Assembly (NCBI RefSeq): GCF_003610295.1
Contig: NZ_RAPV01000002.1
Span: 186,001 to 250,000 of the forward strand
Length of the DNA: 64,000 nt
Direction of reading: 5' to 3'
DNA from: Paraburkholderia sp. BL23I1N1
GTDB taxonomy: Bacteria > Pseudomonadota > Gammaproteobacteria > Burkholderiales > Burkholderiaceae
Position numbers and translations under genes: made by a program
The notes under the pieces: generated by a model
Database searches by the model: none
Told to the model about the DNA's origin: nothing
What the model saw: the letters and a program-made list of their open reading frames with translations, nothing else
Shown here: in pieces, positions 1-64,000 of the stretch
Layout of the letters: every line of letters begins with the position of its first letter
Numbering within the stretch: the first letter of the stretch is position 1

Positions 1-186
1 GAACCGGAAATTCCGTGGGAGATGGCGATTGGCTGGCGCCGCAACGGGTATCTGTCGCATGCGGCGCGCGCGTGGCTGGAGGTGGCGCGCGAGACGCTGC
101 CCGGCCAGGCCGGCGACGATTTCATGCTGGGGCCGGGCATCGGCGTGATCGGCATCACGGCGCCTGTTCAGACACCGAAGCCGTAA
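1..186 (+). CDS. LysR-family transcriptional regulator, C-terminal fragment
   Basis: The first 61 codons are open in frame 1 and end at TAA 184-186; the start lies outside the window. The peptide contains IPWEMAIGWRRNGYLSHAA followed by WLEVARE, which resembles the end of the effector-binding domain of LysR regulators, where a strand-turn-helix closes the second subdomain. A terminator follows about 80 bases downstream. Family assignment rests on this short tail only, so the effector and targets cannot be inferred. Confidence 0.6.
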   Translation, partial: EPEIPWEMAIGWRRNGYLSHAARAWLEVARETLPGQAGDDFMLGPGIGVIGITAPVQTPKP

Positions 187-211
187 ATGCGGCTAACGCG
201 AACGGGACCAC

Positions 212-256
212 TGCAAATGCGGCCACCGCAAACGCGGCCGCCGCCAATGCGGCCAG
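212..256. repeat. Three imperfect 15-bp tandem repeats
   Basis: Three consecutive units (GCAAATGCGGCCACC, GCAAACGCGGCCGCC, GCCAATGCGGCCAGC) lie between the LysR stop and its terminator. They look like a small variable-number tandem repeat in non-coding DNA. Confidence 0.6.
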
Positions 257-265
257 CCAAATGAC

Positions 266-302
266 AACATGCCGCCCGGCGCAGACCGGACGGCATGTTT
301 TT
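266..302 (+). terminator. Rho-independent terminator after the LysR gene
   Basis: AACATGCCG (266-274) pairs with CGGCATGTT (291-299), with CCGG/CCGG pairing inside the loop, followed by T residues to 302. It sits about 80 bases after the LysR stop and also separates it from the convergent gene at 363. Confidence 0.75.
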
Positions 303-362
303 CAGGCGCACCTCAGCGACTCACCTCAGCGGCTTACCTCGGACGCTCACCGAACGTCGTCA

Positions 363-2123
363 TTACTGTTGCGTGACAAACTCGATGCGGCGGTTAGCAA
401 AGCGGCCACTCGCCGTGTCGTTGCTCGCGACCGGACGCACGTCGCCGTAACCTTGCGCGACAAGCGAATCCGCCGGCACGCCCGTCTTTACGAGATACGC
501 ACGAACCGCTTCGGCGCGCCTCGTCGACAGTTCCAGATTGGCTTGTGTGCCGCCGACATTGTCCGAATAACCGGCCACTTCGAGCTTGGGCGCCCTGCCG
601 TTGCGGGCGCAGGCGTGCAGCACTTGTGCCGACTGGTTCAGATCGGCCATCGCCGAGACGGGCACGCGGGCGCTGGCGCTCACGAAGTTGATGACCTGCA
701 GGTTCAGGACCTTGACCACGTCCGCTGTCACGCACGAGCTGTCCGGCGCGAGCAGGCCCTTGATCGCACCGTGGAAGTTCTCAGTTGCATTGGCGACCGC
801 CTGTTCGACGTTGAACGAACCGATCTGATACGACGCGCCGAACAGCGACTTCAGCTTATCGAGCCAGCCGAGCTTTGCGTTTGCCGCGCTGCCGCTCAGT
901 TCGATGCGCGCGCCGTCCACTTTCACCTCCGCGCCCGGCAATGCCATTAGCGGCATCAGGCCGTCAAGACGAGCGAGCCAGTCGGCCGACTTCGTGTCCT
1001 GGTCCACTGTCACGTTCGCGACGAAATGCTCGGCACCGATGCGCCTGGTCAGCGCGTCGATCAGTTGAGTCTTGTCGGCTTCGCTGCCGACCGTCGCGGT
1101 GAGCGTCGGCTTGCCGGCGGCGTCGACCGTGAAGCTGATCTGGCTGTCTTTGGTCGGCGCGGGTGCGGCGGCGGGCTGCTGCGCTTCGCTGGCGGCGCTT
1201 GCCGCAACGGCGCTGGCGGCTGCCGTCGAAGCCGCTGCGTCGCTCGCAGCGGGCGTTAAGACCGCGGCGGCCGAGGCCTCAGCCGGTGCGGATGCGGGCT
1301 GCGCAGTGGCCGCGGCTTCCGCGCTACTGCGCTCACTGCTTTGTGCGCCGCGTTGCTCATTTTGGCAACCGCGCAGGAAAAGGAAAGCCAGCACGGCAGC
1401 AATCGCCGCGAGCAGCCACCACAGCCACTTGCGCGGACGGCGCTCTTCGCGCACCACAGCGTCGACTGGCACGCGGATGCTCGACATGGCCTCGGCCACC
1501 GGCTTGGCGGCAGGCGTCGGATGGTCGATGTGCGCCGAGACCGCCTTCAGTTGCGACAGAATATTGCCGCTGAACGCGCCAAGTGTGCTCAGGCCAAGGC
1601 CGCCCATCAAACGATCGTTCAGGTACGGCGCAATCGCCGGCAGTTGATGATCCAGCAGCGTCGGCAGTTGGCCCACGTTGCCCTGGCCTTCGAGAAAATG
1701 ACGCTTCAGCAGGCCCAGCAGCGTTGCGCCGACGATGCCCGTCATGGCGTGCGTCGCATGCGCCGGCACACCGGTTTGAGTGGCGACTTCGTCGCTGAGC
1801 GTATCGACGCGGCGATCGAGCACGCGCTCGAGCAAGTGGCGACCCGCACCTTCCAGTTGGCTCACGCCGGTGGTGCTGCCGAGCAGTTGCGGCAACTGCT
1901 CGGCGATGTGGCCATTCACCTCAGGCGAAATGATCGCGGCGAACAGCGACCGCGCGCCGTCGAGCGTTGCACCCTTCTGCATCAGGCCGGCGATGAGCGC
2001 CGGGCCGGTTGTTGCAAGCACCTTCTGGGTCGCGTCCGGCGGCAGCCCGAAGCGGGTCGCCAGCTGTCGCACAATACCGTCCGTCAACGCGGACTGAATC
2101 AGCTGAATCACATTGATACTCAT
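363..2123 (-). CDS. DUF937 / transmembrane / OmpA-like domain protein
   Basis: This 586-residue protein is read from ATG 2123, chosen over an upstream ATG because AGGAAG lies 8 bases before it. The N-terminal part (about 1-190) resembles the helical DUF937 family. A single membrane segment, KWLWWLLAAIAAVLAFLFL, lies near residues 231-249, followed by an Ala-rich linker. The C-terminus (about 475-586) is an OmpA-like peptidoglycan-binding domain with the typical GYSDNVG, LSTRRAEAV and GYGD elements. The layout suggests an inner-membrane anchored protein that reaches into the periplasm and grips peptidoglycan. The OmpA-like domain is clear; the role of the DUF937 part is unknown. Confidence 0.85.
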   Translation of the reverse strand: MSINVIQLIQSALTDGIVRQLATRFGLPPDATQKVLATTGPALIAGLMQKGATLDGARSLFAAIISPEVNGHIAEQLPQLLGSTTGVSQLEGAGRHLLERVLDRRVDTLSDEVATQTGVPAHATHAMTGIVGATLLGLLKRHFLEGQGNVGQLPTLLDHQLPAIAPYLNDRLMGGLGLSTLGAFSGNILSQLKAVSAHIDHPTPAAKPVAEAMSSIRVPVDAVVREERRPRKWLWWLLAAIAAVLAFLFLRGCQNEQRGAQSSERSSAEAAATAQPASAPAEASAAAVLTPAASDAAASTAAASAVAASAASEAQQPAAAPAPTKDSQISFTVDAAGKPTLTATVGSEADKTQLIDALTRRIGAEHFVANVTVDQDTKSADWLARLDGLMPLMALPGAEVKVDGARIELSGSAANAKLGWLDKLKSLFGASYQIGSFNVEQAVANATENFHGAIKGLLAPDSSCVTADVVKVLNLQVINFVSASARVPVSAMADLNQSAQVLHACARNGRAPKLEVAGYSDNVGGTQANLELSTRRAEAVRAYLVKTGVPADSLVAQGYGDVRPVASNDTASGRFANRRIEFVTQQ

Positions 2124-2181
2124 TGCTTCGCTTCCTAGAGTTCCCGAACGCGCCACCTGACGCGCTCTTTTTCGCGGCGCG

Positions 2182-2210
2182 ATTATAGGTTTGGGGAAAT
2201 CTCATAAACG
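2182..2210 (-). promoter_or_regulatory. Possible sigma-70 promoter for the DUF937/OmpA gene
   Basis: On the minus strand a perfect TATAAT (2182-2187) lies about 60 bases before the start codon. A weak -35 (TTTATG, 3 of 6 matches) sits 16-17 bases further up. The surrounding 2200-2290 is unusually AT-rich for this window, as expected of a promoter. The -35 is poor, so this is tentative. Confidence 0.45.
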
Positions 2211-2294
2211 AAGCGACACAATTTATGACGAATTAACCGACGTTCGCCTAAATATTCTTATATTTACGACCAAGATTAAGAAGATTGCTGTTCC

Positions 2295-3941
2295 TCACGC
2301 CGCTACACCGGCGACTCCCGCCGCCATCGCAGGCACCGTTTGCCCCGCGCGTCGGCTCGCCACAATCAGTTCAGCCGCGCGCTCGCCGATCATCACCGTC
2401 GGCGAATTCGTGTTGCCGCCAATCAGCGTCGGCATCACGGACGCATCGACGATCCGCAGCCCCGTCACGCCGCGCACCCGCAACTGCGGATCGACCACAG
2501 ATTGCGCGTCGCCGCCCATCCGGCACGTAGCCACCGGGTGATAGATCGTGTCGGCATGCTCGGCGATGGTCCGGCGCAAATCTTCCTCGGTCTGGCCGGA
2601 ATGCGTGTACAGCTCCTTGCCGCCGTGTAGCGCCAGCGAGGGTGCGTCGAGAATGCGCCGCGCCATCTGCGCGCCTTCCACCAGCAGGTCGAGATCGCGC
2701 GAGTCGCTGAAAAACCGCGGATCGATCACGGGCGCGGTGCGCGCGTCGGCGCTCGCGAGCGTCACCGTGCCGCGGCTATGCGGACGCAACACGCACACGT
2801 GCAGCGAATAGCCGTGGCCCCAGTGCATATGGCGGTTGTGGTCGTCGACAATGGCCGCGCAGAAATGCAGTTGCAGGTCCGGGCGCTCGAGCGTCGGCCG
2901 GCTCTTCAAAAAGCCGCCCGCTTCGGCGACGTTGCTCGACAGCATGCCTGTCCCATGCCGCATGAAGGTCACGAACTGCGGCAGCATCCGCGCGATGCCG
3001 CGAATCGAAAAGCCGGTCGGCTCGATCGACGACACCCGTTTATTGATCGTGAAGTCGACGTGGTCGATCAGGTTCTGACCGACCACGGGCGCATCGTGCA
3101 GCACGTCGATACCGAGCTGTTGCAAATGCGCCGCCGGCCCGATCCCCGAGCACATCAGCAGTTGCGGCGAATTGAACGCGCCCGCTGCGAGCACCACCTC
3201 GGCGCGCGCTTCGAGCGTTTCAGTACGGCCGCCGCGCACGATTTCGACGCCGCTCGCGTGCTTGCCGTCGAAGGTCACGCGCAGCACCGTCGCATCGGCG
3301 ATCGTATGGAGATTGGGCCGCGCGCGATCGTAGATATAAGCACGCGCGACGCTGCAGCGCTGTCCGTCGCGCTGCGTCACCTGATAGAAACCGACGCCTT
3401 CCTGGTCCGCCCCGTTGAAATCGGTGTTCAGTTTGTAACCGGCTTCGGTCGCGGCCTGCACGAAGCGCTTCGAAAACGGATTGTGATAGCGCAGATCGGA
3501 CACCGTTAGCGGGCCGTCCGCGCCGTGCCATGCATCGGCGCCGCGCTCGTTGCCTTCGGCCCGACGGAAATACGGCAGCACGTCGGCCCACGACCAGCCT
3601 TCGCAGCCGAGCTGCGCCCATTCGTCGTAATCGAGCGGATGGCCGCGCGTGTAGATCATGGCGTTGATCGCGCTCGACCCGCCGAAGCCCCGCCCGCGCG
3701 GCTGATAACCCTGGCGGCCGGCGAGCCCCGGTTGGGGCGTCGTCAGATAGCCGTAGTTGGTTTTGAGTTTGTGCGGCACGACGGCCGCCACGCCCACCGG
3801 CATGTTCACGAACAGATTGCGGTCCGTATGCGGACCCGCTTCGATCAGGGCGATCGTCGCGTCGGGGCAGCTATCCGCCAGACGGCTCGCGAGCGAGCAG
3901 CCGCCCGAGCCCGCACCGACAATGATGTAGTCGTATTGCAT
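2295..3941 (-). CDS. GMC-family FAD-dependent oxidoreductase (choline/alcohol dehydrogenase-like)
   Basis: This 548-residue protein starts at ATG 3941 behind a strong AGGAGG Shine-Dalgarno. It opens with the FAD-binding Rossmann motif DYIIVGAGSGGCSLASRLAD, then carries both GMC signatures: GFGGSSAINAMIYTRGH near residue 84 and GAFNSPQLLMCSGIGP in the middle. The C-terminal HPVATCRMG and GNTNSPTVMIGERAAE hold the conserved catalytic His and the second FAD contact. The family oxidises alcohols to aldehydes and passes electrons to a quinone or O2. The closest named relatives are choline dehydrogenase (BetA) and medium-chain alcohol dehydrogenases. No bet genes are adjacent, so the substrate is not assigned. 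Confidence 0.9.
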   Translation of the reverse strand: MQYDYIIVGAGSGGCSLASRLADSCPDATIALIEAGPHTDRNLFVNMPVGVAAVVPHKLKTNYGYLTTPQPGLAGRQGYQPRGRGFGGSSAINAMIYTRGHPLDYDEWAQLGCEGWSWADVLPYFRRAEGNERGADAWHGADGPLTVSDLRYHNPFSKRFVQAATEAGYKLNTDFNGADQEGVGFYQVTQRDGQRCSVARAYIYDRARPNLHTIADATVLRVTFDGKHASGVEIVRGGRTETLEARAEVVLAAGAFNSPQLLMCSGIGPAAHLQQLGIDVLHDAPVVGQNLIDHVDFTINKRVSSIEPTGFSIRGIARMLPQFVTFMRHGTGMLSSNVAEAGGFLKSRPTLERPDLQLHFCAAIVDDHNRHMHWGHGYSLHVCVLRPHSRGTVTLASADARTAPVIDPRFFSDSRDLDLLVEGAQMARRILDAPSLALHGGKELYTHSGQTEEDLRRTIAEHADTIYHPVATCRMGGDAQSVVDPQLRVRGVTGLRIVDASVMPTLIGGNTNSPTVMIGERAAELIVASRRAGQTVPAMAAGVAGVAA

Positions 3942-4249
3942 CCGCTCCTCCTGGTGGGGCCGCGTTGCTTGCAGACCCGGTCTCGTGCACACTTGTCTAC
4001 GTGTGTTTTATCGGCATTGTAGGGAGCGTTCAGGCGCGACGGCGGGTTCGTGTCAGAGCGATCCCTCTAAACGAAAGCCCGCCCGCGACCCTATGATGAA
4101 AGACGCGCATGCGCCCGCCAGGCCGCCGCGCACGGCATTCAAACACGGCGCCTCGCACGCCGTCCTCTGAGCGTGCGGCACGACACGCCGCGATAAAACA
4201 GCACGCCGTCGATCAGCGGCGGCACGCATCCGGTGAACGGAGACAGCAG
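3942..4249. other. Divergent intergenic region, GMC oxidoreductase / aidB
   Basis: This 308-base gap between two divergently read genes must carry both promoters. A possible -35 (TTGTCT) lies near 3993, but no convincing -10 is spaced from it. I see no gene and no clear operator. Confidence 0.5.
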
Positions 4250-5941
4250 ATGGATCGGAACAGCTTCGGCCACACCCACGACGTGACAAATCAGGCGCCT
4301 CCTCTCGCGGACTACAACCTGTTTTCGAGCGACGTGGCGTTGTCCGCCGCCCTCGACCGCGAAGGGGCCGCGTGGCATCGCGAGGCGTTGCAGCGGCACG
4401 GCGCGGCCCTCACCACGCCCGAGACACTTGCGCTTGCCGAACTGGCGAACCGCCACACGCCCGAACTTGTCACACACAGCCCGCGCGGCGAACGCATCGA
4501 CGCGCTGGAGTTTCATCCTTCGTGGCATACCCTGCTGTCGCTATTGCGCCGCGAAGGCCTGCACGCATTGCCGTTTTCGGATCCGCAGCACGGCGCCATG
4601 GTCGCCCGTTGCGCGGGCTATTTCCTGCACGCGCAACTCGAATCCGGCTCCCTCTGCCCGCTGACGATGACCTTCGCGAGCATCCCCGTGTTGCAACGCG
4701 AACCCGCGTTGTTCGACACGCTGCGCGACAAGCTCTATGCCCGCGAACACGATCCCCGCGACGTGCCGCTCACGCAAAAAACCTCCGCGATGATCGGCAT
4801 GGGCATGACCGAGAAACAGGGCGGCTCGGACGTGCGCAGCAATCAAACCTGTGCGTATGCCACGCCCGGCAGCGGCCGCGGCCGCGGCACCGAATACCGC
4901 CTGGTCGGACACAAATGGTTTTTCTCCGCGCCGCAATGCGACGCGCATCTGGTGCTCGCCCGCACCGACGATCACGCGAGCCTCTCATGCTTTTTCGTGC
5001 CGCGTTTCGCGCCAGATGGCAGCAAGAACGCGGTGCAGATCCAGCGTCTGAAAGACAAGCTCGGTAACCGCTCGAATGCCAGCAGCGAAGTCGAATTCTT
5101 CGACGCGTTCGGCATCATGATCGGCGACGAAGGCCGCGGCGTGCCGACCATCATCGAAATGGCGAACTACACGCGGCTCGATTGCGTGATCGGCAGCGCG
5201 GCCTTGATGCGCGCGGCGCTGGTGCAGGCGATCCACCATGCCCGGCATCGCAGCGCCTTCGGCCGGCATCTTGCCGATCAGCCGTTGATGCGCAATGTGC
5301 TCGCCGATCTGGCGTTGGAATCGGAAGCCGCGACGGTGTTGTTCATGCGGCTCGCGCGCGCTTTCGAAGAATCGGCCGATGCGTCGTCGGCCGCACCCGC
5401 CGAACGCGCATGGCGGCGGATCGTCACCCCGGCGGCGAAGTACTGGGTCTGCAAGCGCACGCTGGAATTCACCGGCGAGGCCATGGAAGTCTGGGGCGGC
5501 AACGGCTACGTCGAAACCGGTCCGATGGCGCGCTTCTATCGTGAAGCGCCGGTAAATTCGATCTGGGAAGGTTCGGGCAACGTGATGTGCCTCGACGTGT
5601 TGCGCGCCATAGAGCGCGAGCCCGACGCGGCGCAGGCCCTGTCCGCCGCATGGCAGGCGGATGCGCAAGGGCACCCGGCTTTGAGCGCCGCACTCGGCAG
5701 GCTCGCCGCCACGCTCACCGGTCCGGCCGAACATCGTGAAGCCTCCGCTCGACGGATCGCGCAGCAGATCGTGCTGATCGCGCAAGCCACCTTGCTCCTG
5801 AAGCACGCGCCGCTCGAAGTGGCCGAGGCCTTCATCGCCACGCGTCTCGCCGACGGCTGCGGCGAGAACGGCCGCGTGTACGGCACGCTGCCGGTCACGT
5901 TCGACCACGCGGCGATCATCGAAAGAGCATTTCCCGCTTGA
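4250..5941 (+). CDS. aidB: AidB-like acyl-CoA dehydrogenase
   Basis: This 563-residue protein starts at ATG 4250 with GGAGA upstream; the upstream in-frame ATG at 4109 lacks family similarity. The N-terminus has the AidB-type PPLADYNLFSSD. The core has IGMGMTEKQGGSDVRSNQ (flavin/substrate loop), HKWFFSAPQCDAHLVLA, LKDKLGNRSNAS, and the C-terminal VNSIWEGSGNVMCLDVLRA typical of AidB. E. coli AidB is a tetrameric FAD protein of the alkylation response with weak isovaleryl-CoA dehydrogenase activity, which binds DNA. Here the gene stands outside any ada regulon visible in the window and precedes an aldehyde dehydrogenase by 86 bases, so co-transcription is possible. Confidence 0.88.
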   Translation: MDRNSFGHTHDVTNQAPPLADYNLFSSDVALSAALDREGAAWHREALQRHGAALTTPETLALAELANRHTPELVTHSPRGERIDALEFHPSWHTLLSLLRREGLHALPFSDPQHGAMVARCAGYFLHAQLESGSLCPLTMTFASIPVLQREPALFDTLRDKLYAREHDPRDVPLTQKTSAMIGMGMTEKQGGSDVRSNQTCAYATPGSGRGRGTEYRLVGHKWFFSAPQCDAHLVLARTDDHASLSCFFVPRFAPDGSKNAVQIQRLKDKLGNRSNASSEVEFFDAFGIMIGDEGRGVPTIIEMANYTRLDCVIGSAALMRAALVQAIHHARHRSAFGRHLADQPLMRNVLADLALESEAATVLFMRLARAFEESADASSAAPAERAWRRIVTPAAKYWVCKRTLEFTGEAMEVWGGNGYVETGPMARFYREAPVNSIWEGSGNVMCLDVLRAIEREPDAAQALSAAWQADAQGHPALSAALGRLAATLTGPAEHREASARRIAQQIVLIAQATLLLKHAPLEVAEAFIATRLADGCGENGRVYGTLPVTFDHAAIIERAFPA

Positions 5942-6027
5942 AGCGAAGCGGGTGGATCGACAACGTACCAGGCACATCAATAAGCGCGACTTAACGCGCA
6001 CCGTTATCCATCAGGGAGTGGACATAT

Positions 6028-7446
6028 ATGAAGAACGATCTGCCGGAAGTCGCCGCGCTCGAAGCGCTGCTGCGCGATCAACGCCATGCTTATTTGCGCG
6101 CGCCGTATCCGTCGTGGGAGGCCCGCGCCGGGCATCTGAAAGCGCTGCGCAACGTCATGCTCGACAACCGCGACGCACTCGCCGACGCGATGAACGCCGA
6201 CTTCGGCAATCGCGCGAAGCAGGAAGTGCTGCTCGCCGAATTCCTGCTCATCAAGGAAGAGATCGCCGGCGCGCTCCGGCACGGCAAACGCTGGATGAAA
6301 GCGCAGCGCCGCAGCACCAACAAATGGCTCATGCCGGCGCGCGCGAAAGTCGTGCCGCAGCCGCTTGGCGTGGTCGGCATCATCGTGCCGTGGAATTATC
6401 CGGTGCTGCTCGCGGTGGGTCCGCTGATCAGTGCGCTGACGGCCGGCAACCGCGCGATCATCAAGATGTCCGAATTGACGCCGCGCACTTCGGCGCTATT
6501 CGAGCAGCTGATCGGCCAGACCTTTGCACGCGATCACGTCGCCGTGGTGAACGGCGACGCCGCGCTCGCCGCCGCGTTCAGCGCGCAGCCGTTCGACCAT
6601 CTGCTGTTCACCGGCTCGACCAAGGTCGGCCATGAAGTGATGCGCGCCGCCGCCGAACATCTGACGCCGGTCACGCTAGAACTGGGCGGCAAGTCGCCGG
6701 CCATCATCGGTCAGCACGCGCGCTTCGACTACGCGGTGGATAACCTCGTCGCCGGCAAGACGCTCAACGCCGGCCAGACCTGTGTCGCGCCGGACTACGT
6801 GCTGGTGCCGCGCGGCAAGGAGCAGGCGTTCATCGACCGGGCACGCGTGCGAATGACCAAGATGTACCCCGGCTTTGCGCACAACCTCGATTACACCTCG
6901 ATCATCTCGGAGCGGCACTTTACGCGACTGCAACGACTTGCCGATGAAGCGCAGGCCGCAGGCGCGCAACTACACACGCTCACCGACAGCATGCCGGACG
7001 AGGCAAGCCGCCGCTTTCCGCTGATCGCCGTCACGAACGCGCCGGATGAAAGCGCGCTGATGCAGGAGGAAATTTTCGGCCCGCTGCTGCCGATCGTCTC
7101 CTATGACACGCTCGACGACGCGATCGCATGGATCAACGCGCGTCCGCGTCCACTCGCGCTGTATCTCTACGCCGACGACACCGCGACCATCGATCGCGTC
7201 ACGCGCGACACCATCGCGGGCGGCATGGCGATCAACGAAACGCTCATGCATCTGGCGTGCGAAAGCCTGCCGTTCGGCGGCGTCGGTGCGAGCGGGATGG
7301 GGGCTTATCACGGTTACGAAGGCTTCGTGACCTTCTCGAAGATGAAGCCGGTGCTGACGCAGGCGCGCCTGAACGCGCGCGGCTGGATCTCGCCGCCGTA
7401 CGGCAAGCGGGTGAATGCGCTACTGAAGTTGATGATGCGGTTTTGA
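6028..7446 (+). CDS. Aldehyde dehydrogenase, coniferyl-aldehyde dehydrogenase type
   Basis: This 472-residue member of the NAD(P)-dependent aldehyde dehydrogenase superfamily starts at ATG 6028 behind GGGAG. The substrate/cofactor motif IIVPWNYPVLLAVGPL is near residues 118-133. The general base is E218 in TLELGGKSP and the catalytic cysteine is C252 in NAGQTCVAPDYV. Length and the unusual AGQTCVAPDYV motif match the class 3/CalB branch that oxidises coniferyl and other aromatic or fatty aldehydes to acids. The C-terminus ends in LLKLMMRF, possibly a hydrophobic tail. It follows aidB on the same strand. The exact substrate cannot be read from sequence. Confidence 0.88.
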   Translation: MKNDLPEVAALEALLRDQRHAYLRAPYPSWEARAGHLKALRNVMLDNRDALADAMNADFGNRAKQEVLLAEFLLIKEEIAGALRHGKRWMKAQRRSTNKWLMPARAKVVPQPLGVVGIIVPWNYPVLLAVGPLISALTAGNRAIIKMSELTPRTSALFEQLIGQTFARDHVAVVNGDAALAAAFSAQPFDHLLFTGSTKVGHEVMRAAAEHLTPVTLELGGKSPAIIGQHARFDYAVDNLVAGKTLNAGQTCVAPDYVLVPRGKEQAFIDRARVRMTKMYPGFAHNLDYTSIISERHFTRLQRLADEAQAAGAQLHTLTDSMPDEASRRFPLIAVTNAPDESALMQEEIFGPLLPIVSYDTLDDAIAWINARPRPLALYLYADDTATIDRVTRDTIAGGMAINETLMHLACESLPFGGVGASGMGAYHGYEGFVTFSKMKPVLTQARLNARGWISPPYGKRVNALLKLMMRF

Positions 7447-7448
7447 CG

Positions 7449-7471
7449 GGCCGGCCGTCCGTGCGCCGGCC
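7449..7471. terminator. Hairpin between convergent genes
   Basis: GGCCGG (7449-7454) pairs with CCGGCC (7466-7471) in the 40-base gap between two convergent genes. No T-run follows, so this is a weak terminator candidate for either strand. Confidence 0.35.
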
Positions 7472-7486
7472 ACCCGCGCGACGCGT

Positions 7487-7852
7487 TCAGCGCCCGGCCG
7501 CCCGGCCAGAACCATCCGCGATATCCGTCGCCACCACATCGGTCACGTCCTGCGCGGCGGCCGCACCGCCTTCGGGCTCAACCTCGGCGCCGCTTTCCAG
7601 CCGATGCAGCCACGCGAGCAGCTCCGCCACCGCCTGATAAAGCTGCGGCGGAATCCGCGTATCGAGATCGACCTGCATCAGCAACGAGACCATTTCCGGC
7701 GCCTCGTGCACATACAAACCGGCTTCCTTGGCGCGCTGCACAATCATCTCGGCCAGCATGCCGTAGCCTTTGGCGATCACGCGTGGCGCGGGATCGCTGC
7801 CCTGTGCGTCATAGACGAGCGCGGCCGCACTGCGGCGATGTTTGCGGCTCAT
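7487..7852 (-). CDS. Free-standing FlhB C-terminal-domain protein (FlhB/EscU-like)
   Basis: This 121-residue protein starts at ATG 7852, one base from the TGA of the FliK-like gene upstream, so the two are co-transcribed. Residues about 8-87 align with the cytoplasmic switch domain of FlhB: AALVYD, APRVIAKG, APEMVSLLMQVDLDTRIP and QLYQAVAELLAWLHRL match the same positions in the full FlhB of this window (50180-51403). The protein has no membrane segments and begins just after the place where FlhB has its NPTH self-cleavage site. A role in export-substrate switching together with the neighbouring FliK-like protein is inferred from the context and is not established. Confidence 0.85.
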   Translation of the reverse strand: MSRKHRRSAAALVYDAQGSDPAPRVIAKGYGMLAEMIVQRAKEAGLYVHEAPEMVSLLMQVDLDTRIPPQLYQAVAELLAWLHRLESGAEVEPEGGAAAAQDVTDVVATDIADGSGRAAGR

Positions 7853-7853
7853 C

Positions 7854-9320
7854 TCACATATCCCAATCGAAATCGTCGAGCGGCATGGCTCCCGGGTGCG
7901 CAACACGCGCCGTGCGGCGCCCCACCGGCGCTCTGTCAACTGTCGAAGTCGCCGAAGCCGCAGAGGCCGCCGACGCCGAGCGCGCATACGCCGACGCCGC
8001 CGCCTGTCCGGTAGCCGCTGCGCCCGCTGCACCGGCCGCGGTAGCCGGAATGCCGCCGCCGATCTCGCGAATCGTCAGTCCGTTCAGTTCGATGCCCGCT
8101 GCCGCGAGCCGTTGACGAAAACTCTCACCCTGCATTGCCAGTCGCGCCGCGCCGGCCGGACTCGCCTGCACGCGCGCGACGAGCCGCGAGCCGGTCAGCG
8201 TCAAGTCCGCATCGACGGTGCCGAGCGTGGGCAGCGAGAGCGTCAGCCGCGTACGCCACGGTTGGTCGTCCTCGCTTGCCATGCCGCCGCCGCTGCGGTC
8301 CCATTCGTCACCTTCCTGTTCGATGGTCCAGTCGAGCTTGGCGCCCGGCCATGCTTCGCCGGTCCAGCGAAACTGCCCGGTGGCGAGCAGATCGAGTTGC
8401 TGGCGCACCAAGGGAACGGTCGCGGGATGCACCGCGGCCGCCATCGATTGCGAGCTTTGCGATGACCCGCCGTCGGCCAGTTGCGCCGCGGCGCTTCTTA
8501 AGCTCGAGTGCGCGGGCTGGCCGTTCAGGTCGGAAAGAGAACTCGCCAGCACCTCACCGGCTACGAAGCGCGCGGCCTGCGCGGTCTGGATCGACGGCAT
8601 CGCACGCGCTGCTGCGTTGCCGTCCGGCGAGCCGTTGGCCGGACCGTTGGGTCCCGCGCCCATGCCCTGCCGAGGTGCCCCATTGGGAGAAGAAGCCTGA
8701 TCGGCGTCGCTCGCCCAGTCGAGCGGCAATTGCGCGGCGGCGGCCACCAGTTTGTTTTGCGCCTCGCCAGCCAGCGCGGCAGGCGGCCGCTGGCCCGCCA
8801 GCCATTGCGCGAGATGGGATTCGTAAAAGAGGCCGCTTTCGCTGACCGTCTGTTCGAGCGCGGCCGCGAGGGCGGCGACCGGCACCTGAGCCGCCGCCAC
8901 ATTGGTGGTGGCTGCGGTACTGGCGGCACCCGTCGTACCGGCAGTAGCGGCAGCACCGGCTGTATTCGGATTCGCGGATGAAGCCGCGGGCGTAGCCGCC
9001 GTATCGAAGAGCGGCAAGCCGCCGGCTTCGACGTCGAGCGCCGGCGCGGCCGGCCAGATCGGCGTCTGGCCGAGCACCGCCGGAGTCGCCTCGCCGCCTG
9101 AGTTCACGATCGCATTGAGCGTCAGTGCGACGGCGGACAGCGCGGTTTGCGCGGAAGCCGGCGGTGCCGCAGGCGGCGAAACCGGCGTGGTATTGAGAAC
9201 CTCGGCATCGACGCCCGCCGCGCCAGTCTGCGAGGCCGTCGCGCTACCCGGCGCGAGGTTGAGCAGACTGTCGACCCGGTTCGCGAGCAGCGAAGTGACG
9301 ACCGTGTCGATTCCGTTCAT
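7854..9320 (-). CDS. FliK-like hook-length control family protein
   Basis: This 488-residue protein starts at ATG 9320 with AAGGAAT upstream. The N-terminal two-thirds is Ala/Pro/Thr-rich and low in complexity. The C-terminal part (about 335-440) carries the FliK-type C-terminal domain pattern: WTIEQEG, TRLTLSLPTLGTVDADLTLTG, RLVARVQASPAGAARLA, LRQRLAAAGIELNGLTI. FliK measures the hook and, by contacting FlhB, stops rod/hook export. A second and more canonical fliK lies at 16669-18219, so this is a paralogue. It is followed immediately by the FlhB-domain protein. Assigning fliK to this copy alone would be wrong. Confidence 0.8.
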   Translation of the reverse strand: MNGIDTVVTSLLANRVDSLLNLAPGSATASQTGAAGVDAEVLNTTPVSPPAAPPASAQTALSAVALTLNAIVNSGGEATPAVLGQTPIWPAAPALDVEAGGLPLFDTAATPAASSANPNTAGAAATAGTTGAASTAATTNVAAAQVPVAALAAALEQTVSESGLFYESHLAQWLAGQRPPAALAGEAQNKLVAAAAQLPLDWASDADQASSPNGAPRQGMGAGPNGPANGSPDGNAAARAMPSIQTAQAARFVAGEVLASSLSDLNGQPAHSSLRSAAAQLADGGSSQSSQSMAAAVHPATVPLVRQQLDLLATGQFRWTGEAWPGAKLDWTIEQEGDEWDRSGGGMASEDDQPWRTRLTLSLPTLGTVDADLTLTGSRLVARVQASPAGAARLAMQGESFRQRLAAAGIELNGLTIREIGGGIPATAAGAAGAAATGQAAASAYARSASAASAASATSTVDRAPVGRRTARVAHPGAMPLDDFDWDM

Positions 9321-9401
9321 ACCGATTCCTTGGTCGCATTGACTGCGACGCGCTCAAATTCAGTCAGGCGGACTCATGCAGCACGCGGGCCGCCGGCACT
9401 C

Positions 9402-9728
9402 TCAGCGCGCCCCGTACAGTTCTTTGAGTACGCGGGTCGGCCGTCCGGCGAACAGCGCCGACAGATTGGCCATGCGCGGATTCGCCAGATCGCGGATCGC
9501 AGCGTCGTCGGCCAGGATCTGACGGATCAGCGCGTACTTGCGCAGGCGCTCCGCATCGTCCAGGCTGACGCCGGTTTCCGCGTCTTTCAACGCGTCCACC
9601 AGCTTCCGATATTCCTCCTGCAAGTGGACCAGATCGTTCCACAGGGCTCGCCGGGCAGCCGTCAGCATGCGGCGGGAAATCGCTGCAATCGCCTCGTAGC
9701 GGGCGAAATATTCTGCGTTTGATGTCAT
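9402..9728 (-). CDS. fliT: Flagellar export chaperone FliT
   Basis: This 108-residue protein starts at ATG 9728, overlapping the fliS stop (ATGA). It is predicted all-helical with a central coiled-coil-like stretch (WNDLVHLQEEYRKLVDALKDAETG) and a C-terminal helix, as expected of FliT, which chaperones the filament cap protein FliD and, in enterics, binds FlhDC. FliT diverges widely in sequence, so the assignment leans on size, helicity and its position directly after fliS. The minus-strand order is fliS-fliT, then the FliK-like and FlhB-domain genes. Confidence 0.8.
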   Translation of the reverse strand: MTSNAEYFARYEAIAAISRRMLTAARRALWNDLVHLQEEYRKLVDALKDAETGVSLDDAERLRKYALIRQILADDAAIRDLANPRMANLSALFAGRPTRVLKELYGAR

Positions 9729-10159
9729 CTCATGCTTTCCGCGGCCGGCTGGACAGCCATCCGCGCGATCTCCGGGGCGATCCCGATCCATGCCTCTTCG
9801 AGTGTCGCCAGCAGGCCATCGACCTCGACCAGCATCGCCTCGCTTTGTTTTATGTTGGCTTCGAGCAGCCGGCGCGACATATAGCTATATAGCGCGTCCA
9901 ACCGCTCTGCAATCTCGCCGCCTACCTCAAGGTTTAGCGACAGTTGCAGCCCGCTTTCGACGATCTGAATCGCCTTGCCGATCGCCTCTCCACGAGCCGG
10001 CACATTGCCTTGCTGCACATGCATGCGAGCTTGCGCGATCGCTTGCCGGGCGCCCTGATACAACATCACGATCAGACGATGCGGACTCGCGCCCATCACC
10101 CCTGTCTCGACGCCGACGCGTGCGTACGCATTGGCTCCAGAGTGTCCTGGGGAAAACAT
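9725..10159 (-). CDS. fliS: Flagellin export chaperone FliS
   Basis: This 144-residue protein starts at ATG 10159 behind GAGGAGGAG. It has the FliS pattern: the helix YARVGVETGVMGASPHRLIVMLYQGARQAI, where NAYxxV...SPxxLIxMLYxGA is the family signature, and a second-helix region IQIVESGLQLSLNLEVGGEIAERLDALYSYMSRRL. FliS binds the C-terminus of flagellin in the cytoplasm and prevents premature polymerisation. It heads the fliS-fliT-FliK-like-FlhB-domain operon and has a sigma-28 promoter about 90 bases upstream. The flagellin and fliD genes themselves are not in this window. Confidence 0.95.
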   Translation of the reverse strand: MFSPGHSGANAYARVGVETGVMGASPHRLIVMLYQGARQAIAQARMHVQQGNVPARGEAIGKAIQIVESGLQLSLNLEVGGEIAERLDALYSYMSRRLLEANIKQSEAMLVEVDGLLATLEEAWIGIAPEIARMAVQPAAESMR

Positions 10160-10245
10160 CGGCGCTCCTCCTCTCTGCTACTGCGGTTGGTCGTGGCCTC
10201 CCAATCCTGGCACGTTGCCGCACCCGGATTTCTGCCTGTATCTGG

Positions 10246-10273
10246 TTATCGGATAGGCAGCGGGAAAGCTTTA
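10246..10273 (-). promoter_or_regulatory. FliA (sigma-28) promoter for fliS
   Basis: On the minus strand TAAAGCTT (10266-10273) is followed after 12 bases by TCCGATAA (10246-10253), close to the sigma-28 consensus TAAAGTTT-N11-GCCGATAA. It lies 87 bases before the fliS start. Confidence 0.8.
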
Positions 10274-10335
10274 GTCCGTTGTAAGGAGGATTAAGGAGCC
10301 GATAGGTGCGATATCGCGCTGAGCGTGGCAAGGCC

Positions 10336-10448
10336 GCCCGCCGCGAAGCGCCTCGAGAGCGCGGCGGGCAGACTGTCCTGCCGTACAACCGCACAGCGTT
10401 GTATCCGGGCGCAGGCATTCGGGCGGGCGGAACCGCTTTGCCGCCCGA
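10336..10448 (-). terminator. Two tandem GC hairpins downstream of fliE
   Basis: Just after the fliE stop, TCGGGCGG (10419-10426) pairs with CCGCCCGA (10441-10448). A second hairpin of GCCCGCCGCG (10336-10345) with CGCGGCGGGC (10360-10369) follows. Neither has a good U-tract. They are plausible terminators separating fliE from the fliS promoter. Confidence 0.45.
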
Positions 10449-10455
10449 GTCGCAC

Positions 10456-10791
10456 TTACACCGACATCTGCATGATGTCGTTATAGGCCGTCACCAGTTT
10501 GTTGCGCACCTGCAAGCCGAACTGGAAGCCGATGTTGGCCTTCTGCCCGTCGACCATTACGTCGTTCAGCGAGACATTCGACGCGCCGAGCTCGAACGCC
10601 TGCGCTTCGCCGGCCGCCTTGGTCTGATCGCCGCTGATCTTGTCCAACGACGCCTTCAGCGCCGAGGCAAAACCGCCGGCCGTCGCCGCGCCGGACTGGT
10701 CGGCGACCGGGCTATTGCCGCCGGCCGCTTGCGCCGCCATCGACTGCATCTGTTGCAGCGCCGACGAGAGCGCGTTCACGGGCAAAGTCAT
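10456..10791 (-). CDS. fliE: Flagellar hook-basal body protein FliE
   Basis: This 111-residue protein starts at ATG 10791 behind AGGAGAG. The C-terminal half is typical of Fli[30 protein letters not shown], then [40 protein letters not shown]. FliE sits at the junction between the MS-ring (FliF) and the proximal rod and is among the first proteins exported. The gene is divergent from fliF, with a 237-base shared upstream region that must hold both promoters. Confidence 0.95.
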
Positions 10792-11028
10792 GTTCTCTCC
10801 TGGGAATGACGACCGGCATGCCGGAAACCGTACCGATCTGGACGAAAGCATAGCAGCGGGTCATACGGGAAAGCCCCGAAACTAGGGGGGAAACCCGGCT
10901 CTATTCAAGCAATCGGGTTGGGCGGCGCTGCGGATAATTTCAATGGTGAAAGTCTCTGTCCGCACGCCCGCCGACCCTCGGTGCGCTCAAGCGGCAGAAC
11001 GCAAAGGCATCCCGGAGATACCCGACGC

Positions 11029-12828
11029 ATGGATTCGTCAGCCAACTCTTTGATCAACCCCGACGCCCGCATGGGCCTCGCCGGCGCGCAGCCCGGCGCC
11101 GGTGCTGCCGGCACTGGCCAGGCCGGCGCCGCCGCGGACCTCGGCGGCCTGGGGAGCAACCTGGGCGGCAACTTCGGCCAGCGTCTGTCGGGTCTCGCGC
11201 AAATGCGTGGCAACCCGCGCGCCCCGCTGATATTCGCGGTCGCGTTGCTGGTCGCGATCGTAGCGGGCCTGCTCCTGTGGTCGCGCGCGCCGGACTACAA
11301 GGTGCTGTATAGCAACCTGTCGGACCGCGACGGCGGCGCCATCATCACCGCGTTGCAGGCAGCCAATATCCCCTACAAGTTCTCCGACGCCGGTGGCGCA
11401 ATCCTCGTGCCGTCCGACCAGGTGCATGAAATGCGCCTGCGTCTGGCTTCGCAAGGTCTGCCCAAGAGCGGTTCGGTCGGTTTCGAACTGATGGACAACC
11501 AGAAGTTCGGCATCAGCCAGTTCGCCGAGCAGATCAATTATCAACGCTCGCTGGAAGGCGAGCTGGAGCGCACAATCGAATCGATTTCGTCGGTGAAGTC
11601 GGCGCGGGTGCATCTGGCCATTCCGAAGCCCTCCGTGTTCGTGCGCGACAAGGAAGCGCCATCGGCCTCCGTGCTGGTCAATCTCTACCCGGGCCGTGCG
11701 CTCGACGAAGGCCAGGTGCTGGCGATCACCCATATGGTGTCGTCGGCGGTGCCGGATATGCCGGTGAAGGGCGTGACCATCCTCGATCAGGACGGCAACC
11801 TGCTGACGCAGCCGTCCACCGGCAGCGGTCTGGACGCTTCGCAACTCAAGTACCGCCAGCAGATCGAGCGCAACACCCAGCAACGCATCGACGCGATCCT
11901 GTCGCCCCTGTTCGGTTCCGGCAACGCGCACTCGCAGGTCAGCGCCGACATCGACTTTTCGCGCAGCGAGCAGACCTCGGAAAACTACGGTCCGAACGGC
12001 ACCCCGCAGCAGGCGGCGATCCGCAGCCAGCAATCGAGCACCGCCACCGAAATGTCGCAAGCCGCGGCCTCGGGCGTGCCGGGCGCGCTGTCGAACCAGC
12101 CGCCGCAGCCGGCTTCCGCGCCGATCACCGCGGGTAACGGCTCGCCTGGCGTGACGACCACGCCGGTCAGCGACCGCAAGGACTCGACCACCAACTACGA
12201 ACTCGACAAGACCGTGCGGCATTCGGAGCGGCCGATGGGCGGCATCAAGCGTCTCTCGGTGGCGGTGGTGGTCAACTATTTGCGGGTGGTCGACGCCAAG
12301 GGTCACGCGACCATGCAGCCGGTTACCGCCGACAAGCTCGCGCAGGTCAATCAGTTGGTGAAGGACGCGATGGGTTTCGACCAGGCGCGCGGCGACTCGG
12401 TCAACGTGGTCAACAGTCCGTTCACCACCGACGTCGACCCGGATGCCGACCTGCCGTGGTGGCGCACGCCGGAGATGATCGCGCTCGCCAAGCAGATCGC
12501 GACCTACCTCGGCATCGCCGCAGTCGCCCTGTTCCTCTACTTCGTGATGGTGAAGCCGGCGCTGCGCCGCGCTTTCCCGCCGCCGGAGTCGGCTACCGCC
12601 GCGGCGCTGCCGTCGCCCGACGAGCCGATCCTGCTGGACGGCATTCCCGCCGCCGAGCGCGCGGGCGCGGCCGACGTCGCCGAACTGGAAGGCGATAGTG
12701 AAATGCTCGCGCTGGAAAACTCGAAACACAAATACGAACGGAATCTGGAATTCGCGCGCAACATCGCGCGTCAGGATCCGAAGATCGTCGCAACCGTCGT
12801 GAAAAATTGGGTGTCCGATGAGCGCTGA
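11029..12828 (+). CDS. fliF: Flagellar MS-ring protein FliF
   Basis: This 599-residue protein starts at ATG 11029 with CGGAGA upstream; an earlier in-frame ATG at 10918 has no family similarity. Two membrane segments are visible, about residues 66-84 (PLIFAVALLVAIVAGLLLW) and near 485-505 (IATYLGIAAVALFLYFVMV). Between them lies the periplasmic ring-building part with PDYKVLYSNLSDRDGGAI and the YscJ-like region RSLEGELERTIESISSVKSARVHLAIPKPSVF. The cytoplasmic C-terminal tail (LEFARNIARQDPKIVATVVKNWVS) is the FliG-binding helix. It overlaps fliG by 11 bases and heads fliFGHIJK. Confidence 0.97.
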   Translation: MDSSANSLINPDARMGLAGAQPGAGAAGTGQAGAAADLGGLGSNLGGNFGQRLSGLAQMRGNPRAPLIFAVALLVAIVAGLLLWSRAPDYKVLYSNLSDRDGGAIITALQAANIPYKFSDAGGAILVPSDQVHEMRLRLASQGLPKSGSVGFELMDNQKFGISQFAEQINYQRSLEGELERTIESISSVKSARVHLAIPKPSVFVRDKEAPSASVLVNLYPGRALDEGQVLAITHMVSSAVPDMPVKGVTILDQDGNLLTQPSTGSGLDASQLKYRQQIERNTQQRIDAILSPLFGSGNAHSQVSADIDFSRSEQTSENYGPNGTPQQAAIRSQQSSTATEMSQAAASGVPGALSNQPPQPASAPITAGNGSPGVTTTPVSDRKDSTTNYELDKTVRHSERPMGGIKRLSVAVVVNYLRVVDAKGHATMQPVTADKLAQVNQLVKDAMGFDQARGDSVNVVNSPFTTDVDPDADLPWWRTPEMIALAKQIATYLGIAAVALFLYFVMVKPALRRAFPPPESATAAALPSPDEPILLDGIPAAERAGAADVAELEGDSEMLALENSKHKYERNLEFARNIARQDPKIVATVVKNWVSDER

Positions 12829-13813
12829 AGGCGTAATGAAGAGCGCGCTCCTGCTGATGTCGATCGGCGAGGAAGAAGCCGCGCAGGTGTTCAAATTCCT
12901 CGGGCCGCGTGAGGTCCAGAAGATCGGCGTCGCGATGGCCGCGCTGAAGAACGTGACGCGCGAGCAGGTCGACGAAGTCTTGCAGGAATTCGTGCGCGAA
13001 GCCGAGCAGCACACCGCCCTTTCGCTCGATTCGAGCGACTACATCCGTTCGGTGCTGACCAAGGCGCTCGGCGACGACAAGGCCGGCGCGATCATCGACC
13101 GGATTCTGCAGGGCAGCGACACCAGCGGGATCGAAGGCCTCAAGTGGATGGACTCCGCCGCGGTGGCCGAGCTCATCAAGAACGAACACCCGCAGATCAT
13201 CGCGACTATCCTCGTTCACCTGGACCGCGATCAGGCGTCAGAAATCGTCGCCTGTTTCACCGAGCGTCTGCGCAACGACGTGCTGTTGCGGATCGCGACG
13301 CTCGACGGTATCCAGCCGGCCGCGCTGCGCGAACTCGACGACGTGCTGACCGGCCTCCTGTCCGGCAGCGACAACCTCAAGCGCAGCCCGATGGGCGGCA
13401 TCCGCACGGCGGCCGAAATTCTCAACTTCATGTCGAGCAACCATGAAGAAGGCGTCATCGAGAACGTTCGCCAATACGACGCGGAACTCGCGCAGAAGAT
13501 CATTGATCAGATGTTTGTGTTCGAGAACCTGCTCGATCTGGAAGACCGCGCGATCCAGCTGTTGCTGAAGGAAGTCGAGTCCGAGGCGTTGATCATCTCG
13601 CTGAAGGGCGCGCCGCCCGCGCTGCGCCAGAAGTTCCTGTCGAACATGTCGCAGCGTGCTGCCGAACTGCTCGCCGAAGACCTCGATGCGCGCGGCCCGG
13701 TCCGCGTCTCCGAAGTCGAGACGCAGCAGCGCCGCATCCTGCAGATCGTGCGCAATCTGGCGGAAAGCGGCCAGATCGTTCTAGGCGGCAAGGCGGAAGA
13801 TGCATATGTCTGA
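12818..13813 (+). CDS. fliG: Flagellar motor switch protein FliG
   Basis: This 331-residue protein has the usual FliG length. Its start codon lies inside the end of fliF. The N-terminal domain binds FliF. The middle EHPQIIATILVHLDRDQASEIVACF carries the EHPQ motif contacting FliM. The C-terminal domain holds the charged torque helix (DLEDRAIQLLLKEVESEALIISLKGA), with charges expected to face the MotA stator. GGIRTAAEILNFM is the conserved Gly-Gly-linked region. It acts on the cytoplasmic face of the MS-ring and controls rotation direction. The next gene, fliH, overlaps its end. Confidence 0.97.
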   Translation: MSAEGVMKSALLLMSIGEEEAAQVFKFLGPREVQKIGVAMAALKNVTREQVDEVLQEFVREAEQHTALSLDSSDYIRSVLTKALGDDKAGAIIDRILQGSDTSGIEGLKWMDSAAVAELIKNEHPQIIATILVHLDRDQASEIVACFTERLRNDVLLRIATLDGIQPAALRELDDVLTGLLSGSDNLKRSPMGGIRTAAEILNFMSSNHEEGVIENVRQYDAELAQKIIDQMFVFENLLDLEDRAIQLLLKEVESEALIISLKGAPPALRQKFLSNMSQRAAELLAEDLDARGPVRVSEVETQQRRILQIVRNLAESGQIVLGGKAEDAYV

Positions 13814-14483
13814 TCAGAACTCCGCAGCAAAGGAAAGGCTCTCGGCCTACCAGCGCTGGGAGATGGCCTCGTTCGATCCGGTGCCGCCGGCGCCGCCCGA
13901 ACCTGAAGTCGACGACGGCGCGTTCGAAGCCGAGCTCGAACGTCTGCGCGACGCCGCGCATGCACAGGGCATCGCGACAGGTCATGTAGCCGGGCAGGCG
14001 CTCGGTTATCAGGCCGGTTACGACCAGGGTCACGCTCAAGGTTTCGAGCAGGGCCAGAGCGAAGCGCGCGAAGAAGTGGCGCGTCTCGCGGCGCTGGCCG
14101 AGACGTTCAAGGCGGCGCTCGACGGAGCGCAAGGCGCGATCTCCGAAACGCTGGTCGCGTTGGCGCTAGACATCGCCCAGCAGGTGGTGCGCCAGCACGT
14201 GCAGCACGATCCGACCGCGCTGATTGCCGCCGCCCGTGAGGTGCTGGCTACCGAGCCGGCGCTGGTCGGTGCACCGGCGCTGATCGTCAGCCCCGCCGAT
14301 CTGCCGGTCGTCGAAGCCTATCTGATGGAAGAACTGCAAACGCGCGGCTGGACCGTGCGGACCGATCCGGCGGTTGAACGCGGCGGTTGCCGCGCGCAAG
14401 CCGGCACCGGCGAGGTAGACGCCGGCATCGACACGCGCTGGGAGCGCGTCGCCGCCGCGCTTGGCAAGGTGAGCACATGGTGA
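13806..14483 (+). CDS. fliH: Flagellar assembly protein FliH
   Basis: This 225-residue protein is read from ATG 13806, preferred over ATG 13800 because GCGGAAG then lies at normal distance. The central helix contains repeated GxxxG-type spacing ([33 protein letters not shown]), a hallmark of FliH. The C-terminal half ([17 protein letters not shown] onward) resembles the peripheral-stalk E-subunit-like domain. FliH dimers bind and restrain the export ATPase FliI and tether it to the export gate. The gene overlaps fliG by 8 bases and fliI by 7. Confidence 0.95.
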
Positions 14484-16156
14484 AGCCGACGCTCGAGGAT
14501 ATCCGCGCAAGCGACCTGACGCCGCTCGAACGCGAGTTGGCGCTGGCATCGTTCGGCGCCGAGGCGCTGGCGGATGTCCCGGCGGCGGTGACGCCCGCCG
14601 CGGCTGCAGTCGCGGCGATCGACGCCGCGTTGCGCGGTCCGGGCGCTGGGCACCCGGCGAAGGGCACGGCGGCCAGCCGCGTGTTCGCCACGTCCGCCAC
14701 TGCCGATGCCGCTTCGAATACCGCCTCTTCACGTCCTGCTTCACCCCCTCCCGCCCCGTACGATCCCGCACTCGACAGCAACCCGCACATGCAAGCCTGG
14801 CGTGGCCGGCTCGACGCACTGCGCGCCCGCAACGCCATCGCCAAGCCGATGCGTGCCTGCGGACGCCTGACGCGCGCCGCCGGTCTGGTGCTCGAAGCGG
14901 TCGGCCTGCGCCTTTCGGTGGGTGCCGAAGTGATGATCGAACTGCCGTTCGGCAGTTCGCTGGCAATGGCCGAAGCGGAAGTCGTCGGCTTCTCCGGCGA
15001 CAAGCTGTTTCTGATGCCGACCACCGAAGTGATCGGCCTGCTGCCCGGCGCGCGCGTCTATCCGCTCGAAAGCGCACCGATCGCCGATCCGATGGCGGGC
15101 GCGAAACGCCTGCCGGTCGGCTGGGAATTGCTCGGCCGCGTGCTGGATGCGTCCGGCCGCCCGCTCGACGGCCTCGGCCCGCTCGGCGCGCATGCCGATG
15201 CGCCGCTCTCCGCGCCGGTCATCAACCCCCTGAACCGCGAACCGATTCACAAGGTGCTCGACGTCGGCGTGCGCGCGATCAACGCGCTCCTGACCGTGGG
15301 CCGCGGCCAGCGCATGGGCCTGTTCGCCGGTTCGGGCGTCGGTAAATCGGTGCTGCTCGGCACGATGGCGCGCTACACCAGCGCCGAGGTGATCGTGATC
15401 GGCCTGATCGGCGAACGCGGCCGCGAAGTGAAGGAATTCATCGAGCAGATTCTCGGCGAGGAAGGCCTCGCGCGCTCCGTCGTCATCGCGGCGCCGGCCG
15501 ACGTCTCACCGCTCTTGCGAATGCAGGCTGCGTCGTACTCGACCTCGCTCGCCGAATATTTCCGCGACCAGGGCAAGCACGTGCTGCTGCTGATGGATTC
15601 GCTGACCCGTTACGCGATGGCGCAGCGCGAGATCGCGCTGGCCGTGGGCGAGCCGCCCGCCACCAAGGGTTATCCGCCTTCGGTGTTCGCCAAACTGCCG
15701 GCGCTCGTCGAGCGAACCGGCAACGGCCCGGCGGGCGGCGGTTCAATCACCGCGTTCTACACCGTGCTCACCGAAGGCGACGACCAGCAGGATCCGATCG
15801 CCGACTCCGCGCGCGCGATTCTCGACGGCCACATCGTGCTGTCGCGCTCGCTCGCCGAGGCCGGGCATTATCCGGCGATCGACATCGAAGCCTCGATTAG
15901 CCGGGCAATGACCGCGCTGATCGACGATAACCATCTGGAAAAGACGCGTATGTTCAAGCAGATGCTGTCGCGCTATCAGCGCAACCGCGATCTGATCAAC
16001 GTCGGCGCCTATTCGAGCGGGCGCGACGCGCTGCTCGACCGGGCGATTGCGTTGTACCCGCGGATGGAAGCGTTTTTGCAGCAAGGCTTTCGCGAATGCG
16101 CGAATTTTGAACCGAGTCTCGAGATGCTGGACGCTCTGTTTGCCCAAGGAGGCTGA
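14477..16156 (+). CDS. fliI: Flagellum-specific export ATPase FliI
   Basis: This 559-residue protein starts at ATG 14477, overlapping the fliH stop. Walker A is GSGVGKS near residues 285-291. Walker B is [13 protein letters not shown], and the conserved [12 protein letters not shown] and SRAMTALI follow. It forms a hexamer at the export gate with FliH and FliJ. Compared with the usual 440-460 residues it carries an extra Ala-rich N-terminal stretch (about residues 30-105) between the FliH-binding helix and the catalytic core. Confidence 0.97.
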
Positions 16157-16158
16157 CG

Positions 16159-16608
16159 ATGGCGAAACACTTTCCGATCAAGACACTCATCGGCCTTGCC
16201 CAGGACGATGTGGATGCCGCCGCACAACGTTTGGGCCGCGCGCAGCGCGAGCGCAACGACGTGCAGTCGCAACTTGACTCGCTGGTGCAGTATCGCGACG
16301 AATATCACGCGCGTTTCACGGCAACCGCCCAGACTGGCATGCCTGCCGGCAACATGCGCAATTTCCAGGCGTTCATCGACACGCTCGACGCCGCCATCGA
16401 ACAGCAGCGCAACCTGCTGGTCACGGCGAATGCCCGCGTCGAGGCCGCCAAGCCCGACTGGCAGCGCCAGAAGCAGAAGCTCGGCTCGTATGAAGTGCTG
16501 CAGGCGCGTGGCGAAGCCGCCGAAGCGAAAACCATGGCGCGGCGCGATCAGCGCGACGCCGACGAACATGCCGCCCGCATTCTGAGGATGCGTGCCGAGG
16601 GCGTTTGA
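16159..16608 (+). CDS. fliJ: Flagellar export protein FliJ
   Basis: This 149-residue protein starts at ATG 16159 behind AGGAGG, two bases after fliI. It is predicted to be one long antiparallel coiled coil, rich in Arg, Gln and Glu (GRAQRERNDVQSQLDSLVQYRDEY; TLDAAIEQQRNLLVTANARVEAAKPDWQRQKQKLGSYEVL). FliJ inserts into the FliI hexamer, much as gamma does in F1-ATPase, and links it to FlhA while recycling chaperones. The length is normal for the family. Confidence 0.93.
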   Translation: MAKHFPIKTLIGLAQDDVDAAAQRLGRAQRERNDVQSQLDSLVQYRDEYHARFTATAQTGMPAGNMRNFQAFIDTLDAAIEQQRNLLVTANARVEAAKPDWQRQKQKLGSYEVLQARGEAAEAKTMARRDQRDADEHAARILRMRAEGV

Positions 16609-16668
16609 CGCACCGGGCGCCGCCTCGATTGACCGAACACCCCGTTTGACGGATTGACAGGATCCCCT

Positions 16669-18219
16669 ATGTCGCTTCTTTCACAGATCGGCTCACTGCT
16701 CGGCTCGGCCAGAAGCACGTCCAGCAGCGCGGCCATGGCCGCCGCGGCGAACGCCACGTCGTTTTCGCAAACCTTGCAGCAGAACATCGACCTGCAAAAC
16801 AATGCGGCCGCGCAGAGTGCGAGCAAGCCGCCGGCTTCGTCGTCCGCTTCATCCGCTGCGTCTTCGTCTGCTTCCCCGCCGGCTTCGGCCTCTTCGTCGA
16901 GCGTGCATGACGCGCCGCCGCCGCCCGATCCGTCGACCAGGAGCGCGGATGCCGCGAGCAGCAAAGCCGACAACAGCAGCACGACGAGCGCGTCTTCGTC
17001 GGGCTCGTCGTCGGCTTCTTCCTCCAACACGCAGCAGGCCTCGACCGACAAGACCAGCTCAACGCCGTCGAAGTCCGGTAACGCGACCACGCAGACCGAC
17101 GCGGGCACGGCCGCGGCAGCCGCTGCCGCGCAGGCTCAAGCCCAGGCTCAGATGCAGGCTCAAGCCAATGCGAACAACGTCACGGACCCGACCACAGCTG
17201 ACCCGGCCACGGCACTGACTGACGCCGCGACCACGCAGACCGGCGCGGATGGTACGACGGGCACCACGGGCAAAAAGACTGACGCGACCGATCCGAAGTC
17301 GGCGCAGGACGCATTGCAGGCGGCGCTGGCTGCGCTGGCGAACGGCCAGGGCATGGTGCCGGCGCAGGCGCTGGCGAGCGGTGCGGCGACGAACGCTGCG
17401 ACCGCGGCCGGCGGCCAGGGTACCGGCGCGAACAACGGACTCAATGGACTCAACGGATCGGCGAACGGCAAGACGCTTGCGGCCGGTTTGTTTGGCGACG
17501 GCAAGGGATCGAGCGCCGGCAAGGCTGCATTGACGGCGGCAGCCACGACGGTTGCGGATCCATCGACGGCGGCGAAAGCGGCGGCTGACGCGTTGACCGC
17601 GACGACTGCCGGTGGTGCACAGGCTAGCGATCTGGCGTCCTTCAAGAGCGCGGCGGATGCCGCAACGGCGGCGCTGGCAGCCGGCCAGGCCGCGGCGGGC
17701 GCTGCGAGTGCGTCGGCGGCTGTGCAAACGGCGGGTAGCGCCGGTGCGGCGGAAGTGGCGAACACGTTGTCGCCGCAGGTTGGCACAACGGACTGGGAAG
17801 ACGCGTTGAGTCAGAAGGTGGTGTTTTTGTCGAATGGGCATTCGCAGAGCGCCGAACTGACGTTGAATCCGAAGGATTTGGGGCCGTTACAGGTCGTGTT
17901 GCAGGTTGCCGATAACCATGCCCATGCGTTGTTTGTTTCGCAGCACCAGCAGGTGCGGGAGGCGGTCGAGGCCGCGCTGCCGAAGCTTCGCGAGGCGATG
18001 GAGTCCAACGGGATTGGGTTGGGGAGCGCTAGTGTTAGCGATGGGTTTGCCCGGCAGAGTGGGCAGCAGCAGAGTGCAGGTGGTTCTGGCCGTTCCGGTG
18101 GGGGTGGCAGCGGGGCTGCAGGGGGTTTTGCCGGTGGCGCTGGTTCGGATTCTTCTGATTCTGTCGTGGCTAATGTTGCCGTGCGGCGGCAGGTGGGATT
18201 GGTGGATACGTTTGCTTAA
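16669..18219 (+). CDS. fliK: Flagellar hook-length control protein FliK
   Basis: This 516-residue protein is read from ATG 16669; a TTG 15 bases upstream is less likely. Residues 1-350 are an Ala/Ser/Thr-rich low-complexity ruler region. Residues about 365-455 are the FliK C-terminal domain with DWEDALSQKVVFLSNGHSQSAELTLNPKDLGPLQVVLQV, KPKD/NPKDLG being the family hallmark, followed by ALPKLREAMESNGIGLGSASVSDGF. The Ser/Gly-rich tail is expected. It ends fliFGHIJK. The other FliK-like gene at 7854-9320 is a divergent paralogue. Confidence 0.95.
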   Translation: MSLLSQIGSLLGSARSTSSSAAMAAAANATSFSQTLQQNIDLQNNAAAQSASKPPASSSASSAASSSASPPASASSSSVHDAPPPPDPSTRSADAASSKADNSSTTSASSSGSSSASSSNTQQASTDKTSSTPSKSGNATTQTDAGTAAAAAAAQAQAQAQMQAQANANNVTDPTTADPATALTDAATTQTGADGTTGTTGKKTDATDPKSAQDALQAALAALANGQGMVPAQALASGAATNAATAAGGQGTGANNGLNGLNGSANGKTLAAGLFGDGKGSSAGKAALTAAATTVADPSTAAKAAADALTATTAGGAQASDLASFKSAADAATAALAAGQAAAGAASASAAVQTAGSAGAAEVANTLSPQVGTTDWEDALSQKVVFLSNGHSQSAELTLNPKDLGPLQVVLQVADNHAHALFVSQHQQVREAVEAALPKLREAMESNGIGLGSASVSDGFARQSGQQQSAGGSGRSGGGGSGAAGGFAGGAGSDSSDSVVANVAVRRQVGLVDTFA

Positions 18220-18267
18220 TTAGCGGTTTTTGTCTGCTCGGCGGTTGTTGTCTGTGTTTTTATGCCG

Positions 18268-18901
18268 TTGGCCTTTCCTAGATTTGTTATTGGTCTATTA
18301 GCGTTGCCCCTGTGCGGGGCAGCACTTACTTTCTTTGCCGCCGCAGAGAAAGATAAGCAAAGAAAGCGGCTCAAACCGCTAATTCTTAAGCGGGTCCCCC
18401 GCGCAGCCACGGTAGTGGTGCATCTGGAATCCGTGCCCCCGCACACTCGCCGTTAGTGACTAAGGGCTCATCAGCTCCCACTCCGCACTGCGTGCGTCGC
18501 GGATGGGTCTGCCTGGGAAACCTTGGGCTTCGTTTTCGCTTGGTGGGAGCCATTGGCTTCGCCTCGGCGCGCAGCCGAATGCGCAAACACGATCGAAATC
18601 TGGAAGTACCGCAAACCGAGCGCGGCAGGATCGCAAAAACGCAACAGCTGGTTCTATGAAATGCCCTTCGGCGCGCGCAGCGCCGCCGGAAGTATGACGG
18701 CTTTGTCACCAGGGCTGAATGTGCGAGAACACAGATTCCAGATGCACCACTACCCCCTCCAAGCCAGGGGACCCGCTTATGAGCTAGCGGTGTGAGCCGC
18801 TTTCTTTTGCCTACTTTTCTTTGCGGCAGGCAAAGAAAAGTGGGTGCTGCCCCGCACAGGGGCGACGCTAATAGACCGATAAGAAAACAAGGAAAGGCCA
18901 A
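18268..18901. repeat. Large imperfect inverted repeat in the fliK-fliL gap
   Basis: The left arm (18268-18460) and the reverse complement of the right arm (18705-18901) match over nearly 200 bases at roughly 80 percent by eye. Long shared words include GGTCTATTAGCG, GCCCCTGTGCGGGGCAGCAC, AAAGAAAGCGGCTCA, TAAGCGGGTCCCC and GTAGTGGTGCATCTGGAAT. About 240 bases of unrelated sequence lie between the arms. Smaller hairpins around GCAAAGAAAAGT sit inside each arm. I recognise this as the type of repeat found in many intergenic regions of Paraburkholderia. No transposase is present. The rest of the 900-base gap (18220-19123) holds no gene that I can support. Confidence 0.85.
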
Positions 18902-19123
18902 CGCCCCCGGCAAACAGAAACCAAACGCCACACGGCCAAATGAGCAACAACAACAAACCCACCAAAGGCAAAAAACCCCAAACCCAAAACCAAAAAACAA
19001 ATCCCGCCTGAAAGGCAAAAACCAGAGATAGCCCTCAATAACCCTTCTTTTCGACCCATCGCGCCGCAGGCAAATCAACAACAATCACCCTCACCAGCAC
19101 TAAAGGCAAGCAAAGCAAACCTC

Positions 19124-19630
19124 ATGGCAACCACGACCGCAAACCAGCAAGCCGCGCCCGCTTCCCCGGGCCCCTTGAAGCGCATCATCCTGATCGCCCT
19201 CATCGCGATCGTCGCCGCAGGCGTTGCCGGCGCGGGTGTGTGGTTCTACATGTCCCAGCGCAGCCCGGCCCCCGCCTCAACAGCAACCCCCAGCGCACCA
19301 GCGCCATCAGCCGTCCCGATCTTCTTCCCGCTCGAATCGATGACAGTCAACCTGCAATCGGACGACGGTCAGCAACACTTCCTGCGCATCGGCCTGACGC
19401 TCAAGCTCAACGACCCGAAAACCCAGCAGGAACTCTCCGACCATATGCCGGAAGTGCGCAGCCGCATCCTCCTCGCACTGTCGAATAAACACCCGGAAGA
19501 CCTCGCGCCGCTAGAAGGCAAACGCGCGCTCGCCACCGAACTTCAGACGCTGATCGAACAGCCGACCGATAAGGGCGCCGCGCCGATCCACGTCCAGGAC
19601 GTGCTGTTCACCGAATTCGTCGTGCAGTGA
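19124..19630 (+). CDS. fliL: Flagellar basal body-associated protein FliL
   Basis: This 168-residue protein has a single N-terminal membrane anchor (about 19-42, RIILIALIAIVAAGVAGAGVWFYM), a short Pro/Ala-rich linker, and a periplasmic domain with IFFPLESMTVNLQSDDGQQHFLRIGLTLKL and the RSRILLALSNKHPEDLAPLEGKRALATELQTLI segment typical of FliL. FliL surrounds the stator and supports torque. It heads fliLMNOPQR. The Shine-Dalgarno is weak, and its upstream region is occupied by the large inverted repeat. Confidence 0.95.
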   Translation: MATTTANQQAAPASPGPLKRIILIALIAIVAAGVAGAGVWFYMSQRSPAPASTATPSAPAPSAVPIFFPLESMTVNLQSDDGQQHFLRIGLTLKLNDPKTQQELSDHMPEVRSRILLALSNKHPEDLAPLEGKRALATELQTLIEQPTDKGAAPIHVQDVLFTEFVVQ

Positions 19631-19680
19631 TCCTGTTTCACGCCGCCATCATTAACCGCCGGACGCACGAGGAATAAGGA

Positions 19681-20679
19681 ATGGGCCACGAAGAGTTCAT
19701 GTCCCAGGAGGAGGTCGATGCCCTCCTCAAGGGCGTCACCGGCGAGTCCGACTCGGAATCCGAGCAGGCCGCACATACGGGCGTACGCCCGTACAACATC
19801 GCGACGCAGGAACGCATCGTCCGCGGCCGGATGCCCGGTCTTGAAATCATCAACGACCGCTTCGCGCGTCTGTTGCGCGTCGGTATCTTCAACTTCATGC
19901 GGCGCTCGGCGGAAATCTCCGTCGGTCCGGTGAAGGTCGTGAAGTACAGCGAATTCACCCGCAACCTGCCGATCCCGACCAACCTGAATCTGGTCCACGT
20001 GAAGCCGTTGCGCGGCACCTCGCTGTTCGTGTTCGACCCGAATCTGGTGTTCTTCGTGGTCGATAACCTGTTCGGCGGCGACGGGCGTTTCCATACCCGC
20101 GTCGAAGGCCGCGATTTCACGGCAACCGAGCAGCGCATCATCATGAAGTTGCTCAATCTCACGTTCGAGCACTACGCGGCGTCGTGGAAAAGCGTGCGTC
20201 CGCTGCAGTTCGAATTCGTGCGCTCGGAAATGCACACGCAGTTCGCCAACGTGGCAACGCCGAACGAAATCGTCATCGTCACGCAGTTCTCGATCGAGTT
20301 CGGCACGACGGGCGGCACGCTGCACATCTGCATGCCGTATTCGATGATCGAACCGATCCGCGACATTCTCTCGTCGCCGATCCAGGGCGAGGCGCTGGAA
20401 GTCGACCGTCGCTGGGTCCGCGTGCTGTCGCAACAGGTGCAGGCAGCGGAAGTGGAACTGACCGCCGACCTAGCCCAGGTGCCGATCACGTTCGAACAGA
20501 TCCTGAACATGCGCAAAGGCGATGTTCTGCCGATCAACATCCCCGAACACATCACGGCGAAAGTCGATGGCGTGCCGGTGATGGAATGCGGCTACGGAAT
20601 TTTCAATGGTCAGTACGCGTTGCGGGTCCAGAAAATGATCAGCGCAGCCGACACGATGAAGGAAGGTGGATATGAGTGA
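19681..20679 (+). CDS. fliM: Flagellar motor switch protein FliM
   Basis: This 332-residue protein starts at ATG 19681 behind GAGGAATAAGGA. The N-terminal CheY-P-binding segment is MSQEEVDALLKGV. The CheC-like middle domain includes RFARLLRVGIFNFMRRSAEI and the GGDGRFHTRVEGRDFTATEQRII region (the family's GG-GR motif). The C-terminal SpoA domain follows. FliM forms the wall of the C-ring, receives phospho-CheY and passes the signal to FliG. It overlaps fliN. Confidence 0.97.
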   Translation: MGHEEFMSQEEVDALLKGVTGESDSESEQAAHTGVRPYNIATQERIVRGRMPGLEIINDRFARLLRVGIFNFMRRSAEISVGPVKVVKYSEFTRNLPIPTNLNLVHVKPLRGTSLFVFDPNLVFFVVDNLFGGDGRFHTRVEGRDFTATEQRIIMKLLNLTFEHYAASWKSVRPLQFEFVRSEMHTQFANVATPNEIVIVTQFSIEFGTTGGTLHICMPYSMIEPIRDILSSPIQGEALEVDRRWVRVLSQQVQAAEVELTADLAQVPITFEQILNMRKGDVLPINIPEHITAKVDGVPVMECGYGIFNGQYALRVQKMISAADTMKEGGYE

Positions 20680-21136
20680 CCTGAACGCAAAGACTGAGGC
20701 CGAACTGGCCGCTGGCGAGCCGCAACTGGCCGCCGACGCAGCCGGCGCCGAAGACGACGCGGCCATGGCCGACTGGGCCAGCGCGCTGGCCGAGCAGAAC
20801 GACAACACGGAAGTCAGCCCGGCCACGGCCGGCGTGTTCCAGCCGCTCTCGAAGGTCGAATCGACCTCGACGCGCAACGACATCGACATGATCCTGGACA
20901 TTCCCGTCCAGATGACCGTCGAACTCGGCCGCACCAAAATCGCGATCCGCAACCTGCTGCAACTCGCGCAGGGCTCGGTCGTGGAACTGGACGGCATGGC
21001 AGGCGAGCCGATGGACGTGCTGGTCAACGGCTGCCTGATCGCTCAAGGCGAAGTGGTGGTCGTGAACGACAAGTTCGGTATCCGTCTGACCGACATCATC
21101 ACGCCGTCCGAACGCATCCGGAAGTTGAATCGATGA
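20672..21136 (+). CDS. fliN: Flagellar motor switch protein FliN
   Basis: This 154-residue protein is read from ATG 20672, overlapping the fliM stop, with AAGGAAGG upstream. An acidic Ala-rich N-terminal part precedes the SpoA domain: [74 protein letters not shown]. FliN forms the base of the C-ring and docks FliH for export. Length and domain are normal. Confidence 0.97.
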
Positions 21137-21780
21137 CACGCGTTGCCGGTCGCGCCATGCTGCATGCGGCGCGCAAAGTTCTCGATCGCGCCCTGCCCGC
21201 AGCAACGACAGCGACGGCAATGACGACAAGCACGGCAGCGGCCGCCTCGGCGCTGATGTTCGCGCTGACTTCGGTGGCGGCATTCACACCCTCGCCCGCC
21301 CACGCAGCCGACATGAACGCGGTCAACAACGCCGCGAAAATCGCGTCGGGTGTGGGTGCCGGCACCGCCGTTCCGGCACTCGGCGTCGGCGCGGTGTTGC
21401 AAACCATCGTCGGCCTGCTGGTGGTGATCGGTCTGGTGTTCGCCTGTGCATGGCTCGCGCGCCGCTTCGGCTTGCAGCCGGCCAATCGCGGCGGTCTCGT
21501 GAAGACGATCGGCGGCGCCTCGCTCGGCGGCAAGGAGCGGGTCGCCGTGGTGGAGATCGGCGATACGTGGCTCGTGCTCGGCACGGCGCCCGGCAATGTG
21601 CGTCTGCTGCACACGATGCCCGCCGGTTCAGCCGCGCTCGATCCGGTCGCCGGCACGCAACCAGGCGCATCGGCCGCACCCGGCGCAGCGTTGCCCGGCA
21701 CCTTCGGCCAACGCTTTCGCGACGCTTTGAAAGGCGAAATGGGCAAACGTTTCAATGGGCAAGGCAGCGGGGATCGGTAA
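21133..21780 (+). CDS. fliO: Flagellar biosynthesis protein FliO
   Basis: This 215-residue protein starts at ATG 21133, overlapping the fliN stop. It has an N-terminal signal-like hydrophobic stretch ending in PAHA, one main membrane segment (about 96-114, [18 protein letters not shown]) and a small cytoplasmic domain with [42 protein letters not shown], typical of FliO. FliO helps assemble the FliP ring and is not itself in the export gate. The fliP start overlaps its stop by one base. Confidence 0.92.
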
Positions 21781-22631
21781 TGCAGTTCAGCCTTCAATCA
21801 GCGCAATCCGTGCAATCGGTTCAGTCAGCGCGTTATCAGCACACCACCCGCATGTCTTGCGCCACCGCGAAAATCCTCGCAGTCCTGCGCCGCGTCGCGC
21901 CGGTCATGTTGCCGGCGCTGATGCTCGCGCTGCCGACGCTGTCGTTCGCACAAACCGCCGGCTTGCCGGCCTTCAATACGAGCCCGGGCCCGAACGGCGG
22001 CACGACTTACTCGCTGAGCGTGCAGACAATGCTGCTGCTCACGATGCTGTCGTTCCTGCCGGCGATGGTGCTGATGATGACGAGCTTCACGCGCATCATC
22101 ATCGTGTTGTCGCTGTTGCGCCAGGCACTCGGCACGACCACCACGCCGCCTAACCAGGTGCTGGTCGGTCTTGCGCTGTTCCTCACGCTGTTCGTGATGT
22201 CGCCGGTACTCGACAAAGCCTATAACGACGGCTACAAACCGTTCTCCGAAGGCTCGATGCCGATGGAGACGGCGGTCAACCGCGGCCTCGCGCCGTTCAA
22301 GACCTTCATGCTGCGCCAGACCCGCGAAAGCGATCTCGCCTTGTTCGCCCGCATCTCGCACGCCGCGCCGATGCAAGGCCCGGAAGACGTGCCGCTGTCG
22401 CTACTGGTGCCCTCGTTCGTGACCAGTGAACTGAAGACGGGCTTCCAGATCGGCTTCACGATTTTCATCCCGTTCCTGATCATCGACATGGTGGTGGCGA
22501 GCGTGCTGATGTCGATGGGGATGATGATGGTGTCGCCCGCCACCATCTCGCTGCCGTTCAAACTGATGCTGTTCGTGCTGGTCGACGGTTGGCAATTGCT
22601 GCTCGGCTCGCTCGCGCAGAGCTTTGTTTAA
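21780..22631 (+). CDS. fliP: Flagellar export gate protein FliP
   Basis: This 283-residue protein starts at ATG 21780, sharing one base with the fliO TAA. A cleavable signal peptide (AGLP after LPTLSFAQ) is followed by the FliP core: [34 protein letters not shown], the family signature, then [10 protein letters not shown], and the C-terminal [29 protein letters not shown]. FliP5-FliQ4-FliR1 form the export gate in the centre of the MS-ring. Confidence 0.97.
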
Positions 22632-22682
22632 CCCGCGCGTTTATTCCGCTCACTCAATCCTTCACGCTTCCGGTACTACGCC

Positions 22683-22952
22683 ATGAATCAGGAATCCGTC
22701 ATGACGCTCGCGCACCAGGCCATGTATGTCGGCCTGCTGCTTGCCGCGCCGTTGCTGCTGGTCGCGCTGGTGGTCGGTCTGGTGGTGAGCCTGTTCCAGG
22801 CCGCTACGCAGATCAACGAAACCACGCTGTCGTTCATTCCGAAGCTGCTCGCGATCGCCATCACCATGGTGATCGCCGGTCCGTGGATGTTGACGACCAT
22901 GCTCGACTACCTGCGCCAGACGCTCACCAGCATCCCGACGCTCGTCAACTGA
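22683..22952 (+). CDS. fliQ: Flagellar export gate protein FliQ
   Basis: This 89-residue protein has two membrane helices (about 16-39 and 54-73) and the conserved LFQAATQINETTLSFIPKLLAI loop. The start at 22683 is kept although its Shine-Dalgarno is poor, because NQESVMTLAHQAM aligns with the N-terminus of E. coli FliQ; an internal ATG at 22701 with a better AGGAA would cut this off. Confidence 0.96.
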   Translation: MNQESVMTLAHQAMYVGLLLAAPLLLVALVVGLVVSLFQAATQINETTLSFIPKLLAIAITMVIAGPWMLTTMLDYLRQTLTSIPTLVN

Positions 22953-22998
22953 GCGCGGCCCCGGCCTCCGTTCGGCGCATCCGCTCTCCCGCACCGTC

Positions 22999-23781
22999 AT
23001 GTTTTCCGTCACCTACGCCCAACTGAACACCTGGCTCACGGCGTTCCTGTGGCCGTTCGTGCGGATTCTTGCGCTGGTGGCGACCGCGCCGGTACTCGGC
23101 AACCGCTCGCTGCCGACCCGCGTGAAGATCGGCCTCGCGGCCTTCATCACCATCATCGTCGCACCCACGCTCGGCGCGCTGCCGCAGGCCACGGTGTTTT
23201 CCGCCCAAGGCGTGTGGATCATCGTCAACCAGTTCCTGATCGGCATCGCGCTCGGCATGACGATGCAGATCGTCTTTCAGGCGATCAGCGCCACCGGCGA
23301 TTTCGTCGGTCTGGGCATGGGCCTCGGTTTCGCAACCTTCTTCGACGCGCAGGCAAGCAGTTCGAGCCAGGTGCTGTCGAGCTACATGAACACCATCGCC
23401 ATGCTGGTGTTTCTGGTGATCGACGGCCATCTGCAGATGATCAGCGCGTTGCTGGCCACCTTCCAGTCCGTGCCCGTGTCGGCGAACATTCTGGGCGCGC
23501 CCGGCTGGCGCACGCTGGCGAATTTCGGCAGCACGGTGTTTTCGGCGGGATTGCTGCTGTCGCTGCCGGTGGTCGTCGCGCTCCTGATCACCAACCTCGC
23601 GCTCGGCATCCTGAACCGCGCCGCACCGCAAATCGGCGTATTCCAGATCGGCTTTCCGCTGACGATGCTGATCGGCATGCTGCTTCTGCAACTGATGATC
23701 CCGAACATGATTCCGTTCTTCATGCGCCTGTTCGACGTCGGCATCGATCAGATGGGACGTGTGGCGGCCGGGTTGAAGTAG
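22999..23781 (+). CDS. fliR: Flagellar export gate protein FliR
   Basis: This 260-residue multi-spanning membrane protein has the FliR features: LTAFLWPFVRILALVATAPVLGNRSLPTRVKIGLAAFITI at the N-terminus, QIVFQAISATGDFVGLGMGLGFATFFDAQ in the centre, and GILNRAAPQIGVFQIGFPLTMLIGMLLLQLM near the end. It completes the FliPQR gate and closes the fliLMNOPQR operon. A hairpin 80 bases downstream separates it from the convergent flgL. Confidence 0.96.
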   Translation: MFSVTYAQLNTWLTAFLWPFVRILALVATAPVLGNRSLPTRVKIGLAAFITIIVAPTLGALPQATVFSAQGVWIIVNQFLIGIALGMTMQIVFQAISATGDFVGLGMGLGFATFFDAQASSSSQVLSSYMNTIAMLVFLVIDGHLQMISALLATFQSVPVSANILGAPGWRTLANFGSTVFSAGLLLSLPVVVALLITNLALGILNRAAPQIGVFQIGFPLTMLIGMLLLQLMIPNMIPFFMRLFDVGIDQMGRVAAGLK

Positions 23782-23861
23782 CGCGGCTGGCTGCGTGTAA
23801 GCCACGCGTTGCGCGTGAATCGCTCACGCACTTCAGTCGCGCATCGGCCACCCAAAACAGA

Positions 23862-23898
23862 AAAGGGCGGACCCGGTTCACATCGGTTTCCGCCCTTT
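23862..23898. terminator. Bidirectional terminator between fliR and flgL
   Basis: AAAGGGCGGA (23862-23871) pairs with TCCGCCCTTT (23889-23898). On the minus strand the stem is followed by TTCTGTTTTGGG, and on the plus strand by CCTTGTTTCC. It sits between two convergent operons. Confidence 0.8.
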
Positions 23899-23923
23899 CC
23901 TTGTTTCCGACTACTTCGCCCGA

Positions 23924-25144
23924 TCAGTTCAGGTACTGGAACAGCGACACGCTCTGAATCTTCACGAATGCCTGCTGTGCCGCTTGCAGCGCGTTTTGCG
24001 TCATCGTGTACTGGCCGATCGTCTTGGCCATGTCGGTTTGCGTCAGATCCGCCAGGTTGCTCGACGTCTGCAACGTGTTGGTCTGCGTGACCGTCTGCAA
24101 CGCCTGCACTTCCTGTTCGCGGCCACCCACCGCTGCCTGCGCGGTCACGACGTTGTTCATCGTGTTTTCGAGCTGGGTCATGCTGGTGGTCAACGCGCTC
24201 TGGTAACTGGCCGTCGAAGCGCCGCCCGACACCGGCGTTTGCAACGTGGTGATCAACTGGCTCAGGTTGGCGAACACATCCGTGCTGCCTTGCGTGGCCG
24301 GCGTCACCGTGAAGCTGTCGCCCGCGTTCGGCGCGCCGGTGATGTTCACCGTCTGGCCGCCGAGCGTGATCGCCGAGCCGGCCGTGAACGGTTGCGGAGC
24401 GCCCGTGGTCACCGTGCCGGACGGCGTGGTCTGCGTCACCGTGAAGGTGGTCGCCGACGTGAAGGCGATGTTGTACGTGTCCGCATTGGCCGGGTTGGTC
24501 GGGTTCGTCAGGCTGACGGTGCTGATCACGCCCGTACCCGTGTTGCCGGTCGTCGCGGCCGGCACCGAGCTGGTGCCGATCGCCGCCACGCTGCCGAAGA
24601 TCGCAATCCCGTTGTCACCGGTCTGAACGGTGTGCGAGGAGGTGATCTGCATGCTCGGCGTGCCGGTGTCGCCCGAATAGGTCACGACGCCGGCCGAGTT
24701 GGTGGTGTACGGCTGCGCAGTAGTTTGATAGCCGCCGAACAAGGCGTTGCCCTGCGGGTCGGTCGAATTGGCGAGCGTCATCAACTGGCTGCGCAGGCTC
24801 TGCAATTGCGTCGCGATCGAGCCGCGGTCGCCGTCGTTGAGCGATCCGTCGCCGGCGCGCAGCACCAGCGTGTGAATGCTCTGCAGCACCGTATTTACAC
24901 TGCCGAGCGTCGAATCTTCCTGTTGCAGCGAAGCGAGCGCCGCGCCCTGGTTGGTCGTGTACTGCGACAGGGTCGTCGCCGTCGAGCTCAACTGCACCGC
25001 CTGTGCCGCGCCGAGCGGATTGTCCGACGGCGTGGAGAGGCTCACGCCGCTCGAGATCTCTTGATACAACTGCGACAACTGAGCTTGCTGATCGCTCATT
25101 GTCGCCACGTTCATGTTGAAGTACTGCGTGCTGGAGATGCGCAT
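23924..25144 (-). CDS. flgL: Flagellar hook-filament junction protein FlgL
   Basis: This 406-residue protein is read from ATG 25144 with GAGGCG upstream; the family starts at MRISSTQYF. N-terminal (SDQQAQLSQLYQEISSGVSLSTPSDNPLGAAQAVQL) and C-terminal (LADLTQTDMAKTIGQYTMTQNALQAAQQAFVKIQSVSLFQYLN) coiled-coil ends are flagellin-like. The middle (about residues 223-282) holds a beta-rich module also seen in FlgE and FlgK here. E. coli FlgL has 317 residues, so this one is enlarged. It forms a junction layer between FlgK and the filament and is co-transcribed with flgK. Confidence 0.96.
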   Translation of the reverse strand: MRISSTQYFNMNVATMSDQQAQLSQLYQEISSGVSLSTPSDNPLGAAQAVQLSSTATTLSQYTTNQGAALASLQQEDSTLGSVNTVLQSIHTLVLRAGDGSLNDGDRGSIATQLQSLRSQLMTLANSTDPQGNALFGGYQTTAQPYTTNSAGVVTYSGDTGTPSMQITSSHTVQTGDNGIAIFGSVAAIGTSSVPAATTGNTGTGVISTVSLTNPTNPANADTYNIAFTSATTFTVTQTTPSGTVTTGAPQPFTAGSAITLGGQTVNITGAPNAGDSFTVTPATQGSTDVFANLSQLITTLQTPVSGGASTASYQSALTTSMTQLENTMNNVVTAQAAVGGREQEVQALQTVTQTNTLQTSSNLADLTQTDMAKTIGQYTMTQNALQAAQQAFVKIQSVSLFQYLN

Positions 25145-25154
25145 GTTCAACGCC

Positions 25155-27131
25155 TCACTGGAAGATGCCAAGCAGCGTCTGGAACAGGGTCTGCGCGGTC
25201 TGGATGACCTTGCTGTTCGCCTGATACAGTTGCTGATACTGAAGCAGGTTGGCTGCTTCTTCGTTGATGTTCACGCCCGAGACCGACTGCTGCGCGGTGG
25301 TGATCTGCGTCACCAGCGAGGTCTGCGCCGTGCTCGAGGTCTGAATCTGGTTGGTCTGGTTGCCGACCAGGTTGACGTAGTTCGCATACGCGCCCGCCAG
25401 CGTGACCGTGCCGCCGCCCAATGCCTTCGCCGCGGACAGGTTCGACAGCGCCAGTGCATTGCGACCGTCGTTGTTCGCGCCGGTGTTCGGGCCGATGGTG
25501 AACTTGTCACCGCTCGCCGGTGCGCCGCTGATCGTCACCGAGACGTTGTTCATCTGGCCGGCGGTCGGGTTGGTGATTGTCAGCGTCGCGCCGGTGGTCG
25601 CCGAATACGGCACGACGGTCGCCGCACTGGCGATCGGGTAAGCGGTGGGGGGCGTACCCGCTATCGTCACCGTCGAACCTGCCGGGAAGCCGGAGAGACC
25701 CGCACCGTTGTACGACAGCGTGGTGGTCGCATTCGGCATCGTGTAGCCGGCCGTCACCGTGCCTTGCGTGATCGTGGCGGTGCCGGTATTGGTCGACGCC
25801 GCGGAGCCGAGCACGGGTGCTGCCGCGGCGATCGCCGACGGGTCCGTGGTCGCGGTGTTGAAGCTGTTCAGCGCGCCGCGGGTCGGTTCGACCGTGAACG
25901 AGTCGCCGGCGTTCATCGTGCCGGTGGTCGAGAAATTCAGACCGTTGATCGGCTGGGTCAGATTGGTGGCCGAGCCCACCACACTGCCGGTCGAATTGTC
26001 GGTCAGCGTGTAGGTGCTGCCGTTGAACGCCAGCGTGTAATCGCCGGTGGTCGGCTGCGCGGGGTTCGCGAACGAAACGTTCAACGACGCGTTGCCGGTG
26101 TTCTGCGTATTCGCGTAGACGGTCGGGCCGCCCACCGAGAACAGCGCGCCGCCCTGGGCGCCCGCGAGCGTGATGCCGAGGGCGTTCTGCGCATTGACCT
26201 GCGCGGAAAAGCTCACCGCTATCGCGCCGAGTTGCGCTTCGGCCGGGTCGAGCGTCTGGCTGCGGAACGCGACGAGACCGCCCAGCGTACCGCCGGTGAT
26301 CTTGCTGTCCGGCAGGTTTTGCGGCGCGGCAGCCGGGTTCGCACCGGCCTGGCCGAGATACTGCACCGACAGTTCGCTGGTGTCGCCCGTCGAAGGCGCC
26401 GTGCCCAGGTTGTAGCTATTGCCGGCCGAGACGAGCGGCTGGCCGTTGCTCATGAACACGCTGTAGCTGCCGTTGCTGTTCACGACGTTCACGCCGATCA
26501 GTTGCGACAGGCTCGACACGGCTTGATCGCGCTGATCCATCAACTGGTTCGGCGGCTGACCTTGTGTGCTCGCCGATGCGATCTGTCCATTTAGCTGTGC
26601 GATCTGTTGCGTGTAGCTGTTGATCTGCGAAACGGTGTTGGAGAGCTGCGTGTTGACGCTCTGGCGCAGCGAGTCGTATTGCTGGCCCGCGGCATTGATC
26701 TGGTTCACGAGCGTCTGCGCGCCGCTCATCGCGGTCTGGCGGGTAGCCAGGCTGGAGGCGTTGTTCGAGACGTTCTGCAAACCGGTGAAATAGCTGGTGA
26801 TCGCGCTCGCAATGCCCGAGGTCGGGCTGCCGATCAGATTGTTCAACTGCGAGATCATCGTGTTGTACGTCGACAGCGAGCTGCCCGAACTCTGCGCGTT
26901 GTTCAGCTCAGTGGTCAGGTACTGGCTGTACTGGCGCGTCACGGTGACGGTCGAGACACCTTGCGGCAGAAAACCGGAACCCGTGTACTGGCCGGCGCTT
27001 TCCGCGTAGACCGGGGTCTCGATCGTGTAGCCGGGCGTCGACGCGTTGCTGATGTTCTGGCCCGTCGTCGTGAGTCCCCACTGGGCTGCGTTCAGTCCAC
27101 TGAGTCCGAGATTGATGAGGTTGCTCGACAT
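25155..27131 (-). CDS. flgK: Flagellar hook-associated protein FlgK
   Basis: This 658-residue protein starts at ATG 27131 behind AGGATG. N-terminal GLSGLNAAQWGLTTTGQNISNASTPGYT and C-terminal GVNINEEAANLLQYQQLYQANSKVIQTAQTLFQTLLGIF are the rod/hook family ends. It is about 110 residues longer than the E. coli protein because of one complete copy (364-418) and one partial copy (near 500-549) of the FxYTLxF...GDxFTVxP module shared with FlgE and FlgL. FlgK caps the hook at the filament junction. A sigma-28 promoter lies about 60 bases upstream. Confidence 0.96.
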   Translation of the reverse strand: MSSNLINLGLSGLNAAQWGLTTTGQNISNASTPGYTIETPVYAESAGQYTGSGFLPQGVSTVTVTRQYSQYLTTELNNAQSSGSSLSTYNTMISQLNNLIGSPTSGIASAITSYFTGLQNVSNNASSLATRQTAMSGAQTLVNQINAAGQQYDSLRQSVNTQLSNTVSQINSYTQQIAQLNGQIASASTQGQPPNQLMDQRDQAVSSLSQLIGVNVVNSNGSYSVFMSNGQPLVSAGNSYNLGTAPSTGDTSELSVQYLGQAGANPAAAPQNLPDSKITGGTLGGLVAFRSQTLDPAEAQLGAIAVSFSAQVNAQNALGITLAGAQGGALFSVGGPTVYANTQNTGNASLNVSFANPAQPTTGDYTLAFNGSTYTLTDNSTGSVVGSATNLTQPINGLNFSTTGTMNAGDSFTVEPTRGALNSFNTATTDPSAIAAAAPVLGSAASTNTGTATITQGTVTAGYTMPNATTTLSYNGAGLSGFPAGSTVTIAGTPPTAYPIASAATVVPYSATTGATLTITNPTAGQMNNVSVTISGAPASGDKFTIGPNTGANNDGRNALALSNLSAAKALGGGTVTLAGAYANYVNLVGNQTNQIQTSSTAQTSLVTQITTAQQSVSGVNINEEAANLLQYQQLYQANSKVIQTAQTLFQTLLGIFQ

Positions 27132-27188
27132 GCGTCATCCTGAAGGGCGACACCGACCACTTGCCGCCGCGTTACTTGAACAATCTGT

Positions 27189-27215
27189 TTAACGGCCCCG
27201 GCGAGGAAAAATTGA
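27189..27215 (-). promoter_or_regulatory. FliA (sigma-28) promoter for flgKL
   Basis: Minus-strand TCAATTTT (27208-27215), 11 bases, then GCCGTTAA (27189-27196). It matches the sigma-28 consensus well and lies 57 bases before the flgK start. Confidence 0.82.
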
Positions 27216-27288
27216 GGGCCATTCCGATGTGTGTTCGACGTTTGTTTCAACGTTTGCGAGGCGCGTGCCGCAAGGCTTCCTAGCTTGT

Positions 27289-28080
27289 CTAGCGCACCAG
27301 TGAGCGGCGCTTCATTTCGAGTTGCGTAATCAGACGTTGCAGCGTGTTTTCGGCGCTGCCCGGCAGCGTCAGGAAACGGAACCCGAGCTGATAGCGCTGC
27401 GTGCCGTTCGGCAACGCGGTGGAGCGGTGCGACACCAGTTGCAGATCGAGCGAAAGCCGGCCGAGCGAGCCGAGCGACAGTTCGCAATCCTGCAGGCGCG
27501 TGCCCATCGGCAATTCAGCCACACGTTCATCCGAGGTGCGCATGCCGACGCCGCCGAGCGACAGATCGTGCACTTCGAAGCGGAACGTGTCGCCTTCGGG
27601 CAAACGGCCGCTGCACATATACGGATCGAGAATCGGCGCATCGACGCGGAAATACTCGCGGCGCTGAACGTGAAACAGCACCTCGGGGAAGTTGGCCTCG
27701 AACGCAGGCAGTCCTTCGTAGCGGGTTTCACGCGGCGTGCCGGTCGCGAACTCGACGCGCACGCCGTCAGGCGACGCATGGAACTGGCAGCGCGGCGCGC
27801 CCAATAAGCCTTTGTTCTGGTCGGAGAGCGCGCCCCAGTCGAACGTGAAGGTGCGCCCGCGCACGTCGACATCGAGCAGTCGCGTTACGAGTTGACCGCC
27901 CGCATATTCAACGGTGAGGAAATCGCCTCGATTCACGAGGTTGCGTAACTGAACGCCGATCTCCAGTGGATTGCGACGACCGAAATCGGGTGCGCTCTCG
28001 TCTAGCTGTGCGTGCGACTGGCCGGGTGCGTCGGTCTGGCCGTGCGACTGGGTAGTATCCATGGGCTTGCCGGTATGCAT
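27289..28080 (-). CDS. ycgR: Flagellar brake protein YcgR (PilZ domain)
   Basis: The protein has 263 residues if read from ATG 28080; TTG 28101 (AGGAG close by) and ATG 28062 are alternatives. The N-terminal YcgR domain (RNPLEIGVQLRNLVNRGDFLTVEYAGGQLVTRLLDVD) is followed by a PilZ domain with RREYFRV, the arginine motif for cyclic di-GMP, and DLSLGGVGM, the D/NxSxxG motif. Both binding motifs are intact. On binding c-di-GMP it interacts with FliG/MotA and slows the motor. It is transcribed from its own sigma-28 promoter and lies upstream of flgK on the same strand. Confidence 0.92.
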   Translation of the reverse strand: MHTGKPMDTTQSHGQTDAPGQSHAQLDESAPDFGRRNPLEIGVQLRNLVNRGDFLTVEYAGGQLVTRLLDVDVRGRTFTFDWGALSDQNKGLLGAPRCQFHASPDGVRVEFATGTPRETRYEGLPAFEANFPEVLFHVQRREYFRVDAPILDPYMCSGRLPEGDTFRFEVHDLSLGGVGMRTSDERVAELPMGTRLQDCELSLGSLGRLSLDLQLVSHRSTALPNGTQRYQLGFRFLTLPGSAENTLQRLITQLEMKRRSLVR

Positions 28081-28196
28081 GTTCTTGCGGGCGCGTGCCA
28101 AGGCTCCTGCCGGGGCTTTCGCGCGGTCTTCATCGAAGCCGCAGCACGCGCATTCAACCGGACATTACAACGCTTTCCGGTATCGGGTCTAACTGA

Positions 28197-28223
28197 TTAG
28201 CGGCAGCTTTCGGCCAAAATTTA
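28197..28223 (-). promoter_or_regulatory. FliA (sigma-28) promoter for ycgR
   Basis: Minus-strand TAAATTTT (28216-28223), 11 bases, then GCCGCTAA (28197-28204): a close match to TAAAGTTT-N11-GCCGATAA, about 115 bases before the ycgR start. The rest of the 415-base gap to flgJ (28081-28495) shows only the hairpin at 28332-28353. Confidence 0.8.
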
Positions 28224-28331
28224 GGGGCCTGTAATGAAATATTTGCCGCAAACGTTAAAACGCCGATATGTCGCCAGTGAAATCCGGTTGCATCGAATCC
28301 CGGCTGCAATCATGCCGGATATGCGGGTGGA

Positions 28332-28353
28332 CCGGCCGCCCGCAGGCGGCCGG
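28332..28353. terminator. Perfect GC hairpin downstream of flgJ
   Basis: CCGGCCGCC (28332-28340), loop CGCA, then GGCGGCCGG. It lies about 145 bases past the flgJ stop and may end the flg operon. There is no U-tract, so a repeat or processing element is equally possible. Confidence 0.45.
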
Positions 28354-28495
28354 CCTCGTCCGTCTTGTTATGCACCTGGCCCCGTCGCGTGCATACAGTA
28401 TTCGAGAAAATCAGACCGCATAAACTGACCGGCTGCGCGGTCGAATGCAACTGCGCATCTGCCACGCACCTGCCGCGCACCTGCATTAACGGCAA

Positions 28496-29494
28496 TCAGC
28501 CCATTTTCTGCATGATGGACATCAGTTTTTTCGCGTAATGCGGATCCGTAGCGTAACCGGCGCGCTGCATGCCGTTGGCAAAACCATTCACGTCATGCGC
28601 GGAATTGATCACCTGTGCGTAGCGCGGGTTGCCCTTGAGCAGGCTCGCGTAGTCGGTCATCGCTTCCTGATACGAGTCGTACGCGCGGAATTTTTCGACC
28701 GTGCGTTGCGGCTTGCCGTTCACATATTCAGTCGTGACCGTCGAAACGGTCTTGCCGCTCCAGTCTTTGGTCGCCTTGATGCCGAACACGTTGTGGCTGG
28801 TCGAACCGTCCGCCTTCTTGATCTCGCTCTTGCCCCAGCCCGATTCGAGCGCGGCCTGGCCGATGATAAAGCGAGCCGGAATGCCGGTTGCCGCGCTCGC
28901 GGCTTGGGCCGGTCCGGCGAGCTTGTCGACGAACGCGTCGACCCTCGGCGAGCTGCCGTCGCCTTTGATCGGCGGAGTCAGTGCGCTGTTGGCCGAGTAG
29001 CCCTTGCCCATCGCCAGTTGGCCATTGGCCTGCGCGTTGCCGTAGGCTTTTGCCAGCGCGTTCAGCGCCGCCGTCTGGCCTTCGTCGCCACCGCTGCCGC
29101 CGCCCAGCGCATTGGCCATGCCGGTCAGGCCACCGCCCGCGCCGTTCGCGCTGCCCACCTGCATGCCCTGATTACGCATCATCTGCTTGAGCATCGCGTC
29201 AGCCACGCCGATGCCCTTCTGCGACATCTGTTGCGACAACTGCTGATCCATCATCGACGTGAAGGTGGCGCTGTCGTGCGAGTCGAACGGGCCGTCCTGC
29301 GGCGTCGCATCGCGCATGCTTTTCAGCATCATCTGCGTGAACACCGCGTCGAACTGCTGCGCGGCCATCTTCATGCCGGCTTGCGGCGAAGCCTTGGCCT
29401 GCGCGCTCAATTTGCCGAAGCCCTGCACGTCGAGCGCAAAGCGCTGGGTCAGGTCGTTCGCCGCGTTGGCCGAATTGGTCGTATCCGAATTCAT
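28496..29494 (-). CDS. flgJ: Flagellar rod assembly protein / peptidoglycan hydrolase FlgJ
   Basis: This 332-residue bifunctional protein starts at ATG 29494 with AAGGAAG upstream. The N-terminal rod-cap part includes MKMAAQQFDAVFTQMMLKSMRDATP and DQQLSQQMSQKGIGVADAM. The C-terminal glucosaminidase domain (about 185-332) has IPARFIIGQAALESGWGKSEI, with the catalytic Glu, followed by HNVFGIKATKDWSG and GFANGMQRAGYATDPHYAKKL. It caps the growing rod and cuts peptidoglycan so that the rod can pass. It is the last gene of flgBCDEFGHIJ. Confidence 0.96.
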   Translation of the reverse strand: MNSDTTNSANAANDLTQRFALDVQGFGKLSAQAKASPQAGMKMAAQQFDAVFTQMMLKSMRDATPQDGPFDSHDSATFTSMMDQQLSQQMSQKGIGVADAMLKQMMRNQGMQVGSANGAGGGLTGMANALGGGSGGDEGQTAALNALAKAYGNAQANGQLAMGKGYSANSALTPPIKGDGSSPRVDAFVDKLAGPAQAASAATGIPARFIIGQAALESGWGKSEIKKADGSTSHNVFGIKATKDWSGKTVSTVTTEYVNGKPQRTVEKFRAYDSYQEAMTDYASLLKGNPRYAQVINSAHDVNGFANGMQRAGYATDPHYAKKLMSIMQKMG

Positions 29495-29506
29495 CTTGTG
29501 TCTTCC

Positions 29507-30712
29507 TTAGATGATTTCCAGGTCGGCGCGCAGAGCGCCCGCCGCCTTCATGGCCTGCAGGATCGACATCAGATCCGCAGGTGTCGCACCCAGTGCGTTG
29601 AGCGCCTTCACCACTTCGGCCAGGTTGGCGCCGGCGGTCACCAGCTTCAGTGCGCCGTTGTCCTGCTTCAACTGAATCTGCGACTGTTTGGCCACCACCG
29701 TCTGGCCGTTCGAGAACGCGCCCGGCTGACTCACCACCGGCTGCGTATTGATCACCACCGACAGATTGCCGTGCGCCACCGCGCAGCTTTGCAACGTGAC
29801 CATCTGGTTCATCACGATCGAGCCGGTACGTGCGTTCAGGATCACTTTCGCGGCGGCTTGCGCCGGTTTCACGTCGAGATTCTGCAATTGCGCCATGAAG
29901 GCGACCTGCTGTTCCGGATCGGACGGCGCGCGCAGTTGAATCGTGCGGCCGTCGAGCGCCGTGGCGGTGCCGCTGCCAAACGCATTGTTCACCGCGGCTA
30001 CGACGCGTTGCGTGGTGTCGTAGTCCATCTCGTTCAGGTCGAGCTGCATGGTGCCCGCTTGCGATACCGACGTAGGCACCGCGCGTTCGACGATCGCGCC
30101 GCCGGCAACGCGGCCCGCATTGAGCGTATTCACCTGCACCTTGCTGCCGTTCGCGCTGGCGCCGGCGCCGCCGACCGCCACGTTGCCCTGACCGAGCGCA
30201 TACACCTGGCCGTCCGCGCCTTTGAGAGGCGTGAGCAGCAGCGTGCCGCCACGCAGGCTCTTCGAATTGCCGAGCGACGACACCGTCACGTCGATCGCTT
30301 CGCCGGGACGCGCGAAGGGCGGCAACACCGCCGTCACCATCACCGCGGCGACGTTCTTCAACTGGATGTTCGACAGCGACGATTGCTGATTGCTCGAGCC
30401 CGCCGCCTGGTTGTTGATCGAGATGCCGAGGTTCGCCAGCATGTTGGCGAGCGTCTGCGTGGTGAACGGGGTTTGCGTGGTCTGGTCGCCCGTGCCGTCG
30501 AGACCGACGACGAGGCCGTAGCCGATCAGCGGGTTGTCACGCACGCCCTGGATCTGCACGAGGTCCTTCAGACGTTCGGCATAGGCGGGCGTCGCCACCG
30601 GCAAGGCCGCGCAGGCGAGTGCGAGCAGCGCCATGGCGCGGCCGAGCTGAACCAGCCGCGTGAACCGGCTGGGGCGATTGAGGCGGCCGGAGCGAAAGAA
30701 GACGGTACGCAT
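29507..30712 (-). CDS. flgI: Flagellar P-ring protein FlgI
   Basis: This 401-residue protein is read from ATG 30712, 3 bases past the flgH stop. A Sec signal peptide ([19 protein letters not shown], cleavage before ERLKDL) is followed by the FlgI core: [70 protein letters not shown]. The end [26 protein letters not shown] is typical. FlgI builds the peptidoglycan ring bushing around the rod with the help of FlgA. Confidence 0.97.
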
Positions 30713-30714
30713 GA

Positions 30715-31413
30715 TCACCACGGCGACACGTTAAGGAAGAAGCGCTGCAACCAGCCCATGTTCTCGGCTTCGTTGAGATAGCCCTTCGCGGAGTATTCGA
30801 TCTTCGCGTCGGCCACCTGGGTCGAGTACACGGCATTCAGGTTGGAGATCGTGTTCGGATTCACCACGCCGGAGAAACGCACGAATTCATCGCCCTGGTT
30901 GATCAGCATCTGTTTTTCGCCGCTCACCATCAGGTTGCCGTTCGGCAGCACACCCGTCACCGTCACGGTGATGGTGCCGTTGAAGGTGTTCGACGCGTTC
31001 GCGCCGCCGGTGCCCTGGAACCCGTTGCTGCCGCTCGCGGCCAAGTTGGTCTTGCCGAACAGGCCGCCGAGGAAGCCCGCGGTCGGCACGCTAAAGGCCG
31101 TGTTCCCCGAGCGATTCGCGTTGGCACCCGACGACTTGGTCGCGTTGACGTTTTCCTGAATCACGATCGTCAGGATGTCGCCGACATTGCGCGGCCGCTG
31201 GTCTTCGAACAATGGCCGGCCCGCGTAACCCGGATTGAAAATCGAGCCCGGCGACTGCGCTTGCGGCGGCATCGGCGGCAGTGCCGTCATCGGCTGCTGG
31301 GTGATCGGCTGCTTCGGCACGAGGCCGCAGCCGCCCAGCGCCGCGAGCAGCGTAAGCTGCACGAGCGCCTGAGCGGTGCGCGAGTGAACCGGATTACGAG
31401 TGAAGTGCGACAT
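30715..31413 (-). CDS. flgH: Flagellar L-ring lipoprotein FlgH
   Basis: This 232-residue protein starts at ATG 31413 with AGAGGC upstream. The signal peptide ends in a lipobox LAALGGC, so it is lipidated at C29. The core has [46 protein letters not shown] and [53 protein letters not shown], as in FlgH. It forms the outer-membrane bushing of the rod. Confidence 0.97.
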
Positions 31414-31448
31414 CTTGGTAACGCCTCTTAATTCCCAGTCCCTACGCC

Positions 31449-32237
31449 TTAAACCTGCATCTGGCTGAGGGTCTGCAGCATCTGGTCGGACGTCGTCACG
31501 GCCTTGCTGTTGATTTCGTAAGCGCGCTGCGTCTGGATCATGTTCACCAGTTCCTGCACCACGTTCACGTTCGACGCTTCCACGTAACCCTGATTGAGCG
31601 TGCCGGCGCCGTTCAGGCCCGGTTGCGCGACATTCGGCGCACCCGACGAAGCAGTTTCCGAGAACAGGTTCTCACCCTTCGCATCCAGACCGGCCGGGTT
31701 GATGAAGGTGGCGACCTGCATCGAGCCGAGCTGCTGGCTGTTGGTCGAGCCTGCCACGGTGATCGACACTACGCCGTCGCTGCCGATGGTCAGCGAGGTC
31801 GCGTTGTTCGGAATCGTGATCGCCGGAATCACCTGATAGCCGCTCGACGTGACGAGCTGGCCTTGCGCGTTGGTCTGGAACGAACCGTCACGCGTGTAGG
31901 CGGTCGTGCCGTCAGGCATCTGCACCTGGAAAAAGCCCTGACCGTTGATCGCGATGTCTTTCGAGTTGCCGGTCTGCTGCAGGTTGCCCTGCGTGTACAG
32001 ACGTTCGGTCGCGACCTGTTGCACACCCGTGCCGAGCTGGATGCCGGACGGCAGCTCGGTGTTTTGTGTCGAGTTCGCACCCGGCTGGCGGATGGTTTGA
32101 TACAGCAGATCCTCGAACACCGCGCGCGAACCCTTGAAGCCGTTGGTGCTCACGTTCGCGAGGTTGTTCGAGATCACGTCCATCTGCGCCTGTTGCGCAT
32201 TCATGCCGGTAGCGGCGATGTAGAGTGAGCGATTCAC
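31449..32237 (-). CDS. flgG: Flagellar distal rod protein FlgG
   Basis: This 262-residue protein starts at GTG 32237 behind a strong AGGAG. N-terminal [44 protein letters not shown] and C-terminal [45 protein letters not shown] are the rod family ends, with the [12 protein letters not shown] region specific to FlgG. Length matches E. coli FlgG (260). It forms the distal rod crossing peptidoglycan and outer membrane. Confidence 0.97.
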
Positions 32238-32250
32238 TATTCTTCTCCTG

Positions 32251-32290
32251 TGTCGACCGGAGTTAGCGCTTTAGCGCTTAGTCCGATCCC
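32251..32290. repeat. Palindromic repeat in the flgG-flgF gap
   Basis: GTCGACCGGAGTTAGCGC then TTTAGCGCTTAGTCCG forms an imperfect hairpin. The first 20 bases are identical to a segment at 35814-35833 in the flgB-flgC gap, so this is a dispersed palindromic element inside the operon. Confidence 0.75.
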
Positions 32291-32295
32291 ATCCG

Positions 32296-33054
32296 TTAGC
32301 TAAAGCTGAGCAACTGGTTGGCGGACTGGTCGTTCTTATCCGCGCTTTCCAGCAGCTTGGTCTGCATCTGGAACTGGCGGGCGTTGGTGATCATCGAGAC
32401 CATCGCGCTGACCGGATTCACGTTGCTGCCTTCAAGCGATGCCGGCGCCAGCGTGACGGCCGGATCGGCGTCGGCGGCATTGCCGTCGGCGGTACGAAAG
32501 AGACCATCGTCGCCGCGCGTCATGGTTTGCGGATCCGGATTCACCAGCTTCAGCTGATCGACCGTCACCACCGCCGTCGGCGGATCGCCCGGCGTCAGCG
32601 CGGACACCGTGCCGTCCTTGCCGATGGTGATTTCCGCTCCCGGCGGCACCGATACCGGGCCGCCGTTGCCGAGCACGGTCTGGTTCATGGCGTTCACCAG
32701 TTGCCCGTTTTCGTCAACGTGCAGATTGCCGGCGCGCGTGTAAGCCTCGTTGCCGTCGGCGGTCTGCACCGCCAGCCAGCCCGGACCCTGAATCGCCACG
32801 TCGAGCGGGTTGCCCGTCTGCTGGATCGGCCCCGGCGTATAGTCGGCGCCCGGCGTCGACGACAGCACGAAGGTGCGCGTGGTGTTGTCGTTGATCGAGC
32901 TGCCGTCGCCGAACGCCATCGGCACGGCGCGGAAAGTCGCAAGCTGCGCGCGAAAGCCGGTGGTCGAGGCGTTCGCCAGATTGTTGGCAACGATAGCCTG
33001 CTGTTCGAGCGCTTGCGTGCTGCCCGACATCGCGGTGTAGATCAGCCGATCCAT
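32296..33054 (-). CDS. flgF: Flagellar proximal rod protein FlgF
   Basis: This 252-residue protein starts at ATG 33054. It has the family N-terminus MDRLIYTAMSGSTQALEQQAIVANNLANASTTGFRAQLATFRAVPM and C-terminus LEGSNVNPVSAMVSMITNARQFQMQTKLLESADKNDQSANQLLSF. It is a minor component of the proximal rod. It lies between flgE and flgG, as usual, and a palindromic repeat separates it from flgG. Confidence 0.97.
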   Translation of the reverse strand: MDRLIYTAMSGSTQALEQQAIVANNLANASTTGFRAQLATFRAVPMAFGDGSSINDNTTRTFVLSSTPGADYTPGPIQQTGNPLDVAIQGPGWLAVQTADGNEAYTRAGNLHVDENGQLVNAMNQTVLGNGGPVSVPPGAEITIGKDGTVSALTPGDPPTAVVTVDQLKLVNPDPQTMTRGDDGLFRTADGNAADADPAVTLAPASLEGSNVNPVSAMVSMITNARQFQMQTKLLESADKNDQSANQLLSFS

Positions 33055-33074
33055 GATGGGTTAGTCCCGGTCGC

Positions 33075-34583
33075 TTACAGGTTGATCAGGGTCTGGTCGA
33101 CGGTCTGCTGGGTCTTGATCGTCTGCGCGTTCGCTTGATAGTTGCGTTGCGCGGTGATCAGGTTCACCAGTTCGCTCGTCAGGTCGACGTTCGAGTTTTC
33201 CACCGCGCCGCCTTGCAGCACGCCGTGATTGGTTGAGCCCGGTGCGGAGATCTGCGCGACGCCCGATTGGGACGTTTGCTGGAACTCGTTGTTGCCGAGG
33301 TTCACGAGACCGTTCTGGTTCGAGAAGTTCGCGAGCACGACCTGGCCGAGCGCCGCGGTTTGCTGGTTCGAGTAGTTGCCGGTCAGCGTGCCGTCCGCGC
33401 CGATCGTGAAGCTCGTCAGCGTGCCGGCTGCGTAGCCGTCGGGCTGCAGCGAGTTCACGCCGTCCTTGCCGCCGTACTGCGTCGTGCCGGCGATATTCAG
33501 CGTGAGGTTCTGCGGCGTCGACGAACCGTCGGTGGTCGGAATGCCGAAGTTGAAGACGAACGGCGTGGTGGTGGCGACGCCGGCCGCGTCGGTGGTGCCG
33601 AGCAGCGTGCCCGACGAATTGAAGTTCGCGTGGCCGACCAGGTTCGCGGTGCCGGTCGAGGTGCCAGCGTACACATTCCACGTACCCGCCGAGGTCTTGG
33701 CGAAGTACATGTTGACCGTCTGCGAGCCGCCGAGCGAGTCGTAGACCGTCGTGCTGGTCGAGTAGTTGTACGTCGACGAGCTGTTCTGGTTGAACGCAAC
33801 CGGGGTCGGCGCGATCGTGTAGGTGTCGTTGGTCGCCGGCACGCCGTTGAACGTGACGGTTTGGCCATTGCCCAGCGGGATCGACGTGCCGGCCGTGTAC
33901 GTAGCAGGGGCGGTCGTCGTACCGAGCGTGGTGTCCGTCACCGTGTACGTAGTCGGGCTCGTGAACGTGACGGTGTAGTTGTCGTTGTTCGTGCCCGAAG
34001 CGGTGTTCGTGATGGTCGCGCCGGTGGTGGTAGTCGTGCCGGTGTGAACGCCGGGCGTCACGACCGGCGTGCCGAGCATGAGCGGATCCTGCGCGTTCAG
34101 GTTCAAACCGGCGACGATCTTGGTGGTCGCTTGCGGCGCGATGTTCGCCGTCGGCACGCTGAGCGGTACGGTTTGCGCGGTATTGATGATGCCCGCGGTG
34201 TTCGCGGCATAGCCCATCAGTTGCAGGCCTTGCGCGTTGACGATGTTGCCGTTCTTGTCGAGCTGGAACACGCCGTTGCGCGAGTACACCAGCGAGCCGT
34301 TGTTCGACAGCTGGAAGAAGCCGTTGCCGTTGATCGCGACGTCGAGCGCCTGGTTGGTGCTGGTGATCGTGCCCTGCGCAAACTGCTGCTGCACTTCGGA
34401 AAGCTTCGTACCGATGCCGACCTGGTTGCCCACCGCCGTCGCCACCGAATTGGCGTACATGTCGGCGAATTGCGCCGCGCCGCTCTTGAAGCCAACCGTA
34501 TTCGCGTTGGCGATGTTGTTGCCGATCACGTCGAGGTCGCTCGACGACGCCGACAAACCACTCAAACCTTGTTGGTAACCCAT
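33075..34583 (-). CDS. flgE: Flagellar hook protein FlgE
   Basis: This 502-residue protein starts at ATG 34583 with GGAGACC upstream. The N-terminus GLSGLSASSSDLDVIGNNIANANTVGFKSGAAQFADMYA and the C-terminus VENSNVDLTSELVNLITAQRNYQANAQTIKTQQTVDQTLINL are typical. It is about 100 residues longer than E. coli FlgE because of surface domains, including a Thr-rich beta module near residues 202-260 that resembles segments in FlgK and FlgL. FlgE polymerises into the hook. Confidence 0.97.
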   Translation of the reverse strand: MGYQQGLSGLSASSSDLDVIGNNIANANTVGFKSGAAQFADMYANSVATAVGNQVGIGTKLSEVQQQFAQGTITSTNQALDVAINGNGFFQLSNNGSLVYSRNGVFQLDKNGNIVNAQGLQLMGYAANTAGIINTAQTVPLSVPTANIAPQATTKIVAGLNLNAQDPLMLGTPVVTPGVHTGTTTTTGATITNTASGTNNDNYTVTFTSPTTYTVTDTTLGTTTAPATYTAGTSIPLGNGQTVTFNGVPATNDTYTIAPTPVAFNQNSSSTYNYSTSTTVYDSLGGSQTVNMYFAKTSAGTWNVYAGTSTGTANLVGHANFNSSGTLLGTTDAAGVATTTPFVFNFGIPTTDGSSTPQNLTLNIAGTTQYGGKDGVNSLQPDGYAAGTLTSFTIGADGTLTGNYSNQQTAALGQVVLANFSNQNGLVNLGNNEFQQTSQSGVAQISAPGSTNHGVLQGGAVENSNVDLTSELVNLITAQRNYQANAQTIKTQQTVDQTLINL

Positions 34584-34626
34584 GACGGTCTCCGTATCTG
34601 GAAAGACGTAACTGACAGAATCTGAA

Positions 34627-35358
34627 TCAGAGGATGGCGGCGACGCTGGTCAGCCCCACGGTCGAGCCGTTCGACAGCACGAGGCCCGGCGTACCGCTGC
34701 TTTGCATGACGACGCTTTGCACCGTCGCGCCCGCGAGCGTGGTGGCCGTAGCCTGCTGACCGTTGATCGTGCCGACTGCGCTGATCGTGTAGGTGCCGTC
34801 GGGCAGCGTATTGCCGGCCGTGTCGGTCGGCGTCCAGCCCACTGGAATCGTGCCGGCCGACTGCTTGCCGAGGTCGATCGTGTTGACGATCGTGCCCGCC
34901 GAGTTCTTCACGACCACCTGCAGATCGCTCACCGAGTTGGCGAGCTGCACGCCGAACGCGCCGGCCTTGCCGCTTGCGACCGACACCGAGTTGCCCGGCG
35001 CGAGCACGGTCGAGCCGATCAGCAGCGCGGCTTGCGACTGCTGGCCTGCCGACATCTGGGTGGCGAGCGAGGTGAGCGTCGTGTTCAGCTGGCTGATGCC
35101 CGACACCGTGTTGATCTGCGCCAGCTGCGAGGTCATCTGCGAGCTGTCCATCGGATTGGTCGGATCCTGGTTCTTCAACTGCGCGACGAGCAATTGCAGA
35201 AAGGTGTTCTGCAGATCGGTCGCCGAGGTGCCCGACGTGCTGCCGGTCGAGCTGGTGGCGCTGGTCGCACTCTTGCTGCTGCTCGTGCCGTTCATCGTAT
35301 CGAGCAGCGTTTGCGACACGTTGGTGCCGTTGCTGCCGATGGTGGTATTGGTGGTCAA
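34627..35358 (-). CDS. flgD: Flagellar hook capping protein FlgD
   Basis: This 243-residue protein starts at TTG 35358, supported by GAGGAG seven bases upstream and by the absence of an ATG in the FlgD N-terminal region. Features are DLQNTFLQLLVAQLKNQDPTNPMDSSQMTSQLAQINTVSGISQLN, the FlgD N-terminal signature, then the tudor/FnIII-like part with AGTIPVGWTPTDTAGNTLPDGTYTISA. FlgD caps the growing hook and hands over to FlgK. A rare start codon may lower translation. Confidence 0.96.
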   Translation of the reverse strand: MTTNTTIGSNGTNVSQTLLDTMNGTSSSKSATSATSSTGSTSGTSATDLQNTFLQLLVAQLKNQDPTNPMDSSQMTSQLAQINTVSGISQLNTTLTSLATQMSAGQQSQAALLIGSTVLAPGNSVSVASGKAGAFGVQLANSVSDLQVVVKNSAGTIVNTIDLGKQSAGTIPVGWTPTDTAGNTLPDGTYTISAVGTINGQQATATTLAGATVQSVVMQSSGTPGLVLSNGSTVGLTSVAAIL

Positions 35359-35368
35359 GGAGCTCTCC

Positions 35369-35794
35369 TCAGGTTCCGATCGTGAGCGTTTTCAGCATCA
35401 GCGTCTTGGCGGTGTTCAGGGTCTCGACGTTGGCCTGGTACGAGCGCGAGGCCGAGATCATGTTGACCATTTCCTGCACCGGGTCGACGTTGGGCAGCGT
35501 GACGTAACCGTCCGAATTGGCTGCCGGGTTGCCGGGGTCGTAGGCGGTTTTCATCGGCGTCGGGTCGTCGACCACGCCGGTGACCTGCACGCCGCCGATC
35601 TGCTGGCCGGAGCCCGAGCGCGCGCCGCCAATCGGATTGACCGCGAACACGACCTGTTTGGCCTTGTACGGCTGGCCGTCCGGGCCGGTCGTGCTGTCCG
35701 CGTTGGCGAGATTCGACGCCGTCACGTTGAGCCGCTGCGACTGCGCCGACATCGCGGAGCCTGCAACACCAAAAATGTTCATCAAAGATGGCAT
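35369..35794 (-). CDS. flgC: Flagellar proximal rod protein FlgC
   Basis: This 141-residue protein starts at ATG 35794 with AAGGAAA upstream. N-terminal [29 protein letters not shown] and C-terminal [45 protein letters not shown] are diagnostic. It is a proximal rod subunit. It is separated from flgB by 223 bases that contain nested palindromic repeats, unusual for this otherwise tight operon. Confidence 0.97.
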
Positions 35795-35816
35795 GTTTCC
35801 TTCCCTCTCCTATGTC

Positions 35817-35899
35817 GACCGGAGTTAGCGCTTCAGCTGTCGACCAGAGTTGGCGCTTTAGCGCCTACTCTGGTCCCATGCAAAGCTCTTACTCCGGTC
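35817..35899. repeat. Nested palindromic repeats in the flgB-flgC gap
   Basis: An inner hairpin GACCAGAGTTGGCGC...GCGCCTACTCTGGTC (35842-35874) sits inside an outer one made by GACCGGAGT (35817-35825) and ACTCCGGTC (35891-35899). The same unit occurs at 32251-32290. The structure looks like one copy of a palindromic element inserted in the middle of another. Confidence 0.8.
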
Positions 35900-36017
35900 C
35901 CATGCAACGTAGTTGCGCGGTTCGACCCGGCTTCCGTTAAATCCCGTAGCGATTGTTCCTGCGTACTGCGTGACTCTGTGCGGTGCCGGTCGTTATGCCG
36001 GCTCTCTACAAGCTCGA

Positions 36018-36512
36018 CTACGAGCCCGACTGAATCGCCGCGAGCATCGTCTTGATCTGGCCCGACAGCACCGTCATGCCCGATTCGAAGTGCAACGTGT
36101 TGTCCGCGAACTGCACCCGCTCGGTATCGATGTCGACCGTGTTGCCGTCGAGCGCGGGCTGCGTCGGAATGCGGTATTGCAGATTGCCGTAGTCGTCCGG
36201 CGTGCCGCCGGTCGGCGTCAGCGTCGTCTTGCCGGACATGTGGCCCGGCGCGGTCGACACCATCGACATGCCGCTCGTCACCCCGGCGGGCTGGGTCATG
36301 GCGAGCGTCGAATTGTTCGAGGCGCCCGTGCCCACACCGCCGCCCGTCTTCTTCAGCGCGCCGGCCAGCGACGAAGCGAAGTCGACATCGCGCGCCTTGT
36401 ACCCGGGGGTATCGGCGTTGGCGATATTCGACGACAGCAGCTCCTGCCGGTAAGCGCGCACATCGAGCGCCTGGCGGCCAAAGGCGAATTCGGCATCGAG
36501 TTTGTCCAGCAT
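36018..36512 (-). CDS. flgB: Flagellar proximal rod protein FlgB
   Basis: This 164-residue protein is read from ATG 36512 with CGGAGA upstream. FAFGRQALDVRAYRQELLSSNIANADTPGYKARDVDFASSLAGAL is the family N-terminus, and VDIDTERVQFADNTLHFESGMTVLSGQIKTMLAAIQSG the C-terminus. It is somewhat longer than E. coli FlgB (138), with a Gly/Thr-rich middle. It begins the flgBCDEFGHIJ operon and is divergent from flgA. Confidence 0.96.
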   Translation of the reverse strand: MLDKLDAEFAFGRQALDVRAYRQELLSSNIANADTPGYKARDVDFASSLAGALKKTGGGVGTGASNNSTLAMTQPAGVTSGMSMVSTAPGHMSGKTTLTPTGGTPDDYGNLQYRIPTQPALDGNTVDIDTERVQFADNTLHFESGMTVLSGQIKTMLAAIQSGS

Positions 36513-36635
36513 AGAAATCTCCGGAGAACGTTCCCGAGGCTTCCCGCTTGTGCCTGGCAATGCCTCGCACGAGGCATGCGTCGGCCGGGAAGACCTTTTT
36601 GCATGAAGTGCATCTTATGGGCCGAACGCAAGTGG

Positions 36636-36663
36636 CAATCGGACGAATAACCGGGAAAGGGGG
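36636..36663. promoter_or_regulatory. Conserved flagellar promoter box between flgB and flgA
   Basis: The segment matches, with two small gaps, the blocks at 47826-47856 (flhF) and 51477-51507 (flhB): a CRATCG word, then GAATAA, then CGGG and AAAGGGGG. It lies 124 bases from the flgB start and 77 from the flgA start. It could serve both. Confidence 0.55.
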
Positions 36664-36739
36664 CTTCTATTCAACGTTTGCGCAATGGGGGCGCTCACTA
36701 GAATGCAAGACGTACCGATGCATTCGATGGAGAAACACG

Positions 36740-38236
36740 ATGGACCAATCCAGCTTCGATCCGACGCACCGCGCAAGCCGCGCGGCGGCGCATCGCGTGG
36801 GCGCGGTCCGGCGTGCTTCGTGTGGGGCACGCGGTCTCCTGACTCGCCTCGTTGTGAGCCTGGCGGTGTGGGTCGCCGGCGGCATCGTGCTGCTTCCGGT
36901 TGCGCAGGCGCAGGACACCGGCGCCTCCATCGTGATTCCTGGCCCCGGTGAAAAGAATCCCGCCGCCCTCGCCGATCTGGCCGCGCAGATGCAGGCAACG
37001 CCCGCGAAACGCACCGGGTCCGCGGCAACGCTTGCCGCCGCTACCGCGCAGTCGCTCACGCCGGGACCGGTCGCACGCAACGCCGATCCATTCACGCGCG
37101 CCGCCAATGCAAGTGGCTCGATCGTCATTGCGGGCGCGGGCGAACCGCCTGCCGCGCCGCAGATGATCCGTACCAGTTTCAAGCCCGACGCGAACGGGGT
37201 CGTGACGATTCCCGCGCCGGGCAGCGCCAATGCGGCGGCGATGGCTAATCCCGCGGCCGACCTTGCACGCGTCAATATGGCGCCGGGATCGCGGCAAGGC
37301 ACCGGCGTGCAATCGGTGCTCGCCAACTCGCCCAGCAACGGTGTGGAAAGCGCAACCAGCAACGCGCCGGCGGCCAGCGGCTTCGACAGTCTTGCTTCGC
37401 GCGGCGAGCCGCCCCAGTTGGGCGCGAACGGCAAACCCATTGTGCCCCCCGCAGCCGCATCGAAGCCCGCACCGGCGGCCGCGGCAACGCCCGCGCCGAT
37501 GCCGACACCGCCCGCGACCATCGCCCGCACGCCGGCGATGCGCCAGGTGGCGCCCGCGGTCACGCAACCGAATCTGCGCCCCGCCGTGGTGGCGCAACCC
37601 GTGCCGCTCCCGGGCCAGCAGGACGCCGAGGCGATCCGCAGCGCGGCGCTCGCCTTCTTGCAGCAGCAATCGGCAGGCTTGCCGGGCAAGGTCGACATCA
37701 CCGTCGCCCCAGCGTTTCCGCGCGGGCTCGCGGCCTGCACGATGCTCGAGCCCTTCATGCCCAGCGGCGCGCGCCTGTGGGGCCGTATGACCGTTGGCGT
37801 GCGTTGCGCCGGCGAACGGCCGTGGACCATCTATCTGCAAGCGCGCATTTCGCTGCACGCCACCTACTATCTGGCCGCCCGCGCGATGGCGCCGGGTGAA
37901 GTGTTCACGGCCGCCGACCTCGTCGCGCGCGACGGCGACCTGACCGGTTTGCCGCAGGCAATCGTCACGGACCCGTCGCAGGCGGTCGGCTCGGTGTCGC
38001 TCGTGCGCATCGCTGGCGGCATGCCGCTGCGCCGCGACATGCTGAAAAGCGCGTCGGCGGTGTCGATCGGACAAACGGTTCGGGTCGTCGCAGCGGGCGA
38101 AGGGTTCGCGATTTCGGCCGAAGGCAGCGCGATGAACAACGCCTCGCCGGGTCAGCAGGTACGGGTGAAGACGGCCAACGGCCAGATCATCTCCGGCATC
38201 GTCAAGGATGGTTCGACGGTGGAGATTCAATTGTGA
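36740..38236 (+). CDS. flgA: Flagellar P-ring assembly chaperone FlgA (extended)
   Basis: This 498-residue protein is read from ATG 36740 with TGGAGAAA upstream. A signal peptide lies at about 36-58 (LVVSLAVWVAGGIVLLPVAQAQ). The C-terminal 200 residues are the FlgA/SAF core: DITVAPAFPRGLAACTMLEPFMPSGARLWGRMTVGVRC, MAPGEVFTAADLVARDGDLTGLP, GGMPLRRDMLKSASAVSIGQTVRVVAAGEGFAISAEGSAMNNASPGQQVRVKTANGQIISGIV. Typical FlgA has about 220 residues. Here about 230 extra Ala/Pro-rich residues precede the core, with three similar short motifs (SIVIPGPGE at 63, SIVIAGAGE at 127, VVTIPAPGS at 154). FlgA helps FlgI form the P-ring in the periplasm. Confidence 0.92.
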   Translation: MDQSSFDPTHRASRAAAHRVGAVRRASCGARGLLTRLVVSLAVWVAGGIVLLPVAQAQDTGASIVIPGPGEKNPAALADLAAQMQATPAKRTGSAATLAAATAQSLTPGPVARNADPFTRAANASGSIVIAGAGEPPAAPQMIRTSFKPDANGVVTIPAPGSANAAAMANPAADLARVNMAPGSRQGTGVQSVLANSPSNGVESATSNAPAASGFDSLASRGEPPQLGANGKPIVPPAAASKPAPAAAATPAPMPTPPATIARTPAMRQVAPAVTQPNLRPAVVAQPVPLPGQQDAEAIRSAALAFLQQQSAGLPGKVDITVAPAFPRGLAACTMLEPFMPSGARLWGRMTVGVRCAGERPWTIYLQARISLHATYYLAARAMAPGEVFTAADLVARDGDLTGLPQAIVTDPSQAVGSVSLVRIAGGMPLRRDMLKSASAVSIGQTVRVVAAGEGFAISAEGSAMNNASPGQQVRVKTANGQIISGIVKDGSTVEIQL

Positions 38237-38378
38237 AACTGCGCGGCGGCGAGTGCGGCGGCAAGTCCGGCAACCCGCGCGCCGAGGCGGATTCGGGCGC
38301 TGTGGATGTAGTGCCCATGGAACCCGTCGTGGGGCCAAATCGACTTGTAAGGAAAGGTAACACCCGGAGCGATTGCGC

Positions 38379-38406
38379 TAAAGTTTTGATCACGGGTTGC
38401 CGTTAT
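38379..38406 (+). promoter_or_regulatory. FliA (sigma-28) promoter for flgMN
   Basis: TAAAGTTT (38379-38386), 12 bases, then GCCGTTAT (38399-38406). The -35 is a perfect consensus. It lies 29 bases before the flgM start, giving late expression of the anti-sigma factor. Confidence 0.83.
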
Positions 38407-38434
38407 CAGAATCAAATCGTTCAGGAAGCCAATC

Positions 38435-38794
38435 GTGAAAGTCGATTCCACAACCAATTCGAATCTGCCGACGTTGAAAGACGCCCTGTCCCGCTCGCAG
38501 CAAAGCGACGCGGCGACCGCGAACACCAACGCGCAGAGTGCGGGCACAGCCTCGCAGACCACCACCAGCGGTTCGAGCTCGGGCGACGCCAGCGTCAGCC
38601 TGTCGGGTCTGTCGCAGCATCTGCGCAGTCTCGCGGCATCCGGCTCAGCCGATATCGACACGGCGCACGTCGAGTCGATCAAGGCAGCCATCAAGGATGG
38701 CTCGCTCACGATCGATTCGAGCAAGATCGCCGACGGCGTGCTGAACACCGCGCGCGAACTGTTGCAAAGCAAAACCTCGTCGACCGGCAACTAA
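38435..38794 (+). CDS. flgM: Anti-sigma-28 factor FlgM
   Basis: This 119-residue protein starts at GTG 38435 with AGGAAG upstream. The N-terminal half is Ser/Thr-rich and likely disordered. The C-terminal helices DIDTAHVESIKAAIKDGSLTIDSSKIADGVLNTARELL are the FliA-binding region. FlgM holds FliA inactive until the hook is complete and is then exported. Its partner fliA is in the same window (44212-44946). The gene has its own sigma-28 promoter and is followed by flgN. Confidence 0.95.
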   Translation: MKVDSTTNSNLPTLKDALSRSQQSDAATANTNAQSAGTASQTTTSGSSSGDASVSLSGLSQHLRSLAASGSADIDTAHVESIKAAIKDGSLTIDSSKIADGVLNTARELLQSKTSSTGN

Positions 38795-38888
38795 CCGACG
38801 CATCGAAGTACGGTGAAGTGCCGGGCGGCGTTCGACAAACCCGGCTCGCGAATCATGCGCGAGTCGTCGTGTTCAGCGAGTTGTTGAG

Positions 38889-39335
38889 ATGAAAGACGCC
38901 CTGCTTGCCACCCTCATCGAAGAATATTCGGCCGTCGAGGCGTTCGCCTCGATTCTGGCGCTCGAGACCAAGGCACTGACCGCCTTGTCGCCGCTCGAAC
39001 TGCTGCCGCCAATCGTTGAAAAGAAAACCGAACTGATCGGCACGCTCGCAAATCTGGAAGCGACGCGCGACGCGCTGCTTGCGGAAATGGGCTTTCCGGC
39101 CGGCTGGCCCGGTATGGAACTCGCCGCCAGCGCGGATACGCGGCTCGCCGAGCAATGGGCGCTGCTGCAAAAAGCCGCCGAGCGGGCGCGGCGCTTCAAT
39201 ACGAGCAACGGCGAGCTGATCCGCGTGCGGATGGACTACAACCAGCGCGCGCTGACCGCGCTGCAAGTGGCCGTGCCTCAGAAGGCCGGTTTCTACGGAC
39301 CGGACGGGCGAATTCCGGCGCGTCCGGCAGCTTGA
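38889..39335 (+). CDS. flgN: Flagellar export chaperone FlgN
   Basis: This 148-residue helical protein (TLIEEYSAVEAFASILALETKALTALSPLELLPPIVEKKTELIGTLANLE; C-terminal RARRFNTSNGELIRVRMDYNQRALTALQVAV) matches FlgN size and position. FlgN chaperones FlgK and FlgL to the export gate. The Shine-Dalgarno is weak. About 60 bases after its stop the sequence is interrupted by the group II intron pair, which now separates it from the terminator at 43287-43317. Confidence 0.9.
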   Translation: MKDALLATLIEEYSAVEAFASILALETKALTALSPLELLPPIVEKKTELIGTLANLEATRDALLAEMGFPAGWPGMELAASADTRLAEQWALLQKAAERARRFNTSNGELIRVRMDYNQRALTALQVAVPQKAGFYGPDGRIPARPAA

Positions 39336-39431
39336 AGATTTCGATCGCGCGGCGCGTTTCACGCGCTGACGCGGTTGAGTAGATTGCTTTGATCGGGATA
39401 GGGGCAGGCCTCGCGGCCCGACCCCTCCCAC

Positions 39432-39465
39432 ACCACCGTGCGTACGGGTCCGTACACGGCGGTTC
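39432..39465 (-). ncRNA. Domain V of intron A
   Basis: On the minus strand GAACCGCCGTGTACGG is followed by CCGTACGCACGGTGGT: a 34-base hairpin with the terminal and internal stems of group II domain V, starting about 15 bases after the reverse transcriptase stop. Confidence 0.75.
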
Positions 39466-39480
39466 GGATCGGTTAATCGA

Positions 39481-40848
39481 CTATGGCCTTAGTGATGGAA
39501 GCCCCAGCGAGCGAAGGTAACGGTTTGACAAGGCGATGCCCAGCGCGGGACTGCAACTCAGCCGCCACGCATCGTGTGGCGAACCGACCGTCTGGGCAGC
39601 AAGGTTTCGGCTGACGCCGCGTACTGTCAGCTCCCGGAATCTTGTGCGGCCCCGTTTCCACTGCTTCCAGAAGAAGCAGCGGATGCGGCGGCGTATCCAT
39701 TCATCCAGGCGTTGCAGAACGCTGGGCGTTTCGCAGAAACCGAAGTAGCCCCGCCACCCTGCCAGATAACGTTTCAGCGCGCCGATCATCTGGTCGACGC
39801 TGACCCCGCGCGTGCGTTGAGTCAGTTCCCGGACCCGATCCTTGAAGCGAGCCAGTGCCTTGGGCGCAATGCGCCGTTTGATCTGCTCCCGCCCCGAGAA
39901 GGTGAAGCCCAGAAACGTCCGCGTGTGTGGCCGTGCGACGGCGCTCTTCGCTTCATTGACCTTCAGCTTCAGCTTGCCGGTGAGGAAGGCTTTCAGCCCC
40001 GCCATCACCCGCTGGCCCGCGCGTTCGCTGCGTACATAGACGTTACAATCGTCGGCGTACCTCACGAAACGCAGCCCGCGTCGCTCAAGCTCCCGGTCAA
40101 GCTCGTCGAGCATCAGATTGGATAACAACGGCGACAGGGGACCACCCTGGGGGGTGCCCTCGTCCGTCGCACCAACCAGCCCGTGCTCCATCACGCCCGC
40201 CGTCAGGAAGGAGCGAATCAGCTTCAGAACGCGTCTGTCACTAACCCGTTTTGCCACCCGACTCATCAAGATGTCGTGGCTCACGCGATCGAAGAATTTC
40301 TCCAGATCCAAATCTACAACCCATCGATACCCCGACTGGATGTAGCTTTGCGCCTGCGCCACTGCCTGATGCGCCGAGCGTCCCGGACGGAAACCGTAGC
40401 TGGAGTCCGAGAACGTCGGGTCCCACTGCCTTTGCAACACCTGCAAGACCGCCTGCTGGACGAATCGGTCAGGCGCAGAAGGGATGCCGAGCTTGCGCAC
40501 GCCACCGCCATCCGGCTTGGGTATCTCGACCCGTCTCACAGGTTGAGGCTGGTATGTGCCGTTCAGCAGCGTGGCCCGTATCGACGGCCAATGCTCCCGC
40601 AGGTACGCCGGTAATGCCTGAACGGTCATCCCGTCCACGCCCGGTGCGCCCTTGTTAGCTTTCACACGCTTCAACGCCTGCTTCAGGTTCCCCCTTTCGC
40701 AGACTTCTTCCATCAGTCGGTCATATGCCGACGGGCTTTCAGACTCGGGGTTCGCCGCCATAGGTTCAGCCCCTCGATCAGCAGCCATCGGAGCTTCACC
40801 CCTGCCTCCGCTGTCGAGGACGCGATGCGTTTTCTGCTGCGCTCCCAT
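39481..40848 (-). CDS. ltrA: Group II intron reverse transcriptase/maturase (intron A)
   Basis: This 455-residue protein starts at ATG 40848 with GGAGA upstream. It contains the RT blocks in order: GAPGVDGMTV (RT0/1), KLGIPSAPDRFVQQAVLQVL, SSYGFRPGRSAHQAV, WVVDLDLEKFFDRVSHDILM, DEGTPQGGPLSPLLSNLMLDELDREL and the catalytic RFVRYADDCNVYV. A maturase domain (RYLAGWRGYFGFCETP) follows. No HNH endonuclease domain is visible, in line with class C proteins, which use single-stranded or replication-fork targets. The catalytic YADD is intact, so the enzyme may be active, though its intron is split by intron B. Confidence 0.93.
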   Translation of the reverse strand: MGAQQKTHRVLDSGGRGEAPMAADRGAEPMAANPESESPSAYDRLMEEVCERGNLKQALKRVKANKGAPGVDGMTVQALPAYLREHWPSIRATLLNGTYQPQPVRRVEIPKPDGGGVRKLGIPSAPDRFVQQAVLQVLQRQWDPTFSDSSYGFRPGRSAHQAVAQAQSYIQSGYRWVVDLDLEKFFDRVSHDILMSRVAKRVSDRRVLKLIRSFLTAGVMEHGLVGATDEGTPQGGPLSPLLSNLMLDELDRELERRGLRFVRYADDCNVYVRSERAGQRVMAGLKAFLTGKLKLKVNEAKSAVARPHTRTFLGFTFSGREQIKRRIAPKALARFKDRVRELTQRTRGVSVDQMIGALKRYLAGWRGYFGFCETPSVLQRLDEWIRRRIRCFFWKQWKRGRTRFRELTVRGVSRNLAAQTVGSPHDAWRLSCSPALGIALSNRYLRSLGLPSLRP

Positions 40849-40956
40849 GTCGAGTTCTCCGGCTTACTCGCCGCTCCTTTCCGTTCGGGCCTTCAGGCGT
40901 CGCCGCCCTGTTGGGTCGGAGGAGGCGCGCTGACGCGCTGGCCTCCGTCCGCCGCT

Positions 40957-40992
40957 CAAACTGCACGTGCCGTTTTCCGGCATGCAGCTTTC
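40957..40992 (-). ncRNA. Domain V of intron B
   Basis: Minus-strand GAAAGCTGCATGCCGG, loop AAAA, CGGCACGTGCAGTTTG: a typical group II domain V. It begins within the stop codon of the intron B reverse transcriptase. Confidence 0.8.
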
Positions 40993-42295
40993 ACGAAGAT
41001 GCAGCATGCTGGGACGCAATTGAAGGTATCAGTTGCACAAGGTTGACCAACCCGAACTCGCCATAGAGCCGCGCCTCGGGCAAGACCTTCCAGCCCATAT
41101 TGCGCCAGCGCTTGAATCGATGCGACCAGATACGCCGCACGATCCATCGGTTGAGCCGGTTGAAGATTCGCCGGACGTGGGAGCGCTTGTAGTAGTGCCC
41201 CCAGCCCCGCAGGATGGGATTGAGCCGTCCAATCAGCTCCCGCGTTCGAAGCGGCACACATCTCTTTGTAAGACGACGCACCTGATCCATGAAACGCTGG
41301 ACCGATTTCTCCCGGGGGTACGCGTACAGCGCACCCGATCGGGCGCCACTGCGGATTTTGGCCGTGGGCAGCGATAACTGCCGCCCACGCTTGATCTTGT
41401 AGCCGAGAAACTCGAATCCAAACCGGACATGCACGATCCGCGTCTTCTGCGGATGGAGTTGCACACCCAGTGCGCTCAGAATCTTCGTCGCCGCCGCGAT
41501 GGCTGCGCGCGCTTCTGCCTGGGATGAACAGGTGATCACCCAGTCATCCGCGTAACGGGTAAGCTGGTAGCCCTTAAGCCGCATCTCCCGATCAAACGGC
41601 GTCAGGAGGATATTGCTGAGCAGCGGTGAAGCTACCCCACCTTGCGGCGTTCCACGCTCGCTCGGAAAGAGACGACCCTTGCCGAAACTACCGGCTTTAA
41701 GCATCGCCTTGATCAGGCTTAGTACCCGACCGTCAGCGATGCGCTGGGCAATGAGCGACAGAAGTTTGTCATGGTCAACTGATCCAAAGAAGTCCTTCAG
41801 ATCAGCATCAACAATCCATTCCCTGCCGCCCTCGATCTCCCTCCAGATCTTGCGCAAAGCGTCGTGTGTCGATCGCCCTCGCCGATACCCGAAGTTGGCC
41901 TCGTCGAATACCGGCTCGAAGATCGGCTCCAGACGGTTGAGCAGCGCCTGCTGACATACGCGATCGTAAATCGACGGTATGCCGAGATTGCGGAACTCCC
42001 CCGGTTTGCCGACTTTCGGGATCGAGACCCGCCGGACCGGTTGCGGCTGATAGGTCCGCGCACGCAGTTCTGCCTGCAGACGGTCCAGATGCTGGTCCGC
42101 CTGTTCGGCAAAGTCTGCCACGCTGATTCCATCGACACCGCCACTACCCCGGTTGGCCCGGACTCGCTCCCAGGCGACTTCCAGATTCTTCCGTTGATAA
42201 ACCTTGTCAATTAATGAGTGGACCTTCCTTGCTTCCATCGGGTTGATCCAGTCAGACAGTCTCCTCGGGCGCGGATGTACGGGTATTTCGCTCAT
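40991..42295 (-). CDS. ltrA: Group II intron reverse transcriptase/maturase (intron B)
   Basis: This 434-residue protein starts at ATG 42295 behind GGAGGAGG. RT blocks include GSGGVDGISVADF, RNLGIPSIYDRVCQQALLNRL, ANFGYRRGRSTHDAL, EWIVDADLKDFFGSVDHDKLL, ERGTPQGGVASPLLSNILLTPFDREM and the catalytic LTRYADDWVITC. The C-terminal maturase domain contains LNPILRGWGHYYKRSHVRRIFNRLNRWIVRRIWSH. No HNH domain is visible. Sequence and intron structure differ clearly from the intron A enzyme, so the two are independent insertions and not a duplication. Confidence 0.93.
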   Translation of the reverse strand: MSEIPVHPRPRRLSDWINPMEARKVHSLIDKVYQRKNLEVAWERVRANRGSGGVDGISVADFAEQADQHLDRLQAELRARTYQPQPVRRVSIPKVGKPGEFRNLGIPSIYDRVCQQALLNRLEPIFEPVFDEANFGYRRGRSTHDALRKIWREIEGGREWIVDADLKDFFGSVDHDKLLSLIAQRIADGRVLSLIKAMLKAGSFGKGRLFPSERGTPQGGVASPLLSNILLTPFDREMRLKGYQLTRYADDWVITCSSQAEARAAIAAATKILSALGVQLHPQKTRIVHVRFGFEFLGYKIKRGRQLSLPTAKIRSGARSGALYAYPREKSVQRFMDQVRRLTKRCVPLRTRELIGRLNPILRGWGHYYKRSHVRRIFNRLNRWIVRRIWSHRFKRWRNMGWKVLPEARLYGEFGLVNLVQLIPSIASQHAASS

Positions 42296-43286
42296 GGAAC
42301 TGATCCTCCTCCGTGTCCTTACTCACTGCCGTCCGGGTTCTTCCCAATCATCTTCGCCGGCTGCCTTCCCCGACCCACTTCTGTCGCCGATCGCTCGGTC
42401 ACGTGGTTTTAGCCACGCTTCAGGTACTACTCAGCCGTCCGACTACTGACACAGCACCGCTCGCCACTTCGCTCCTCGCTTATAGGCTCACTTCCCGCGG
42501 TGCCACCCGCGGACTGTGCCAGTTCTCCTGGGGTCACACGCTGTTCTTCCGTACCGTGCCGTCCGCAAACACCTTGGTGCGGTGGGTGTATGAGAACGCC
42601 TTCGCCTCCATAGTGCAGGCTCGACCTTACCCCACCTTTGGCCGACCGGTTCGTCATCGGGGCAGCCCCCATCGACTACGGCCCGGTACTTCTCCTCATG
42701 CCCTTCGGATTCCGCCTCGCGGCGGACACCCTGCCCTCCGGAGTACTGCGAGATGATGGCTTCAGGTCCGCCTTGTCCGTTTCCGGCTTTCGCCTTCGTG
42801 CCCGGTTAGACGTCTCCATACCTTCCCACCTCTCTCCGGCCAGCAAGGCATTACCCCCGCTTTCGGATATGGCGCCCCTCATCCGGGCGCCAGAGGGACT
42901 TCAACCCTCCGGAACAACGCGCTGCCCAGCGCACAATATGCCCTCTGCTGACTCCTGCACGGTGGTCAACGGCCCTTGCGAGCCGCTCAGTCCTCATTTC
43001 AGGACGCCGTGCAGGCCTCCCGAGGTAAGCGCAACCGCCTTCCCCACACACCTGCCAGATCTACCACCCCAGCCCTTGATGGCTATGGACTTCGCAATCA
43101 ATTGCTTGCTCGTCCGGCCAGGTAGGCCTCGCATCTGGTTTCTGTTCGTCAGGTCATGGCTTTGCTACACGCTTCCTTCAGACCCCGCCTCACGACGACG
43201 CCCTTGCGTTTCGCTAGTCCTTCACCACCATCAGGTTGGACAGGGGACTCACACCCCCAAGCTGTTGCGCATGCTCGGCGCACAAC

Positions 43287-43317
43287 AAAAAGGGCTCGTC
43301 TTTGACGAGCCCTTTTT
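43287..43317. terminator. Bidirectional rho-independent terminator (intron A target)
   Basis: AAAAAGGGCTCGTC, loop TTT, GACGAGCCCTTTTT: a perfect 14-base stem with T-runs on both strands. It probably ended the flgMN transcript before the intron pair separated them, and also any transcript arriving on the minus strand. Intron A begins 4 bases away. Confidence 0.9.
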
Positions 43318-43341
43318 GTTTTCTCCTCCCGCAAAGGGCGC

Positions 43342-43497
43342 CTAAGCCCTCCTCCGACGCACGTTAGCCATCCGGCCAGGTAGCGCGGAATCTTGCACCA
43401 CGTTGAAATCACGGGTCCCCCACTGAGGTTCTCCGCCGAGGTTCTCCACCGTCACGCGCAGCTTTTCGATGCTGCTCCAGACGAGCCACGCGGAGCG
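43342..43497 (-). pseudogene. Possible C-terminal gene remnant
   Basis: A minus-strand frame without a start codon reads SAWLVWSSIEKLRVTVENL, then GGEPQWGTRDFNVVQDSALPG and ends in ANVRRRRA before a TAG, 25 bases upstream of the terminator. Codon use looks protein-like, and the stop-terminator spacing is natural. It may be the tail of a gene whose front was lost when hicAB arrived. I do not recognise the protein. Confidence 0.3.
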
Positions 43498-43530
43498 TTA
43501 CCCACTAGCGAAGTTGTGTAATCGTGTGTA

Positions 43531-43547
43531 TGCATTCCAGGAATGCA
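43531..43547. promoter_or_regulatory. Palindromic operator candidate for hicAB
   Basis: TGCATTCC-A-GGAATGCA is a perfect 8-base inverted repeat immediately before hicA and overlapping its AGGAA ribosome binding site. HicB antitoxins with a C-terminal ribbon-helix-helix bind such palindromes, so autoregulation is likely. Confidence 0.75.
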
Positions 43548-43549
43548 AT

Positions 43550-43732
43550 ATGAACAGCGCCGAGCTCGTGAAAGCAATTCAAGCGGATGGCTGGCGGCTG
43601 GTCCGAATATCGGGCAGCCACCATCATTTCCGGCACGCGGAAAAAAACGGTCTCGTGGCCATCCCGCACCCGAAGAAAGATCTTCCGCCCGGCACACTGA
43701 ACAGCAGCTTGAAACAGGCAGGCCTGAAATGA
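43550..43732 (+). CDS. hicA: HicA-family toxin (mRNA interferase)
   Basis: This 60-residue protein starts at ATG 43550. It has the compact HicA double-stranded-RNA-binding fold pattern: ELVKAIQADGWRLVRISGSHHHFRH, with the catalytic histidine in GSHH (H24), then VAIPHPKKDLPPGTLNSSLKQAGL. HicA cleaves mRNA and is neutralised by HicB. It overlaps hicB by 4 bases (ATGA). The pair lies between fliA and the intron-disrupted flgN region. Confidence 0.93.
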   Translation: MNSAELVKAIQADGWRLVRISGSHHHFRHAEKNGLVAIPHPKKDLPPGTLNSSLKQAGLK

Positions 43733-44139
43733 AGAATCTGATTTTCCCGATCGCGATCGAGCCTGGTGACGCACACCATGCGTTCGGCGTGGTTGTCCCC
43801 GACATTCCGGGTTGTCATTCGGCGGGTGATTCACTGGAAGACGCCTACGCGAACGCGAAAGAAGCGATCGAGGCACATCTGGATACGCTGCTCGACGAGG
43901 GCTTGCCGATTCCCGAGCGGCTGACCCTGGACGAGCATCGGCTTAATCCGGACTACGCGGGTTTTACTTGGGGTTTTGTCACCACGCGGAATATTCCGGC
44001 GCTGAAAAAAGCGGTGCGCATCAATATCTCGCTGCCCGAAGCGCTGGTTCACGATATCGACGCTTACGCCCAGGCGCGCGGCATGTCGCGCTCGGCGTTT
44101 CTCGCGCTGGCCGCGGAACATGAGATGGCGGACGCGTAA
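43729..44139 (+). CDS. hicB: HicB-family antitoxin
   Basis: This 136-residue protein starts at ATG 43729, overlapping hicA. The N-terminal partly degraded RNase H-like HicB domain has FGVVVPDIPGCHSAGDSLEDAYANAKEAIEAHLDTLLDEG. The C-terminal ribbon-helix-helix (VRINISLPEALVHDIDAYAQARGMSRSAFLALAAE) is the DNA-binding part. It neutralises HicA and should repress the operon through the palindrome at 43531-43547. Confidence 0.93.
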   Translation: MKNLIFPIAIEPGDAHHAFGVVVPDIPGCHSAGDSLEDAYANAKEAIEAHLDTLLDEGLPIPERLTLDEHRLNPDYAGFTWGFVTTRNIPALKKAVRINISLPEALVHDIDAYAQARGMSRSAFLALAAEHEMADA

Positions 44140-44211
44140 CGGGTAACCGAAGAGAAGAGAAAAACAGGCGGACGTTTCTCGCACCGCCGCCCCAACATCA
44201 GTCCATCAAAC

Positions 44212-44946
44212 TCAAGTCGCCTCGGCGTTCGCCCAGGCCATCTCGCGCAGGCGTGTGCGCAAGCGCGCCACGGCCTGGCTGTGCAACTGGCACACCCGCG
44301 ACTCACTCACTTCCATCACCGCGCCAATTTCGCGCAGGTTCATGCCGCGCTCGTAGTACAGCGACATCAGCAGCTTCTCGCGCTCCGGCAAGCGGTCGAT
44401 CGCCTCGATCAGGGCCGAGCGCAAGCTGTCGTCCAGCAGCGCCGACAGCGGGTCCGAATGATCGACGCAGTAACGGTCGAGAAACGGTTCGTCGTCCGCG
44501 GAACGGTCGAAGTCTTCGTAATAGATGAGCTGGCTGCCGTGCAGATCCTGGAGCATCGACTGGTACTCGTCGAGCGGCATTTGCAGATGCTCGGCAATCT
44601 CCGTTTCGCTCGCCGAGCGGCCCAGATTCTGTTCGACCTTGTGTACCGCGGATTCCACTTCGCGCGACGTGCGCCGCAAGCTGCGCGGCAACCAGTCGTT
44701 GCTGCGCAATTCGTCGAGCATCGCGCCGCGAATCCGCTGGCTGGCATACGTCTCGAACTGCGCGCCCTGGTCTTCCTTGTACCGGCTCGCCGCGTCCAGC
44801 AGGCCGATCATGCCGGCCTGAATCAGGTCGTCGAGATCGACACTCGCCGGCATCTTGGCAACGAGCTGCAAGCCGAGGCGACGCACCAGAGGCGCGTACT
44901 TCGTCAGAACGTCGGCTTGGGAAATCTTTCCCTGAGCGTTATACAT
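44212..44946 (-). CDS. fliA: Flagellar sigma-28 factor FliA
   Basis: This 244-residue protein is read from ATG 44946 (AAGGGGAG upstream); ATG 44964 is an alternative 6 codons earlier. It has sigma region 2 (YAPLVRRLGLQLVAKMPASVDLDDLIQAGMIGLLDAASRYKEDQGAQFETYASQRIRGAMLDELR), region 3 (SREVESAVHKVEQNLGRSASETEIAEHL) and region 4 (LPEREKLLMSLYYERGMNLREIGAVMEVSESRVCQLHSQAVARLRTRL). It directs late flagellar genes and is held by FlgM. It is the last gene of flhF-flhG-fliA. Confidence 0.97.
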   Translation of the reverse strand: MYNAQGKISQADVLTKYAPLVRRLGLQLVAKMPASVDLDDLIQAGMIGLLDAASRYKEDQGAQFETYASQRIRGAMLDELRSNDWLPRSLRRTSREVESAVHKVEQNLGRSASETEIAEHLQMPLDEYQSMLQDLHGSQLIYYEDFDRSADDEPFLDRYCVDHSDPLSALLDDSLRSALIEAIDRLPEREKLLMSLYYERGMNLREIGAVMEVSESRVCQLHSQAVARLRTRLREMAWANAEAT

Positions 44947-44974
44947 CGTGCTCCCCTTGTCCATGTGCCGCCTC

Positions 44975-45844
44975 TCAGGCGTGCTGCGCGGACGGTTGGT
45001 CGGCGTGTTGCGCCGCTGTAACTGTCGCAGGCGCCATCCACGGCGTTTGCGACGACATCGCTGGCCGCATCGGCCAGTACTGCAATTCGGCGGCAAGATG
45101 CCGGAAGTCGCGCGCAGCCGGTGTCGACGGGAACGCATCGACGACACATCGCGACAACTCCAGGGCTCGCGCCATCCGCACATCGGCGGCAATGCAACCG
45201 GCGTCTTCCAGCGCCACCGTCAGGTAGCGCCCCGCCACGCCGGCCAGGTTCACAAAAGCGGTATGCGCGTCGTCCACGCTCTGCACGTGGTTCACCAGCA
45301 CACGAAACTGCGCGGTAGCGTGTGCGTAGTGCAGACGCTTCATGCAGGCGTACGCCTCGGTGATCGCTTGCGCGGCAACCCTTGTCACGATCATCACGTC
45401 GTGCGCCTGCATCGCGAGGGGCGACAGGTGGCCGTGCTGGTCGAGTTGCGCATCGATCAGCACGATGTCGGCGGAACCGCGCAACACCACGCCGAACTGC
45501 TCGGCCGTGTGGCCTTCGCGGTGATTGCGCGAGGCGGCCAGCACGGAGAAGCCGAGCGCGTGGCGCGTAGCGGCGTCGTCGAGCGTCATCTCGCCGCGCA
45601 TCACCGCCGCAAAATTGCCCGCACCGCGCACGCCGCCGAGCATCGCGCTCACCGATTGCCCGCCGAGGCACTCGTCGATCACCAGCACGTCCTTACCCTG
45701 CTGCGCGAGCGCCGTGGCGAGATTCACCACTGTCGTCGTACAGCCAACGCCGCCCGAGCCGCCCGTCACCGCCAGCACCCGCGAACCGCTTTTCGCCAAC
45801 AGCCGCCGTAATCCTTCCGCCTGATCGGAGATGTATTTATCCAA
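44975..45844 (-). CDS. flhG: Flagellar number regulator FlhG (MinD/ParA-type ATPase)
   Basis: This 289-residue protein starts at ATG 45844, overlapping the flhF end. The Walker A is deviant, GGSGGVGCTT, where canonical MinD has GKGGVGKT: a Cys replaces the usual catalytic-site Lys after GVG, while the upstream signature residue is Ser. The switch-type DVLVIDECLGGQSVSAMLGG and VLINHVQSV follow. Relatives (FleN/YlxH) limit flagellar number and stimulate the FlhF GTPase. The changed P-loop may reduce ATP hydrolysis. Confidence 0.88.
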   Translation of the reverse strand: MDKYISDQAEGLRRLLAKSGSRVLAVTGGSGGVGCTTTVVNLATALAQQGKDVLVIDECLGGQSVSAMLGGVRGAGNFAAVMRGEMTLDDAATRHALGFSVLAASRNHREGHTAEQFGVVLRGSADIVLIDAQLDQHGHLSPLAMQAHDVMIVTRVAAQAITEAYACMKRLHYAHATAQFRVLVNHVQSVDDAHTAFVNLAGVAGRYLTVALEDAGCIAADVRMARALELSRCVVDAFPSTPAARDFRHLAAELQYWPMRPAMSSQTPWMAPATVTAAQHADQPSAQHA

Positions 45845-47738
45845 AGCGGACCTCGTGCAGTTCGGCCGTGGAACGCGCGGACAGCGCGGACAGCAACGCC
45901 GGAATGTCGTCGTCGTGCGGTACGAACGGCGAGTTATCGCGCGGAATGCAGAACGTGCTCTTGATCAGGAATTTTTTCGTCGCGACGTACAGGTTCTCCG
46001 GCACCTTCTGACCGGTCGACACGTAGTGCACCGGCAGCTTGTAGCGAATCACCGTATCGAGCACGCCGCCCAGATTGGTGGCTTCGTCGAGCTTGGTCAG
46101 GATGCAGCCGGCAAGCGGCTGTTGATCCGGTGCGCGCTGATAGGCCTGTACCACTTCGTTCAAGGTATCGCCGTGGCTCGTCGCGTTGAGCAGCAGGAGA
46201 CGCTGCACCGGCTGACCGGCGCGGCACAGCATCGCGATCTGGTCGGAAACCAGACGGTCGCGCTGGCTCATGCCGATCGTGTCGATCAGCACGATGTGCT
46301 TGTTGCGCAACTCGGAGAGCGCAAGTTGCAGATCGGCGCCGTCTTTCACCGCGTGAACCGACACACCGAGAATCTTGCCGAAGATGCGCAGTTGTTCGTG
46401 GCCGCCGATCCGGTAGCTGTCGGTGGTGAGGAGCGCCACCTTGCTGGCGCCGAAGCGCATCACGCAGCGCGCGGCGAGCTTGGCGGTGGTCGTGGTCTTG
46501 CCCACACCCGTCGGGCCCATCAGCGCGAACACGCCGCCGCGCTCCATCAGCGCGTCTTCGTCTTCCATCACCGGCAGGTTCGATTCGAGCACCGAACGCA
46601 CCCAATCCATGCCGCCTTCCATGTTGTCGACGTCGTCGGGCAGGTTGTCGACCATCATCTGCACCAGTTGCGCGGAGAAACCCGCAGCGAACAGGTGCTT
46701 GGTGAGCGCGGCGCGCGTCGGGCTGCGGCGCTGGCGATCGCCCCACAAGAGGCCGGCGAAGTGTTCTTCCATCATCCCGCGCATCGACGACAGTTCGTTC
46801 ATCACGGTGTCGTTGACGACCTGCTCCATGCGCGCCTTGATCGCTTCGGCGACTGCCGCGGGAGTGCGGGCGTCGTCGCCGGTGGGCATCGGTGCGACTT
46901 TCTGAGCGGCGCGGCGCGCGGCGAGTTGCGCGGCTTCGCGCGCCCACTCGGGTGTATCGGCGGCTAGCGGCACGGCCGGTTGCGCGCCGGGTTCGACCGC
47001 GGCGCCGAGGCCCTTGGCCATCGCGGCGGCCGGCGTCATCGCGGCGGGGCGCGCGCTGTACGCGCCTTGCTCCTGCTGTTCGGCCGCGATGCGGCGCGCG
47101 TGATCGATCAGCCAGGGATTCGATTCGGCCATCGTGCGCTGTGCGGCAGCGGGCGCGGCCTGCACACCGGCGGCTTTGAGCAGATCCGCACGGATGTCTT
47201 CGGTGAGACGCGTCGCCGCCGCGCGGGCGCTGGGCTGCTCGACATTGATCGATTGCGACGGCGATGCCGCAGCGGGCGCGCCCGGCGTTGCTTTAGGCGC
47301 GTTCTGCAGCGTGGCCTTCGGCGCGGCGGGGGCGGCTGCTTTGGCGCTCGAGCCCGAAGCAGCGCCAGCAGCGTTGGCGGCGCTCGGCGTCATGTTCTCG
47401 GTACCCGCTTCCGGGCTTGCGCCGAACACGGACGAGAACACGTCGGGCATGCCGCTCGCATACGGATTCGCTTGCATCGTCGGGTTGGCGCGCGGTGCGG
47501 CGAGCGCGGGATGCTGTCCGGCCATGGCGTTCATCGGTGCGGCCAGCGGTGCGCCCGCGCTGCCGCGCGGCGCTTTCGGCGTGATGGCGGCGAGGTCGCT
47601 GTCGGCCAGTGCGACGATCTCGACGCTGCCGTCTTCCATCGTGCGATTGGACAAAACGACGGCATCCGGGCCCAACGCTTCGCGCACGAGACGCAGAGCA
47701 TCGCGACTGGTAGCACCGACAAATTTACGAATGTTCAA
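45837..47738 (-). CDS. flhF: Flagellar placement GTPase FlhF
   Basis: This 633-residue protein starts at TTG 47738 (GGGGG upstream); NIRKFVGATSRDALRLVREALGPDAVVLSNR is the family N-terminus. A long Ala/Pro-rich linker (about 55-300) leads to the N-domain. The SRP-type G domain follows with GPTGVGKTTTTAKLA (408-420), TTDSYRIGGHEQLRIFGKILGV, LIDTIGMSQRD and TKLDEATNLGG. FlhF recruits the first basal-body parts to the cell pole. The linker makes it much longer than most FlhF (about 360-480). Confidence 0.94.
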   Translation of the reverse strand: MNIRKFVGATSRDALRLVREALGPDAVVLSNRTMEDGSVEIVALADSDLAAITPKAPRGSAGAPLAAPMNAMAGQHPALAAPRANPTMQANPYASGMPDVFSSVFGASPEAGTENMTPSAANAAGAASGSSAKAAAPAAPKATLQNAPKATPGAPAAASPSQSINVEQPSARAAATRLTEDIRADLLKAAGVQAAPAAAQRTMAESNPWLIDHARRIAAEQQEQGAYSARPAAMTPAAAMAKGLGAAVEPGAQPAVPLAADTPEWAREAAQLAARRAAQKVAPMPTGDDARTPAAVAEAIKARMEQVVNDTVMNELSSMRGMMEEHFAGLLWGDRQRRSPTRAALTKHLFAAGFSAQLVQMMVDNLPDDVDNMEGGMDWVRSVLESNLPVMEDEDALMERGGVFALMGPTGVGKTTTTAKLAARCVMRFGASKVALLTTDSYRIGGHEQLRIFGKILGVSVHAVKDGADLQLALSELRNKHIVLIDTIGMSQRDRLVSDQIAMLCRAGQPVQRLLLLNATSHGDTLNEVVQAYQRAPDQQPLAGCILTKLDEATNLGGVLDTVIRYKLPVHYVSTGQKVPENLYVATKKFLIKSTFCIPRDNSPFVPHDDDIPALLSALSARSTAELHEVRFG

Positions 47739-47825
47739 GCTGGACCCCCGATGAGGTATACGGACTAACGGACCGGCAACATACCGCTTCCCATTGAGAT
47801 CATTATTGCGAAACCCGTCGAGTGA

Positions 47826-47856
47826 CGATCGATGGATAAAGACGGGTAAAGGCAGG
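47826..47856. promoter_or_regulatory. Conserved flagellar promoter box upstream of flhF
   Basis: CGATCGATGGATAAAG then ACGGGTAAAGGCAGG matches the flhB-upstream block (51477-51507) at about 23 of 31 positions without gaps. It is 88 bases upstream of the flhF start. The remainder of the 342-base gap (47739-48080) holds only the flhA terminator. Confidence 0.6.
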
Positions 47857-47998
47857 CAATTCGGGCGATGGAAACGCGTTTCGATTCACACGCTCGACGG
47901 TTTGAAACAGGCTCTGCGACGCCATCCGGCGGCCCTTTCGCGGACGCAGCATGATCTCCGTCGCCCGCTTGTAGCGCGAAAAATCAGGCGCCGAAATG

Positions 47999-48023
47999 AA
48001 AACCGGCGCTCGAGGAGCGCCGG
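47999..48023 (-). terminator. Rho-independent terminator after flhA
   Basis: Minus-strand stem CCGGCGCTC (rc of 48015-48023), loop CTC, GAGCGCCGG, then TTTTCATTTC. It is 58 bases past the flhA stop and isolates flhBA from flhF-flhG-fliA. Confidence 0.85.
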
Positions 48024-48080
48024 CGGAAACCATCGGTCTGGAACAATTTCGGCTATCCGTCAGGCCCAGCCGCGCGGGGT

Positions 48081-50183
48081 TTAACCGTGTGCCCCGATCA
48101 GATTCACTACTTTGATGTTGCGCGTATCCGGCACTTCCGCGTACGAGAGCACCTTCAGCTGCGGCAGGCTCCGGCGCAAGAAGCGCGCGAGCATCGGCCG
48201 TAACGCATGCTGCACCAGCAGCACCGGCGAGAGCCCAAGGTTCTGCTGACGCGTCATGGCCTTCTGCGTTTCGTTCAGCAGCGTATGCGCGAGGCCCGGT
48301 TCGAGGCCCGGATTGGCGCCCGTGGAAAGCGCCTGCGACAACACCCGCTCCAGGTTCGAGTCGAGGCCCATCACCTGCATGTCGCCCACACCCGGGAACC
48401 ACTGCTGCGTAATCGCGCGGCCGAGCGCGAGGCGCACGGCGGCGGTGAGATCGTGCGCGTCGGTGATCTTCGGCGTGTGTTCGGAAAGGGCTTCGAGAAT
48501 CGTGCGCATGTCGCGGATCGGCACGCCTTCTTCCAGCAGGTTTTGCAGCACCTTTTGCAGCGTGGTGAGCGGCAGCGACTTTGGCACCAGATCGTCGACC
48601 AGCGACGGCGTGTCCTTCTGCATGCGCTCCAGCAGCGACTGCACTTCGCGGCGCCCGAGCAATTCGGACGCATGCGTGACCACCAGGTGATTCAGGTGCG
48701 TGGCCACCACGGTGCTCGAATCGACCACCGTGTAGCCATACACCTGCGCCTGTTCGCGCAGATTCGTATCGATCCAGATCGCCGGCAGGCCGAACGCCGG
48801 ATCTTGCGTCGGCGTACCTGGCAGCGCGGCGGACACCTGCCCCGGATTGATCGCCAGCCACTGCCCCGGATACGCTTCGCCGACGCCCACTTCGACGCCC
48901 TTGAGCGCGATCCGGTAGCCGTTCGGCCGCAATTCGAGGTTGTCGCGGATATGGATGACCGGCGGCAGGAAGCCGATTTCCTGCGCGAACTTCTTGCGGA
49001 TGCTCTTGATCCGCTTGAGCAGTTCGCCGTCCGAGTTCTTGTCGACAAGCGGAATCAGCCGGTAGCCCACTTCGAGACCGAGCGTGTCGATCATCATTAC
49101 GTCGTCCCAGCTCGCTTCGGCGTTTTCCACCGGGGCCATCGCGGCCGGTGCGACATCGACCAGCGTCGCGCTGCTCTTGCGTTCCTCGCTGCGCTTTTTC
49201 ATCGTCCGGCCGAGTTGAATCAGACCGCCGCCGAGAATCAGAAACGCGAAGTGCGGCATGCCGGGAATCAGACCCATCAATACCAGAATGACGCCCGTTA
49301 TGATCAGCACGCGCGGGTTCGTGAAGAGCTGGCCGGTCAGCTGCGTGCCGATGTCTTCATTCGTCGCGACGCGCGAGACGATCACGCCGGCCGCCGTCGA
49401 AATCACCAGCGACGGGATCTGCGCGACAAGGCCGTCACCGATGGTCAGCAGCGTGTAGGTCTTGCCGGCGGACGCGAAATCCATGCCGTGCTGCACCATC
49501 CCGACGATCAGCCCTCCCAGGATGTTGATCACCATGATCAGCAAGCCGGCGACCGCATCGCCGCGCACGAACTTGCTGGCGCCGTCCATCGAACCGTAGA
49601 ACTCGGCTTCCTGAGAGACTTCCAGGCGGCGCCTGCGGGCCTGATCTTCGTTGATGAGGCCGGCGTTCAGGTCGGCGTCGATCGCCATCTGCTTGCCGGG
49701 CATCGCATCGAGCGTGAAACGCGCGGACACTTCCGCGATCCGGCCCGCGCCCTTGGTGATCACCATGAAGTTGATGACCATCAAAATGACAAAGACGACG
49801 ATACCGACCGCGAAGTTGCCGCCCACGAGGAAGTGGCCGAACGACTCGATCACCTGGCCCGCCGCATCCGGGCCGGTGTGGCCTTCAAGCAGCACGATCC
49901 GGGTGGACGCCACGTTCAGCGACAGGCGCAGCAAGGTCGAGAACAGCAGCACGCTTGGGAAAGCGGCGAAGTCGAGCGGTTTCATCGTGTACATGCTGAC
50001 GAGCAGCACCATCACGGAAAGCGCGATATTGAAGGTGAACAGCAGATCCAGCAGAAACGGCGGCAACGGCAAAATCATCATGCCGAGGATCATGCAGATC
50101 AGCACCGGCCCGGCGAGGGCGCGCAAATTGGTGCTGCTCAAGGCATCCGGCCGTCGGGACAGGAATCCGGCGCGAGCGTTCAT
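48081..50183 (-). CDS. flhA: Flagellar export gate protein FlhA
   Basis: This 700-residue protein starts at ATG 50183 (AGGAG upstream), overlapping the flhB stop. The N-terminal half has about eight membrane helices and the FHIPEP family signature region RIAEVSARFTLDAMPGKQMAIDADLNAGLI. The cytoplasmic C-terminal half (from about 350) has the four-subdomain export platform with PPVIHIRDNLELRPNGYRIALKGVEVG, DSSTVVATHLNHLV and GVPIRDMRTILEALSEH. FlhA forms the nonameric ring that docks substrate-chaperone complexes. Confidence 0.97.
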   Translation of the reverse strand: MNARAGFLSRRPDALSSTNLRALAGPVLICMILGMMILPLPPFLLDLLFTFNIALSVMVLLVSMYTMKPLDFAAFPSVLLFSTLLRLSLNVASTRIVLLEGHTGPDAAGQVIESFGHFLVGGNFAVGIVVFVILMVINFMVITKGAGRIAEVSARFTLDAMPGKQMAIDADLNAGLINEDQARRRRLEVSQEAEFYGSMDGASKFVRGDAVAGLLIMVINILGGLIVGMVQHGMDFASAGKTYTLLTIGDGLVAQIPSLVISTAAGVIVSRVATNEDIGTQLTGQLFTNPRVLIITGVILVLMGLIPGMPHFAFLILGGGLIQLGRTMKKRSEERKSSATLVDVAPAAMAPVENAEASWDDVMMIDTLGLEVGYRLIPLVDKNSDGELLKRIKSIRKKFAQEIGFLPPVIHIRDNLELRPNGYRIALKGVEVGVGEAYPGQWLAINPGQVSAALPGTPTQDPAFGLPAIWIDTNLREQAQVYGYTVVDSSTVVATHLNHLVVTHASELLGRREVQSLLERMQKDTPSLVDDLVPKSLPLTTLQKVLQNLLEEGVPIRDMRTILEALSEHTPKITDAHDLTAAVRLALGRAITQQWFPGVGDMQVMGLDSNLERVLSQALSTGANPGLEPGLAHTLLNETQKAMTRQQNLGLSPVLLVQHALRPMLARFLRRSLPQLKVLSYAEVPDTRNIKVVNLIGAHG

Positions 50184-51403
50184 GCGGAGGCTCCTGAAAC
50201 GTCGTTGTTATCTGGCTTGTTGGCGGAATTGAGCACGTCGGCGGCTTCCTGTTCGGCTTCATCGTCCGGGACGCCGCCCTTGTCGAGGTCCGCGGGCACG
50301 TCGAACTCGGTCGGTGCGACCGGCGCGACGCCGCCTTCGGTGTTGAAACGCCGCAACTGATACACCCACGCGAGCACCTCGGCGACCGCGCCATACAGCG
50401 GGCCGGGAATCTCACGGTTCAGTTCGACGTTGTGATACAACGCACGCGCGAGCGGCGGTGCTTCCAGCAGCGGCACGTTGTTTTCGGCGGCGATTTCGCG
50501 AATCCGCGCGGCCACCAGATTCACGCCCTTGGCGACCACCTTCGGCGCGCGCATCTCGCCGTCGGTGTACTGCAGCGCGACCGCGAAGTGCGTCGGGTTG
50601 GTGACCACCACGTCGGCCTTCGGCACCTGGGTCATCATGCGGCGGCGGGCAATGGCGCGCTGCTGCTGGCGAATCCGGCCTTTGACGTGCGGATCGCCTT
50701 CGCTTTCGCGGTGTTCGCGCTTCACTTCTTCCTTCGTCATGCGCAATTTTTTGTGGAACTGCCAGAGTTGATACGGCACATCGAGCGCGGCGACGACGAA
50801 CATGCCCGCTACCGTCATCCCGCAGCACACCGCGATCAGATGCATGGTGTTGGCGAGCGCCAGATGCACCGGCTGGGTCGCCAGCGCGAGAATTTCCTCG
50901 CGGCGATTCCAGATCGCCGTACCGCCGATGACGCCCACCACGAGCGTCTTAACGAGCGACATGCCGAGCTGGATCGGCCCGTTGATCGAGAACATCTTGC
51001 CGAGCCCTTCGATCGGATTCAGCCGGTTGAACTTGGGCTCGAGGCCCTTCGACGAAAACTGCCAGCCGCCCAGCGCCATCGGCGCGAGCAAGGCAGCCGC
51101 GCCGGTGAAGGCCAGAATCGGCAGCAGCGCAGACAGGCCTTCGCGGCCCGCGGCGCCTGCGCCGATCAGCATGCGGCGGGTTTCGAACACCGTGGCATGG
51201 TCGAACGTAAAGGCCGCGTGCAGCATGGCCTGCAGATGCTCGCCGATGCTGCTGGACATGCCCCACACGCCGAAAAATCCCGCTGCAAGCAGCGCAAACG
51301 TCGACAGCTCCCGCGAACGCACGATCTGCCCCTCCTCGCGCGCCTTTTGCAGGCGCCGAGGGGTGGCTGATTCGGTTTTTTCGAGGTCGCTATCCTCTGC
51401 CAC
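50180..51403 (-). CDS. flhB: Flagellar export switch protein FlhB
   Basis: This 407-residue protein is read from GTG 51403 with GGAGAG upstream. N-terminal SDLEKTESATPRRLQKAREEGQIVRSRELSTFALLAAGF is conserved. There are four membrane segments. The cytoplasmic domain has the autocleavage site NPTH at 269-272 in VVVTNPTHFAVALQYTDGEMRAPKVVAKG. Cleavage there switches export from rod/hook to filament proteins on contact with FliK. The C-terminal tail (about 355-407) is acidic and longer than in E. coli. A second, truncated FlhB-domain protein is encoded at 7487-7852. Confidence 0.97.
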   Translation of the reverse strand: MAEDSDLEKTESATPRRLQKAREEGQIVRSRELSTFALLAAGFFGVWGMSSSIGEHLQAMLHAAFTFDHATVFETRRMLIGAGAAGREGLSALLPILAFTGAAALLAPMALGGWQFSSKGLEPKFNRLNPIEGLGKMFSINGPIQLGMSLVKTLVVGVIGGTAIWNRREEILALATQPVHLALANTMHLIAVCCGMTVAGMFVVAALDVPYQLWQFHKKLRMTKEEVKREHRESEGDPHVKGRIRQQQRAIARRRMMTQVPKADVVVTNPTHFAVALQYTDGEMRAPKVVAKGVNLVAARIREIAAENNVPLLEAPPLARALYHNVELNREIPGPLYGAVAEVLAWVYQLRRFNTEGGVAPVAPTEFDVPADLDKGGVPDDEAEQEAADVLNSANKPDNNDVSGASA

Positions 51404-51476
51404 AAACGCTCTCCAGTCGGCCGAGGCACGACGCCTCTTTCCAGTGAGAGCGATTATTCCCGCTCGACGCAAGCGG

Positions 51477-51507
51477 CGATCGGCGGATAAGGGCGGAGAA
51501 AGGGGGG
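51477..51507. promoter_or_regulatory. Conserved flagellar promoter box upstream of flhB
   Basis: The block reads CGATCGGCGGATAAG then GGCGGAGAAAGGGGGG. It shares most bases with the flhF box and much with the flgB/flgA box. It is 74 bases from the flhB start. The rest of the 339-base gap (51404-51742) shows only the hairpin at 51663-51692. Confidence 0.6.
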
Positions 51508-51662
51508 TATTTCGAGAGATGGAACAGCCGGCAAAGTGCCCGGCGGAGCTTGCTGGCGGGACCGGGAAGGACTCTCGGAAAGGTCCTGCTTCGGCCGAAG
51601 GTGGTGGGTGGCCAAAGAACTACCAGCCAAGGGTGCCCGGCTGCGCGCGAGCTATGGCCGGC

Positions 51663-51692
51663 GGACACCCGCGCGGTTTCGCGCGGGTGTCC
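51663..51692. terminator. Long perfect hairpin between flhB and the DUF3443 gene
   Basis: GGACACCCGCGCG, loop GTTT, CGCGCGGGTGTCC: 13 perfect pairs. It is about 50 bases past the DUF3443 stop and probably ends that transcript. No U-tract on the minus strand, so termination is not certain. Confidence 0.55.
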
Positions 51693-51742
51693 GGCCGGTT
51701 CTTACACGTTCGCCATGCGCCCGGAGCCCGGCGCCCGGCGCC

Positions 51743-53035
51743 TCAGAAGCCGACGTAAGGTGACTGACCGCCGTTCGCCGTCTGATCGAAGCCGTAGTAC
51801 ACGTACCGGCCATAAAAGAACGGCAAACCGAGATCGAAGCTGCCGCCGCTGCCGATCTGCCCGGCCAGATCGTTGAACGCATAGTTGCTGCTGTTACCGA
51901 ACAGCGTGGCCGCACTCAGGATGCCGATGTTGACACTGGCTTTCGTGCTATTCGCGCCGGCCAGGGTGACCGACCGGGTCTGCGCGGACGACGGGCAATA
52001 GAACCCGGCGTAATTGCTGCCGCACAGCGCGAGCGAGCTATCCGAGAAGAAGTACGCGTTCGAACCCGAGTCGAGGAACGCCTGCACGGTCGTGCCGTTA
52101 TAGACGCTGTTGTTCATGTCGCCGAAGGAATCGGTGGCGAAGGTCTGCGCGGCCGCCAGCGCATTGTTCGACCGCGTGCCGATCCCGAACACCAGCGTAC
52201 CAGCGGCTGACGATGCACCGGTATTCGACACCGGCGGCATCTGCACGATCACGCCATTATTGTCGGCCACGAAGTTGGCAACCGGATTGGCGACCTGCTG
52301 GTTGATCGGCACCGGAATACGGGAGCAGGAGGTCCCGCCCGGACACGCGAAATAATTGCTGTAAGTGGCGGCGGTCGACGCGTTCGAGCAGGTTGTGCCG
52401 CAATCGGTGGGCGCCGTGCCGATACCGAGAATGCCGTTGGCGCCGAGATCGTTAGCCGTGTTTTCCGCCGTGCCGCTGCCGCAGCCGGTCGGGACGGAAC
52501 TCGACGCCTTGTCGCCGATGATCTGTATCGGAACGGGCGTGGCCGTCGTCTCGCCGCCGATCTGCACGGTCGCGGTGCGCACCGTACCCCACGTGAAGCC
52601 GTCGGCGAAGTTCGCGCATTCGGCGAGTTGCGCCCCGCCAATGGAGATGGGCTGCAACGCATTGAGCAGCGATGAATTCACCACCGAACTAACCAGACGC
52701 AGCCCGAACGAACCGGTATCGACCTGGACGTTGGTGATCGTCTGACAATTGGATGTCGTGCCCGGCGGGCACACGGTCACGCTAACCGTCGGAATATTGA
52801 TCACGCCGTTCACACCCCGCGCGACCGTGATCGGCACGGTGTTCACCGCGTTCGAGGCGATCGGTTGCTGGGTCGGGCTGGCCGGCAGCGAACCGCCGTT
52901 CAGCGAGTCCGACGAACTGCCACTGGAACTGGAGCCGCCGCCACCGCCGCAGGCGGCCACCATCGACACCAACGCCACGGCCAGGATGGCCTGCATCCAG
53001 CCCTTGGGCTTCACAGCACTTTGCATGGTTCGCAT
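51743..53035 (-). CDS. DUF3443-family secreted lipoprotein
   Basis: This 430-residue protein starts at ATG 53035 with GAGGAC upstream. The signal peptide ends with lipobox VAAC followed by a Gly/Ser-rich tether. The body is Ser/Thr/Asn-rich and contains VDTGSFGLRL and LDSGSNAYFF, aspartic-protease-like D-T/S-G motifs spaced about 200 residues apart as in pepsin-type folds, plus several cysteine pairs. This matches DUF3443, a family found mostly in Burkholderiales. Pairing with the DUF2844 gene directly upstream is typical. The function is unknown; proteolysis is a speculation from the two DTG/DSG motifs. Confidence 0.85.
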   Translation of the reverse strand: MRTMQSAVKPKGWMQAILAVALVSMVAACGGGGGSSSSGSSSDSLNGGSLPASPTQQPIASNAVNTVPITVARGVNGVINIPTVSVTVCPPGTTSNCQTITNVQVDTGSFGLRLVSSVVNSSLLNALQPISIGGAQLAECANFADGFTWGTVRTATVQIGGETTATPVPIQIIGDKASSSVPTGCGSGTAENTANDLGANGILGIGTAPTDCGTTCSNASTAATYSNYFACPGGTSCSRIPVPINQQVANPVANFVADNNGVIVQMPPVSNTGASSAAGTLVFGIGTRSNNALAAAQTFATDSFGDMNNSVYNGTTVQAFLDSGSNAYFFSDSSLALCGSNYAGFYCPSSAQTRSVTLAGANSTKASVNIGILSAATLFGNSSNYAFNDLAGQIGSGGSFDLGLPFFYGRYVYYGFDQTANGGQSPYVGF

Positions 53036-53050
53036 CGTTCGTCCTCGCTC

Positions 53051-53593
53051 TTACTGGATGTCGGAACCGCTGACGCCGGCGGGCAACGCCGGCGGCAACC
53101 AGGCCTGGCCACTGAACGCGCCCATGTGGCCGCCGGAGCGGACCACGAGGCCGCTCTGGTCGACCGCAACGGGGCCACGAGCGCCTCCGCGCGCCGCGCG
53201 CACAGCCTTGACGCCGGCGACGTATTGCGGGAAATAGCTGCCGAGCAGATCGTTGAGATCCGGCATTTGCGGACCGCGCCATGCGATGCCGAAGACCGAA
53301 CCGTCCGTGGCAAGATATTCGCGCACCACCGTGCCGTTGCCGAAGGTGGTTTCACGCACGGTGTAGGACGCGGTGGCCGAAGTGGAAGAAGCCGCGTTGG
53401 ATGCAGAACGCATCACGCTTTGCGCCGCCGTTGCCGAACTGGTACCGGGCTGGACGGTGCGGGAAGAAACCGACGCATCCGCCGGGGGTGTCATTGGGGT
53501 GCCGCCCAGTCCCGCATAGGCGGACTGCACGGCAGACAGCGAGGGTAATGCTAGCGCCATAACGAACCCGGCGCGACGTACACGACTCCACAT
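53051..53593 (-). CDS. DUF2844-family secreted protein
   Basis: This 180-residue protein starts at ATG 53593 behind GGAGGAG. A Sec signal peptide (FVMALALPSLSAVQSAYA) is followed by a small domain with TVRETTFGNGTVVREYLATDGSVFGIAWRGPQMPDLNDLLGSYFPQYVAG, characteristic of DUF2844. It ends 15 bases before the DUF3443 gene, so the two form an operon. Both appear to be exported. The function is unknown. It is not a known flagellar or chemotaxis component although it sits between flhB and cheZ. Confidence 0.85.
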   Translation of the reverse strand: MWSRVRRAGFVMALALPSLSAVQSAYAGLGGTPMTPPADASVSSRTVQPGTSSATAAQSVMRSASNAASSTSATASYTVRETTFGNGTVVREYLATDGSVFGIAWRGPQMPDLNDLLGSYFPQYVAGVKAVRAARGGARGPVAVDQSGLVVRSGGHMGAFSGQAWLPPALPAGVSGSDIQ

Positions 53594-53860
53594 GACAAGG
53601 CTCCTCCCGAGCTACTGCTGCTCGGCTCGCACCGCGCGAACCGGCCGCATGTATGCCGATCATACGGCACCGCCGCGGTCGCACTTTGAAGCAATGCCTC
53701 ACCGTGCCACCGGCCGGTGACTACTTCTCACCAGAGGGTGGTGCCGCTGCTTGAGTCCGTAGTATGCCTGTGGTTTGTGTCGGCAGACAGCAGGCGCGCG
53801 CGGGAGCGCGGCTTGCTATCCATTACCGGTCCGGCGGCCGGCGGTCTGGCGGCCGCCAGG

Positions 53861-54571
53861 TCAGAAGCCGAGGCTCGCCAGCAGATCGTCGACCTGCGAC
53901 TGGTCCTGCACCACGTCCGTCTTGCCTTCGGGATTGATCTGCGGGCCATTCAGCAGATGTTCCGGACTGCCGGTGGACGACGGCTCGGCCGCCAGCGCCG
54001 CCGCGTTCGCCGCGAATTGTTCGCGCCGTTCGAGCGCGATGTTTTCGACCAGCACGCCGAGCAATTGCTGCTCGATCAGGTACACGACGTCCGTAATCTT
54101 CTTGATGACCTGCCCGGTCAGATCCTGGAAGTCCTGCGCCAGCATGATTTCCATCAGCTGCGAATTGGTCGCGCCCGTGGCTTCGGGCACGCCGCGCAGG
54201 AAGGTGCGCGTGTCGTTCATCAGCGCGCGCACTTCCTCGCGCTCGATCGGCGCCTCGTACCACTTTTCCCAGCGCGCATCGAGCTCGCCCGCGTCCTGCT
54301 GCAATTGCGTCTGGATCGGCTTCGCGATGTCGATCGCCGACAGAACGCGCTCGGCGGCCTGCTCGGTCATGTTCGCGATGTACTTCAGACGGTCGCGAGC
54401 ATCGGGCACGGCTTCCGCCGCACGCTCGACATGCTTGTCGAGCCCAAGCTCACGCATCGAGTCGCGCAGCGTGCGCGTCAGTTGTCCAATGCGGGCCAGA
54501 ATGCGGTCGGACGCGAAGTCGCCGCTTTCATTGACTGCGTCGGCGCCTTGCGCGTTGGTCGGCAAATTCAC
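53861..54571 (-). CDS. cheZ: Phospho-CheY phosphatase CheZ
   Basis: This 236-residue protein is read from GTG 54571, overlapping the cheY end, with GGGAG upstream. The long helical hairpin contains the catalytic AQDFQDLTGQVIKKI (with the catalytic Gln in DFQDLTGQ). The C-terminal QSQVDDLLASLGF is the CheY-binding peptide. CheZ dephosphorylates CheY and resets the motor signal. It is the last gene of the chemotaxis operon. Confidence 0.96.
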   Translation of the reverse strand: MNLPTNAQGADAVNESGDFASDRILARIGQLTRTLRDSMRELGLDKHVERAAEAVPDARDRLKYIANMTEQAAERVLSAIDIAKPIQTQLQQDAGELDARWEKWYEAPIEREEVRALMNDTRTFLRGVPEATGATNSQLMEIMLAQDFQDLTGQVIKKITDVVYLIEQQLLGVLVENIALERREQFAANAAALAAEPSSTGSPEHLLNGPQINPEGKTDVVQDQSQVDDLLASLGF

Positions 54572-54572
54572 A

Positions 54573-54968
54573 TCAGCTCCCGGTCTTGGCCATCTTCTCG
54601 AGAATCTTGTTGAGCTTCTCGTCGAGCGTCGCGGCCGTGAACGGCTTGACGACATAACCGCTCGCGCCGGCTTGCGCCGCCGCGATGATGTTTTCCTTCT
54701 TCGACTCGGCCGTCACCATCAGCACCGGCAGATGCGTGAGGTTGGCGTCGGCACGGATTTCCTTGAGCATGGCCAGACCGTCGAGGTTCGGCATGTTCCA
54801 GTCGGAGATCACGAACTCGTAGGTGCCGCTGCGCAGACGCGCGAGGCCGGCCTGACCGTCTTCCGCCTCGTCCACGTTCGAGTAGCCGAGCTCTTTGAGC
54901 AGGTTGCGGACAATCCGGCGCATCGTCGGAAAGTCGTCAACCACCAGAATCTTCATTCCCTTATCCAT
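54573..54968 (-). CDS. cheY: Chemotaxis response regulator CheY
   Basis: This 131-residue single receiver domain starts at ATG 54968 (AAGGGA upstream). Acidic pocket DD (11-12), phospho-acceptor D56 in [14 protein letters not shown], Thr in [18 protein letters not shown] and Lys in GYVVKPF are all present. Phospho-CheY binds FliM and switches rotation. DWNMPNMDG-type sequence and the adjacent cheZ mark this as the motor-binding CheY, in contrast to the second one at 62983-63360. Confidence 0.97.
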
Positions 54969-55030
54969 TTCATTCCCTTTGCTTGATTCATGATGCGGTG
55001 CATTACCGCCAGTTCAGTCAGGCCCGCGCA

Positions 55031-56128
55031 TCATACCCGCTGTACGCGATCACCCATTGACGACAGACGCGCCATCACGCGACGGCTCATTTCCGACAGC
55101 GACGCAATTTCGTCCGCAGCGCCGAGCGCAATCGCTTCGCGCGGCATGCCGAACACGATACAGCTCGCTTCGTCCTGCGCAAGGGTATACGCCCCCGCTT
55201 TTTTCATGTCCAGCAGTCCGGCGGCGCCATCGCGCCCCATCCCCGTCAGGATCACGCCAACCGCGTTCTTGCCCGCGTGCTGCGCGGCCGAACGGAACAA
55301 TACGTCGACCGACGGCCGATGCCGGTTCACCGGCGGTTCGTCGGACAAATGCGCAATATAGTTCGCGCCGCTGCGGGCCAGCAACAGGTGAGCGTGGCCG
55401 GGCGCGATATAGGCATGTCCTGGCAGCACGCGCTCGCCGTGCTCTGCCTCTTTAACGGTAATCCTGCACAAACCATTAAGGCGTTGTGCAAAAGATTTTG
55501 TAAAACCCGGCGGCATATGCTGTGCGATCAGCACGGCAGGCGCGTCCGGCGGTAGCGGCACGAGCACTTCGCGGATCGCTTCGGTGCCGCCCGTCGAGGC
55601 GCCGACGATGATCAGCTTCTCGGTACTGAGCAGCGGATTATTGAAAAGCGGCGCGGCGGCGGCCGGCGCATGCGCGGCCTGCGTGGCCGCGTGCTGCACC
55701 GGCGCGGCCTGGCGCACCCGTGCGCGGGCCGCGGCGCGAATCTTGTCGGCGAGCTTTTCCGAGTAGTCGAGCATGCCGTCGCGAATGCCGACCTTCGGCT
55801 TGGTGACGAAGTCGACCGCGCCCAGTTCCAGCGCGCGCAGCGTGATTTCATTGCCGCGTTCGGTTAGCGACGACACCATCACGACCGGCATCGGCCGCAG
55901 ACGCATCAGCTTCTCGAGGAAGTCGAGACCGTCCATGCGCGGCATTTCGACGTCGAGCGTCAGCACGTCCGGATTGTGTTGCTTGATGAGATCGCGCGCG
56001 ACCAGCGGGTCGGGTGCGGTCGCCACGACCGTCATGTCCGGTTGGCCATTGATGATTTCCGTCATCAGGCTGCGGATCAGCGCCGAATCGTCGACGCACA
56101 GTACTTTGATCTTTTGCACAGCGCTCAC
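55031..56128 (-). CDS. cheB: Chemotaxis methylesterase CheB
   Basis: This 365-residue protein starts at GTG 56128 (GAGGAGG upstream), overlapping cheD. The receiver domain (1-125) has phospho-acceptor D59 in [20 protein letters not shown]. An Ala-rich linker (128-165) leads to the methylesterase domain with the catalytic triad S178 (GASTGGTEA), H204 (AQHMPPGFT) and D300 (GMGRDGAAG). It removes methyl groups from receptors and deamidates them when phosphorylated by CheA. Confidence 0.97.
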
Positions 56129-56895
56129 GCCTCCTCTGTAGTTCTGGCGTTGTTTGAATTAATCGGGCGCGGGCCTGCGCCGAACAGCTCGATGCGCGGC
56201 TTCGATGCACCGGTGCCCGCACCGCCTGCCGCTGTGCCGAACAGTTCGACCTTGGGCCGCGTGGCGGCCGGCGTCGCGAACAATTCGACCCGTTTGCGCG
56301 CCGCCGCGAGCCGTTCGGCACGCGCTTCGGCGCTTTGCCGCATGAGCGCCTGTTCGCGCTCGGCCACGCCCGCTTCCTGCTGCAGGCGTAATTTCTTCAC
56401 CATCACCTGGCCGGAGCGCGGCATGAAGGCGACCTTGCGCGGGTGATTACCCTGCAAATCCTCCGCGACGATGCGGATCTTTTCGAGCGCCAGATAGCGG
56501 CGCACGAATTCCGAATTGCGATCGCCGATGTTCATCGTGGTCATGCCGGCCAGCACGGCGCCGCCGCCGAACACCTTGGCTTCGAAGCGTTCACGGCGGC
56601 CACCGGCCTTGATCAACTCGTTGATCAGCACTTCCATTGCGTACGCGCCATAGCGCATCGAATCCGACGCGGGCTGGCCGGCGTCCGCGCCGTCGTCGGG
56701 CAGCATGAAGTGATTCATGCCGCCAATGCCGGCCGCGCGGTCCTGAATGCAGGCCGCGACACACGAACCGAGCACGGTGACGAGCACCATGTCTTCGCTC
56801 GTGGTGTAGAACTCGTTCGGCAACAACTTCACGCCGGGGCGCTGGAAGTGGTTGTCGAAATACAGATTGTTGGCGATCGGCAGGCTGCTGCTCAT
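56125..56895 (-). CDS. cheD: Receptor glutamine deamidase CheD, with a C-terminal repeat tail
   Basis: This 256-residue protein starts at ATG 56895, overlapping the cheR stop. The catalytic pair is C45 ([12 protein letters not shown]) and H62 (GGMNHFMLP). [24 protein letters not shown] is the conserved core. The CheD domain ends near residue 175. About 80 more residues follow, with a charged helix and then three spaced copies of a (K/R)(V/I)ELF motif (202-206, 215-219, 234-238). Classical CheD has about 160-200 residues. It deamidates Gln in receptors. The tail is unusual and may be a docking segment. Confidence 0.93.
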
Positions 56896-57833
56896 GCTGT
56901 CACCCCGCTGCCGGCATGGCTCGTGGCGCGTGCCGGCGTGCGCGCGGCGGCGCCTGCGTCGCGCGTCAGTTCATAGACGGTCTGGCCGCGCAGCTTGAAT
57001 GCCTGCGTCACATAGGTGAAGTTTTCCGAGTGGCCGGCAAACAGCAAGCCACCCGATTTCATCGCCGGCTCAAAGCGCGCGAGCACCTGGGCCTGGGTCG
57101 GCTTGTCGAAATAGATCATCACGTTGCGACAGAAAATCGCGTCGAACTGCGAGCGCAACGCGTAGTCGCGGTCGGTCAGATTGAGCTGTTCGAAGCGCAC
57201 CATCGCGCGCACTTCCGGGCGCACCTTGACCATGCCGGCGTGCGCGCCGGCGCCTTTCAGGAAGAAGCGCTTGAGCCGCTCGGGCGACAGATGCTTCACC
57301 TGGTCGAATTGATACATGCCGGCTTCGGCTTTCGCCAGCACCTGCGTGTCGATGTCGGTGGCGAGCACGCTGGCCTGACGCGCGCCGCTATCGCCGAGCG
57401 CTTCGATCAGCGTCATCGCGATCGAATACGGCTCCTCGCCGGTCGAGGCCGCCGAGCACCACACCGAAACGGGCTGCGCGCGGCGCGGCACGAATTCGGC
57501 GAGGATCGGAAAATGATGGGCTTCGCGGAAGAAGGCGGTCAGGTTGGTGGTCAGCGCATTGGTGAACGCTTCCCACTCGGCCGGATCGTTTTCCGCTTCG
57601 AGCAGGTCGAGGTACTGTTTGAAGGCTTCGAGGCCACGGGCGCGCAGCCGCCGCGCCAGCCGGCTGTACGCCATGTCGCGCTTGTGATCCGACAGCGAAA
57701 TGCCCGCGCTGCGATGAATCAGATCGCGAATACGAGCGAAATCCGCCGACGTGAATTCGAAATCCCGTCCTTGCTCGCCGGATCTAGCCGGTTCCGCCCG
57801 CTCGGAGCGTTGCTGTGCGCGCGTTGCCATCAT
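56892..57833 (-). CDS. cheR: Chemotaxis methyltransferase CheR
   Basis: The protein has 313 residues if read from ATG 57833 with AGGAA upstream; ATG 57830 directly after it is equally possible. The N-terminal helical domain ([34 protein letters not shown]) and SAM-binding domain ([39 protein letters not shown]) are typical. It methylates glutamates of the receptor using S-adenosylmethionine. It should be tethered by the DWETF end of the receptor encoded just upstream. Confidence 0.96.
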
Positions 57834-57867
57834 GAATGTTCCTGCCTGCAATACGAGCCATCCGGCT

Positions 57868-57896
57868 TTTCGTCAGAAGGGTTGCTTCTGACGAAA
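57868..57896. terminator. Hairpin between the chemoreceptor gene and cheR
   Basis: TTCGTCAGAAG (57869-57879) pairs with CTTCTGACGAA (57885-57895), extended by a further pair on each side. It lies in the 204-base gap of an otherwise tight operon and could reduce transcription of cheR relative to the receptor, or protect the upstream mRNA. Confidence 0.55.
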
Positions 57897-58037
57897 GGGA
57901 TTGAGTTCGCGGGGTCGCGCCCGCCCGCGAGTTCTGCCAACACACAGTCGGCCCGCCACACGCCTTGTAAGCGTGCTTCGATGATTCGCCCCTCAGGGAG
58001 CGAGATGCCGAATGACCGCATGTCTCTGTGCCACTTC

Positions 58038-59915
58038 CTAGAACGTTTCCCAGTCCGCGTCCGATCCCGCCGTCGTGGCGCCTGCTGCGGCCGGACGTAC
58101 TGCGGATTCGGAGGCGGCACGGGCCGTCTTCGGTTTGAGAGCCGGTTCGACACGGGCGCCGTCCGCCCCCTGGGTGGCCGAAGCGGATGCTGCATGGGTT
58201 GCCGTGCTGGCCGCCTTGCCTGCCGCCGGGTGCGCGGCGGCGTGTGCGGGCGCTTGCGGCGTCGCCTTTGCCGACTGCCGTTGCTGCCCGCCGCTCTTGC
58301 TGCCGTTCGAGCGTGCCGCAGCGTGCGGACGGGCCGCCGTCACGTTGCTGCGCGCCTCGCCGCCAGCGACCTTCCAGCCGTTCACCACGGTTTGCAACTG
58401 ACGCGTCTGCTCTTCGAGCGACGCCGCGGCGGCCGCAGCCTGTTCGACGAGCGCGGCGTTCTGCTGCGTCACCTCGTCCATCTGCACGACCGCGCGATTC
58501 ACCTGTTCGATGCCGCCCGACTGCTCTTCCGAAGCCGCGCTGATTTCGCCCATGATGTCGGTCACGCGGCGCACCGCCTGCACGATCTCCTCCATCGTGG
58601 TGCCCGCGCGGCCGACCAGCGCCGAGCCGCTTTGCACCTTGTCGACCGAGTCGCCGATCAGTTCCTTGATTTCCTTGGCGGCGCTGGCGCTGCGCTGCGC
58701 GAGGCTACGCACTTCGCCTGCGACCACCGCGAAACCGCGGCCCTGTTCGCCTGCCCGCGCGGCTTCCACCGCCGCGTTCAGCGCGAGAATGTTGGTCTGG
58801 AAGGCAATCCCTTCGATCACGCCGATGATGTCGACGACCTTGTTCGAACTGGTTGCGATGTCCTGCATCGTTGTGACGACCTGGCTCACCACGTCGCCGC
58901 CGCGCGTTGCGATGTCCGACGCATTGACGGCCAGTTGGCTCGCCTGGCGCGCGTTCTCCGCGTTCTGGCGCACGGTGCCGGTCAGCTGCTCCATGCTCGA
59001 TGCGGTTTCCTGCAGCGAGGCAGCCTGCTGCTCCGTGCGTTGCGAGAGATCGGTGTTGCCCATCGCGATTTCGCGCGCGCCGGTGTCGATCGATTCGGTG
59101 CTGCTGTGAACCGCCTTCACCATCGTCGCCATGCTTTCCTGCATCCGCTTGATGGCGGCGAAGAGGCGGCCGATTTCGTTACGGCTGAATACTTCGATTG
59201 ACTCGGACAGATCGCCCGAAGCGATCCGTTCGAAGCACGCCGTCGCGTCGTTCAGCGGCTGCACGATCAGGCCGCGCAGCGCGAAGCGGATACCCACCAC
59301 CATCAGCAGCGCGAACACGGTGACGCCGATGATCAGCGTCGTCATCAGCGAGACGTTCGATTGCGCGCTCGTCTGCTGATCTATCGCGTGTTGCTGCATC
59401 CCCTTGATGACGGCAGACGCCGCGTTATCGTACGTAAGGAACATCGGGGGGATCTTGGTATCGGCGATCGCGTGATAGGCCGTCAGATCGTTCGCGCGCA
59501 ACGCGACGAATTCCGGGTCCACGCCGTCTCGCGTCAGGGTCGTGCGGCGCGCCGTCAGTTCGTCGATCAACGCCTGGTCGACACCGTTCTTCGGTGCGTT
59601 GAGAAACGCCTGCCAGTTCTCGTTTGACTTGCCGATCAACTCCTGCGCACGATCGAGCGCCTTCTTTGCCTGCTCGGTGTCGCCAGCGGTGCTCAACGCG
59701 GCGAACCGGTCCAGCGTCACGCGCGAACGCAACAGGTACGACGACGCATCGTCGAGCGCGTGAATGGCAACCAGGTCGCCGCGCGCAATGCGGTCGAGCG
59801 ACTGGCTCGCGCCGTTCAACGCGGTTAGACCAAGGGCGCCGACCACGACGGTCAGCGCAACGAGAATGATCCCCATCATCGTCAACGATGTGCGAATCGA
59901 CCACCTGCTCAGCAT
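58038..59915 (-). CDS. Methyl-accepting chemotaxis protein (Tsr/Tar type)
   Basis: This 625-residue protein starts at ATG 59915 (AGGGAG upstream). Membrane helices are at about 11-30 and 190-209, flanking a four-helix-bundle periplasmic sensor. HAMP follows (about 211-263). The signalling tip contains [51 protein letters not shown]. Methylation helices flank it. An Ala/Pro-rich tail of about 100 residues ends in DWETF, matching the NWETF-type tether for CheR and CheB. The ligand is unknown. Being inside the che operon, it is probably a core receptor of this array. Confidence 0.96.
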
Positions 59916-59976
59916 CTTGGCGCTCCCTGTTCGATCTGTGCTTCTATCTGTGCTTCTTACTGAGTCGTATCCAGGT

Positions 59977-60507
59977 TCAGGAGCTGAGCGTTTCGATCAG
60001 CGCCATCTCGCGGCTGGTCATCAGCTTCTCGATGTCCATCAGGATCAGCATGCGGCCGTCGACGGTGCCCAGCCCCGTCAGGTACTCGGTCGTCAGCGTC
60101 GCTCCGAATTCCGGCGCCGGCATGATCTGGTCGGTGGCGAGCGTCAGCACGTCCGACACGCCGTCCACCACCATCCCGACCACGCGATGCGCGACGTTCA
60201 GGATGATCACGACGGTCTGGTGGTCGTACTCGACGCGACCCAGATGAAACTTGATACGCATGTCCACGATCGGCACGATGATGCCGCGCAGATTGATCAC
60301 GCCTTTGATGAACTCGGGCGCATTGGCGATACGCGTCACGTTGTCGTAGCCGCGGATTTCCTGCACCTTGAGAATGTCGATGCCGTACTCTTCGGCGCCG
60401 AGCGTGAAGACGAGGAATTCCTGACCGCCGGCGTCTGCCTGCTGCGCGTCGCGGCGACCATTCGTCGCGTTCGCGACGCTCGAATTGATGGATTGGACTT
60501 CTGCCAC
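59977..60507 (-). CDS. cheW: Chemotaxis coupling protein CheW
   Basis: This 176-residue protein is read from GTG 60507 with GGGGG upstream; a TTG 4 codons earlier is less likely. The core has [59 protein letters not shown], the CheW signature, then [15 protein letters not shown] short Asn/Gln/Ala-rich N-terminal extension is present. It links the receptor to CheA. Confidence 0.96.
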
Positions 60508-60570
60508 GTTAGCCCCCAAACGGTTGGGATGAAATAAATTTAGTGAGTGTTGCGACGAGTTTGACGGACA

Positions 60571-62883
60571 TCATGCGAGGCTCATCGCGCCGTGCGCGTG
60601 GCGAGATTCGCGATTCAGCGCCGCCACGTCCACGATCAGCGCGACACTGCCGTCGCCGAGAATGGTTGCGGCGGAAATGCCGTGCACCTTGCGGTAATTC
60701 GTTTCCAGATTCTTCACGACCACCTGCTGCTGCCCCACCAGCTCGTCGATCAGCATCGCAAAGCGGCGCCCTTCGGTTTGCATGATGGTGACGATGCCCT
60801 GCGTCGGTTCCTGCTTGGCGTCTTCGACGGTGAATACTTCATGCAGCGCGACGAGCGGCAGATATTCGCCGCGCACGCGCACCACGCGTTCGCCGTTGGC
60901 CACCGTGTAGATGTCCTCGGCTCGCGGTTGCAGCGACTCCATCACGAAGTTCAGCGGCAGAATGAAAATCTCGTTGCCGACCTTCACCGACATGCCGTCG
61001 AGAATGGCCAGCGTCAGCGGCAAAACGATGCGCGTGGTGCTGCCCTTGCCCGCATGCGAGGTGATTTCCACGTGACCACCCATCGACTGGATGTTCCGCT
61101 TCACCACGTCCATGCCGACGCCGCGGCCCGAGACGTCCGTGACCTGTTCCGCCGTCGAGAAGCCCGGCAGGAAAATCAGGTTCCAGACTTCTTCGTCGGA
61201 CATCGTTTCGCTGACCTGCATGCCCTGCTTCGCGGCCTTCGCGAGAATCTTGTCGCGGCGCAAACCGGCGCCGTCGTCGCTTACTTCGATGACGATGTTG
61301 CCGCCATGATGCGCGGCCGACAGCACCAGCTGACCGGTTGCGTCCTTGCCCGCCGCCCGTCGCGCTTCCACGGTTTCGATGCCGTGGTCGAGACTGTTGC
61401 GCACGAGGTGGGTCAACGGATCGATGATCCGTTCGATGAGGCTCTTGTCGAGTTCGGTCGCCTGACCGAAGGTGACGAGTTCCACTTCCTTGCCGAGTTT
61501 CGCCGCCAGATCGCGCACCAGACGCGGGAAGCGGCTGAACACGTAATCCATCGGCATCATGCGGATCGACATCACCGCTTCCTGCAGATCGCGCGCGTTA
61601 CGCTCGAGTTGCGCCATGCCGTTGAAGAGCCGGTCATGCAAGGCCGGATCGAACGTGCTGGTGGTCTCGGCCAACATCGCCTGCGTGATCACCAGTTCGC
61701 CGACCAGGTTGATCAGCTGATCGACCTTCTCGACGCCGACGCGAATCGAGCTGCCTTCCGCGCCGCCTGCCGCCGCGGCCGGACGCGCTGCCTTGCGGTC
61801 CTGTTCCGCGGTTGCCGGTGCGCTGGCTGCCGCGCTTGCCACCGGTGCGCTGCTCGCCACTGCGGGTGCAGCCGCGGCAGCTGCCGGCGGCGCCGATGCT
61901 TCAAACGTTCCTTGTGTGGCGGCGGCCTGAGCGGGCGCAGCGGTGTGGGCCGCCGGTGCCGACGATGCTGCCTGTACCGCCGGTGCCGCCTGTGCTGCTT
62001 GCGCCGGGGTCGAATCGGCAGCGTTCGGCGTTCCAGGTTCGCCTTGCTCCGTCTCGTCCGCCGGTGCGGTGCCGCGGCCGATCGAGATCTGACTTTCGTC
62101 GATCACGAAACAGCACACGGCGATGATGTCGTCGGAGGTCACATCGGTCTGCAGCCACAGCGTCAGATCGCCGCCGCTTTTGACCTTCCCGACTATGTTC
62201 CCCAGGTTGCCGAGCTCTTCGGCCAGCAGTTCCTGGTCCTTCTCACCCACGCCCCGTAGCGTAATTTTCAGATGTGGGCCGCCTTCACTGCCGGCGCCCC
62301 CGGCTTGCGCGGTCTGTGCCGCTTCGCCGTCAGTCCATTCACCCGCCGCCAACACCGCCTGTTCGACGACGTGCTCCGGCGGGGTACCGCCTTGTGCTTC
62401 CGTATGTGCTTCCGTATGTGCTCCCACGGCTGCCGCGACTGCCACCGGCGCAGCCACTGCCGGCGCCACCGCTGCCGCTTCAATACCAAGACGGCTTTCC
62501 GCGTGCAACTGTTCGAGCTTCGCGCAGATCGCCTTGGCCACAGCCGTATCCGGCTCGGCGCTCGCACGGTAGTCGGCGAGCTGGCCCGACAACACGTCCT
62601 TGGTTTCGAGGAACGTGTCGATCATGTCCTTGCGCAGCACGAGTTCGTTATTGCGCGCGCGGTCGAGCAGCGATTCGAGAATGTGCGTCGTTTCTGTCAG
62701 CGCGGTAAAGCCGAACGTCGCCGCGCCGCCCTTGATCGAATGCGCCGCGCGGAAAATCGCGGCGAGGTCTTCGGGGTCCGGGTGGGCGATATCCAGATTG
62801 AGCAGCAACTGCTCCATCTGCGCGAGCAGTTCGTCCGCTTCGTCGAAGAACGTCTGATAGAACTGAGTGATGTCGAGTGTCAT
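60571..62883 (-). CDS. cheA: Chemotaxis sensor kinase CheA
   Basis: This 770-residue protein starts at ATG 62883. P1 carries the phospho-accepting H48 in FRAAHSIKGGAATFG. P2-like region about 200-275 (PHLKITLRGVGEKDQELLAEELGNLG). A long Ala/Pro/Gln-rich linker occupies about 280-370. Then come dimerisation P3 (VEKVDQLINLVGELVITQAML), ATP-binding P4 with LTHLVRNSLDHGIE (N box), VSDDGAGLRRDKI (G1), GFSTAEQVTDVSGRGVGMDVVK (F and G2), and CheW-like P5 to the end. All catalytic motifs are intact. It phosphorylates CheY and CheB. Confidence 0.97.
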   Translation of the reverse strand: MTLDITQFYQTFFDEADELLAQMEQLLLNLDIAHPDPEDLAAIFRAAHSIKGGAATFGFTALTETTHILESLLDRARNNELVLRKDMIDTFLETKDVLSGQLADYRASAEPDTAVAKAICAKLEQLHAESRLGIEAAAVAPAVAAPVAVAAAVGAHTEAHTEAQGGTPPEHVVEQAVLAAGEWTDGEAAQTAQAGGAGSEGGPHLKITLRGVGEKDQELLAEELGNLGNIVGKVKSGGDLTLWLQTDVTSDDIIAVCCFVIDESQISIGRGTAPADETEQGEPGTPNAADSTPAQAAQAAPAVQAASSAPAAHTAAPAQAAATQGTFEASAPPAAAAAAPAVASSAPVASAAASAPATAEQDRKAARPAAAAGGAEGSSIRVGVEKVDQLINLVGELVITQAMLAETTSTFDPALHDRLFNGMAQLERNARDLQEAVMSIRMMPMDYVFSRFPRLVRDLAAKLGKEVELVTFGQATELDKSLIERIIDPLTHLVRNSLDHGIETVEARRAAGKDATGQLVLSAAHHGGNIVIEVSDDGAGLRRDKILAKAAKQGMQVSETMSDEEVWNLIFLPGFSTAEQVTDVSGRGVGMDVVKRNIQSMGGHVEITSHAGKGSTTRIVLPLTLAILDGMSVKVGNEIFILPLNFVMESLQPRAEDIYTVANGERVVRVRGEYLPLVALHEVFTVEDAKQEPTQGIVTIMQTEGRRFAMLIDELVGQQQVVVKNLETNYRKVHGISAATILGDGSVALIVDVAALNRESRHAHGAMSLA

Positions 62884-62982
62884 GCCTGGGTCACCGCGAG
62901 AGTTCCTGTCTAGGCTTGGGCTGCCGTGCCGCCGCGTCGAAAGCTTCTATAACTTGTGTAAAGGTGGTGTTTTTTTAAGCGC

Positions 62983-63360
62983 TCATGCCTGATCCGGTTC
63001 AGCTAACGCCGCGACCAGTTCGGTCAGCATGTCCGGGTCGAGCGGCTTTTCGATCCAGCCGGTCGCCCCCGCGGCCCGCGCCGCCGCCTTGAAGGGCTCG
63101 CCCGATTCCGTCGTGAGGACGAGGATGGGTGTTGCCTGGTAGGCCGGGTTGCCGCGCAGTTCGGCGATCAGATCGAGGCCTGTCTTGCCCGGCATGTGCT
63201 GGTCCGTCAGCACGAGGTCGAACGACATGGCGAGCGCGTTTTCGAGCCCTTCGTTGCCGTCCGCCGCGAGCGTCACCTCATAGCCGGCCGTCGTCAGCGT
63301 GGCGGCGAGGATTTGCCGCATCGATGCCGAATCGTCGATTGCCAGGATGTGCCTGATCAT
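62983..63360 (-). CDS. cheY1: Single-domain response regulator, second CheY
   Basis: This 125-residue receiver domain starts at ATG 63360 (GAGG upstream). Acidic pair DD (9-10), phospho-acceptor D53 in LVLTDQHMPGKTGLDLIAEL, Thr in LVLTTESGEPFKAAARAAGATGW and Lys in IEKPL are present. It differs from the motor CheY at 54573-54968 around alpha4-beta5. Between motB and cheA such paralogues may act as a phosphate sink or tune the motor. The role is inferred. Confidence 0.92.
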   Translation of the reverse strand: MIRHILAIDDSASMRQILAATLTTAGYEVTLAADGNEGLENALAMSFDLVLTDQHMPGKTGLDLIAELRGNPAYQATPILVLTTESGEPFKAAARAAGATGWIEKPLDPDMLTELVAALAEPDQA

Positions 63361-63444
63361 GAAAACCTCACTGCACTTACGCGATGGATCGGCTGGCCGT
63401 TCGCGCCATCTGGACGCATGGACCGGTCAGCCAACCGCTATCTG

Positions 63445-64000
63445 TTACTGGGCTGCCGGCGCTGCCGCCGACACCTTCGGCGCAACCGTCACCGGTGGCG
63501 CAAGTCTTTGCAGCAGCGGCTTGGAGCCGGCTGCGTCGTCCGACAAGGTGGTCGTGGTGGAGTCGTCATGGTCAAGCGCCTCCTCCGACTTCTTGTTCAG
63601 CACGATGATGCTGATACGGCGGTTTTCCGGGTCCATCGGGTCCGCCTTGTTCAGGTTCTGCGTCGACGCGAGGCCGAGCACGCGCATCACCTTCGCTTCG
63701 TCCATGCCGCCGGCGATCAACTCGCGGCGCGACGCGTTGGCGCGGTCCGCGGAGAGTTCCCAGTTGCTGTAGCCCTTCTCGCCGCCGGCGTACTGCACGG
63801 CGTCGGTGTGCCCTTGCACGATGATCCGGTTCGGCACGTCGTTCAGCGTGTGGCCGATTTCTCGCAGGATGTCGCGCATATACGGTTCAACCACGTCTCG
63901 CGCGGTCGCGAACATCGGCCGCTTCTGCGAATCGACGATTTCGATGCGCAGGCCGGTCAGCGTCGAGTCGATGCGGATCTGCTGCTTGAACTGGCGCAGC
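63445..64000 (-). CDS. motB: Flagellar stator protein MotB, C-terminal part
   Basis: The frame is open to the right window edge, so the N-terminal membrane helix with the proton-binding Asp is not visible. What is seen is the periplasmic OmpA-like domain: [61 protein letters not shown], then [35 protein letters not shown] and [15 protein letters not shown]. It anchors the stator to peptidoglycan. The downstream order cheY1-cheA-cheW fits a motAB-che operon. Confidence 0.95.

Follow-up and report, generated by a model that had tools for sequence, protein, structure and literature searches.

Arrangement of the nested introns

The 64,000-nucleotide stretch of the Paraburkholderia sp. BL23I1N1 genome analysed here (the window) carries, on its minus strand, a second group II intron inside an outer group II intron of class C (IIC), both in the same orientation. 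This locus raises the question of whether such nesting is an accident or the habit of the inner element. The reading favoured here, with a probability of about 0.8, is that the inner element is a group II intron that is autonomous, lacks an endonuclease and specialises in sense insertion into D4a of other group II introns.

All intron features given below are on the minus strand. The outer intron with its insert occupies 39392..43283 (3892 nt, from RF02001, RF00029 and copy boundaries). By copy comparison, its 5' part (42935..43283, 349 nt) runs to the 5' half of D4a and includes an RF02001 match at 43029-43199 in the Rfam covariance scan. Its 3' part (39392..40909, 1518 nt, likewise by copy comparison) includes a class C type RT/maturase ORF with YADD (39481..40848, 455 aa, from the ORF and domain search) and D5/D6 (39392..39464, RF00029, 42 bits). 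Between the two parts lies the inner intron, GTGCGCTGGG...CCGACCCAAC (40910..42934, 2025 nt, defined by empty copies and RF00029), with its own RT/maturase, also with YADD (40991..42295, 434 aa, by the same searches), and its own D5/D6 (40910..40992, RF00029, 36.8 bits, under the gathering score of 40, with an E value of 4.5e-5 in a 2081-base scan).

A preliminary description of this DNA had proposed a twintron whose outer intron is class C-like, two RTs each with YADD, a domain V in each intron (the inner one now being placed by its sub-gathering match), and a rejoined leader of about 410 nt. These features are borne out; nesting on a common strand is established by the genome copies, and with the inner intron removed 349 + 61 = 410 nt precede the outer ATG. 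The proposed limits need adjustment at one end each. For the outer intron (39398..43283), 43283 stands but the best position for the 3' end is 39392, where the RF00029 match stops and immediately after which all seven genome copies, sharing ...CCCTATCCCGAT, diverge; for the inner intron (about 40912-42934), 42934 stands but the other end moves to 40910.

Class of the two introns

The outer RNA matches RF02001 at 134 bits, and RF01998 is found in its uninterrupted copies; we take these to be the Rfam families standing for IIC. The best PDB match of its RT is the GsI-IIC RT (E 3.7e-153), as for class C, and RVT_1 and GIIM are the sole domains found, without an endonuclease. As judged by eye, a terminator-like hairpin with a T-run precedes each of the seven outer copies, which is the IIC type of insertion; in the window this hairpin lies directly upstream of the intron (43284..43320, no strand assigned).

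The inner RT exceeds the cut-off of TIGR04416 (380.8 bits), identifying it as a group II RT/maturase, and the domain search found no endonuclease domain in its 434 residues. It is 37% identical to the outer RT and scores 224 bits against the GsI-IIC RT, versus 514 bits for the outer. At the RNA level, the inner intron has the ends GTGCG and AC, in keeping with GUGYG...AY, and its RF00029 match ends at 40910, the base fixed by the empty sites. RF02001 reaches 28 bits on the inner RNA, below the gathering score of 32; a candidate EBS1, ACTATGG (42608..42614, inner nt 321-327), is located in a loop of this sub-threshold match, and a search by complementarity found no EBS2 in the inner intron.

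Copies within the genome

Scoring of 40 of the 91 candidates in the outer/inner copy search gave at least five copies of the nested pair at different sites of the genome and at least two uninterrupted outer introns, L007 (1867 nt) and L008 (1866 nt); 150 of 163 first-look candidates were scored in a further copy search. The natural uninterrupted copies confirm that the two outer parts belong to one intron, where a differently arranged homologue would have spoken against the twintron originally proposed, and they give the exact joint, with the inner intron between CATATT and AGGGCGG. A sixth inner copy lies at the matching spot within a different, ORF-less class C-type intron, such that six of the eight class C introns of the genome carry the inner intron.

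Because the 3886-nt arrangement recurs five times, with 99-100% identity and unrelated flanks, chance nesting can be excluded. Such near identity is also what an assembly artefact or segmental duplications would give, the nesting having arisen once by accident before being multiplied in the genome, but this is highly improbable, since all seven outer copies combine unrelated flanks with exact intron ends and, in independent records of other genera, such nesting recurs at a motif of this type.

A 23-base pattern searched in 369 class-level genomes returned the six known copies in this genome and one match with two mismatches in each of two others. In a DNA search of 59 genomes including this one, with up to five candidates scored per genome, inner DNA was found in two of the 58 others, as one long match to inner nt 1-644 at 85% in one (G023) and as 31-nt matches in the other (G053).

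The insertion site

The RF01998 alignment of the uninterrupted copies places the insertion point inside the outer D4a hairpin. The 5' half of this hairpin, as aligned in L007, is the target, AGTCAGCAGAGGGCATATT (42935..42953), and the 3' half is at 40888..40909; on these grounds an earlier view, in which the insertion fell in a neutral stretch of D4, was revised. D4a is described, in the available portions of PMC10190682 and PMC10733145, as the arm with which IIC introns bind the maturase and not a catalytic domain. The evidence that the D4a stem re-pairs across the joint is weak (10/28 against 5.5, sd 2.0, when shuffled, with a maximum of 11 in 300 shuffles). Neither the RF02001 (D1) match nor the D5/D6 match of the outer intron is cut by the insertion. 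Because D4a is split while these matches are intact, it is plausible, on sequence grounds, that the inner intron would have to be removed before maturase-assisted splicing of the outer. The preliminary description, which had the outer intron splicing only once the inner one is gone, goes further than this.

Where relatives of the inner intron sit

Relatives were gathered by RT similarity, not by site. Eighty-eight loci were entered, i.e. the best 80 of 95 by RT similarity and eight plasmid loci, many of the relatives being on MAG contigs; a search for the intron start was possible in 74, and 61 junctions were kept, each scoring 12/17 or better for the start and having 22 nt or more of upstream sequence. 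Among these recognisable 5' junctions, GTCNG is present in 50, a TAGT end in 45, both in 38 and either in 57; setting aside four of the 57 that have another target (L025, L029, L061, L095) leaves a D4a-type motif at 53 of 61. The corresponding values at 120,020 random positions are 4.5%, 0.12%, 0.014% and 4.6%, and at 685 other G[TC]G[CT]GC sites, used as a control, 44, 0, 0 and 44. The eight remaining junctions comprise four acidobacterial ones, with another motif and a changed EBS1, and four of unclear type. Three further D4a-type junctions (L067, L076, L101) fall outside the 61; L050 and L103 are one record, and L052, L053 and L093 share one genome.

The flanks of these junctions also point to group II hosts. 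Of the 56 flanks scanned, 42 have an Rfam group II D1-D4 match no more than 300 nt upstream (in 38 of them no more than 200 nt away, the others being L022, L044, L058 and L082, with D1D4-4 matches ending 249-268 nt upstream), and none was found within 300 nt in the other 14. A second RT was found at 26 of the 61 loci, the best-scoring one being on the same strand in all 26. In viral contigs a 16-base start pattern matched 62 stretches, none of which has an inner-type RT downstream or TAGT before it; they were rejected as chance hits and serve as a negative control.

Because most surveyed relatives, in other bacteria, sit at a matching spot of other group II introns, the inner intron looks like a mobile element living inside other mobile elements. 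The preliminary description called bacterial twintrons rare; more telling here are the five copies in one genome and the nesting of most surveyed inner relatives at a similar site.

Target recognition

In the proposed mechanism, the EBS1 loop ACTATGG would recognise C(A/G)TAGT, a sequence conserved in D4a; insertion falls just before the base that follows, usually A. Pairing was assessed in 55 relatives, after removal of L103, L093, L026, L096, L098, L104 and any row scoring below 19/26 in the EBS1 region. EBS1 and IBS1 pair at 353 of 385 positions versus 330.0 (sd 3.2) with shuffled partners, a covariation that none of 2000 shuffles reached, and target positions -3, -2 and -1 hardly vary (55, 52 and 52 of 55). 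Both observations argue against the alternative in which the IEP, or else the D4a hairpin through its shape, does most of the target recognition and EBS1-IBS1 pairing plays a lesser part. That alternative is unlikely, but it would account for the conserved AGTC(A/G)G, which falls outside IBS1; for the window's own target, which pairs with EBS1 at five of seven positions and so does not exceed the D4a-type motif that the inner intron itself has (AGTCGGACGGCTGAGTAGT, 42426..42444, by motif comparison); and for the acidobacterial target L061, which can also fold as a hairpin. The imperfect pairing at the window's own target also counts somewhat against the preferred reading, as do the eight junctions that are not of D4a type, the 14 flanks without an Rfam match and the weak re-pairing of the D4a stem.

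Movement of the inner intron

In P. hospita, inner copies are 97.7% alike versus 90.2% and 87.4% for their hosts. The inner copies are closer to each other than the hosts are; therefore, as far as sequence comparison can indicate, the inner intron moved on its own. The genome copies could instead reflect movement of the twintron as one composite unit, the outer intron excising with the inner one inside and retrohoming whole. D4 forms a loop that is not part of the catalytic core, and composite retromobility is named as possible in the accessible part of PMC2882425. The SNP evidence on this is mixed: four of the five copies differ by similarly small numbers of SNPs in their inner and outer parts, and one and the same split is given by SNP 1679 in the inner part and SNPs 2812 and 3182 in the outer, but inner SNP 398 contradicts that split, and in copy C2:1029k the inner part carries 18 private SNPs and the outer part none. 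The far greater likeness of inner copies than of the other hosts in which they occur, and the splitting of the maturase arm needed by the outer intron, also make an exclusively composite route rather doubtful; composite movement may occur beside, not instead of, specialised insertion of the inner intron into D4a.

Under the preferred reading of an intron-in-intron specialist, the inner intron would spread by retrohoming, and both introns would splice, the inner one first. Splicing of the inner intron out of the host RNA should leave the host with a working catalytic core and RT, so that harm to the host would be small, and the gain for the inner intron would be a conserved target that is itself mobile. 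It can tentatively be proposed, going further, that a widespread endonuclease-less lineage is a near-obligate hyperparasite of group II introns, targeting D4a and tending to avoid its own. The split would make protein-assisted splicing and mobility of the host depend on prior inner removal, so that loss of inner activity would be selected against.

If the preferred reading is correct, bacterial twintrons are no longer curiosities but reflect how one intron lineage usually lives, and the exploitation of one retroelement by another, via a site that the host can hardly change (the maturase-binding arm), becomes testable. Since this genome offers five filled copies, two empty ones and one in an alternative host, splicing order and composite mobility can be addressed directly. 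Nested introns also bear on annotation pipelines: from the portions of the two papers available, twintrons are put aside at one stage of one published pipeline (PMC4028801), and another was unable to detect the outer intron (PMC8919778).

Comparison with known systems

The outer intron resembles GsI-IIC (RT structures 6ar1) in its RF02001 match, its RT and its site after terminator-like hairpins, and differs from such class C introns in the D4a insertion alone. The closest precedents for the nesting are the Thermosynechococcus twintrons and the Methanosarcina nested introns. In T. elongatus (TeI3 in TeI4), as described in the available text of PMC2882425, there is likewise repeated inner insertion at one conserved D4 site of a multicopy outer intron, with inner copies more alike than outer ones, from which independent insertions were inferred. 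There, however, the inner introns are ORF-less, share a common ancestor with the outer introns and are located between the first and second ATG of the outer ORF. By contrast, the inner intron here, which is not of that F3/F1 type (ORF-less, close to the outer), has its own intact RT, with the low identity to the outer RT given above, occupies the D4a loop, which precedes the outer ORF, and has relatives nested in many genomes and host types.

The nested introns of Methanosarcina acetivorans (Dai and Zimmerly 2003), compared by their description in the accessible part of the review PMC4424553, also involve repeated homing of group II introns into group II introns, in that case, going by the title of the paper, into related intron ORFs in one archaeon. 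The bacterial twintron of Trichodesmium shares an ORF-bearing inner intron within an ORF-bearing outer one; according to the sections of PMC4649490 available, it is a single case, in a protein gene, with the inner intron in D1 of its host and with sequential splicing shown, whereas the twintron described here, known from sequence alone, is intergenic and multicopy, with the inner intron in D4a.

Results

The preliminary description placed a second group II intron, with its own reverse transcriptase (RT), inside another on the same strand; the nesting is confirmed, with small corrections to the limits, in that the outer, class C intron occupies 43283-39392 (-) and the inner one, of 2025 nt, 42934-40910 (-). 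The outer intron is identified by matches to RF02001 (D1-D4, 134.2 bits) and RF00029 (D5/D6, 42 bits) and by an RT/maturase whose best relative of solved structure is the GsI-IIC RT; its D1 and D5/D6 matches are left uncut by the inner insertion. Directly before it stands a terminator-like hairpin (judged by eye) with the end TTTTTGTT. The inner RT exceeds the TIGR04416 cut-off, has RVT_1 and GIIM as its only Pfam domains and is 37% identical to the outer RT, and the inner D5/D6 match, at 36.8 bits (E 4.5e-5), stays below the gathering score, 40. Both RTs retain YADD, as had been claimed. HicA/HicB-type toxin-antitoxin genes (43541-44139 (+); Pfam HicA_toxin, HicB_lk_antitox) adjoin the 5' end of the outer intron, and the segment 18834-18933 (+) of the window matches RF02421, the Burkholderia sRNA family Bp1_684, at 48.4 bits.

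The joint falls at outer nt 349|350. There it interrupts the internal loop of GGGC-AUAUU|A-GGGCG..CGCCU-GAAG-GCCC, a hairpin that also appears in the minimum-energy fold (z -2.47). RF01998 aligns to outer nt 295-371 in an uninterrupted copy; at the gathering threshold it has no match in the window. We call the hairpin D4a, the maturase-binding hairpin of class C introns, on two grounds: it is flanked by the D1-D3 region and the ORF, and the motif matched by RF01998 is taken to be D4a. Because the joint lies inside this hairpin, the inner intron splits the maturase anchor.

Five full twintrons occur in the strain's genome (9.1 Mb, 4 contigs), alongside two uninterrupted copies of the outer intron, a further inner intron at another site and an outer-type fragment of 42 nt. 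The flanks differ among all seven outer copies, each of which follows a terminator-like hairpin, again by eye. The joint reads CATATTAGGGCGG in the uninterrupted copies and CATATT|inner|AGGGCGG in the twintrons, with no target duplication. The sixth inner copy (L006) has another host, an intron lacking an RT ORF (RF02001, 100.9 bits), with the joint AGTCAGCAGAGGCCGAAGT|inner|AGTCACAGG, at a spot matching that in the outer intron; the gene ahead of this host resembles, we presume, isocitrate dehydrogenase. The host (1194-3886 of L006) is apparently an ORF-deleted class C-type intron, yet still serves as a target. By census, eight RF02001 introns are present in the genome, and six hold the inner intron. 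Group II introns abound in this genome, with 29 RTs above the TIGR04416 cut-off, which by score and length form several families, including some identical-scoring sets of five; the five twintron pairs are the only same-strand neighbours within 2 kb among them.

Relatives of the inner RT were gathered by protein or DNA similarity, insertion site not being a criterion, and comprised the best 80 of the 95 loci that a genome scan yielded, plus 8 plasmid loci; 61 were usable, with a recognisable 5' end and at least 22 nt of flank. Isolates sampled include Paenibacillus, Cohnella, Aeoliella, Desulforhopalus, Microvirga, Cupriavidus and Thiocapsa; many other relatives come from MAG contigs, which may be mislabelled. 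Among the matches listed for the inner intron, the closest named ones, for DNA and protein, are from Paraburkholderia hospita and Caballeronia. GTCNG stands at the right distance in 50 of the 61 junctions and a TAGT end in 45 (both 38, either 57). In the same loci, 120,020 positions drawn at random give 4.5%, 0.12%, 0.014% and 4.6%, respectively, and the counts at 685 other G[TC]G[CT]GC sites are 44, 0, 0 and 44. Flanks of at least 200 nt were scanned in 56 loci; in 42 of these, a same-strand Rfam group II D1-D4 match (types D1D4-3, -4 and -6) ends no more than 300 nt upstream. A second group II RT was found in 26/61 loci; in all 26 the best-scoring one is on the same strand, and in 21 it lies within 1000 nt downstream. 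The 3' end was called in 34 loci, with A as the next base in 30; L027 and L057 are evident mis-hits, L028 continues into another inner copy and L035 into T. A relative of 41% identity (L076) likewise has a D4a-type joint.

Four junctions are not clearly D4a (L026, L096, L098 and L104, the last of which has a 3' flank resembling an intron, and a second RT close by). Four further loci, all labelled Acidobacteria (L025, L029, L061 and L095), were judged not to be D4a, since the flank scan gave no upstream Rfam match, their otherwise unrelated flanks have in common only the short target GTCGGCA....GGAAG, and their EBS1, the inner RNA loop proposed to pair with the target IBS1, is changed to ACTTCT(A/G). 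Possibly these relatives have been retargeted away from introns. Taking them off the 57 leaves 53/61 D4a-type junctions.

Two loci are more complex. L028 (labelled Slackia heliotrinireducens MAG, ~697-4738) has two inner-type introns head to tail, 3' end abutting 5' end, with two RF00029 matches 2028 nt apart, for which recombination, repeated homing or misassembly are alternatives. In L101 (plasmid pBB2 of Cupriavidus necator N-1, 1287-4886) a D4a-type site holds an inner-type intron that is split between inner nt 451 and 450 by ~1.6 kb containing an IS110-family transposase gene.

ACTATGG, the proposed EBS1, occurs once in the inner RNA, where it lies in a loop of an RF02001 match that stays below threshold (28 bits; gathering score 32). 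Over 55 loci, EBS1 and IBS1 pair at 353/385 positions (e.g. CCATATT with AGTATGG, TGGAAGT with ACTTCTG), compared with 330.0 (sd 3.2) for shuffled partners, and none of 2000 shuffles reached 353. The L006 target pairs at 6/7; counter to EBS1 targeting, the target in the window, GCATATT, pairs at no more than 5/7.

Discussion

Reading the nested pair as a twintron was right, and the splicing order proposed with it, inner before outer, may hold; its scope was too narrow, the broader reading, of an intron lineage living in other introns, being well supported by the sequence comparisons. The inner-intron family bears a D4a-type motif of its own, with which EBS1 pairs less well than with the real target (means over 39 loci 4.8/7 and 6.3/7; real target better in 31, equal in 6, worse in 2), although in the window the two tie at 5/7. 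There are hints here that the family may avoid its own motif; alternatively, the weaker pairing may reflect shared descent of the motif rather than self-avoidance.

Between the window and P. hospita, identity is 97.7% for the inner intron, compared with 90.2% and 87.4% for the outer parts. The inner intron is 97.6% identical to that of Caballeronia locus L054, where the outer 3' part is 88.4% identical over 620 nt, and 99.9% identical to the L006 copy, whose host shares 67% identity across 164 nt and 81% across 47 nt. In one of the five twintron copies (C2:1029k), 18 private SNPs fall in the inner intron and 0 in the outer (one-sided binomial 7.8e-6, assuming independent sites), a pattern that gene conversion might also produce. 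Together, the identity contrast and these SNPs argue that the inner intron has entered hosts independently on more than one occasion. The remaining four copies, whose SNPs partly conflict, fit either joint composite movement or separate entry.

Searches of open-access titles and abstract openings turned up no report of a lineage targeting D4a of other introns, and PMC3552965 makes no mention of one over most of its text; as far as these searches reach, such a lineage would be new. Published accounts describe intron insertion at a conserved DIV site of another intron in Thermosynechococcus (PMC2882425) and stepwise splicing in Trichodesmium (PMC4649490), and a paper's title and a review summary describe nested homing in Methanosarcina (PMC4424553).
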